From assembly GCF_014201415.1 (NCBI RefSeq), contig NZ_JACHEH010000012.1, positions 1 to 32,111 on the forward strand: 32,111 bases of DNA, in the 5' to 3' direction. The stretch is from Chelatococcus composti. Its GTDB lineage: Bacteria; Pseudomonadota; Alphaproteobacteria; Rhizobiales; Beijerinckiaceae. The translations under genes were made by a program, and so were the position numbers. This document shows positions 1 through 32,111 of this stretch, piece after piece. The stretch's first letter is position 1, and the number at the start of each line of letters is the position of its first letter. A model generated the notes under the pieces. The model saw only the letters and a list, made by a program, of their open reading frames with translations. It was not told where the DNA came from and searched no databases.

Positions 1-69
1 CTCGCGCAGCAAATCGGCGTCAGCACTCTTCTCAACGAGCGAGCGCAGGTTCATCATATCGTCGGTCAT
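1..69 (-). CDS. IS256-family transposase, N-terminal fragment cut by the window edge
   Basis: The reverse strand reads 23 codons beginning MTDDMMNLRSLVEKS and ending ADADLLRE at the window edge. This closely matches the N-terminus typical of IS256-family (MULE-like DDE) transposases of Alphaproteobacteria, which continue with a conserved 'MIGFAAQRLMELE'-type stretch that would lie outside the window. I chose the ATG at 69 because GGAAAG lies 7 bases upstream; an in-frame ATG at 84 would add five residues. The catalytic DDE residues are not visible, so whether the transposase is intact cannot be judged. The gene points away from the RlpA-like gene at 229. Confidence 0.8.
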   Translation of the reverse strand, partial: MTDDMMNLRSLVEKSADADLLRE

Positions 70-170
70 CGGTGGACTTTCCATCAGGTTGAGCTGAACA
101 ACCCGACCCTACCGGAAAAACACTGGTGACCGCCGCTATCCTGCTACACCACGCCCCGGGACATCATCTT
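1..170 (-). mobile_element. End of an IS256-type insertion sequence
   Basis: A transposase start codon at 69 must be followed by a short leader and the element's terminal inverted repeat. The stretch at about 141-169, with ACACCACG followed by CCCCGGGACATC, resembles the end sequence I associate with alphaproteobacterial IS256 elements (ACACCACGTC...GGGGACA type). The outer boundary is an estimate, because only one end of the element is present and no target-site duplication can be seen. Confidence 0.45.
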
Positions 171-228
171 TCTGTCGCCGAATTCAACCGGGATATCTCA
201 CCATTATCACCTGCACAGGAGTGGGCTC

Positions 229-663
229 GTGGCCAAGAAGACTGCCTTTGCCGCAGCGCTTGTCTGCGTTTCGCTTGGAGCCTGCAATACGGCTGGCACT
301 TCCCGGATTTCGAGCGAGGACACCGCGGCCGGCGACCACGCCGTCGTCAAGGGCGAACCGTCCGGCAACGGGCGCATCGCCCGCGCGTCCTGGTACGGCC
401 CCGGGTTCCACGGCAGGAAGACGGCCAGCGGCGAGCGCTTCAACGCCCACGCCCTGACGGCCGCCCACCGCACCCTGCCCTTCGGCACCCGTGTTCATGT
501 GCGCAACACCAAGAACGGCAAGAGCGTCGTCGTCCGCATCAACGACCGCGGCCCCTTTCACCGCGGCCGCGAGATCGACCTCTCCCACGGTGCCGCGCGC
601 GCCATCGGCATGGGCGGCATCGGGACCGTCACCATGGTCGTCCTCGGCGAGAAGAGGGGCTGA
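229..663 (+). CDS. RlpA-like septal ring lytic transglycosylase (DPBB-domain lipoprotein)
   Basis: A 144-residue protein starting at GTG 229 with AGGAG (217-221) upstream. Residues 1-19 form a lipoprotein signal with lipobox LGAC, so Cys19 would be acylated. Residues about 49-141 are a double-psi beta-barrel of the RlpA family: [17 protein letters not shown] (53-69), [12 protein letters not shown] (82-93), [11 protein letters not shown] (100-110) and [12 protein letters not shown] (116-127). Glu69 and Asp106 are the likely catalytic pair by analogy with characterised RlpA. The protein lacks a C-terminal SPOR domain, so it is a short single-domain form. The role would be cleavage of denuded glycan strands in the cell envelope. 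An IS end lies about 60 bases upstream and may have replaced or separated its promoter. The family call is secure; the activity is inferred. Confidence 0.88.
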
Positions 664-708
664 CGCTCCGGGGAAACGCAGCGCGGCCCCGAGGGAGCCG
701 CTCGGCCT

Positions 709-1770
709 TCAGCGGCCGAACACGGCGACGAACTGGGGATCGAGCGTCGCATGCACGCGCTCGCCCGGCTTCAGGGCACCCGCATCGCGCCCCCTGCATT
801 CGGCGATCAGCGACTGGCCGCCCGGCAGGCGCATGATCACGTGCGCGGTGGCGCCCTGGTAGGAGACCACCTCGACGACGCCGGCAACGGCGTTCTCGGT
901 CGGCGAAGCCGACAGGGCGACATTCTCGGGCCGGATCATGACCTCCACGTCGCGCAGCTCCGGCCGCACCTTCGCGGCCGGCAGGACCAGCCTTCCGTCC
1001 GACTCCAGATCGATAGCGACGCCCGACGCCGACCGCTCCGCCACGAACCCATTGAGGAAGTTCGCCTTGCCGATGAACTCGGCCACGAACCGCGTCGCCG
1101 GCGCCTCGTAGATCTCGGTCGCCGAGCCGAGCTGCTCGATGATGCCGCCGTTCATGACCGCGATCTTGTCGGCGATCGCCATCGCCTCGCTCTGGTCGTG
1201 CGTCACGAAGATCGAGGTGAGCCCGAGCTCGCGCTGGATGCGGCGCAGCTCGATGCCGGTGCTCTCGCGCAGCTTCGCGTCGAGGTTCGAGAACGGCTCG
1301 TCGAGAAGCAGGATGGCGGGGTTGATGACGAGGGCGCGCGCCACGGCCACGCGCTGCTGCTGGCCGCCGGAGAGCTGTTTGGGATAGCGCCCCTCAAGGC
1401 CTGTCAGCTTGAGCTTGTCGATCATCGCCGCGATGCGGACCTTCTGCTCGTCTCGCGGCACGCCGCGCCGCACGAGGCCGAAGGCGATGTTCTCCGCCAC
1501 GGTCATGTGCGGGAACAGGGCATAGTTCTGGAAGACGAGCCCCGTGTCGCGCTTGTGCGGGGGCAGGCCCGTGACGTCCCGGCCGCGCAGCAGGATCTCG
1601 CCCGCCGGCGGTTTGATGAAGCCCGCCACCATGCGCAGCGTCGTCGTCTTGCCGCAGCCCGACGGGCCGAGCAGCGCGATCATCTCCCCCTTGTCGAGGG
1701 AGAACGAGAGGTCGTTGACGACCTGCACCGCGCCGTATGCCTTGGCGAGATTGCGCAGTTCGATTTCCAT
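709..1770 (-). CDS. ABC transporter ATP-binding protein, spermidine/putrescine (PotA) type
   Basis: A 353-residue importer ATPase. Visible motifs are Walker A GPSGCGKT (35-42), Q-loop Q81 in VFQNY, signature LSGGQ (133-137), Walker B LLLDEP (154-159) and switch His191 in VTHD. A C-terminal TOBE-type regulatory region runs from about residue 230. I chose ATG 1770 because AGGAA sits 10 bases upstream and the frame then starts MEIELRNL, the family norm; an ATG at 1794 would add eight residues and overlap the upstream permease. It is the last gene of the operon that starts with the deacylase at 5500, seven bases after the permease stop. It powers uptake by the two permeases; the substrate is set by the binding protein at 3444-4484. 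Confidence 0.93.
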   Translation of the reverse strand: MEIELRNLAKAYGAVQVVNDLSFSLDKGEMIALLGPSGCGKTTTLRMVAGFIKPPAGEILLRGRDVTGLPPHKRDTGLVFQNYALFPHMTVAENIAFGLVRRGVPRDEQKVRIAAMIDKLKLTGLEGRYPKQLSGGQQQRVAVARALVINPAILLLDEPFSNLDAKLRESTGIELRRIQRELGLTSIFVTHDQSEAMAIADKIAVMNGGIIEQLGSATEIYEAPATRFVAEFIGKANFLNGFVAERSASGVAIDLESDGRLVLPAAKVRPELRDVEVMIRPENVALSASPTENAVAGVVEVVSYQGATAHVIMRLPGGQSLIAECRGRDAGALKPGERVHATLDPQFVAVFGR

Positions 1771-1777
1771 CGGAGTC

Positions 1778-2572
1778 TCATTCCTGTCGGGCAATGCCGA
1801 GTAACTGGTAGATGACCATGAACACGCACGTCAGGAGCACCAGCAGCCCGGAGACGGCTGCGACGGTTGGCTCGAAGCCGAGCTGCACGGCCGAATAGAT
1901 CATCACCGGCAGCGTCGGCTCGCCGGGGCTCGCCAAAAAGAGCGCGAGGACCACCTCGTCGAAGGAGGTGATGAACGCCATCGCACAACCGGCGACAATG
2001 CCCGTCTTCACCACCGGCAGGAGGATGAGGAAGAACGACTGCAGCGGCGAGGCGCCGAGGTTCTGGGCCGCCTCCTCGAGCGTCCTGTCGAAGCGGCGAA
2101 GGACAGGCAGGGTCGCCCGGATCACATAGGGCGTGCAGATGATGACGTGGCCCATGATGAGCCGGCTGTCGCCGCTCAGTAGCCCGGTCCGCGTGAAGAA
2201 CAGCGACAGGGCTACGGCGAACACCAGCGTGGGCAGGATCAACGGCGAGAGAAACAGGGCCTCCGCCAGCGCCTTGCCGGGAAAGGCATAGCGGCTGATC
2301 CCATAGGCCGCCATCACGCCAATGACGGTGGACAGCAGGGCGACGATGACGCCGATGCGCAGGCTCGTCAGGAACCCGCCAAGATAGCGCGTGTCCTCGA
2401 GCGCCGCCGCGTACCAGCGCAGGGTGAAGCCCTGCGGGGGAAAGGCGAGATAGCCCGTGTCGCCGAGTGGCGCGACGACAACCACGAGGATCGGCAGGAT
2501 GAGATAGACGAAGGCAACGATGCAGACGGCCGTCAGCAGGAGCCCGAAGGGCGAGCGCGGGTCGATGGTCAT
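1778..2572 (-). CDS. ABC transporter permease, PotC-like
   Basis: A 264-residue inner-membrane subunit with about six hydrophobic segments, starting with the stretch LLLTAVCIVAFVYLILPILV. The cytoplasmic EAA loop reads EEAAQNLGASPLQSFFLILLP (about residues 166-186), the contact site for the ATPase. The ATG at 2572 overlaps the stop of the upstream permease as ATGA, a sign of translational coupling. The open frame continues much farther upstream, to 3337, but that part is the other permease read in the wrong frame. With the 2569-3447 product it forms the heterodimeric channel of a PotB/PotC-type importer. Confidence 0.92.
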   Translation of the reverse strand: MTIDPRSPFGLLLTAVCIVAFVYLILPILVVVVAPLGDTGYLAFPPQGFTLRWYAAALEDTRYLGGFLTSLRIGVIVALLSTVIGVMAAYGISRYAFPGKALAEALFLSPLILPTLVFAVALSLFFTRTGLLSGDSRLIMGHVIICTPYVIRATLPVLRRFDRTLEEAAQNLGASPLQSFFLILLPVVKTGIVAGCAMAFITSFDEVVLALFLASPGEPTLPVMIYSAVQLGFEPTVAAVSGLLVLLTCVFMVIYQLLGIARQE

Positions 2573-3447
2573 GATGCGGCCTCCCCCGCGGAGCGCCGAT
2601 CCAGTGCCTTCGCGTAGAGCAGCGAGATCAGGAGGACGAAGACGAGCAGGATCGCCGAGAGCGCCGAGGCGAAGGGCCAGTCCAGCAGCTCGATGGTCTG
2701 CTCGTAGATTGTGGTCGCCATGACATTGGCCCGCGCGCCCCCGACGAGCGCCGGCGTGGCGAAGGCGCTGATCGCCAGCGAGAACACGAGGAGCGAGCCC
2801 GCGATGATGCCGCCGGGGGCAAGGCGCAGCGTCACGAGCCACAACGCGAGCCAGGGCGGCGCACCGAGGCTCATGGCCGCGTGCTCGAGATCCGGATCGA
2901 TCGACTTGAACACACCGTGCAGCGTCAGCACCATCAGGGGCAGCAGCACCTGCGCGAGGGCGATGATGACGCCGGTGAGCGTGTACATCAGCTGCATCGG
3001 CTGGTCGATGAGGCCGAGCGCAAGGAGAAGATTGCTGACGACGCCATCCCTGAAGAACAGCACCATCCAGCCGAAGGAGCGCACGACCGCGCTGACGAGC
3101 AGCGGGAAGGTGGTGAGAACGAGAAGAAGCGCAGCATAGCGCGACCGCATGCGCGCGATGACATAGGCCACGGGAACGCCCAGAATGAGGGTGATCAGCG
3201 TCACGCTGACACCGAGGAACAGGGTGCGCCCCAGGAGCTCCCAGTAATATTCGTCGCTGAAGAAGCGGATGTAGTGCGCCGCCGAAACCTGCCCTCTGTC
3301 GAAGGCGCTGACGGCCAGCAGCGAGAGCTGCGGCCACACGAAAAAGACGAGATAGACGAGCAGGCAGGGCGCGAAGATCAGGACGGGTACGAAGATCCGG
3401 GAAGGGGCTGCCCCCTTCCCGGCCGTCATGACGCCTGCAGCCGTCAT
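2569..3447 (-). CDS. ABC transporter permease, PotB-like
   Basis: A 292-residue permease with about six membrane segments, beginning near FVPVLIFAPCLLVYLVFFVW. The EAA-type loop reads LEHAAMSLGAPPWLALWLVTL. The chosen ATG (3447) overlaps the stop of the binding-protein gene as ATGA. Alternative ATGs exist at 3480 (would overlap the binding protein by 37 bases) and 3429. Its own stop overlaps the next permease start, also as ATGA. Length and loop fit the PotB/PotH half of polyamine, opine or mannopine-type importers. Confidence 0.92.
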   Translation of the reverse strand: MTAAGVMTAGKGAAPSRIFVPVLIFAPCLLVYLVFFVWPQLSLLAVSAFDRGQVSAAHYIRFFSDEYYWELLGRTLFLGVSVTLITLILGVPVAYVIARMRSRYAALLLVLTTFPLLVSAVVRSFGWMVLFFRDGVVSNLLLALGLIDQPMQLMYTLTGVIIALAQVLLPLMVLTLHGVFKSIDPDLEHAAMSLGAPPWLALWLVTLRLAPGGIIAGSLLVFSLAISAFATPALVGGARANVMATTIYEQTIELLDWPFASALSAILLVFVLLISLLYAKALDRRSAGEAAS

Positions 3448-4484
3448 CTTGCGATCTCGCGATTCCACCGCTCGATCCACTGCGCGCGCTGCTCGTTGAT
3501 GAGCGCGCGGTTCAGCTTGGCGAGCTGCGACACGTCCGGCACCTCGGCCGCCAGATCGGCGGGCAGCTTCGTCTTGGGATTCGAGGCCGTCCAGCGCATC
3601 TGGCGGGCAATCTCGATCTGGGCCTCCGGCCGCAGCATGTAGTCGATGGCCGCATTCGCCACGTCGGCGTTTTTCGCGCCCTTGGCCACCACGGCCGTGA
3701 TGTTCACGGCCGGGCTGCCTTCCTCGGGCGTCGCGAAGCCGACGGGCAGGCCGCTCGTCTGCAGCTTGAAGGCGTTGCCGGAGTCGTAGGGGATGATCCA
3801 GATGTCGCCCTGGCCGAAGAGTGAGGGCAGGTCGGACGCCGCCTTGAAGATCGTCTCACCCTTGATCTTCTTCATCGCCTCGAAGCCGGGCTCGATGTTA
3901 TCCTCGCCGCCACCGAAGGCGCGCGCCAGCATCACGAGGAAGTCGACGCCGTAGCCGTTGGTGATGGCCGGAAAGGCGATGTGACCCTTGTATTCCGGCT
4001 TCAGGAAGTCCCTGTAGCTACGCGGCGGCTCCTTGATCTTGTCCTTGCGGTAGAGAATGCCCTCGGCGATCACCGCCCAGGCGACCCAGCTCCCGTCGGG
4101 ATCGCGCAGGCCAACGGGAATGTCGTCGAGCTGCGACACCGCCGTCAGCGGCTGGATCAGCCCTTCCTTCTTGGCCACATCCTCCTGCCCGCCCGAGAAC
4201 TGGTACATGTCGATCTGCGGGTTGCCGGCCTCGGACTTGAGGCGGGCGAGGGCGGCAGCTGACTGCATGGGCACCTGCGTGCTCCTGGCCCCCGTCGCCT
4301 TGTCGAAGGGGTCGAACACGGCCTTCTGGATGATGTCCATGGTCGAGCCGCCGAAGCCGGACGAGATGAGGCTGCGGCCGGCGAAATCCTGCGCTGCCGC
4401 TGCGCCAGTCGGCAGCAGCGGCAGCGATCCGAGGGCCGCCAGGCCGGAAACGAACTGGCGGCGCGAAACGCGATCAAGACCCAT
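3444..4484 (-). CDS. Extracellular solute-binding protein, PotD/SBP_bac_8-like, Tat-type signal
   Basis: A 346-residue periplasmic binding protein. The N-terminus carries a twin-arginine motif, SRRQFVSG (residues 7-14), followed by a hydrophobic stretch ending TGAAAAQ, so export by the Tat pathway is likely. The body has the two-lobe layout of PotD-like proteins (mature start near DFAGRSLISSGFGGS; WIIPYDSGNAFKLQ; PVGFATPEEGSPAVNITAVV). Polyamine specificity cannot be read from the sequence: relatives bind spermidine, opines, amino-acid derivatives and other small cationic compounds. The gene follows the deacylase by 41 bases and overlaps the permease start by 4 bases. The neighbouring deacylase suggests an N-acylated ligand (inference). 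Confidence 0.9.
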   Translation of the reverse strand: MGLDRVSRRQFVSGLAALGSLPLLPTGAAAAQDFAGRSLISSGFGGSTMDIIQKAVFDPFDKATGARSTQVPMQSAAALARLKSEAGNPQIDMYQFSGGQEDVAKKEGLIQPLTAVSQLDDIPVGLRDPDGSWVAWAVIAEGILYRKDKIKEPPRSYRDFLKPEYKGHIAFPAITNGYGVDFLVMLARAFGGGEDNIEPGFEAMKKIKGETIFKAASDLPSLFGQGDIWIIPYDSGNAFKLQTSGLPVGFATPEEGSPAVNITAVVAKGAKNADVANAAIDYMLRPEAQIEIARQMRWTASNPKTKLPADLAAEVPDVSQLAKLNRALINEQRAQWIERWNREIAR

Positions 4485-4525
4485 CTTAGTTCCCCTCTCA
4501 CCTGTACGATGGCGACGCGCCGGGA

Positions 4526-5500
4526 TCAGGCCGGTTCGTAGCCCTTGGTTTCAACCAGCTCGAAGACCTGATCACCGTTGTAGATCGGCATGTGCGGGCG
4601 CCGGATGGAGCCGACCCACGCGCGCTTCAGGGGGCAGCGGACCTCCTCCACCACATCGCCGAAGAGATCCACGAGATCGGCAAGATGCTGACCTTCGCTC
4701 ACATCGTCGCCCGGCGCCACATGGGGAATGAAGAGGCCGCCGCGCCTGCTCTTGAGATGGACGGCATCCCCGCCGAGACGGATGCGGTCGAGCTTCGGCG
4801 TCTCGCCGGGAAGGATCCCCATGGCCCGGCAGACGCCGAAGATCGCACCCGTCAGACGCTCCAGGTCCTCGGGCGTCACCCGGGCGCCACCGCCGCTTTC
4901 CACGATGAGCGACGGTTTGCCGCGCTTGGTGTAGTTGGCGAAGTGGGCTCCGCTCAGGAACGGTTCCAGCGAGTTCCAGACGTTCGGAGCGCCCGTGGCG
5001 CGCGCGAGCCTCTCGGATTCGATGCCGGCCGGCGTACCGTCGTTGTGAAAGAGCGTGAAATGGCAGGTGATGGTGAGATCGCCTCCCGAATGGAGGTCGA
5101 GCATCGCATCGGACTTCTCCAGCGACAGCTCGAGGAGCCGGTGCGCCAACTGCTGGCTGTGGTGCCCGCCCGGATCGCCCGGGAACACCCGGTTCAGGTT
5201 GAAGCCGTCCTGCGGGGTCAGCCTGTTGTAGCCGCGAAAGCCCAGCGGGTTGGCCAGCATCAGGCAGATCACCGTGCCGGACATCTGCGACAGGTCGACC
5301 GTCTTCAGGAAGCGCTGAATGCTCAGCGGTCCGACCACTTCCGGCCCGTGGATGCATGCCTGCAGCCACAGGGTCGGCCCCTCCTTCGCACCGGCCGCGA
5401 TCATCACGGGCGACGTCAGCGGTCCATCGGGATACGAGCCGAGCTCGACATGGCCGCGCGTGATCTTACCCGGCTCGCGCCGTGCCGTTCCAACCATCAT
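4526..5500 (-). CDS. Succinylglutamate desuccinylase/aspartoacylase-family deacylase (M14-like zinc enzyme)
   Basis: A 324-residue cytoplasmic zinc hydrolase of the AstE/AspA family (carboxypeptidase M14 fold). Zinc ligands are visible as H51-G-P-E54 and H137 in LDLHSGG; the catalytic glutamate is E201 in LIVESGGG. The C-terminal part (RGGLFIPHVAPGDDVSEGQ onward) is the beta domain usual in this family. Relatives remove acyl groups from N-acyl amino acids, including DoeB/EutE, which deacetylates N2-acetyl-diaminobutyrate in ectoine breakdown. No other ectoine gene (hydrolase, EhuABCD) is here, so that exact role is not supported. It is the first gene of the operon, with GAGAGG five bases before ATG 5500, and is divergent from the IclR gene. 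Its likely job is to deacylate what the downstream transporter brings in. Confidence 0.88.
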   Translation of the reverse strand: MMVGTARREPGKITRGHVELGSYPDGPLTSPVMIAAGAKEGPTLWLQACIHGPEVVGPLSIQRFLKTVDLSQMSGTVICLMLANPLGFRGYNRLTPQDGFNLNRVFPGDPGGHHSQQLAHRLLELSLEKSDAMLDLHSGGDLTITCHFTLFHNDGTPAGIESERLARATGAPNVWNSLEPFLSGAHFANYTKRGKPSLIVESGGGARVTPEDLERLTGAIFGVCRAMGILPGETPKLDRIRLGGDAVHLKSRRGGLFIPHVAPGDDVSEGQHLADLVDLFGDVVEEVRCPLKRAWVGSIRRPHMPIYNGDQVFELVETKGYEPA

Positions 5501-5551
5501 AGGCGCCTCTCCGCTTTAGGCCGGCTAGGTCGCAGCCGGCCACCGTGCTAT

Positions 5552-5600
5552 CAAATACGGCACGTTCCACCTGTGTCAACACTGGTGTTGTATATGGAAC
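5552..5600 (-). promoter_or_regulatory. Divergent promoter/operator between the deacylase operon and the IclR gene
   Basis: On the minus strand a perfect -35 hexamer TTGACA (5579-5574) is followed after 16 bases by TATTTG (5557-5552), a weak -10. Across the -35 box lies a short inverted repeat, CAACAC-TG-GTGTTG (5577-5590). Outside it sit GTTCCA (5564-5569) and TGGAAC (5595-5600), a second inverted pair. Nested symmetric arms covering a promoter and lying 10-46 bases before an IclR-type gene are what an IclR operator would look like. Binding would block the -35 box of the operon and the leader of the regulator's own gene. That the IclR protein binds here is inference. Confidence 0.55.
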
Positions 5601-5609
5601 ATTGATCAT

Positions 5610-6362
5610 ATGAGCTCGATTGATAACGGACTGCGCATTCTGGCCCTCCTGGGCGACGACCGGCCTTGCCTGCGTGTGGGCGAGGTTGCGCGCGACCTCG
5701 ACATGCCGAAGGCATCCGTGTCGCGCCTGATGAAAACCCTGTCCGAGGCGGGACTCCTCGAGCGCGACGACCGGGATGGAAGCTATTTTGTGGGCGAGCG
5801 GGCGCTAGATCTCGGACGGCTGTATCTGGCCCGGCACACGCTGCTCGAGCTCGTCGGGCATGCGCTTGACGACCTGGTGAAGGAGTTCGGTTTCACCGGG
5901 CATGCGGGCATCGTCTCCGGCGGCGACCGCATCCTGCTGATGGCGAAGCAGGGCTCCTTCCCGCTGCAGCACACGGGCTCGGTAGCCGAGAGGAAGCCCG
6001 CCTATGATTCGATCATCGGCCGCGCCATCCTCGCGCGCCTGCCGGACGAGCAGGTCCTGAAGCAGCTGGGCTACCGGGACGAGAATGACACGGTCTCCGG
6101 CATCTCCGGCCGGGATGTGCTCGCGGAAATGGCGCGGATCCGCAAGGAGAAGATCGCCTATTCCTCAAGCCTCGTGACACCGGGCATCTCGTCCGTGGGC
6201 GGCGCGGTGGCCGATCCCGGCCGCAACGAGACAATCGCCCTGTGCCTGTCCTATCCGACGGCCGCCGCGGACGAGGCGCTGAGCCTCCGCATGAGGGACG
6301 CCATCCGCCATAAGCTCATGGAAATCGGCCGGCGCGTGCGCGATCCGTTCTGGCTGCCGTGA
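5610..6362 (+). CDS. IclR-family transcriptional regulator
   Basis: A 250-residue protein. Residues about 1-65 are the winged helix-turn-helix (SIDNGLRILALLGDD; LRVGEVARDLDMPKASVSRLM; a wing near SYFVGERALDLG). Residues about 75-245 are the effector-binding domain with the family marks GRAILARLPDEQV and SVGGAVADPGR. ATG 5610 has GGAAC upstream as a weak ribosome site. It is transcribed divergently from the deacylase/PotABCD-like operon and is the obvious candidate regulator, binding the nested palindrome in the 109-base gap. The inducer is probably the imported compound or its deacylated product (inference). Confidence 0.93.
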   Translation: MSSIDNGLRILALLGDDRPCLRVGEVARDLDMPKASVSRLMKTLSEAGLLERDDRDGSYFVGERALDLGRLYLARHTLLELVGHALDDLVKEFGFTGHAGIVSGGDRILLMAKQGSFPLQHTGSVAERKPAYDSIIGRAILARLPDEQVLKQLGYRDENDTVSGISGRDVLAEMARIRKEKIAYSSSLVTPGISSVGGAVADPGRNETIALCLSYPTAAADEALSLRMRDAIRHKLMEIGRRVRDPFWLP

Positions 6363-6435
6363 ACCGCCGCGGCCATGGCATCGGCCGTCCTCTGGGCGAT
6401 GCGGCCATCAGGAGGCTGAAGCCACGCTCGCCGGG

Positions 6436-7353
6436 TCACACCGGCACGAGATCGGTCGCGAAGACCTGGTGCTTGTCCACCAAACTCCGCACGATCTCGG
6501 CCACCTCCTGCAGCCCAGGGCTCGGATTGTCGCGGCGGTAGCACAGTGCCGCCCGGTGGCGGATGCGGGGCTCGACGTGCAGCACCCGCAGCTGGCGGGC
6601 CGGGCTGTGCCCCCGAAGGGCAGCCACGGGCAGGATGCCGATCGCGCTTCCCTGGGCGACGATGTCCGCGATGACAAACAGACTGTTACAGGTGCTGACC
6701 TGACGCGGCGAGAGGCCGAGCCCCGCGAACCAGTTGGTGACCGTCGCGTGCAGCCGCGATGGCGGCGCCGCCAGCACGATGTGCTGCTCTGCCAGCACCT
6801 CCGCCCTCACGGGGCCGGAAGGCAGATGCGATTTCGGCCCCGCGACCCAGTTCATCGTGTTGTAGCCGAGCTCGATGGAAACGATGTCCTCGCCGAGCTC
6901 GGGCTGACTCACGATCGCGATGTCGACCTGCCCGGCCACGAGCATGCGGCTGATGGTCGAACTGTTGTCGACGCAGACCGACAGACTGATCCCCGGGTAT
7001 ATGGCCTCGACCCGTTCGATCATCTCCGCGAGGCACACGTGCGCGAAGGTGTCGGTCGTCCCGAAGCGCAGGTTGCCGTTGAGCGGCGTGTTGCCCCCGA
7101 AGCGGCGGGTAATCCTCTGCGAGACGGCCAGCATCTCCCGCGCCGGCTGAAGCAGCTCCTCCCCCGCCGGTGTCAATTGCAGGCCCGTGCCGCGGCGCAC
7201 GAAGACGGGGTTGCCGATCGCCTGCTCCAGCTCCCGGATCCGTTGCGACACCGTCGGCTGCGTCAGGTTCAAGTGTCGCGCAGCCGCGCTGAAGGACCCG
7301 AGCCGGGTGATGCAATCGAATGTCACGAGCTGGTCGAGCGTGAAGCGCATCAT
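6436..7353 (-). CDS. LysR-family transcriptional regulator
   Basis: A 305-residue regulator. The N-terminal winged HTH covers residues about 4-65 (LDQLVTFDCITRLGSFSAAARHLNLTQPTVSQRIRELE), typical for the family. The effector domain runs from about 90 to 300 (RFGTTDTFAHVCL; GQVDIAIVSQPELGEDIV). ATG 7353 has AGGAA six bases upstream; ATG 7350 is the alternative. The gene is convergent with the IclR gene (73-base gap) and divergent from the aldolase/TTT operon, so it is the likely activator of that operon. A T-N11-A box lies directly at its own start, which implies autoregulation. Confidence 0.93.
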   Translation of the reverse strand: MMRFTLDQLVTFDCITRLGSFSAAARHLNLTQPTVSQRIRELEQAIGNPVFVRRGTGLQLTPAGEELLQPAREMLAVSQRITRRFGGNTPLNGNLRFGTTDTFAHVCLAEMIERVEAIYPGISLSVCVDNSSTISRMLVAGQVDIAIVSQPELGEDIVSIELGYNTMNWVAGPKSHLPSGPVRAEVLAEQHIVLAAPPSRLHATVTNWFAGLGLSPRQVSTCNSLFVIADIVAQGSAIGILPVAALRGHSPARQLRVLHVEPRIRHRAALCYRRDNPSPGLQEVAEIVRSLVDKHQVFATDLVPV

Positions 7354-7369
7354 AGGCGATTCCTATAAT
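7352..7369 (+). promoter_or_regulatory. LysR-type T-N11-A box overlapping a perfect -10 box
   Basis: ATAGG-CGATT-CCTAT (7352-7366) is a perfect inverted repeat and contains T-N11-A (T7353, A7365), the classic LysR recognition pattern. On the plus strand a perfect TATAAT (7364-7369) overlaps its right arm; no good -35 exists at the right distance (TGAAGC at 7341), as expected for an activator-dependent promoter. A transcript would start near 7376 and give a leader of about 65 bases before the aldolase. The box also covers the ribosome site and start of the LysR gene on the other strand. Confidence 0.55.
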
Positions 7370-7441
7370 GATGGAAGGAACATTCAATTTCTGGCCGGGT
7401 CCAAAACACGCCATACTGTCGGCCAATTAAGGGAGGCCGTC

Positions 7442-8143
7442 TTGAACAAAGTCAAACGTGCTATTGCCGAGAAACGTCGCATAAGGGGTGTTCACTTCAC
7501 GTATCCGGCCCTTCCTGCAATGGAGATCGTGGCCGCCACGGGTATTGACTATATCTATATCGATGGCGAGCACGGCGTCTTTTCCGGCGCGGACATCGAG
7601 GCGGCCTGCATCGTCGCGGAGCGCTACGGGGCGACGCCCGTGGCACGGGTTCCCGACGGCTTGGTGCCGACGATCACTCATTTTCTCGACAGGGGCGTGC
7701 GCGGCATCGTCGTGCCGCATGTGGAGACGGAAGAGCAGGCCAGAGCTGCCGTGGCAGCGACGTACTTTGCGCCCCTCGGCCGGCGGTCCTTCGGCGGCGG
7801 CCGCCCCTATGCCCACCTGCGGACCGGCGACCTGACGGCCCTTCTCGCCGAGGCGAACGAGGAGGTCTCGCTCAGCGTGATGATTGAATCCGAGGAAGGC
7901 CTGCGGAACATCTCGGCCATCGCCTCGGTGCCGGGCGTCGACTATCTCAGCTTCGGCATGATGGATCTGTGCCAGTCGCTTGGCCATCCAGGCAACCCGA
8001 AGCATCCCGATGTCGTCAAGGCGGTTCAGGTGGCATCGGACCAGGCAAGGGCGAAAGGAAAGCCGATTCGCGAAGACTTTATTTCCGTTGCCTGGATCAA
8101 CGACATCGTCCTAGCCGGATTGAAGAAAATCCTCGACGCGTGA
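7442..8143 (+). CDS. HpcH/HpaI-family class II aldolase
   Basis: A 233-residue TIM-barrel aldolase. I chose the TTG at 7442 because GGGAGG (7431-7436) lies five bases upstream and the frame then begins (M)NKVKRAIAEKRRIRGV, a normal family start; no ATG fits. Expected active-site residues are present: His44 in DGEHG, Arg69 in VARV, metal ligand Glu149 in VMIES and Asp175 in FGMMDL; RRSFGGGR (114-121) matches the 'GxRG' loop. Members cleave 2-keto-3-deoxy sugar acids or 4-hydroxy-2-oxo diacids into pyruvate and an aldehyde. At 233 residues it is slightly shorter than the usual 250-260. It is first in the operon divergent from the LysR gene and is followed by a carboxylate transporter, so it probably acts on the imported acid or a derivative. 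The exact substrate is unknown. Confidence 0.88.
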   Translation: MNKVKRAIAEKRRIRGVHFTYPALPAMEIVAATGIDYIYIDGEHGVFSGADIEAACIVAERYGATPVARVPDGLVPTITHFLDRGVRGIVVPHVETEEQARAAVAATYFAPLGRRSFGGGRPYAHLRTGDLTALLAEANEEVSLSVMIESEEGLRNISAIASVPGVDYLSFGMMDLCQSLGHPGNPKHPDVVKAVQVASDQARAKGKPIREDFISVAWINDIVLAGLKKILDA

Positions 8144-8191
8144 TCCGATATCTCGCGCCTTCATAATAAATCGAGATGGGAGGGAAACATT

Positions 8192-9157
8192 ATGAAGTTG
8201 AACAGACGTCAGTTTTCTATGCTGGCGCTTGCTGCGGGTGCCTCTTCCGTTCCCGCCTTCGCCAAGGGCACCTATCCGGAGCGGCCGATCGAGCTCATCG
8301 TTCCCTTCGCCCCCGGCGGCGGAACGGACCTGAGCGCCCGGCTCATCGTTCCCTACATCGAGAAGTACCTGAACGGCACAATCGCCGTGATCAACAAGCC
8401 GGGCGCCGGCGGGCAGGTCGGCGCGGTGCAGATCGCGCGGGCTAAGCCCGACGGCTACACGATCGGCTTCATGAACGTGCCCAACACGATGATGAAGCCA
8501 CATGAGCGGGATGCCGGCTTCACCGTCGACAGCTTCGACCCGATCGCCAACCTCGTCTTCGATCCGGCGGTCCTCGCGACGCGGGCCGACAGCAAGTACA
8601 AGACGCTCGCCGACGTCGTCGCCGAGTGCAAGGCACGGCCGGGCAAGGTCACGATCGGCTCGGCGGGCATCGGCTCCAACACGCATCTTGACCTGCTGCG
8701 GTTCGAGCATCTGGCCGGCATCAAGTTCCACCACATTCCCTACGACGGCGGAGCTGCACCGCGAACGGCGCTGCTGGGCGGACACCTCGAGCTGATCGCC
8801 TCTGCCCTCGGCGACTGCCAGCGCTTCCAGAAGGAAGGCACGATCCGCATGCTCGGTATCCTGACCAAGGAGCGCTTCCCGATGGCGCCCGACGTTCCGA
8901 CCTATGCCGAGCAAGGCTATCCGCTCGAGGGCGGCGCCAGTCGTGGGCTCGTCGCGCCCGAGGGCATGGATCCAGGGCAGATCGCCGCCATCGAGAAGGC
9001 CGTCGAGCAGGCGCTTCAGGACCCCGAGCTGATCAAGAAGGCCGAGGAGATCGCCCTGCCCCTCGTCTTCATGAACAGCAAGGAATACGGCGCCTATCTG
9101 CAGAAGTCGAACCAGGAGCTGGCGGAAGCCTGGAAGGCAACGCCCTGGGTCGAATGA
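8192..9157 (+). CDS. Tripartite tricarboxylate transporter substrate-binding protein (TctC family)
   Basis: A 321-residue periplasmic protein with a strong ribosome site (GGGAGGG) before ATG 8192. The N-terminus has NRRQFS followed by a hydrophobic stretch ending AFAK, a Tat-like or Sec signal. Family signatures are YPERPIELIVPFAPGGGTD (28-46), NKPGAGGQVG (near 70), KPDGYTIG and the C-terminal YGAYLQKSNQEL. TctC-type proteins capture di- or tricarboxylates, sugar acids or aromatic acids; the specific ligand is not readable. Unusually for a TTT locus, the RraA gene separates it from its membrane partners TctB and TctA. A strong hairpin follows the gene. Confidence 0.93.
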   Translation: MKLNRRQFSMLALAAGASSVPAFAKGTYPERPIELIVPFAPGGGTDLSARLIVPYIEKYLNGTIAVINKPGAGGQVGAVQIARAKPDGYTIGFMNVPNTMMKPHERDAGFTVDSFDPIANLVFDPAVLATRADSKYKTLADVVAECKARPGKVTIGSAGIGSNTHLDLLRFEHLAGIKFHHIPYDGGAAPRTALLGGHLELIASALGDCQRFQKEGTIRMLGILTKERFPMAPDVPTYAEQGYPLEGGASRGLVAPEGMDPGQIAAIEKAVEQALQDPELIKKAEEIALPLVFMNSKEYGAYLQKSNQELAEAWKATPWVE

Positions 9158-9180
9158 ACCGCCCCTAGGGCAACGAAACA

Positions 9181-9207
9181 AGCGCTGCTGGCGCCACCGG
9201 CGGCGCT
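9181..9207 (+). terminator. Strong GC hairpin after the binding-protein gene (no U-tract)
   Basis: AGCGCTGCTGG (9181-9191) pairs with CCGGCGGCGCT (9197-9207) over 11 positions in RNA (two G-U pairs), with a five-base loop CGCCA. It starts 23 bases after the binding-protein stop and is followed by CCCTCCTTTCC rather than a T-run. This fits a partial terminator or 3'-end-protecting hairpin that keeps binding-protein mRNA more abundant than the distal genes (inference). Confidence 0.5.
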
Positions 9208-9233
9208 CCCTCCTTTCCTGACGGAGTTACTTG

Positions 9234-9893
9234 ATGTCGGTTTCCGAAAGCGCGATCGCGCGCCTGAAATCCGTCGAGTCCGGCATCGTGTCCGATGCGA
9301 TGATGCGGCTCGGCATTTGCGGCTGGATGGATGGTCTTTATCCCGTCGGCGGGGGGCAGCGCCGGGCCGTTGGGCGCGCGCGCACCCTGCTCTTCGGTCC
9401 CAAGCGCGGCGAGGGCACATGGGGCAAGACCTTGTATGCCACGATCGCGGGCCTCGAGCCGGGTGACGTTCTCGTTTTCGGCACAGGCGGCACGCCACAG
9501 AACCTGCTGGGGGACAACGTGGCCAACTTCGCCTGCCTGCACGGTCTGGCGGCGCTTGTGACCGACTCCACCGTACGGGACTCCGTCGGCATCGCGGCCG
9601 TTTCCATGCCGGTCTACGCCCGCGGGACCGCCGTGCGGATCCCGCTTGACATGGAACCGGTTGCCCTCGACGTGCCGATCGTCTGCGCCGGGGCGCAGGT
9701 GAGGGCTGGCGACGTCATCGTCGCCTGCGAGGACGGTGTGCTGGCGCTGCCGCAGTCGCGTATCGATGACATCATCTATCAGGTGGATGACATCGAACCC
9801 ATCGAGGCGGCTGTCCAACAGGCCATTGCCGCCCGTGCGCCGCTGGCCGAGATTGAGGCCCTGATCAAACGCAAGAAGCAGCGGCGCGACTGA
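9234..9893 (+). CDS. RraA-family protein (possible 4-hydroxy-4-methyl-2-oxoglutarate-type aldolase)
   Basis: A 219-residue RraA/HMG-aldolase-fold protein. ATG 9234 has GGAG seven bases upstream (a TTG three bases earlier is less likely). The family centre is visible: GDN (93-95) in LLGDNVANFA, then LVTDSTVRD with D111, R115 and D116, the substrate/metal site. Family members are either RNase E regulators or divalent-metal pyruvate aldolases or decarboxylases; placement inside a carboxylate-uptake operon favours a catabolic enzyme. Instead of the usual glutamate in the 'GE' position it has Asp94-Asn95, so substrate or chemistry may differ. It would act on an oxo-acid intermediate of the same pathway as the HpcH/HpaI aldolase. 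Confidence 0.85.
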   Translation: MSVSESAIARLKSVESGIVSDAMMRLGICGWMDGLYPVGGGQRRAVGRARTLLFGPKRGEGTWGKTLYATIAGLEPGDVLVFGTGGTPQNLLGDNVANFACLHGLAALVTDSTVRDSVGIAAVSMPVYARGTAVRIPLDMEPVALDVPIVCAGAQVRAGDVIVACEDGVLALPQSRIDDIIYQVDDIEPIEAAVQQAIAARAPLAEIEALIKRKKQRRD

Positions 9894-9932
9894 CCGATCG
9901 CGTGATCCGATGTGGCCTGGAAGGAGAGCGCG

Positions 9933-10394
9933 ATGAAGCTGACGCGCAACCCGACGGATGTTCTGGCAGGGATTCTGCTTATCGGCACGGCCCTGGCGTT
10001 TCTCTGGATCGGGCGCACGTTGCGCCCGGGCTCCATCACGCAGATGGGTCCGGGCTATGCGCCGAACCTCCTGTGCTTCATCCAGATCCTGCTCGGTTTG
10101 GGCGTTCTTGCCGCGGGCTTCCGCAAGGAAGGGGAGCCCGCCGAGACATGGAGCTTGCGCCCGGTCCTCATCGTGGCGCTGGCGATCGCGGTGTTCGCGG
10201 TCTCCGTCGAGGAGCTGGGCCTCCTCGCAGCCGTCTGCGCAACGGTGATCGTCTCGGGATTCGCATCGCCTGAATCGCGGCATGGTCAGAACCTGCTGCT
10301 GGCGCTCTTCCTCGCGCTCTTCTCCACGGTCGTCTTCGTCAAGGGCCTGAACCTCCAAATTCCCGTCTGGCCGGCCATCGGGAGGCAAGCGTGA
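9933..10394 (+). CDS. Tripartite tricarboxylate transporter small membrane subunit (TctB family)
   Basis: A 153-residue membrane protein with about four hydrophobic segments (VLAGILLIGTALAFLWIG; LLCFIQILLGLGVLAAGF; VLIVALAIAVFAVSV plus LGLLAAVCATVIVSGF; LLLALFLALFSTVVFVKG). ATG 9933 has AAGGAGA (9921-9927) upstream. The stop overlaps the next gene's GTG start as GTGA. Length and pattern are typical for TctB, which joins TctA in the inner membrane to form the sodium- or proton-coupled carrier loaded by the TctC protein. Confidence 0.9.
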   Translation: MKLTRNPTDVLAGILLIGTALAFLWIGRTLRPGSITQMGPGYAPNLLCFIQILLGLGVLAAGFRKEGEPAETWSLRPVLIVALAIAVFAVSVEELGLLAAVCATVIVSGFASPESRHGQNLLLALFLALFSTVVFVKGLNLQIPVWPAIGRQA

Positions 10395-11896
10395 GCACTG
10401 TCGACGGTTTTCTTCACGGACTCGCGCTCGCAGCGCAGCCCCTGAACCTCCTGTACTGCTTGATCGGTGCGCTCGTCGGGACGCTGATCGGCGTACTGCC
10501 CGGTGTTGGACCCGTCGCGACGATCGCGATGCTCTTGCCGCTTACCTTCTATCTCGAGCCGCTTCAGGCGCTCATCATGCTCGCCGGCATCTTTTACGGG
10601 GCGCAATACGGCGGCTCTACCACTGCCATTCTGGTCAACCTGCCGGGCGAGAACTCGTCGGTCGTCACCTGCCTCGACGGCTACCAGATGGCACGCAAGG
10701 GACGTGCAGGGCCGGCGCTCGCCATCGCGGCCCTGGCTTCATTGTTCGCCGGCATCTTTGCGACCTTCTTCATCGTGCTGATGGCTCCGCCGCTGGCCGG
10801 GTTTGCGCTCGCCTTCGGCGCCGCCGAATACTTTTCGCTGATGGTGCTGGGCCTGATCGCCGCCATTGTGCTCGCCAGCGGCTCCGTGCTGAAGGCCCTC
10901 GGCATGATGACCCTCGGACTGCTGCTCTCGATGGTGGGGACCGATGTCAATTCGGGCGCCCTGCGCTTCACCCTCGGCCTGCCGCAGCTCATGGACGGGA
11001 TCGACTTCGTTCCGCTCGCGATGGGCATCTTCGCGGTGTCGGAAGTGATCCGGAACCTCGAGTCGCCCGAGCCACGTGAGACGCTGAAGACCCGGTTCCG
11101 AGACCTCTGGCCGACGAGGGAGGATTTCCGGCGCAGCTGGAAGCCGGCCCTGCGCGGGTCGGCGCTCGGGTCGATCCTCGGCCTGCTGCCGGGCGGCGGC
11201 GCGATGCTGAGCTCCTTTGCCGCTTACAGTGTCGAGAAACGCTTGTCGCCGAACGGGCATCTCTTCGGCCAAGGAGCGGTGGAAGGTGTGGCCGCGCCCG
11301 AGTCAGCCAACAACGCCGGCGCGCAGACCTCCTTCGTCCCGCTCCTGACGCTGGGCATTCCTGGCAATGCCGTCATCGCGCTCATGGCCGGAGCCATGAT
11401 GATCCACGGCGTCCAGCCGGGCCCGCAGGTGATGACGAATAATCCGGAGCTGTTCTGGGGCGTCATCGCCTCCATGATCATCGGGAACTTCATGCTGGTC
11501 GTCATCAACCTCCCGATGCTTCCGCTCTGGGTGCGCCTGCTAAGCATCCCTTATCGGCTGTTCTATCCGGCCATTCTCGTCTTCTGCTGCATCGGCGTTT
11601 ACACCATCAATTACGCCGTGTTCGACGTCGTGATGCTGCTGGTGTTCGGTCTGTTCGGTTACATCCTCTACAAGTTCAGGTTCGAGCCCGCCCCGCTTCT
11701 TCTCGCATTCGTCCTCGGACCGCTTATGGAGGAGAACTTCCGCAGGGCCATGATGTTGTCCTTCGGCGATCCGCTCATCTTCATTCAGCGCCCGATCAGT
11801 GCGACACTTCTCGGCCTCGCCGTCATCCTGATTGCCGTCATCGCCCTGCCGAGCCTGCGCAAGCGGCGTCAGGAGACGTTCGCCGAGGCCGGGTGA
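10391..11896 (+). CDS. Tripartite tricarboxylate transporter large permease (TctA family)
   Basis: A 501-residue polytopic membrane protein. Family marks include the N-terminal LIGALVGTLIGVLPGVGPVA, YGAQYGGSTTAILVNLPGE (near 73-91, the conserved substrate-site motif), the second GSILGLLPGGGAM repeat (about residues 257-269) and PESANNAGAQTSFVPLLTLGIPGN. About 11-12 hydrophobic segments fit TctA. The GTG start at 10391 overlaps the TctB stop by four bases. The stop in turn overlaps the next GTG start (GTGA at 11893-11896), so the genes are translationally coupled. This is the translocating subunit of the carrier. Confidence 0.95.
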   Translation: MSTVDGFLHGLALAAQPLNLLYCLIGALVGTLIGVLPGVGPVATIAMLLPLTFYLEPLQALIMLAGIFYGAQYGGSTTAILVNLPGENSSVVTCLDGYQMARKGRAGPALAIAALASLFAGIFATFFIVLMAPPLAGFALAFGAAEYFSLMVLGLIAAIVLASGSVLKALGMMTLGLLLSMVGTDVNSGALRFTLGLPQLMDGIDFVPLAMGIFAVSEVIRNLESPEPRETLKTRFRDLWPTREDFRRSWKPALRGSALGSILGLLPGGGAMLSSFAAYSVEKRLSPNGHLFGQGAVEGVAAPESANNAGAQTSFVPLLTLGIPGNAVIALMAGAMMIHGVQPGPQVMTNNPELFWGVIASMIIGNFMLVVINLPMLPLWVRLLSIPYRLFYPAILVFCCIGVYTINYAVFDVVMLLVFGLFGYILYKFRFEPAPLLLAFVLGPLMEENFRRAMMLSFGDPLIFIQRPISATLLGLAVILIAVIALPSLRKRRQETFAEAG

Positions 11897-12753
11897 GAGT
11901 GATGGTGATGGCATCCTCACCCGGATACCCTGCGCGGTTCAGCGCCCCGCGGTTCAGCGCCCATGTCGGCTATCTCTTCACCGAACTGTCGCTGCCAGAG
12001 CGCATCGCCGCCGCCGGCAGGGCGGGGTTCGTCGCGGTGGAGCATCCCGCCCCGATGCAGATCCCCGCGACGAGGATGCGGGAGCTGCTGGCCGATGCCG
12101 GGGTCGCCTTCGCCCAGATGGGACTAGCCCCCGGTGATGCCAGTCGCGGGGAAAAGGGGCTCGCCGCCCTTCCCGACGCACGAGGCCGCTTCCGCGATGG
12201 GGCGCTCGCGGGCCTTGATTACGCGGCGGAGATCGGCTGCCACATGGTCCATCCCATGGCCGGTGTCCTGCCCCAAGGGACGACGCTCGAGGCCCTCTGG
12301 CCAGCCTATCTCGACAATCTCCATTTCGTCGCCGAAGAGGCGGAAAAGCGGGGCCTCACCGTCCTCATCGAGCCGATCGGCCCCGGCACACTGCCGGGAT
12401 ACGCCATCGCGCGAACCGGCGATGCCCTGAGGGCCATCACCGAGCTGGGGCGGCCCAATGTGCGGATGCTCTTTGACGTGTTCCACGGCTACCGTGAAGG
12501 GCTCGATCCGGCAGCGGTCATCGCTGCCGAAAGCCGTCGGATCGCCCACATACACCTGGCAGACGAACCCGGCCGCCATGAGCCCGGCACCGGATGGATC
12601 GATTTTCGGGCGATCCGGCAGGCCCTGGCGGCGGGATATGGCGGGTTGCTCGGATGCGAGTATGTCCCGCTAGCCGGCACCGTCGACGGGCTCACCTGGA
12701 TGAGCCAATGGACGGGCGACGGGGAAAGCGGCGACAGTTTTGGAGACACCTGA
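11893..12753 (+). CDS. Hydroxypyruvate isomerase-like TIM-barrel protein (Hyi/OtnI family)
   Basis: A 286-residue xylose-isomerase-like TIM barrel. The Hyi signatures are clear: LTVLIEPIGPGTLPGYAI (metal Glu in LIEP), GRPNVRMLFDVFHGYREG, AHIHLADEPGRHEPGTGWIDF and LLGCEYVPL. The GTG at 11893 (GAGG just upstream, overlapping the TctA stop) is chosen; ATG 11902 or 11908 would shorten it by 3-5 residues. Family members interconvert hydroxypyruvate and tartronate semialdehyde, or isomerise 2-oxo-tetronate (OtnI). Placed downstream of a carboxylate carrier with two aldolase-like proteins, it may process the aldehyde or hydroxyketo acid released by cleavage. The exact substrate is inference. Confidence 0.85.
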   Translation: MRVMVMASSPGYPARFSAPRFSAHVGYLFTELSLPERIAAAGRAGFVAVEHPAPMQIPATRMRELLADAGVAFAQMGLAPGDASRGEKGLAALPDARGRFRDGALAGLDYAAEIGCHMVHPMAGVLPQGTTLEALWPAYLDNLHFVAEEAEKRGLTVLIEPIGPGTLPGYAIARTGDALRAITELGRPNVRMLFDVFHGYREGLDPAAVIAAESRRIAHIHLADEPGRHEPGTGWIDFRAIRQALAAGYGGLLGCEYVPLAGTVDGLTWMSQWTGDGESGDSFGDT

Positions 12754-13440
12754 ATGCGGCCTCGGATAGCCTTGGTGCATGCGGTCAGGGAGGCGATCGA
12801 GCCCATCGAAGCCGCCCTCGGAAAGCTTTGGCCCGAGGCCGAGCCGATGCATTTGCTCGACGACCGGCTGAGCGTCGACCGTGCGATGGAGACAGGGCTC
12901 TCTCCCGACATGTACCGGCGCATCAGTGAACTCGGCACATACACGCTTGCCGCGAATGCCGCGGGGATCCTCTTCACTTGCTCCGCCTTCGGCCCGGCCA
13001 TTGAGACGTTCGCCCGGCGCGCGCCGGTGCCGGTGCTCAAGCCCAACGAGGCCATGTTTGCAGAAGCATTGGAGGCCGGCGACCGTGTCGGCATGCTCGC
13101 CACCTTCACGCCCTCGGTCGCCTCCATGACGGAGGAATTCGAGCTGCTGGCGGCGGCGCTCGGGCGTTGCGATGCCCGCCTCGAAAGCCGCTGGGTGCCC
13201 GAAGCGATGGCGGCGCTGAAAGCTGGGAACGGTGAGCGCCATGACGCGCTTCTCGCGGAGGCAGCTACGCATCTGGCGGGTTGCGATGTCGTGATGCTGG
13301 CCCAGTTCTCGATGGCTAGGGCGCAATCTGCCGTTTCCGCAGCGCTCGGCAGGAAGGTGCTGACGAGCCCGGACAGCGCCGTGCGGAAGCTGAAGGCACT
13401 CGTGGCCGGCCCGCGGCAGAGGTGCGATCCGCTCCACTGA
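12754..13440 (+). CDS. Asp/Glu racemase-superfamily protein with a single active-site cysteine
   Basis: A 228-residue protein whose ATG directly follows the preceding stop; GGAGA lies eight bases upstream. The first half-site is typical of the superfamily, with Cys76 in ILFTCSAFGPAIE. The place of the second catalytic cysteine reads DVVMLAQFSMARA (179-191), with Gln184-Phe185-Ser186 and no cysteine. True racemases of this group need two cysteines as opposing bases, so this protein is unlikely to racemise; one-cysteine relatives such as arylmalonate decarboxylase and maleate isomerase-like enzymes do decarboxylation or isomerisation. It ends the operon and could carry out such a step on a dicarboxylic intermediate (inference). 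Confidence 0.8.
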   Translation: MRPRIALVHAVREAIEPIEAALGKLWPEAEPMHLLDDRLSVDRAMETGLSPDMYRRISELGTYTLAANAAGILFTCSAFGPAIETFARRAPVPVLKPNEAMFAEALEAGDRVGMLATFTPSVASMTEEFELLAAALGRCDARLESRWVPEAMAALKAGNGERHDALLAEAATHLAGCDVVMLAQFSMARAQSAVSAALGRKVLTSPDSAVRKLKALVAGPRQRCDPLH

Positions 13441-13451
13441 TGCTCGTGCCT

Positions 13452-13469
13452 GCCGCCGGTCTCGGCGGC
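13452..13469 (+). terminator. Hairpin after the racemase-like gene
   Basis: GCCGCCG (13452-13458) and CGGCGGC (13463-13469) form a perfect seven-base-pair stem with loop GTCT, 12 bases after the end of the TTT operon. No T-run follows, so it is a weak or Rho-assisted terminator at best. It separates the operon from the kinase gene, which seems to have its own promoter. Confidence 0.4.
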
Positions 13470-13480
13470 TACCGAACGTA

Positions 13481-13510
13481 TTGCCGCTGGCCGCTGCCCT
13501 GCGCTCTAAT
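13481..13510 (+). promoter_or_regulatory. Putative sigma70 promoter of the dihydroxyacetone-kinase gene
   Basis: TTGCCG (13481-13486) and TCTAAT (13505-13510) are separated by 18 bases and match the -35/-10 consensus at 4 of 6 and 5 of 6 positions. The start codon is 28 bases farther on, with AGGA in between. It lies just after the hairpin that closes the preceding operon. Confidence 0.4.
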
Positions 13511-13537
13511 CCGCCGCCCGGCAAATAGGATGGTCCA

Positions 13538-15235
13538 ATGAAGAAGCTCATCAACGACCCCCGCAATGTCGTTCGCGAGATGCTCGAGGGGCTGGTCGAT
13601 CTCAACCCGGGGCTGGCGCTCCTCGACGGCGAGGCGGTCGTCCTCAGGGCCGACCTGCCTTCCCCCGCGGAGCGCAAGGTTGCCGTGATCTCGGGAGGCG
13701 GCAGCGGCCATGAACCAGCCCACGGCGGCTTCGTCGGCCCCGGCCTTCTGACGGCCACCGTCGCCGGCGATGTGTTCACCTCGCCCAGCGTCGATGCGGT
13801 CCTTGCCGCGATCCGTGCCTCGGCCGGCCCCGCGGGCGCCGTCCTCGTCGTGAAGAACTACACGGGCGACCGCCTGAACTTCGGCCTTGCCGCCGAGCTC
13901 GCCCGGCAGGAGGGGATCCCTGTCGAGATCGTGGTGGTCGCCGATGACGTGTCGCTGCGCGATCTCGTTGCGGAGGACCGTCGCCGCGGCATCGCCGGCA
14001 CCGTACTCGTGCACAAGGTGGCGGGCGCGGCGGCAGAGGCGGGCAAGCCGCTGGCCGAGGTGGCACGCCTTGCGCGTGAGGCTGCCGGTGCCCTCGGCAC
14101 GATGGGGGTCGGGCTCGGCGCCTGCACGGTGCCAGCCGCCGGCGCACCGGGCTTCTCTCTCGGGGAGGACGAGATCGAGCTCGGGCTCGGCATCCATGGC
14201 GAAAAGGGCGTCGAGCGCTGCCCCATCAGGAGCGCGGACGAGATTGTCGAGACGATCCTCGGCGCCATCCTCGCTGACCGCAAGCTCGGGCAGAATGCAC
14301 GGGTCGCGCTGCTCGTCAACGGCCTCGGCGCGACGCCGCCGATGGAGCTCTCCATTGTGGCGCGGCGGGCGCTCGCCTGCCTCAGGGAACACGGCATCGT
14401 CGTCGACCGGGCCTGGTGCGGCAACTTCCTGACAGCGCTCGACATGCCGGGGTGCTCCCTGTCGGTTCTCGCGCTCGACGACGAGCGGCTCGCGTTGCTG
14501 GACGCCCCGGCGCAGGCGCCGGCCTGGGTGCCGGGCCAGCCCGTGCGGGCGGAGCGCAAGGTGGTGTCGAAGGCAAGCGGCAGCGAGACGGGCGCGGGCG
14601 AAGCCGCGCCCGGACCGCTGAGCGACAGGCTGAGGAAGGCCGCCCATGCCGTCGCAGCGGCCCTCGAAGCGGCCGAGGCTAGGCTGACCGAGCTGGACGG
14701 CCAGGCGGGCGACGGCGATCTCGGGGCCAGCATGCGACGCGGGGCGGAAGCGATCCGGGCCCTGCCCGACAGCGCCTGGGCGACCCCGGAGTCCGCCTTC
14801 GCTGCGGTCGGCAATGCCTTTCGCCGGGCGATTGCGGGCAGCTCAGGGCCCTTTTACGCCACGGCACTCCTGCGGGCGAGCCGGCAGGTCGCCGGCAGGC
14901 CGGTGCCCGATGCCGCGGCGTGGGACGCGGCCTTCGCCGCCGCGGTGGAGGCCGTCATGGAAATCGGTGGCGCCAAGCCCGGCGACCGGACCATGGTCGA
15001 CGCCCTGGTGCCGGCGCATCAAGCCTGGGTCGAGGCGCGCAGGAACGGATCGACCGTCGCCGATGCCTGGCAGGCCTGCGTCACGGCGGCGGAAAGGGGA
15101 GCGGAAGCCACCTCGTCGATGTCGCCGAGGCTCGGCCGCGCTGCCTATCTCGGGCAGAGGGCCGTCGGCGTCCCGGACGGCGGGGCCGTGGCGGTCGCCA
15201 CCTGGCTGCGCGCCCTATCCCCGCACATCGGCTAG
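13538..15235 (+). CDS. ATP-dependent dihydroxyacetone-type kinase (fused DhaK-DhaL)
   Basis: A 565-residue single-chain kinase. The DhaK part (about 1-330) has ISGGGSGHEPAHGGFVG with His58, KNYTGDRLNFG (106-116), and GIHGEKG with His220, the residue that binds the ketose covalently. A linker (about 335-360) leads to the DhaL part (about 361-562) with ELDGQAGDGD, whose Asp387, Asp392 and Asp394 match the magnesium/ATP ligands. GSSGPFY, GAKPGDRTMVDAL and SSMSPRLGRAAYLG complete the ATP site. This architecture is the ATP-dependent form (Citrobacter and eukaryote type), not the PTS form. Relatives phosphorylate dihydroxyacetone, glyceraldehyde or erythrulose. The neighbouring catabolic operon suggests it may phosphorylate a C3/C4 ketose or aldehyde product, but it has its own promoter. 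Confidence 0.93.
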   Translation: MKKLINDPRNVVREMLEGLVDLNPGLALLDGEAVVLRADLPSPAERKVAVISGGGSGHEPAHGGFVGPGLLTATVAGDVFTSPSVDAVLAAIRASAGPAGAVLVVKNYTGDRLNFGLAAELARQEGIPVEIVVVADDVSLRDLVAEDRRRGIAGTVLVHKVAGAAAEAGKPLAEVARLAREAAGALGTMGVGLGACTVPAAGAPGFSLGEDEIELGLGIHGEKGVERCPIRSADEIVETILGAILADRKLGQNARVALLVNGLGATPPMELSIVARRALACLREHGIVVDRAWCGNFLTALDMPGCSLSVLALDDERLALLDAPAQAPAWVPGQPVRAERKVVSKASGSETGAGEAAPGPLSDRLRKAAHAVAAALEAAEARLTELDGQAGDGDLGASMRRGAEAIRALPDSAWATPESAFAAVGNAFRRAIAGSSGPFYATALLRASRQVAGRPVPDAAAWDAAFAAAVEAVMEIGGAKPGDRTMVDALVPAHQAWVEARRNGSTVADAWQACVTAAERGAEATSSMSPRLGRAAYLGQRAVGVPDGGAVAVATWLRALSPHIG

Positions 15236-15352
15236 CAGGATGGACGCCGCACCGGTCCGGGAGCAGGCCCGTGGGTGGGGGGCACCGAGAGCGGACCACG
15301 CGCCCAGCTCCCGGATCGGCGCTGGAACGGCTAATCGGCGCCGGCCGGCCGC

Positions 15353-15372
15353 GATGTGCGCCAGCGCACATC
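15353..15372. terminator. Perfect palindrome/hairpin between convergent kinase and nagA genes
   Basis: GATGTGCGC (15353-15361) and GCGCACATC (15364-15372) are perfect inverted arms separated by CA; as RNA the stem is eight pairs with loop CCAG. It lies in the 164-base gap between two genes that converge, about 118 bases after the kinase stop and 28 bases after the nagA stop. A bidirectional terminator is the simplest reading, though no T-runs flank it. Confidence 0.45.
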
Positions 15373-15399
15373 ATCGGCCGCCGACCCCACAGGCGCTGC

Positions 15400-16530
15400 T
15401 CAGAACGCGAGAACGTCGCGCACCCGAAGATCGTCGTCGAGGTGCACCATCTCCGCGATGGCATCGCGGTGCAGCCGGCCGCGGCGCCTGTCGCCGATCA
15501 GCTCCGCCGGATAGAGGGAGGCCATGCGCAGCGACTCCTCCGTCCCGAGGCCGAGATCGCGCGCCGCGTACCGCACCGCGCTTGCCATGTCGATGTCGGC
15601 ACCCGCGAGGGTTCCGTCCGCGAGGGTGAGCCGGCCGCCGCGGCGGTAAACAGTGCGCCCGCCCAGGACGAAGCTGTCACCGCTCCAGCCGACCGACGCC
15701 ATCGCATCGGTGACGAGGAAAAGCCGCCCCGGCCCGCGCTTGGCCGCCAGCGCCACGCGCAGGCTCTCCGGATGCACGTGATGGCCGTCGGCGATGACGC
15801 CGCAGAAGACGTTGCCCGCAGCAAGGGCGGCACCGACCATGCCAGGCTCCCGGCTGCCGAGCTGGCTCATGGCATTGAAAAGGTGGGTGACCGCGCGCGC
15901 GCCGGCATCCATGGCGGCCCGCGCCGCGTCATAGCCGGCGTCGGTATGGCCGAGGCTCACGATGACGCCGGCATCAGCGAGGCGACGGATGAGCGGCAGC
16001 GGCGCCTGCTCCACCGCCACGGTCACCATGAGCACGCCGATGCGCTCCCGCGCCTCGACCAGGCGGTCGACATCGGCCTCGGTCAGCGGGCGCATCAGCG
16101 CAGCCAGATGCGCGCCCTTGCGCGCCGGCGCCAGATGCGGCCCCTCGAGGTGAAGGCCGAGCACGCCCGGCATGCGCCCCGCCGCCTGCGCGGCCGCATC
16201 GATGGCCGCCTGCGTCACCTCGGGCGTGTCCGTGATGAGCGTCGGCAGCAGCCCCGTCGTGCCGAAGGGCCGGTGCGCCGCCGCGATCCGCCCCATCGCC
16301 TCCGCGCTCGGGCCGTCGTTGAGCATAACGCCGCCGCCGCCGTTGACCTGCAAGTCGATGAAACCCGGTGCCAGCAGGCCGCCGTCGAGCACCCGGCGCT
16401 CGGCATGCGCGGGCACGTCCCGCACCGGCACGACGTCGCGGACAGTGCCGTCCAAGACGAGCACGGCAGCCTCGTTGAGGATCCGGTCCCCGTCGAAGAC
16501 GCGGGCGCCGACGATGGCGGTGAGGGACAT
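15400..16530 (-). CDS. nagA: N-acetylglucosamine-6-phosphate deacetylase
   Basis: A 376-residue cytoplasmic amidohydrolase that removes acetate from GlcNAc-6-phosphate, yielding glucosamine-6-phosphate. The metal and substrate residues are where NagA has them: FIDLQVNGGGG (57-67), HLEGPHL with Glu129, SLGHTDAGY with His195, VTHLFNAM with His216, IADGHHVHP (246-254) and VTDAM with catalytic Asp275. The first metal site lacks the HxH of many amidohydrolases and has QxN instead, as expected for mono-metal NagA. The ATG at 16530 overlaps the stop of the upstream SIS gene by one base (TGATG), so the two are coupled and form a two-gene amino-sugar operon. Confidence 0.95.
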   Translation of the reverse strand: MSLTAIVGARVFDGDRILNEAAVLVLDGTVRDVVPVRDVPAHAERRVLDGGLLAPGFIDLQVNGGGGVMLNDGPSAEAMGRIAAAHRPFGTTGLLPTLITDTPEVTQAAIDAAAQAAGRMPGVLGLHLEGPHLAPARKGAHLAALMRPLTEADVDRLVEARERIGVLMVTVAVEQAPLPLIRRLADAGVIVSLGHTDAGYDAARAAMDAGARAVTHLFNAMSQLGSREPGMVGAALAAGNVFCGVIADGHHVHPESLRVALAAKRGPGRLFLVTDAMASVGWSGDSFVLGGRTVYRRGGRLTLADGTLAGADIDMASAVRYAARDLGLGTEESLRMASLYPAELIGDRRRGRLHRDAIAEMVHLDDDLRVRDVLAF

Positions 16531-17564
16531 CAGTGCGTTTCCGTGACCTTGCGCAGATGCGGCGGGTTGTCGGGCTCAAAGCCGCGCAGCCGGCTGACCT
16601 TCTCGATCAGCCGGTAGAACGATACCGCCATGGAAAGCGGATCGAGATGGGCGTGACCGGTCTTGGCCACGGGCAGGCACAGGCCGGGCGCATGGGCCGT
16701 GGCGGCGGCAAAGACCCGGCCGCCGGCAGCCGCAAGGCGCTCGAGGGCCGCGCGCCCGGCCTCCGCCGCCTTGTCTTCGGGCAGAAAGGCGAGGATCGGG
16801 AAATCCTCGCCCACAAGGCGCAACGGCCCGTGCATGATCTCGGCCGTCGAGAAGGCCTCGGCATGGATGGCTGCCGCCTCCTTGCTCTTCAGCGCCGCCT
16901 CCTGCGCGATGGCGAGCGCCGGCCCGCGGCCGACCATGTAGCAAGATGCGGCAGCCGACAGCGGCGCCTCCAGAAGGGACCAGTCGGCCACCAGCGCCCC
17001 GGCGAGGCTGCGCGGCAGGTCGTAGACGGCATCGAGAAGGCGCTCGTCGCCGGCCCAGGCCGCGACGACAGCGGCCGCGGCAGCGCCGGCCGCAACGAAG
17101 GATTTTGTCGCCGCGACGCTGCGCTCGACGCCGGCGCACAGCGGGATGACGACATCGGCCGCCTTGGACACGGGGCTGTCCGCGACATTGACGAGCGCCA
17201 CCGTCAGCGCGCCGGCTGCCCTGGCGGCATCCTGCAGCGCGACGATGTCCGGGCTGCGGCCCGACTGGGAGATGGTGAAGAGCACGCTGCCGTGCAGACG
17301 CAGGGGTGCCCCGTAGACCGAGGCGAGCGACGGCCCGAGCGAGGCCACTGGCGTGCCGGTGGCAATCTCGAGGAGATATTTCAGATAGCCCGCCGCATGG
17401 TCCGAGGTGCCGCGCGCCGAGGTGACGACGACCGGCGGCGCCAGGGCAGACAGGCGACGGCCGAGGCCGATCAGATCACCGAGGCTGGCGTCGAGAAGCC
17501 GCGCCACCGCCTCCGGCGACTCCCGCGTCTCCCGCTCCATCTCGGTCATCGGTTGCAAAGACAT
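16530..17564 (-). CDS. SIS-domain glucosamine-6-phosphate deaminase-like protein (NagB-II/GlmS isomerase-domain type)
   Basis: A 344-residue protein with two SIS domains (about 40-180 and 200-335) equal to the isomerase half of GlmS without the glutaminase half. Motifs: SARGTSDHAAGYLKY, FTISQSGRSPDIV, GVERSVAATKSF, and ALKSKEAAAIHAEAFSTAEIMHGPL, matching the GlmS ALKLKE...HAEAY...HGPL catalytic segment. The C-terminus PPHLRKVTETH parallels GlmS PRNLAKSVTVE, keeping the catalytic lysine (K339). This is the pattern of NagB-II deaminases that convert glucosamine-6-phosphate to fructose-6-phosphate and ammonia. ATG 17564 has AGGAG ten bases upstream; an in-frame GTG at 17636 would add 24 residues without homology. 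The coupling to nagA supports the role strongly. Confidence 0.9.
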   Translation of the reverse strand: MSLQPMTEMERETRESPEAVARLLDASLGDLIGLGRRLSALAPPVVVTSARGTSDHAAGYLKYLLEIATGTPVASLGPSLASVYGAPLRLHGSVLFTISQSGRSPDIVALQDAARAAGALTVALVNVADSPVSKAADVVIPLCAGVERSVAATKSFVAAGAAAAAVVAAWAGDERLLDAVYDLPRSLAGALVADWSLLEAPLSAAASCYMVGRGPALAIAQEAALKSKEAAAIHAEAFSTAEIMHGPLRLVGEDFPILAFLPEDKAAEAGRAALERLAAAGGRVFAAATAHAPGLCLPVAKTGHAHLDPLSMAVSFYRLIEKVSRLRGFEPDNPPHLRKVTETH

Positions 17565-17707
17565 CGTCCCGTCGCTCCTGCCGCCCGGAGGGACAGCCTC
17601 GCGCGCCCGCCGCGCCTCCGGCCCGGTGACAGACACCTACCACGAGGAAGTGAACCTCGCCTGAATTTTCGTCTTTTCGAGCGCGGCCGCGTTCCTCAAC
17701 TTGCGCC

Positions 17708-17737
17708 TTGACTCTGACAGCACTGTCAGACTCTAAG
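17708..17737 (+). promoter_or_regulatory. Promoter with perfect palindromic operator in its spacer
   Basis: TTGACT (17708-17713) and TCTAAG (17732-17737) form a plausible -35/-10 pair with an 18-base spacer. Almost the whole spacer is TCTGACAG-CA-CTGTCAGA (17713-17730), a perfect eight-base inverted repeat. A repressor bound there would block polymerase completely, as with TetR- or GntR-type repressors. The site lies in the 210-base gap between the divergent nagB-II/nagA operon and the class IV aminotransferase. A related half-site TGACAGAC recurs at 17627-17634. No regulator gene lies next to it. Confidence 0.6.
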
Positions 17738-17774
17738 CCCGTTGCTCATCGATGGACCAACGAGGAGCGACAGC

Positions 17775-18587
17775 ATGGCTGCCGAAACTTACGGGGCGTG
17801 GATCAACGGCCGTCCGGCCGCCGCCAGCGAGCTTGTGCCGCTGGCCTTCGCAGGCTTTGCCCATTTTACGGCAATGCAGGTCCGCGGCGGCAAGGTCCGG
17901 GGGTTCGATCTGCATCTGGCGCGTCTGCGCGAGGCGTCGATGGCGCTGTTCAGGCGGGCGCTGCCCGACGCTGAGGTCGAGGCCCGCCTTGCAGCCGCGA
18001 TCGCAGCGGGGCCGGAGGATCTTTCCCTCACCGCCACGGTCTTTTCACCGAAGGGCGAGTTCACGGCGGACAGCATGGAGGGCGAACTGGCGGTTCTGGT
18101 GCGAACCTTCGCGCCGTCGAACGGCCCCAAGGGACCACTCAGGCTTGCAGCTGTCGAATACGAACGGCCGCTCGCCGCGATCAAGCACGTCGGCGAAATC
18201 GGCAAGACCCTTTTCCTGCACGAGGCGAAACGCCAGGGCTTTGACGACGCGGCCTTCTACGACCGTCACGAACGGCTGAGCGAGGCCACCATCTGGAATC
18301 TCGCCTTTTGGGACGGAGAGGCCGTCATCTGGCCGAAGGCGCCGATGCTGCGCGGCACGACGATGGGCATCCTTCAGCGGCAGCTCCAGCGTTCCGGCAT
18401 CCCGCAGCGCGAGGAGGCGGTCACGCTTGAGAAGGTCAGGTCGTTCGCAGGGGCGGCGGTAATGAACTCATGGACGCCGGGCATCGCGGTGACCGCTATA
18501 GGCCCCTACGCCCTGCCGGAAGCCGGGCCGTTCATCACCCTGCTGCATGAAGCTTTCGGGGCCGAGCCTCTGCGGGACGTCGGCTGA
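17775..18587 (+). CDS. Class IV PLP-dependent aminotransferase/aminodeoxychorismate lyase-family protein
   Basis: A 270-residue fold-type IV PLP enzyme. ATG 17775 has GAGGAG seven bases upstream; an in-frame ATG at 17742 lacks a ribosome site. Landmarks: FDLHLARLREA (44-54), the PLP lysine probably Lys137 in LAAIKHVGEIGK, then RHERLSEATIWNLAFWDGE (164-182) with Glu170 and Asn175, which match the conserved 'xxEATxxNL' PLP-nitrogen contact. Branched-chain, D-amino-acid and 4-amino-4-deoxychorismate enzymes share this frame, and the sequence does not separate them. It stands alone downstream of the palindromic promoter at 17708-17737 and opposite the amino-sugar operon. The true substrate is unknown. 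Confidence 0.85.
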   Translation: MAAETYGAWINGRPAAASELVPLAFAGFAHFTAMQVRGGKVRGFDLHLARLREASMALFRRALPDAEVEARLAAAIAAGPEDLSLTATVFSPKGEFTADSMEGELAVLVRTFAPSNGPKGPLRLAAVEYERPLAAIKHVGEIGKTLFLHEAKRQGFDDAAFYDRHERLSEATIWNLAFWDGEAVIWPKAPMLRGTTMGILQRQLQRSGIPQREEAVTLEKVRSFAGAAVMNSWTPGIAVTAIGPYALPEAGPFITLLHEAFGAEPLRDVG

Positions 18588-18624
18588 CCAACCACCCTGT
18601 GAGGCCGACGTGCCGGCCAGCCGC

Positions 18625-19176
18625 TCAGTCCTGCAGGTATTTCCACTTCACCATCCGTTCCCGCAGGTCGATGACGCGGCCATCAATGGTGAAAGTGCCG
18701 TCACCCCGGTGGTGCAGCGTGCGCCGCTCCCTGCGGTCCGCATCGATCCAGATACGGACCGCCTCAAGGATGAGCAGGTTGTAACGGTCCACCAGGCTCG
18801 TGTCCGCCACCCGGCACTCGATGTTGGCGAGGCAGTCGGCAATGAGCGGCACCGCGACATCGCGGGCAGGAGCGCAGGTGAGGCCGAAGGTCTCAAACTT
18901 GTCGGTGGTCTCGCCGGAGCAATTGCCGATGTCGACGACCTTCTCGGCAAGATCGACCGTGGGGATGGCGATGACGCACTCGCCGCTGTCGCGCAGGGCG
19001 CGGAAGCTGTAGTCCCACGGGCCAATGATGCAGCCGATCAGCGGCGGCGCATGCTGCATCACCATGTGGAAGCCCATCGTCATCACGTTCGGCTTGCCGT
19101 CGCGGGCGGTGACGACGAGGACGACGGGCCCGGACTCGAGCAGACGGTAGGCCTTGGAGGCGGGCATCTCCTGCAT
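18625..19176 (-). CDS. Flavin reductase-like FMN-binding split-barrel protein
   Basis: A 183-residue flavin-reductase-domain protein (residues about 12-165): SGPVVLVVTARDGKPNVMTMGFHMVMQHAPP is the typical FMN-binding strand-turn, followed by GPWDYSFRALRDSGECVIAIP and NCSGETTDKFETFGL. ATG 19176 has GGGAG eight bases upstream. Members bind FMN and reduce it with NAD(P)H or act as partners or oxidoreductases on their own. It is convergent with the aminotransferase gene (37-base gap) and lies 139 bases downstream of the SDR gene on the same strand, separated by a hairpin. No flavin-dependent monooxygenase partner is in the window. Confidence 0.88.
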   Translation of the reverse strand: MQEMPASKAYRLLESGPVVLVVTARDGKPNVMTMGFHMVMQHAPPLIGCIIGPWDYSFRALRDSGECVIAIPTVDLAEKVVDIGNCSGETTDKFETFGLTCAPARDVAVPLIADCLANIECRVADTSLVDRYNLLILEAVRIWIDADRRERRTLHHRGDGTFTIDGRVIDLRERMVKWKYLQD

Positions 19177-19271
19177 GGCTGCAGCTCCCGGGCAGGACAG
19201 ATGCTGATGCTACTCCCTGTCCGGGGCGGTGTCATGGCGCGGAAGCCGCTGAACGCGCCCTTGGTCCCTGC

Positions 19272-19299
19272 GCCTGGCGGATGCATCACCCCGCCAGGC
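19272..19299 (-). terminator. Perfect nine-base-pair hairpin between the SDR and flavin-reductase genes
   Basis: GCCTGGCGG (19272-19280) and CCGCCAGGC (19291-19299) are perfect arms around a ten-base loop, 16 bases after the SDR stop on the minus strand. No T-run follows in that direction, so it may be a Rho-assisted terminator or an mRNA-processing stem rather than a classic intrinsic terminator. Confidence 0.45.
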
Positions 19300-19315
19300 A
19301 CCGCCACCCGGGCGA

Positions 19316-20068
19316 TCAGAGCAACTGGCCGCCAGAGACCTCGATGCGCTGGCCCGTCATCCAGCCCGTGCCGGGCAGGAGCAGCGCTGCCACCGCGGCA
19401 CCGATGTCGTCCGGCAATCCGGCGCGGCCCATGGCTGTCATCTCCGCCACCATGCGGTTGAGTTCCGGCCGATCGCGCACTGCGCCGCCGGCGAAGTCCG
19501 TCTCGATCGCACCGGGGGCGATGGTGTTGACGGCGATACGACGCGGCCCGAGTTCCCGGGCGAGATAGCGCGTCAGGACCTCGACTGCGCCCTTCATGGC
19601 AGCATAGGCCGAATGGCCCGGCAGGCTGAACCGGGCAAGGCCGGAGGAGACGTTGAGAATGCGCCCCCCGTCCGCGAGCATGGGCAGGAGCGCCTGCGTG
19701 AGGAAGAACACGCCCTTGAAATGCACCGCCATGAGGCCGTCGAACTCTTCCTCCGTCGTCTCCGCAAAGCTCTTGTGCACGCCGTGCCCGGCGTTGTTGA
19801 CGAGGATGTCGAAGGTCTCCCGTTCCCAATGCTGCCGCAGCGCCGCGGCGAGCTTCTCCACGAAGGCGGGAAAGGTGGCGACACGGCCGGTATCGAGCTG
19901 CAGCGCGACGGCCTTCCCGCCATCCGCCCCTATCGCGGCGACGACCTCCTCGGCCGCCGACGCGTTGTTCTGGTAGGTCAGCACGATGCCGACGCCGTTC
20001 CTCGCCAGATGCAGGGCCGCGCTGCGGCCGAGCCCGCGGCTCCCACCGGTGATGAGTGCAATCGTCAT
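19316..20068 (-). CDS. Short-chain dehydrogenase/reductase (SDR) family oxidoreductase
   Basis: A 250-residue classical SDR. The nucleotide-binding motif is LITGGSRGLGRSAA (6-19); LVNNAGHG (89-96) is the structural NNAG; the catalytic set is Ser142 with Tyr155-x3-Lys159 in HSAYAAMKGAVE. The C-terminus LPGTGWMTGQRIEVSGGQLL is the usual 'GxxGQ..xxGG' end. ATG 20068 has AGGGGA seven bases upstream. The residues after the second strand (TYQNNAS) lack an acidic residue at the usual NAD position, which hints at NADP use (inference). It is divergent from the FAD oxidoreductase gene across 243 bases. The substrate is not readable. Confidence 0.93.
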   Translation of the reverse strand: MTIALITGGSRGLGRSAALHLARNGVGIVLTYQNNASAAEEVVAAIGADGGKAVALQLDTGRVATFPAFVEKLAAALRQHWERETFDILVNNAGHGVHKSFAETTEEEFDGLMAVHFKGVFFLTQALLPMLADGGRILNVSSGLARFSLPGHSAYAAMKGAVEVLTRYLARELGPRRIAVNTIAPGAIETDFAGGAVRDRPELNRMVAEMTAMGRAGLPDDIGAAVAALLLPGTGWMTGQRIEVSGGQLL

Positions 20069-20311
20069 GTCGTCATCCCCTGTTATCGGAATGACGTCGA
20101 TATGATGCGCCGTGCCCGCCGGTGCCTGCCACATCCTGCACATTCCTTGCCCGATCCTTCAGGCGGCGCAGACAGCACGGGAGACGGCCCCCGGTGGCGC
20201 CTGCCGGCGTCTTGTGAGAGGCTGGCAGGATCGGCCGGCCGGCGCCGCGGACGTGCCCGGACGCATGGCGGCGCCGACGCCGCCCACCCGGACACTACGG
20301 GGAGCGCCGCC

Positions 20312-21694
20312 ATGCACGACTACGACGCCATCATCATTGGCACGGGCCAGGCCGGCCCTGCCCTCGCCGCCCGGCTGTCGCAGGCAGGCATGCGGCTCGC
20401 CGTCATCGAGCGCAAGTTCTTCGGCGGCACCTGTGTCAACACCGGCTGCATCCCGACGAAGGCGCTGGTGGCAAGCGCCTACGCCGCGCACATGGCGCGC
20501 CGCGCCGCCGATTTCGGCGTGACGATCCGCGGCGAGATCGCCGTCGACATGGCGGGCGTCAAAGCGCGCAAGGATGACATATCGGGCAAGTCGCGCGCCG
20601 GCGTCGAAAGCTGGGTTCGCGGGCTGCCCGGCTGCACCGTCATCCAGGGGCACGCGCGCTTCTCCGGCCCGCACAGCGTCGCGGTGGGCGGAACGATGCT
20701 GCGGGCCGGGCGCATCTTCATCAACGTCGGCGGACGTGCCGCAGCGCCGCCGATCCCCGGCCTCGAGCGCACGCCCTACCTCACCAACAGCGGCATGATG
20801 GAGCTCGGGGAGCTGCCAGACCATCTCGTCATCATCGGCGGCAGCTACATCGGCCTCGAGTTCGCGCAGATGTACCGGCGCTTCGGCAGCCGCGTCTCCG
20901 TCGTCGAGATGGCTCCACGGATCATCCCGCGCGAGGATGAGGACATCTCGGCCGCCGTCGCGGACATTCTTGAGAGCGAGGGCGTGGCGCTGCATCCCGG
21001 GGCGGAATGCATCCGCGTGTCCGGGCAGACGGGCAGCATCGCCGTCACCCTCCGCCACGCGGACACGGCGCGCGAGATCGCGGGCAGCCATCTGCTCATC
21101 GCCACCGGGCGCCGGCCCAACACCGACGATCTCGGCCTCGAGGCAGCCGGCATCGAGACGGACGAGCGGGGCTACATCAAGGTCGACGACCAGTTGCGGA
21201 CGAATGTCGAGGGCGTCTGGGCGCTGGGGGACTGCAACGGCCGCGGCGCCTTCACCCACACCGCCTACAACGACTTCGAGATCGTCGCCGCCAACCTGCT
21301 CGACGGCAACCCGCGCCGTGTCGGCGACCGCATCCCGGCCTATTGCCTTTATACGGACCCTCCCCTCGGCCGCGTCGGCATGACGGAAGCCGAGGCGCGC
21401 AGGACCGGCAGGCCCTATCTCGTCGCCCGCCGCCCGATGACGCGTGTCGGCCGGGCCGTGGAAAAGGGCGAGGCGCTCGGCTTCATGAAGATCCTCGTCG
21501 ATGCCGCGGATCGGCGCATACTCGGCGCGGCGCTCCTCGGTGTCGGCTGCGACGAGGTCGTCCACGCCATCCTCACCCTCATGTATGCCGGGGCTCCCTG
21601 CGACGTGATGCAGCGTGCCATGCACATCCACCCGACGGTCTCGGAGCTGCTGCCGACGATGCTCGGCGAGCTGGTGCCGGCCGACGTGGCCTGA
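20312..21694 (+). CDS. FAD-dependent disulfide oxidoreductase (dihydrolipoamide dehydrogenase/mercuric reductase-like)
   Basis: A 460-residue class I pyridine-nucleotide disulfide oxidoreductase. ATG 20312 has GGGGAG upstream. Domains: FAD-binding YDAIIIGTGQAGPALAARL (4-22); redox pair Cys41/Cys46 in GGTCVNTGCIPTK; NAD(P)-binding LVIIGGSYIGLEFAQMYRRFG; FAD site VWALGDCNGRGAFTHTAYND; dimerisation domain from about 345 ending in HIHPTVSELL with His440/Glu445, the catalytic dyad. It lacks the N-terminal heavy-metal domain and C-terminal Cys pair of MerA, and no 2-oxoacid dehydrogenase E1/E2 genes are nearby, so it belongs to the broad 'FAD-containing oxidoreductase' group of unknown substrate. 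It ends six bases before the convergent channel gene. Confidence 0.9.
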   Translation: MHDYDAIIIGTGQAGPALAARLSQAGMRLAVIERKFFGGTCVNTGCIPTKALVASAYAAHMARRAADFGVTIRGEIAVDMAGVKARKDDISGKSRAGVESWVRGLPGCTVIQGHARFSGPHSVAVGGTMLRAGRIFINVGGRAAAPPIPGLERTPYLTNSGMMELGELPDHLVIIGGSYIGLEFAQMYRRFGSRVSVVEMAPRIIPREDEDISAAVADILESEGVALHPGAECIRVSGQTGSIAVTLRHADTAREIAGSHLLIATGRRPNTDDLGLEAAGIETDERGYIKVDDQLRTNVEGVWALGDCNGRGAFTHTAYNDFEIVAANLLDGNPRRVGDRIPAYCLYTDPPLGRVGMTEAEARRTGRPYLVARRPMTRVGRAVEKGEALGFMKILVDAADRRILGAALLGVGCDEVVHAILTLMYAGAPCDVMQRAMHIHPTVSELLPTMLGELVPADVA

Positions 21695-21700
21695 GGCGGA

Positions 21701-22813
21701 TCAGGAGCCGCTGCCGAAGTATTTCGTCCGCAGCCGGGCGATGTCGCCGCGCTCGTGGGCCGCGAGGAGCTGGACGGTCAACGGGCGGCGAAGGTCGCTG
21801 CCGTGCGGCGTTGCGAAGGCATACTTGTCCGGCTCGAAGAGGGGCCCGACGACGCGCACCCCGGCACCAGGCCGGGTGTGGGCGAAATATTCGAGGACCG
21901 GCGCGTCTTCGACGATCGCCGCAATGCTCCCCTCGCCGAGGGCCGCGACGGCCTCCTCGAGGCTGAGGAAGGCGCGGTGGTCAAGCCCCGTGCGGCGCAC
22001 GTACTCGTGCGCGACGCTGTCCCTCAGCACGCCCACCGTCCGGCCGGCGAGATCCTGGATGCCGTGGATCTGGCTGGTGAGCGCCAGCGTGGTCATGACG
22101 CTCGTCACCGACGAGGTGACGAAGGCAAGGACCGCGACACCGGCCACCAGCCAGAGCCCCTGCCAGATGCGGCCCACCCAGCCAAAGAGGTTCTTGCGTG
22201 ACGGCGGCCGGCCGGTAGTGGCAACCTGCATGACGGTGTAGAAGCTCTCGGCGAAACCGTCACGCCAGCGGCGGGGAAAATCCTTGTCGAAATGGCGGTC
22301 GAACACCGTCAGCAGTACCGACGCCACCAGGATGACCAGGGCAATCCAGGCATAGTAGCGCAGGTAGCCGGAGTCGCTCAGACCATCGAGGACATCCCAG
22401 AACCCGGCGCGCGGGCCGCTGCCGACCATGATACGCAGCCCGCCGTCGAACCAGGGCTGGGTGAAGTCGATCTGCTGCGCACGCTGCTCGGTCACCGTCA
22501 GGTTCGAGACGGCGACGTCCACCTCCCCCGCCGCGGTCGCCCGGACGAGATCGCCGAAGGTGTCGTATTCGCGATAGGCGTAGGGCCGCCCAAGGCGCAC
22601 GGCCAGCTCTTCCCACAGGTCGATCGCCATGCCGTCGAAGTGCGCGCCGTCCTTCATCACGAACGGCGGGCTGACATGGACGCCGACCGTGACGGGCTCG
22701 CCGCCCGGCCGGCCGGGACCGTTCTGCGCACGCGCGCCAAGGGCCGCGGCGAGAACGACGAAGGCGAGCGCACACAGGATCGTGGCTGTCGCGCGCAGGC
22801 AGGCACACCGCAT
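21701..22813 (-). CDS. GluR0-like ligand-gated ion channel: periplasmic amino-acid-binding lobes split by a pore module
   Basis: A 370-residue protein laid out like a prokaryotic ionotropic glutamate receptor. After a signal peptide (about 1-30), residues 40-127 are the first half of an SBP_bac_3 ligand domain with NLTVTEQRAQQIDFTQPW, where Arg111 matches the carboxylate-binding arginine of glutamate receptors. Then come TM1 (about 153-171), a re-entrant stretch (FAESFYTVMQVATTGRPP, about 187-204), and TM2 (about 216-240) ending SSVTSVMTTLALTSQI, comparable to the receptor SYTANLAAF region. The second ligand half follows (QDLAGRTVGVLRDS; IVEDAPVLEYF with Asp303). The filter reads TTGR instead of TVGYG, so potassium selectivity is not expected. 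ATG 22813 has AGGG eight bases upstream; a GTG at 22822 is the alternative. It lies 203 bases downstream of the dehydrogenase gene on the same strand. Confidence 0.82.
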   Translation of the reverse strand: MRCACLRATATILCALAFVVLAAALGARAQNGPGRPGGEPVTVGVHVSPPFVMKDGAHFDGMAIDLWEELAVRLGRPYAYREYDTFGDLVRATAAGEVDVAVSNLTVTEQRAQQIDFTQPWFDGGLRIMVGSGPRAGFWDVLDGLSDSGYLRYYAWIALVILVASVLLTVFDRHFDKDFPRRWRDGFAESFYTVMQVATTGRPPSRKNLFGWVGRIWQGLWLVAGVAVLAFVTSSVTSVMTTLALTSQIHGIQDLAGRTVGVLRDSVAHEYVRRTGLDHRAFLSLEEAVAALGEGSIAAIVEDAPVLEYFAHTRPGAGVRVVGPLFEPDKYAFATPHGSDLRRPLTVQLLAAHERGDIARLRTKYFGSGS

Positions 22814-23016
22814 TGCCGCCACCCTTCAACCGGACATTCAACAGTTGCGCGGCGCCAGGCGCGCCGACAGCGCGACCGGCGAACGATCAGGGCCGCTTCC
22901 GAACCGGGGAAGCTGTCGCAAGCCCGCTTAGCCTTCACGGCAAGGCGGGGTCAACCGCGACCAGCGGGGAAGCCCCGGCCCACAGGCACAGGCCGAGTCT
23001 TCCCTCGCCGGCGCGT

Positions 23017-24504
23017 TCACATGCCGCCGAGGCAGACGTACTTCAGCTCGAGGAAGCCCTCGATGCCGTACTTCGAGCCCTCGCGGCCGAGGCCCGACTG
23101 CTTGACGCCGCCGAAGGGCGCCATCTCGTTGGCGAGGAGGCCGGTGTTGACGCCGACCATGCCGCTTTCCAGCGCCTCGGCCACGCGCCAGACCCGCGCC
23201 ATGTCCTTCGCGTAGAAGTAGGCGGCCAGGCCGAACTCCGTGTCGTTGGCCATGGCGATCACCTCCTCGTCGTCGCGGAAGGTGATGATCGGCGCCAGCG
23301 GCGCGAAGGTCTCCTCCTTCGCGACCTTCATGTCCTGGGTGATGCCGGTCATCACCGTCGGCTCGAAGAAGGTGCCGCCGAGCTCGGAGCGCTTGCCGCC
23401 GAGGACGAGCTTGCCACCCTTGGCGAGGGCATCGGCCACGTGCTCCTCCATCTTGGCGACGGCACGCTCGTCAATCAACGGGCCCATGGTGACGCCTTCC
23501 TCGGTGCCGCGGCCGAGCTTGAGCGTGCGCGCCTTGGCCACGAACTTCTCGGTGAAGGCCTCGGCCACCGATGCCTGGACATAGATGCGGTTCGCGCACA
23601 CGCAGGTCTGGCCAGCGTTGCGATACTTGGAGATGATCGCGCCCTCGACGGCGGCATCGAGATCGGCATCGTCGAAGACGATGAAGGGCGCGTTGCCGCC
23701 CAGCTCCAGCGACAGGCGCTTGATGCCGTTGCCGGCCTCGCGCATCAGCCAGCGGCCCACCGCCGTCGAGCCGGTGAAGGTGATCTTGGCGACCTTCGGG
23801 TTGTGGCAGAACTCCTCGCCAATGGGCCGTGCGTCGCCGGTAATGACCGAGAACGCGCCCTTCGGCACGCCCGCCCGCTCGGCGAGCACGGCAAGCGCAA
23901 AGGCCGACAGCGGCGTCTGCGCCGCCGGCTTCAGCACCATGGTGCAGCCGGCCGCCAGCGCCGGGCCGACCTTGCGGGTGATCATGCCGTTGGGGAAGTT
24001 CCACGGCGTGATGGCGGCGCAGACGCCGACCGGTTGCTTCAGCACGACGATGCGCTGGTCGGGTCGGGCGGCGGGAATGATGTCACCGTTGATGCGCTTC
24101 GCCTCTTCCGCGAACCACTCGAGATAGGCGGCGTTGGAGACGATCTCGGCCCGCGCCTCGGCCCGCGGCTTGCCCTGCTCCGAGGTCAGGATCAGCGCCA
24201 GGTCGTCCACATTGGCGAGGATGAGCTCATACCAGCGCCGCAGGATCTGGCTGCGCTCCTTCACCGGGCGCTTCGCCCACTCCTTCTGCGCCGCATGCGC
24301 CGCATCGATGGCGCGCCGGGCGACGTCGGGGCCGAGGTCTGGCACCGTCGCGAGGAGCGCGCCATCGAAGGGATCGGTGACGGCAATGGTCCGGCCGTCC
24401 GGCGCGTCGATCCATTCACCAGCCACATAGGCCTTGTCCGTCAGCAGCGACGGATCCTTGAGGTCGAGCACGCGGCGGCCTGCTGTCTTGTCGTGTACGG
24501 TCAT
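23017..24504 (-). CDS. gabD: NAD(P)-dependent succinate-semialdehyde dehydrogenase-type aldehyde dehydrogenase
   Basis: A 495-residue aldehyde dehydrogenase. Catalytic residues are in place: Asn169 in ITPWNFPN, Lys192 in VLKPA, the NAD motif FTGSTAVGR, Glu267 in LELGGNAP, and nucleophile Cys301 (followed by Cys303) in NAGQTCVCANR. This combination, plus the start TAGRRVLDLKDPSLLTDKAYVAGEW, is typical of GabD, which oxidises succinate semialdehyde to succinate in GABA breakdown. Close relatives act on glutarate semialdehyde or sulfolactaldehyde. The ATG at 24504 overlaps the stop of the TauE-like permease gene by one base (TGATG), so they are co-translated. No GABA aminotransferase is adjacent; the class IV aminotransferase at 17775 is not a GabT. 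Confidence 0.9.
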   Translation of the reverse strand: MTVHDKTAGRRVLDLKDPSLLTDKAYVAGEWIDAPDGRTIAVTDPFDGALLATVPDLGPDVARRAIDAAHAAQKEWAKRPVKERSQILRRWYELILANVDDLALILTSEQGKPRAEARAEIVSNAAYLEWFAEEAKRINGDIIPAARPDQRIVVLKQPVGVCAAITPWNFPNGMITRKVGPALAAGCTMVLKPAAQTPLSAFALAVLAERAGVPKGAFSVITGDARPIGEEFCHNPKVAKITFTGSTAVGRWLMREAGNGIKRLSLELGGNAPFIVFDDADLDAAVEGAIISKYRNAGQTCVCANRIYVQASVAEAFTEKFVAKARTLKLGRGTEEGVTMGPLIDERAVAKMEEHVADALAKGGKLVLGGKRSELGGTFFEPTVMTGITQDMKVAKEETFAPLAPIITFRDDEEVIAMANDTEFGLAAYFYAKDMARVWRVAEALESGMVGVNTGLLANEMAPFGGVKQSGLGREGSKYGIEGFLELKYVCLGGM

Positions 24505-25271
24505 CAATGCACTCCCAGAAGGCGCAGGACGGCGGGGGCGCCGAGCGACACCCCCGACAGGAAGAGGAGGACGAAGACGATGCGCCGCATCACCTGCGGC
24601 GCGATCGGCGGCGGCCAGCGTCGGGCGGTAAAGGTCGCCACCATCACGGCCGGAATGGCAAAGAGGCCTGTCAGCGTCGAGGGCCCCGGCAGATTGCCGG
24701 AGAGGACGACGAGGCTGATGCGGAACACGGCGTTGAGCGCGAAGACGCCGACGAGCGTCTCGCGGATCGTCGCCAGCGTCAGCGGCTGACGGTAGAAGTG
24801 GTAGACGAGTGGCGGGCCGGCCGTGGAGAACAGGCCGCCCATGAGGCCCGCAATGCCGCCGAAGAAGGCGAATGATGCGACGCCGGACTTGTGCGCAAGC
24901 GGCGCCGGCCGCATGGCGAGCTGCAGGCTCGACGCAATGATGACCACGCCGAGCGCGACGCGCAGCACGTCAGCCCGGGTCTCTGCGAGCCATTCCAGCA
25001 GCCAGTAGCCGACAAGGAGCGCCGGCATGCTCGCGGCCATGACGAAGGCGAACTCGCGCCAGGCAACGTCACGCCAGCCCTTGAGCAGCATCTGCGTTGC
25101 GTTGACGAGCGTGAGCACGCTCACAATCAGTGCCGCGTCCGGCAGGGAGAGCAAGCCGGTGAGGCCAACCCCGCCCATGGTGATGAGGCCAAAGGCGAAA
25201 CCGGTGAGGGTCTGGGCATAGGCCGCGGCAAAGGTGAGCGCCAGAAAGCCCATGAGCTCGCCCGGCGACAT
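24504..25271 (-). CDS. TauE/SafE-family (TSUP) membrane permease
   Basis: A 255-residue polytopic membrane protein with about eight hydrophobic segments and the two internal repeats usual for TSUP: AAAYAQTLTGFAFGLITMGG (15-34) and FFGGIAGLMGGLFSTAGPPLVYHFYRQ in the second half, which carries the family GxxxGxxxG(xxG)PP signature. ATG 25271 has GGGGAAG six bases upstream. TSUP proteins export sulfite, sulfoacetate, sulfolactate or other organosulfonates, or import sulfur compounds or carboxylates. Its one-base overlap with the aldehyde dehydrogenase gene suggests that the acid made by that enzyme, or its precursor, is the transported compound (inference). Confidence 0.88.
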   Translation of the reverse strand: MSPGELMGFLALTFAAAYAQTLTGFAFGLITMGGVGLTGLLSLPDAALIVSVLTLVNATQMLLKGWRDVAWREFAFVMAASMPALLVGYWLLEWLAETRADVLRVALGVVIIASSLQLAMRPAPLAHKSGVASFAFFGGIAGLMGGLFSTAGPPLVYHFYRQPLTLATIRETLVGVFALNAVFRISLVVLSGNLPGPSTLTGLFAIPAVMVATFTARRWPPPIAPQVMRRIVFVLLFLSGVSLGAPAVLRLLGVH

Positions 25272-25461
25272 TCAGCGCTTCCCCAGGCTGGCGAAGGGCG
25301 CCGCGGCACCCCGGACGGCCGCACCAAGGCGGGCCCCGCTGACACGGCCCGGCATGGCACGGGCACGTGCATCGCCCCCGAGGTGGAAGGGCGGGCGCTG
25401 CGCGGGCAGGCCGCGGATGGTCGCTTCGTTCACGAGAAACTTCAGGCGGGGCACACGGTGG

Positions 25462-25482
25462 ACGCAGACTCAGCGTCTGCGT
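25462..25482. promoter_or_regulatory. Perfect 8-5-8 palindrome, candidate operator
   Basis: Arms ACGCAGAC (25462-25469) and GTCTGCGT (25475-25482) are exact reverse complements around TCAGC. The site is about 190 bases from the TauE start and 310 bases from the ABC operon start. A hairpin is possible, but it belongs to no known transcript end, so an operator is the better reading. No regulator gene is close by, so the binding protein is unknown. Confidence 0.4.
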
Positions 25483-25513
25483 GCGGAATGTGCCAGCACT
25501 CCATCGCCCTGAT

Positions 25514-25527
25514 CAATCTCCAGATTG
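25514..25527. repeat. Short 6-2-6 palindrome in the divergent control region
   Basis: CAATCT (25514-25519) and AGATTG (25522-25527) are exact reverse complements around CC. The site lies 31 bases from the 25462-25482 palindrome. The size is near what chance could produce, so the regulatory reading is tentative. Confidence 0.25.
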
Positions 25528-25791
25528 TCGCGCAGGGATTGCATCCGGCACATCCTCCCGGTGCGATCAGGTGACGCTCCATCCGCACCCGCCCCGCAGT
25601 CACGGGAATGCGGCGCCGTCATTGAACTGTCATCGCCGCTTCACGGAAACGTCGCGAGCCTTCGCTACGCCGCTCGCAGAAAACCTGTGCCCAATTCTCG
25701 GCCTGTGGCATAACAGAAATAATCGAGCCGCCGATCATTGCCCGAGGACGGTTCATTGAAGTCAGAATGGGCAAAAAGCGATGCGGGGGAC

Positions 25792-26862
25792 ATGGCGGAA
25801 ATCGTCGTCGACAATCTGACAAAGGTCTGGAACAGTGCGCCGGCGGTGGATGGCATCAGCTTTACCTGCGCCTCGGGTGAATTCACCGTCCTGCTCGGCC
25901 CTTCCGGCTGCGGTAAATCGACGACGCTGCGCCTCATCGCCGGGCTGGAGCAGCCGACCGCGGGCACCGTCGCCATCGGGGGGCGGGATGTCACGCGCCG
26001 CTCGCCCGCCGAGCGCGGCATCGCCATGGTGTTCCAGTCCTACGCGCTGTTCCCCCACCTCAGCGTGGCCGAGAACATCCTGTTTGGACTGAAGGTGCGG
26101 GGCGTGCCACGTGCCGAGCGCGACGAGCGGCTGAAGCGGGCGGCCCAGACGCTCGGCCTCACGCATCTTCTCGACCGCAAGCCCGCCGCCCTCTCGGGCG
26201 GCCAGCGCCAGCGCGTCGCCTTGGGCCGCGCCATCGTCGCCGATGCCGCCGTCTGCCTGATGGACGAGCCGCTGTCGAACCTCGACGCGCAGCTGCGGCA
26301 GGAGATGCGCGCCGAGATCCGCAGCCTGCAGCGCCGGCTCGGCATGACGATGATCTACGTCACGCACGACCAGGTGGAAGCCATGACCATGTCCGACCGG
26401 GTGGTGCTGATGCGCGATGGGCGCATCGAGCAGCAGGGAACGCCGGCGGAGCTCTATGACCGCCCGGCGAGCGGCTTCGCCGCCCGCTTCCTCGGCACGC
26501 CGCCCATGAACCTGCTGCCCTGGGCCGTGGGTGCCGGGCTCGTGCCGGGCGCCCTGGCCAACGGCACCGGCGGCAGCATCGGCGTGCGGCCGGAGCGGCT
26601 GCGGCTCGGCCCGCCTGGGCCCGGGCTCACGGCCACGGTCGCGGCCATCGAATATCTCGGCGCCGACACGCTGCTGACCCTCGACGCGGCGGGCGTGAAG
26701 CTCATCGCCCGCACCGACGGGCACGAGCGCCACCGCGTCGGCGAAACCGTCGGCGTGAGCTGCGCGGCAGGTGACCTTCACTTCTTCGACGCGGCCAGCG
26801 GCCGGCGCGTCGAGGCGAACGGCAACGGCTGCAACCGACCCGAACAGGGAGGAGAGGCATGA
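25792..26862 (+). CDS. ABC transporter ATP-binding protein, UgpC/MalK type
   Basis: A 356-residue CUT1-type importer ATPase. Walker A GPSGCGKS (36-43), Q-loop Q82 in VFQSY, signature LSGGQ (134-138), Walker B LMDEP (156-160), switch His192 in VTHD, then a C-terminal OB/TOBE domain from about 235 (PMNLLPWAVG; IGVRPERLRLG, the MalK-type 'GVRPE' motif). I chose ATG 25792 because the frame then starts MAEIVVDNLTKVW; the ribosome site is poor (GGGGGA only one base before it), and in-frame TTGs at 25738 and 25756 cannot be excluded. It is unusual that the ATPase is first in the operon. Its stop overlaps the binding-protein ATG (ATGA). Confidence 0.92.
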   Translation: MAEIVVDNLTKVWNSAPAVDGISFTCASGEFTVLLGPSGCGKSTTLRLIAGLEQPTAGTVAIGGRDVTRRSPAERGIAMVFQSYALFPHLSVAENILFGLKVRGVPRAERDERLKRAAQTLGLTHLLDRKPAALSGGQRQRVALGRAIVADAAVCLMDEPLSNLDAQLRQEMRAEIRSLQRRLGMTMIYVTHDQVEAMTMSDRVVLMRDGRIEQQGTPAELYDRPASGFAARFLGTPPMNLLPWAVGAGLVPGALANGTGGSIGVRPERLRLGPPGPGLTATVAAIEYLGADTLLTLDAAGVKLIARTDGHERHRVGETVGVSCAAGDLHFFDAASGRRVEANGNGCNRPEQGGEA

Positions 26863-28148
26863 AGTTCTTCACGCAGGTTCGCTGCGCGGCAGCCGCGCTT
26901 GCGGCGTCGCTCACGCTCGCCGTCACGCCTGTCTCGGCCCAGACGACGGTCAACATGTACTATCCCGTCGCCGTCGGCGGCCCGATCACCAAGATCATCG
27001 ACAAGATGGTGGCCGATTTCTCGGCCGCGCACCCGGACATCAAGGTCAATCCCATCTATTCCGGCAGCTACCAGGACACGATCACCAAGGTCATCACCGC
27101 GCTCAAGGGCGGCAATGCGCCGGAGTTCGCCGTCATCCTCTCGACGGACATGTTCACGCTGATCGACGAGGACGCCATCGTGCCCTTCGAGGAGCTCGTG
27201 TCGGACGCCGACAAGGCCTGGCTCGACAGCTTCTACGAGGGCTTCATGCTCAACAGCCGCACCGGCGGCAAGACCTGGGGCATCCCCTTCCAGCGCTCCA
27301 CCATCGTGCAGTACTGGAACAAGGATGCCTTCAGGGAGGTGGGCCTCGATCCGGAGGTGCCGCCGACGACCTGGGACGAGATGGTCGCATTCGCCGAGAG
27401 GCTCACCAAGCGCGATGCATCCGGCAACGTCGTCCGCTGGGGCATTCAGATCCCGTCGTCTGGCTTCCCCTACTGGCTGTTCCAGGCGCTGACGACGCAG
27501 AACGACGTCATCCTCGCCAACGAGGCCGGCACCAAGGTGACCTATGACGACCCGCGCGTCGTCGAGGCGCTGCGGTTCTGGGTCGACCTGTCGAGGAAGC
27601 ACAAGGTGCACCCGGAAGGCATCGTCGAGTGGGGCACCACGCCGAAGGATTTCTTCGAGGGCAAGGTCGCCATGATGTGGACGACGACCGGCAACCTCAC
27701 CAATGTGCGCACCAACGCGCCCTTCCCCTTCGGCGTCGCCAAGCTGCCATCCAAGGTGCGCGGCGGCTCGCCCACCGGCGGCGGCAACTTCTACATCTTC
27801 AAGAACGCCTCGCCCGAGCAGCGCAATGCTGCTCTCGCCTTCATCAAGTGGGCGACGGCACCGGAGCAGGCCGCCGCCTGGTCCATCGCCACCGGCTATG
27901 TCGCCGTCACGCCCGCCGCATGGGAGACGGACGCGATGAAGAAGTATGTCGCCGAGTTTCCGGCCGCGGCCGTAGCGCGCGACCAGCTCGACGTTGCGGT
28001 GGCGGAACTGTCGACCCACGACAACCAGCGCGTCACCAAGGCGCTCAACGACGGCCTGCAGGCGGCGCTGACCGGCGCCAAGGATCCGGCCGCGGCCATG
28101 AAGGACGCCCAAGCCGAGGCCGACCGCGTGCTGCGCCCCTTCCAGTGA
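26859..28148 (+). CDS. Extracellular solute-binding protein family 1, UgpB-like
   Basis: A 429-residue periplasmic binding protein with a Sec signal peptide ending VSAQ (about residue 28). GGAGAGG stands just before ATG 26859, which overlaps the ATPase stop. The body resembles UgpB: MVADFSAAHPDIKVNPIYSGSYQDTITKVITALKGG (residues about 49-84), GKTWGIPFQRSTIVQYWNKDAF, LSRKHKVHPEG and a C-terminal PAAAMKDAQAEADRVL. UgpB takes glycerol-3-phosphate or its diesters; close relatives take sugars and oligosaccharides, so the ligand is uncertain. A perfect GC hairpin follows the gene. Confidence 0.92.
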   Translation: MKFFTQVRCAAAALAASLTLAVTPVSAQTTVNMYYPVAVGGPITKIIDKMVADFSAAHPDIKVNPIYSGSYQDTITKVITALKGGNAPEFAVILSTDMFTLIDEDAIVPFEELVSDADKAWLDSFYEGFMLNSRTGGKTWGIPFQRSTIVQYWNKDAFREVGLDPEVPPTTWDEMVAFAERLTKRDASGNVVRWGIQIPSSGFPYWLFQALTTQNDVILANEAGTKVTYDDPRVVEALRFWVDLSRKHKVHPEGIVEWGTTPKDFFEGKVAMMWTTTGNLTNVRTNAPFPFGVAKLPSKVRGGSPTGGGNFYIFKNASPEQRNAALAFIKWATAPEQAAAWSIATGYVAVTPAAWETDAMKKYVAEFPAAAVARDQLDVAVAELSTHDNQRVTKALNDGLQAALTGAKDPAAAMKDAQAEADRVLRPFQ

Positions 28149-28155
28149 CCCTGCC

Positions 28156-28183
28156 GGCCCGCGCGGTTCCGCCAGCGCGGGCC
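28156..28183 (+). terminator. Perfect nine-base-pair GC hairpin after the UgpB-like gene
   Basis: GGCCCGCGC (28156-28164) and GCGCGGGCC (28175-28183) are exact arms around a ten-base loop, beginning seven bases after the binding-protein stop and ending 19 bases before the permease start. CTTTCC follows, not a T-run. Like the malE-malF hairpin, it would stabilise or partly end the binding-protein message, so that binding protein outnumbers permeases (inference). Confidence 0.55.
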
Positions 28184-28202
28184 CTTTCCGCGGACCTTGC
28201 CC

Positions 28203-29078
28203 GTGAGCCGCCTGCGCACCTCGATCCACGCCTCGCTGCTGCTGCTGCCCGCCGTCGTGCTGCTGGCGGCCTTCACACACGTGCCGGCGGTGCGCACCTT
28301 CATTGGCGCGCTCTACACGACGCCGCGCGGCAAGCGGCCGGCCGTGTTCGTCGGCCTCGACAACTACCGCCAGCTCCTCGACGATCCCGTCTTCTGGCAG
28401 GCGATGGCGAACAACGTCTGGTACGCCGCCCTCACCATCCCGCTCTCGGTCGTGCTCGCGCTCGTCATGGCGCTCGCCGTCGATGCCCGCCTGCCCGGCC
28501 GTGCCGCGCTCAGGATGGCCTATTTCACGCCCACCGTGCTGCCGATGATCGCGGTGGCGAACATCTGGCTCTTCTTCTACACGCCGGGCTACGGACTGCT
28601 CGACCAGGTGCTCGGCCTGTTTGGCCTGCCCGAGACGAACTGGCTCGGCTCGCGCGACAGCGCGCTCTACGCCGTCATCGCCGTGGCGGTGTGGAAGGAG
28701 GCCGGCTTCTTCATGATCTTCTACCTCGCCGCCCTGCAGACGATCCCGCACGACCTGCGCGAGGCGGCGGCCATCGAGGGGGCGAGCCGCTTCACCTTCT
28801 TTCGGCGCGTGACCCTGCCGCTCCTGATGCCGACAACGCTCTTCGTGCTGGTGAACGCCGTCATCGGCGCCTTCCGTCTCGTCGACCACATCGTGGTCAT
28901 GACGCGCGGCGGGCCGGACAACGCCACGGCGCTGCTGCTCTACTACATCTACGAGATCGGCTTCCGCTTCTGGGATTCGGCCTACGCGGCGACGCTGACG
29001 ACGGTGCTCCTCGCCATCCTGGCCGTGCTGGCGGCGGTGCAGTTCCTCTTCCTCGAGCGACGGATCCACTATCGATGA
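28203..29078 (+). CDS. ABC transporter permease, UgpA/MalF type
   Basis: A 291-residue permease with six membrane segments, starting SIHASLLLLPAVVLLAAF. The EAA loop reads REAAAIEGASRFTFFRRVTLP. I chose GTG 28203 (MSRLRTSIHASLL); a TTG at 28197 is possible, and neither has a strong ribosome site, which may itself lower permease synthesis. The stop overlaps the next permease's ATG as ATGA. It forms the membrane channel with the 29075-29893 product. Confidence 0.92.
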   Translation: MSRLRTSIHASLLLLPAVVLLAAFTHVPAVRTFIGALYTTPRGKRPAVFVGLDNYRQLLDDPVFWQAMANNVWYAALTIPLSVVLALVMALAVDARLPGRAALRMAYFTPTVLPMIAVANIWLFFYTPGYGLLDQVLGLFGLPETNWLGSRDSALYAVIAVAVWKEAGFFMIFYLAALQTIPHDLREAAAIEGASRFTFFRRVTLPLLMPTTLFVLVNAVIGAFRLVDHIVVMTRGGPDNATALLLYYIYEIGFRFWDSAYAATLTTVLLAILAVLAAVQFLFLERRIHYR

Positions 29079-29893
29079 GCATTGCCGACCGTCCCCCCGG
29101 CGCCATCGAGACGATCGGTGCCTGGCTCCTCGGCCTTCTCTGGATCCTGCCGCTCGCCTATGCGGTGTGGACCGCCTTCCACCCTTCAGCCTATGCCACG
29201 CGCTTCGACCTCCTGGCGCCGCTGACGCTGGAGAATTTCGTCGCCGCGTGGCAGGCGGCGCCCTTCGGCCGCTACCTTTTCAACACCACGGTGATCGTCA
29301 CCATGGTCCTCGCCGGGCAGTTCCTCGTCTGCACGCTCGCGGCCTATGCCTTCGCGCGCTACCGCTTCCCCGGCCAGTCGCTGCTGTTTGCGCTCGTCCT
29401 GATGCAGCTCATGGTGATGCCGGACATCCTCATCGTCGAGAACTACCGTACGATGTTCGCCCTCGGCCTCGTCGACACGCTCGGGGCCGTGGCGCTCCCC
29501 TACATGGCCTCGGCCTTCGGCATCTTCCTCCTGCGCCAGACGTTCATGACAGTGCCGAAGGAGCTGGAGGAAGCCGCCATCGTCGAGGGCTGCTCGAGCC
29601 TCGGCGTCCTCTGGCGGGTCTACGTGCCGCTCGCACGGCCGGTCTTCGTCGCCTACGGCCTCGTCTCCGTGAGCTACCACTGGAACAACTTCCTGTGGCC
29701 GCTCATCGTCACCAACTCGGTCGAGACACGGCCGCTGACGGTGGGGCTCGCGGTCTTCTCCTCCACCGACCAGGGCATCGACTGGTCGATCATCTCGGCC
29801 GCCACGCTGATGACGGCCGCGCCCCTGCTCGTCGCCTTCCTCATCTTCCAGCGCGCCTTCGTCCAGTCCTTCATGCGCGCCGGCATCCGCTGA
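29075..29893 (+). CDS. ABC transporter permease, UgpE/MalG type
   Basis: A 272-residue permease. Membrane segments start with IGAWLLGLLWILPLAYAVWTAF; the conserved EAA loop reads EEAAIVEGCSSLGVLWRVYVPLARP. The C-terminus ends FQRAFVQSFMRAGIR, close to the FxxxFVxGxxxGAVK end usual for this subunit. It is coupled to the UgpA-like gene (ATGA overlap) and is the last gene of the operon. It ends three bases from the stop of the convergent amidohydrolase, leaving no room for a separate terminator. Confidence 0.92.
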   Translation: MSIADRPPGAIETIGAWLLGLLWILPLAYAVWTAFHPSAYATRFDLLAPLTLENFVAAWQAAPFGRYLFNTTVIVTMVLAGQFLVCTLAAYAFARYRFPGQSLLFALVLMQLMVMPDILIVENYRTMFALGLVDTLGAVALPYMASAFGIFLLRQTFMTVPKELEEAAIVEGCSSLGVLWRVYVPLARPVFVAYGLVSVSYHWNNFLWPLIVTNSVETRPLTVGLAVFSSTDQGIDWSIISAATLMTAAPLLVAFLIFQRAFVQSFMRAGIR

Positions 29894-29896
29894 GGC

Positions 29897-30811
29897 TCAG
29901 CCGATGCCCTCGAGGCGATAGATCCTGATTGCGTTGCCGCTGAAGAGCTTTGCCTGCTCCTCGCGCGGCAGGTCCGCCACGGCAGCGCGGAACCCATCGA
30001 TGATCGTATCGAAATCGCCGACGAGGCTGTCCACCGGGAAGTTGGAGGCGAACATGGCCCGGTCGGTGCCGAAGATATCGATGGCCTCGCGGATGATGGG
30101 GCGGTTGTCCTCGAGCCGCCACGGCCGGCCGCGAAGGCCGAGCCCCGAGATCTTGATGGCCGCGTGCGGCAGGCGTGCGAAGTGCCGCAGCGCCGCCCGC
30201 CAGCCGGCGATCCCCTCGGGCGAGCGGTCGGCCGGCAAGCCGGTGTGATTGAGGATGATGGGTATGTCCGGGTGACGTTCGGCGAGGGCAGCCGCCTCTT
30301 CCAGATGCCACCAGGGTGTCTGCAGGTCGAAGCTGAAGCCATGGCGCGCAAGCAGGGCATAGCCGCGGGCGAAGGCCGGATCGCCCATCGAGCCGGGCTC
30401 GCCGGGGCGGGCGGCATCCGGACGGGCGGCACTGCGCGGCTTGTGGCGCACGCCGCGCACGAAAGAGAAGGCGGCCTGCGCGGCGAGCACCTCCTCCACG
30501 TCGTCGGCGTCGAGCCAGGCCTGCGCCACATGCGCCGCCGGCGTGCCGTGGCGCTCGCGCAGGCGGGCGAGCCACGCCGTCTCACCCACCGGATCGCGCC
30601 GGTCCCACTCGCCTTCCATGGTCACGGAGGCGATGACGTTCTGTCGCGCGGCGACGGCCTGATAGTCCGCGACGAGGAAGGGACGGCGGATGGCGCTGTA
30701 GTCACCGTAGCGGAACGGGATCATCGGCTCCTCGACGAGCCACGGATGCGGGTTCGCCGGAGGATCCCAGAAATGATGGTGGGCGTCGACGAAGGGCAGT
30801 CGTTCCGTCAC
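29897..30811 (-). CDS. Amidohydrolase-2 family protein (sugar-lactonase-like TIM barrel)
   Basis: A 304-residue TIM-barrel hydrolase. I chose GTG 30811 because AAGGAGG lies seven bases upstream; translation then starts (M)TERLPFVDAHHHFWDP. The HHHFWDP start (His11-13), IILNHTGLP in the middle and FASNFPVDSL near residue 260 are the signature of the L-fuconolactonase/2-pyrone-4,6-dicarboxylate lactonase-like branch. These enzymes open sugar-acid or muconolactone-type lactones, some without metal. The gene follows a TTT binding protein on the same strand by 127 bases, so it may open a lactone of the imported acid. Substrate unknown. Confidence 0.85.
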   Translation of the reverse strand: MTERLPFVDAHHHFWDPPANPHPWLVEEPMIPFRYGDYSAIRRPFLVADYQAVAARQNVIASVTMEGEWDRRDPVGETAWLARLRERHGTPAAHVAQAWLDADDVEEVLAAQAAFSFVRGVRHKPRSAARPDAARPGEPGSMGDPAFARGYALLARHGFSFDLQTPWWHLEEAAALAERHPDIPIILNHTGLPADRSPEGIAGWRAALRHFARLPHAAIKISGLGLRGRPWRLEDNRPIIREAIDIFGTDRAMFASNFPVDSLVGDFDTIIDGFRAAVADLPREEQAKLFSGNAIRIYRLEGIG

Positions 30812-30911
30812 GCTCGTGCCTCCTTCTGTCCGCAACGACACGCCGCCGCAGCAGGACGTGCCGGGCGGCGCGAGACGGCCCGCCGGCGAGCCGCCCCGAT
30901 ACCGTCCGCGT

Positions 30912-30930
30912 CAGCCCGCCTGGCAGGCTG
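30912..30930 (-). terminator. GC hairpin directly after the second TTT binding-protein gene
   Basis: On the minus strand CAGCCTGC (30930-30923) folds onto GCGGGCTG (30919-30912): eight pairs including one G-U, with the three-base loop CAG. It starts eight bases after the stop codon at 30939-30941. No T-run follows. It resembles the hairpins at 9181 and 28156 in position relative to a binding-protein gene. Confidence 0.4.
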
Positions 30931-30938
30931 CGCGAAGG

Positions 30939-31943
30939 CTACTTGGCGAGGCCGAGATCCTTGAGCAGGGTCTCGGCGGTGCCGGCATAGGCGTTGGCGA
31001 ATTCCGAGAACCGTTCCGGACCGTCCCAGACGGGGGTGATGCCGCGCTCCCTGAGGCTCTTCTGCACCTCGGCATCGGCATGGCCCTGCTCGCCCGCGGC
31101 GACGATCTTCGCCTTCACGTCCGCTGGAAGGCCGGGCGGCGCGCAGAGGGAGAACCAGTTCGACAGCGTCCAGTCGACGCCGATCGCCTCCTTGACTGTC
31201 GGCACATCCGGGAAGGCTGCCAGACGCTCCTTGGCCGTGACGGCGAGAACCTTGACCTTGCCAGCCTCAGCGAGCGACTTGGCCTCGACGGGCGAGCCGG
31301 TGAAGAGGTCGATACCGCCGGCCATGACATCCTGCAGGGCCGGCGCCCCGCCCTGGCTCGGCACGAACTTCACGGTGTCCGCCGGCAGGTCCTGCATCTT
31401 GGCGAGGCCAGCGATCGCGAGGTGCCACGGGCCGCCGATGCCCGAGCCGGAGGCCGTCAGCGTACCGGCCGGCTCGCTCTTCATCGCCTCCACCACCGCC
31501 TTGAGATCCGGGAAGCGACCGCCCGCCCTGGCGGTGACGCCGGCCGGCATCTCGGCGATGCGCGAGATGAGGTCGAAGGAGGCCGGCGTCAGCGGCGCCA
31601 AGCCCATCGTCTTGAAATAGCTGATCTCCGACGTGCAGGCACCCAGCGTATAGCCGTCCGGCGGGGCGTTCGCGATGGCCGAGTGGCCCACGACACCGTT
31701 GCCGCCGGCGCGGTTGACGACGGTCACGGGCACGCCGAGTGCCTTCTCGAAGCCCACCGCGAAGAAGCGCACGATGGTATCGGTGCCGCCACCGGCGCCC
31801 CAGGGCACGATGATTGTCACCGGCCGGTCGGGATAGTCGGCCCTCGCCGCATCACCGGCCGCACTGGCCAGCAGCGCGGCGCCGCCGAACAGCGACGCAG
31901 CGCAGGACCGCAGGAGCCTCGTCTTCAACGTGTCTTTCCTCAT
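30939..31943 (-). CDS. Tripartite tricarboxylate transporter substrate-binding protein (TctC family), second copy
   Basis: A 334-residue periplasmic protein with GGAGG five bases before ATG 31943. The signal peptide ends ARADYP (cleavage near residue 35). Family signatures: YPDRPVTIIVPWGAGGGTDTIVR, VVNRAGGNGVVGHSAIANAPPDGYTLG, SGIGGPWHLAIAGLAKMQDL, VPSQGGAPALQDVMAGGIDLF, and AFPDVPTVKEAIGVDW. It is only distantly similar to the TctC protein at 8192 and has no TctA/TctB in the window; partners may lie to the right beyond the edge, or it may use a carrier encoded elsewhere. It is followed by an amidohydrolase, pointing to a sugar-acid or lactone pathway. Confidence 0.93.
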   Translation of the reverse strand: MRKDTLKTRLLRSCAASLFGGAALLASAAGDAARADYPDRPVTIIVPWGAGGGTDTIVRFFAVGFEKALGVPVTVVNRAGGNGVVGHSAIANAPPDGYTLGACTSEISYFKTMGLAPLTPASFDLISRIAEMPAGVTARAGGRFPDLKAVVEAMKSEPAGTLTASGSGIGGPWHLAIAGLAKMQDLPADTVKFVPSQGGAPALQDVMAGGIDLFTGSPVEAKSLAEAGKVKVLAVTAKERLAAFPDVPTVKEAIGVDWTLSNWFSLCAPPGLPADVKAKIVAAGEQGHADAEVQKSLRERGITPVWDGPERFSEFANAYAGTAETLLKDLGLAK

Positions 31944-32006
31944 CGTTTCCTCCCAGATGTTTCTCTTATTGAAGTGTCGGCCCGGGACAGGCCTGGGTGT
32001 TCTCGC

Positions 32007-32111
32007 CTAGCCCTGCGCCTCCTTGAGGCGTTTGCGAGCGATTTTTGCGGCGAGTTCGAAGGCGGCGCGTGTGGCACCGATGTTTGCGATGCCTTTTCCA
32101 GCGATGTCGTA
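32007..32111 (-). CDS. C-terminal fragment, probable PdxA-family (4-hydroxythreonine-4-phosphate dehydrogenase-like) protein
   Basis: The last 34 codons before a TAG read YDIAGKGIANIGATRAAF and then a basic tail ELAAKIARKRLKEAQG. The DIAGKGIAN motif occurs near the C-terminus of PdxA and its PdxA2 relatives, as well as in isopropylmalate/isocitrate dehydrogenases. Only 25 residues follow the motif, which fits PdxA-type proteins, whereas isopropylmalate dehydrogenases carry a longer tail. PdxA2 oxidises 4-phospho-threonate in sugar-acid catabolism, which would suit the adjacent TTT binding protein 63 bases downstream. The rest of the gene is outside the window. Confidence 0.55.
   Translation of the reverse strand, partial: YDIAGKGIANIGATRAAFELAAKIARKRLKEAQG

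Follow-up and report, generated by a model that had tools for sequence, protein, structure and literature searches.

A gene on the reverse strand of the window, by which we mean the whole 32,111-nucleotide stretch of Chelatococcus composti DNA that was analysed, almost certainly encodes a member of the prokaryotic ionotropic glutamate receptor (iGluR) family, and its product is probably an amino-acid-gated channel that conducts without K+ selectivity, whichever ion it may pass. Prokaryotic iGluRs of a non-K+ type are already known, having been described in 2010 as Group 2 (PMC2950845). What is added here is a basic filter throughout one clade, a near-total absence of acidic residues from that filter, and a phage-borne copy.

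Layout and predicted structure of the receptor

The initial annotation, made from the letters of the window, had proposed the order of a prokaryotic iGluR: a signal peptide, one half of a ligand domain (S1), a membrane helix, a re-entrant pore helix with its filter, a second membrane helix (M3) and the other half of the ligand domain (S2). This order was confirmed by a split Pfam domain and by the helices of an AlphaFold2 model (Table 1). The Pfam family SBP_bac_3 matched in two parts (E 1.3e-20, residues 44-370) and Lig_chan-Glu_bd matched as well (E 3.7e-10); on the pore, Lig_chan was found at E 7e-6 with 26.4 bits, under its cut-off of 30.8. The protein has an SBP3-type ligand domain interrupted by a membrane part, the arrangement by which prokaryotic iGluRs are recognized. 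All 13 NCBIfam matches of the protein lay under their cut-offs, and a promoter and terminator scan of positions 21600-23100 returned no match. Residue numbers used here are those of the initial annotation plus three, so that its carboxylate-binding arginine R111 is now R114 and its lobe-2 acid D303 is now D306. Both had been read as kept, and they are: R114 occurs in 61 of 62 relatives, the remaining row being a gap, and D306 also in 61 of 62, with a glycine in L161.

Table 1. Features of the receptor gene in the window, with residue numbers of the 373-residue product
Feature	Positions	Strand	Residues	Basis or content
iGluR-type receptor channel gene	21701..22822	-	373 aa	from GTG 22822; full-length relatives
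Alternative start	ATG 22813	-	370 aa	length used by the initial annotation
Putative signal peptide	22727..22822	-	1-32	sequence; cleavage after ARA judged by eye
S1 half of ligand-binding domain	22418..22699	-	42-135	contains R114, codon 22481-22483
M1 helix	22289..22366	-	153-178	AlphaFold2 model
Re-entrant pore helix	22214..22267	-	186-203	AlphaFold2 model and conservation
Filter T-T-G-R-P-P	22202..22219	-	202-207	R205 codon 22208-22210
M3 gate helix	22076..22183	-	214-249	VTSSVTSVMTT stretch; AlphaFold2 model and conservation
S2 half of ligand-binding domain	21710..22075	-	250-371	contains D306, codon 21905-21907

The AlphaFold2 model was built as a single chain from a 15-sequence alignment and had a mean pLDDT of 77.6 and a pTM of 0.60. 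A single N-terminal helix (residues 2-31) covers the putative signal peptide. Confidence is for the most part high in the ligand domain (10-residue mean pLDDT mostly 87-96) and low in the pore (10-residue means 41-78, and 41-57 between residues 201 and 250). A fold predicted without a re-entrant pore loop had been named as an argument against a channel; the model does contain, at that low pore confidence, a pore helix that ends at the two threonines and is followed by a loop and M3. In Foldseek searches AMPA-receptor chains ranked at the top, with 8c1q aligned over 380 columns (E 1.2e-20, TMq 0.49, rmsd 10.8). Full-length superpositions were loose (rmsd 8-12 on the receptor chains listed), and the NpGluR0 ligand core 2pyy fitted closely (TMt 0.93, rmsd 1.4).

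A profile made from 15 relatives matched NpGluR0 (2.9e-47), GluR0 (2.3e-35; 125 bits for the GluR0 ligand domain 1iit) and plant GLR3.4 (9e-27, positions 83-368), and it also matched NMDA receptors through the pore. M3 aligned without gaps to that of GLR3.4 through the SYTASLTSILT stretch. The pore segment alone, compared with solved channels, gave no convincing E-value, the best being 0.073 with GLR3.4.

A basic filter and the constraint on the pore

The filter reads TTGRPP and the TXVGYG of the Group 1 (GluR0) K+ filter is absent, in agreement with the GYG-less, arginine-containing filter noticed at the outset. A survey of homologues sharing this filter had been suggested, and ours comprised 62 readable filters from 64 distinct loci, drawn from a contig scan of genomes, plasmids and one viral contig and from a genome search, and so not a random sample; duplicate genomes (L132, L140, L152) were removed before counting, and L027, whose frame ends within the pore helix, and the partial L028 were left out. 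The typical motif is T[ST]G[KR], with G204 in 62/62 rows and a lysine or arginine at 205 in 58/62, so the basic residue is clade-wide. The other four rows carry T, T, S and E at 205: in L163 and L164 the filters VTKGT and VTKGS have the lysine shifted one position earlier, and in L162 (ATQGET) an acid replaces the basic residue. A second lysine or arginine is found at 210 in 56 of the 62 relatives, and the stretch 201-216 has a mean net charge of +2.8 (range 1-4). L162 is the sole row of the clade with an acid in the filter stretch (1/62), versus 13/13 GYG-type relatives and 20/26 with other filters (33/39 non-clade relatives in all; 19/25 if L046, counted as other, is reassigned), the comparison stretch for non-clade relatives beginning one residue earlier.

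The initial annotation had also described several residues as missing from the filter. This part did not stand, since residues 200-216 of the window protein make 17 residues versus 16 in 13/13 GYG-type relatives; the loop is one residue longer and a deletion was rejected in favour of substitution. The pore helix and its two threonines align with those of the K+ types, V-G-Y-G-D being exchanged for G-[KR]-x-x-x.

Mean pairwise identity among the 15 relatives was 55.5% in S1, 52.4% in S2, 58.9% in M1, 76.0% in the loop from M1 to the pore helix (179-186), 77.4% in the pore helix (187-203), 70.2% in the filter loop and 78.9% in M3 (217-249). The pore helix and M3, though not M1, are thus far more conserved than S1 and S2, the opposite of the pattern expected from a simple membrane anchor; together with the pore insert, this disfavours the two-helix anchor that had been put forward as the finding that would undo the channel reading. 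Compared with the Chelatococcus caeni copy, the window gene has a dN of 0.091 and a dS of 0.469 (dN/dS about 0.2), and residues 140-250 have a dN of 0.044 and a dS of 0.603. Judged from sequence, the pore is under stronger constraint than the ligand domain, a sign of constraint rather than of conduction.

The HMMER alignment to plant GLR3.4 starts at P206, one residue past R205, and sets K210 opposite a plant glutamate. An acid at +4 from the Q/R/N site is kept in animal and plant receptors (Glu in plants) and in GluR0 (Asp), according to passages of PMC12226733, and by its spacing the glutamate opposite K210 fits this kept +4 Glu. If the two are the same, both charges important in known receptors would have turned basic here, making a plain K+ channel very unlikely. 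The live options are a low-conductance non-selective pore, an anion-permeable pore and a non-conducting one.

To place the clade, we used a tree of the ligand domain only (69 rows, quick method, SH-aLRT support), with filter classes assigned by alignment register; by this register L032, L041, L046, L047, L063 and L073 fall outside the K/R class, their pattern having matched elsewhere in the segment. The K/R class needs one change on the tree, its 30 labelled rows lying on one side of one branch; L031, which represents the same gene as L087, was labelled K/R although its residue 205 is T. Support is 47 on the exact K/R branch, 92 for the fork with 28 rows and 86 for the 30 rows plus L046 and L047, both on long branches. 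The single change suggests that the pore class has for the most part the same history as the ligand domain. The idea of a distinct bacterial branch is upheld, with the weak support of 47. Further filter classes, among them TQADQMP and NGGFEER, are placed on the opposite side of the tree. L046, whose filter reads SGRYSEVP by eye, sits on a long branch beside the K/R clade and comes from the same class of bacteria; it is possibly a distant member of that clade. L072 and L073 carry a lysine or arginine before the glycine (ITKGPF, ITRGPF).

The branch had further been thought to be nearer to animal receptors, and here the scores point the other way. Among eukaryotic proteins the window protein matched plant GLR3.4 best, at 66.3 bits, versus 77.4 bits (GLR3.4) for a GYG-type bacterial relative and 81.4 bits (kainate receptor GluK3) for the TQAD-class relative L060, these being best-hit scores, not a tree, for one protein per filter class. 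Since two other classes score higher, a position as sister to animal iGluRs was rejected. L034, L036, L060 and L064 represent another iGluR class of the same order, with the short filter TQADQMP or similar, and this TQAD-type class may be a better place to seek eukaryotic-like pores.

Distribution, gene neighbours and a copy on a phage contig

The K/R-filter branch is made up mostly of alphaproteobacterial proteins, with relatives in environmental genera, among them Chelatococcus, Devosia and Nitratireductor. Two of the four Chelatococcus genomes searched, the window's own included, have the gene, the other two giving weak solute-binding matches. The Chelatococcus caeni copy (L011) is full-length and 84% identical, and Chelatococcus sp. 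CO-6 has an 86%-identical copy on plasmid pCO-6. A Paracoccus denitrificans relative (L077, 55% identity) has the filter TSGR, and one Group 2 accession is presumably from this species, judged by its prefix. At E <= 1e-60, 37/397 genomes of the order sample matched. At 1e-20, matches were found in 13/199 genomes of the family sample (five at 1e-80 or better), in 28/398 of the phylum sample (seven at 1e-90 or better) and in 10/385 of the class sample; in this last sample the window genome was joined by nine others whose matches, at 22-32% identity, fall outside the close clade. Relatives also occur on Agrobacterium and Salmonella plasmids; of the 21 matching plasmid records (20 from Pseudomonadota, one from a cyanobacterium), 18 show 43-86% identity and the other three 25-32%. 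In Mesorhizobium zhangyense, the frame at L027:4983-5564 looks like a broken copy.

In the window, genes for an aldehyde dehydrogenase and a TauE protein are found upstream on the same strand, and a pyridine-nucleotide oxidoreductase gene converges from the other side. Nine window ORFs were scanned and four had Pfam matches (aminotransferase, oxidoreductase, aldehyde dehydrogenase, TauE). The CO-6 record names its homologue of the aldehyde dehydrogenase an NAD-dependent succinate-semialdehyde dehydrogenase, and the 13 kb CO-6 stretch ends in an ABC ATPase gene on one side and in a gene annotated as an amino acid permease on the other.

Four neighbour families recur near the receptor gene: LprI (PF07007), two families without a Pfam match and one with DUF3011 in some members. 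They were present in 10/23 loci of the discovery set, a count biased by that choice, in 4/9 and 2/30 held-out loci and in 2/2 truncated ones, or 18/64 in total. The second held-out set (2/30) indicates that the link is limited by lineage, and a conserved operon remained a weak candidate. None of the three Chelatococcus loci had these families, nor did any of the GYG-type loci that served as controls (11 of the 13, with some of the stretches under 7 kb). LprI-family genes (lysozyme inhibitor) were seen near the iGluR gene in L012-L015, L023, L024, L027, L077 and L138; in L012-L015 and L138, going by match ends, they follow it on the same strand at a distance of 15-25 bases. Small proteins of secreted appearance, with GCHxxGCxVDxP at the C-terminus and in some cases DUF3011, recur near receptor genes, at L024:1914-2426, L079:1382-2230 and L084:8775-9173, the last on a phage contig. 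PADLOC at E 0.01 gave no defence-system match for the receptor and none for one member each of the four neighbour families, and a part in a defence system was rejected.

That phage contig, IMGVR_UViG_3300020599_000097 (L084; IMG/VR, 10.1 kb), carries a 61%-identical receptor gene at 3223-4338 on the plus strand, with the filter TSGRPAARKN. The gene lies between those for the head maturation protease and the portal, on the opposite strand to them, with terminase, virion structural protein and major head protein in the surroundings. Its reverse-strand placement within a head-gene module is that expected of phage cargo; this is a single contig for which an assembly error is possible, although the head genes on either side belong to one module. 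L084 was the only contig with this clade in two viral-contig scans. In an annotated phage collection no full-length match was found, the three records returned each covering <80% of the query at solute-binding level (26-31% identity), and a viral-contig scan with one GYG-type protein, of a kind that detects close relatives only, found no relatives.

Proposed function and comparison with known receptors

As in other members of the iGluR family, four subunits would assemble around a single pore in the inner membrane, and the clamshell ligand domain would face the periplasm. An L-alpha-amino acid would be held by R114 and D306, and closure of the clamshell would pull the M3 gate open. Four lysines or arginines may form a ring beside the Q/R/N position, with further basic residues lower in the filter where an acid is usual, and such a pore could be expected to have low cation permeability, little affinity for divalents or polyamines and possibly an anion leak. 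The cell would in this way convert an external amino-acid signal into a small change in membrane potential. That the clade-wide charge inversion went so far as to turn an iGluR into an amino-acid-gated anion channel seems to us improbable; if true, bacteria would possess a P-loop, iGluR-fold channel for chloride or other anions, sometimes borne by a phage or plasmid.

A conducting, non-K+-selective channel could also be a non-selective cation channel like the animal receptors, with its lysines and arginines off-pore or paired. Basic loop residues on the cytosolic side would conform to the positive-inside rule without having to line the pore, and a charge at 205 is not strictly required, given the three rows with T, T or S and no acid (two of them with a lysine one earlier) and the one with E. 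We consider this sub-case possible yet somewhat unlikely; a point against it is that 61/62 rows lack any acidic residue in the stretch, in contrast to the 13 GYG-type relatives. A receptor that does not conduct at all, its pore blocked by the basic side chains as if by a tethered cation and a conformational signal passing to a partner, has in its favour the K/R aligned at the filter and the well conserved loop between M1 and the pore helix, which could be a docking site; a tetrameric sensor of this kind would also be compatible with the high conservation of M3 and the pore helix. A plugged pore, however, need not keep M3 and its threonine-rich gate stretch among the best conserved parts, and a constant partner gene was not seen, the four recurrent families being found in 18/64 loci and absent from the window. 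We hold such a receptor to be unlikely.

Records name the protein a "transporter substrate-binding domain-containing protein", and S1 and S2 match GlnH at 100 bits, under a cut-off of 303, as would befit a solute-binding protein of an ABC importer anchored by two ordinary membrane helices. The membrane part, however, lies within the binding domain rather than at its end, and the pore helix and M3 are better conserved than the ligand domain. None of the four window neighbours that matched Pfam is an ABC permease or ATPase, and the CO-6 stretch (L078), whose ABC ATPase is at the edge, about 5.8 kb off, has no gene named ABC permease. We give this importer reading very little credence.

In the open-licence literature we found no earlier account of this branch's filter or of the ion it conducts, which is weak evidence of absence, and no electrical recording for this clade. 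A natural branch with a basic filter offers a ready system for studying what decides whether a P-loop passes cations, anions or no ions at all. The window protein is small and has neither an N-terminal domain nor M4, and L162, L163 and L164 are natural filter variants useful for a comparison of conduction.

Group 2 was defined by Ger et al. 2010 from ten prokaryotic iGluRs lacking the K+ filter, eight of them with a signal peptide, and was judged closest to the eukaryotic receptors (PMC2950845). The window protein, with its iGluR layout and no K+ filter, resembles them in the order S1-M1-P-M2-S2, in the kept arginine and aspartate and in a pore unlike any channel of known selectivity. The main text of that study gives no filter motif, whereas here TxG[KR] is clade-wide. 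GluR0 of Synechocystis (Slr1257, Group 1) has the layout, the ligand-domain fold and the Arg and Asp in common with the window protein; it differs in its K+ signature TXVGYG (given in passages of PMC3483616 and PMC12332018), where the window protein has TTGRPP and lacks acidic residues throughout the filter stretch. Among solved structures, NpGluR0 of Nostoc punctiforme (2pyy) is the best match to the ligand domain (1.6e-27), its solved chain being the ligand core alone; the cyanobacterial relative L081 (Kovacikia) has the short filter GQDVTMP. Eukaryotic iGluRs have an N-terminal domain and M4, absent in bacterial GluR0 according to part of PMC6385376, and in GluA2 RNA editing brings one arginine to a comparable filter site, as described in part of PMC3483616. 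Plant GLR3.4 matches the window protein across the pore (2.6e-17, residues 85-369) and has the M3 stretch in common. Plant and animal receptors carry an acid at +4 in the filter, as the relevant part of PMC12226733 describes, where this clade has a lysine or arginine.
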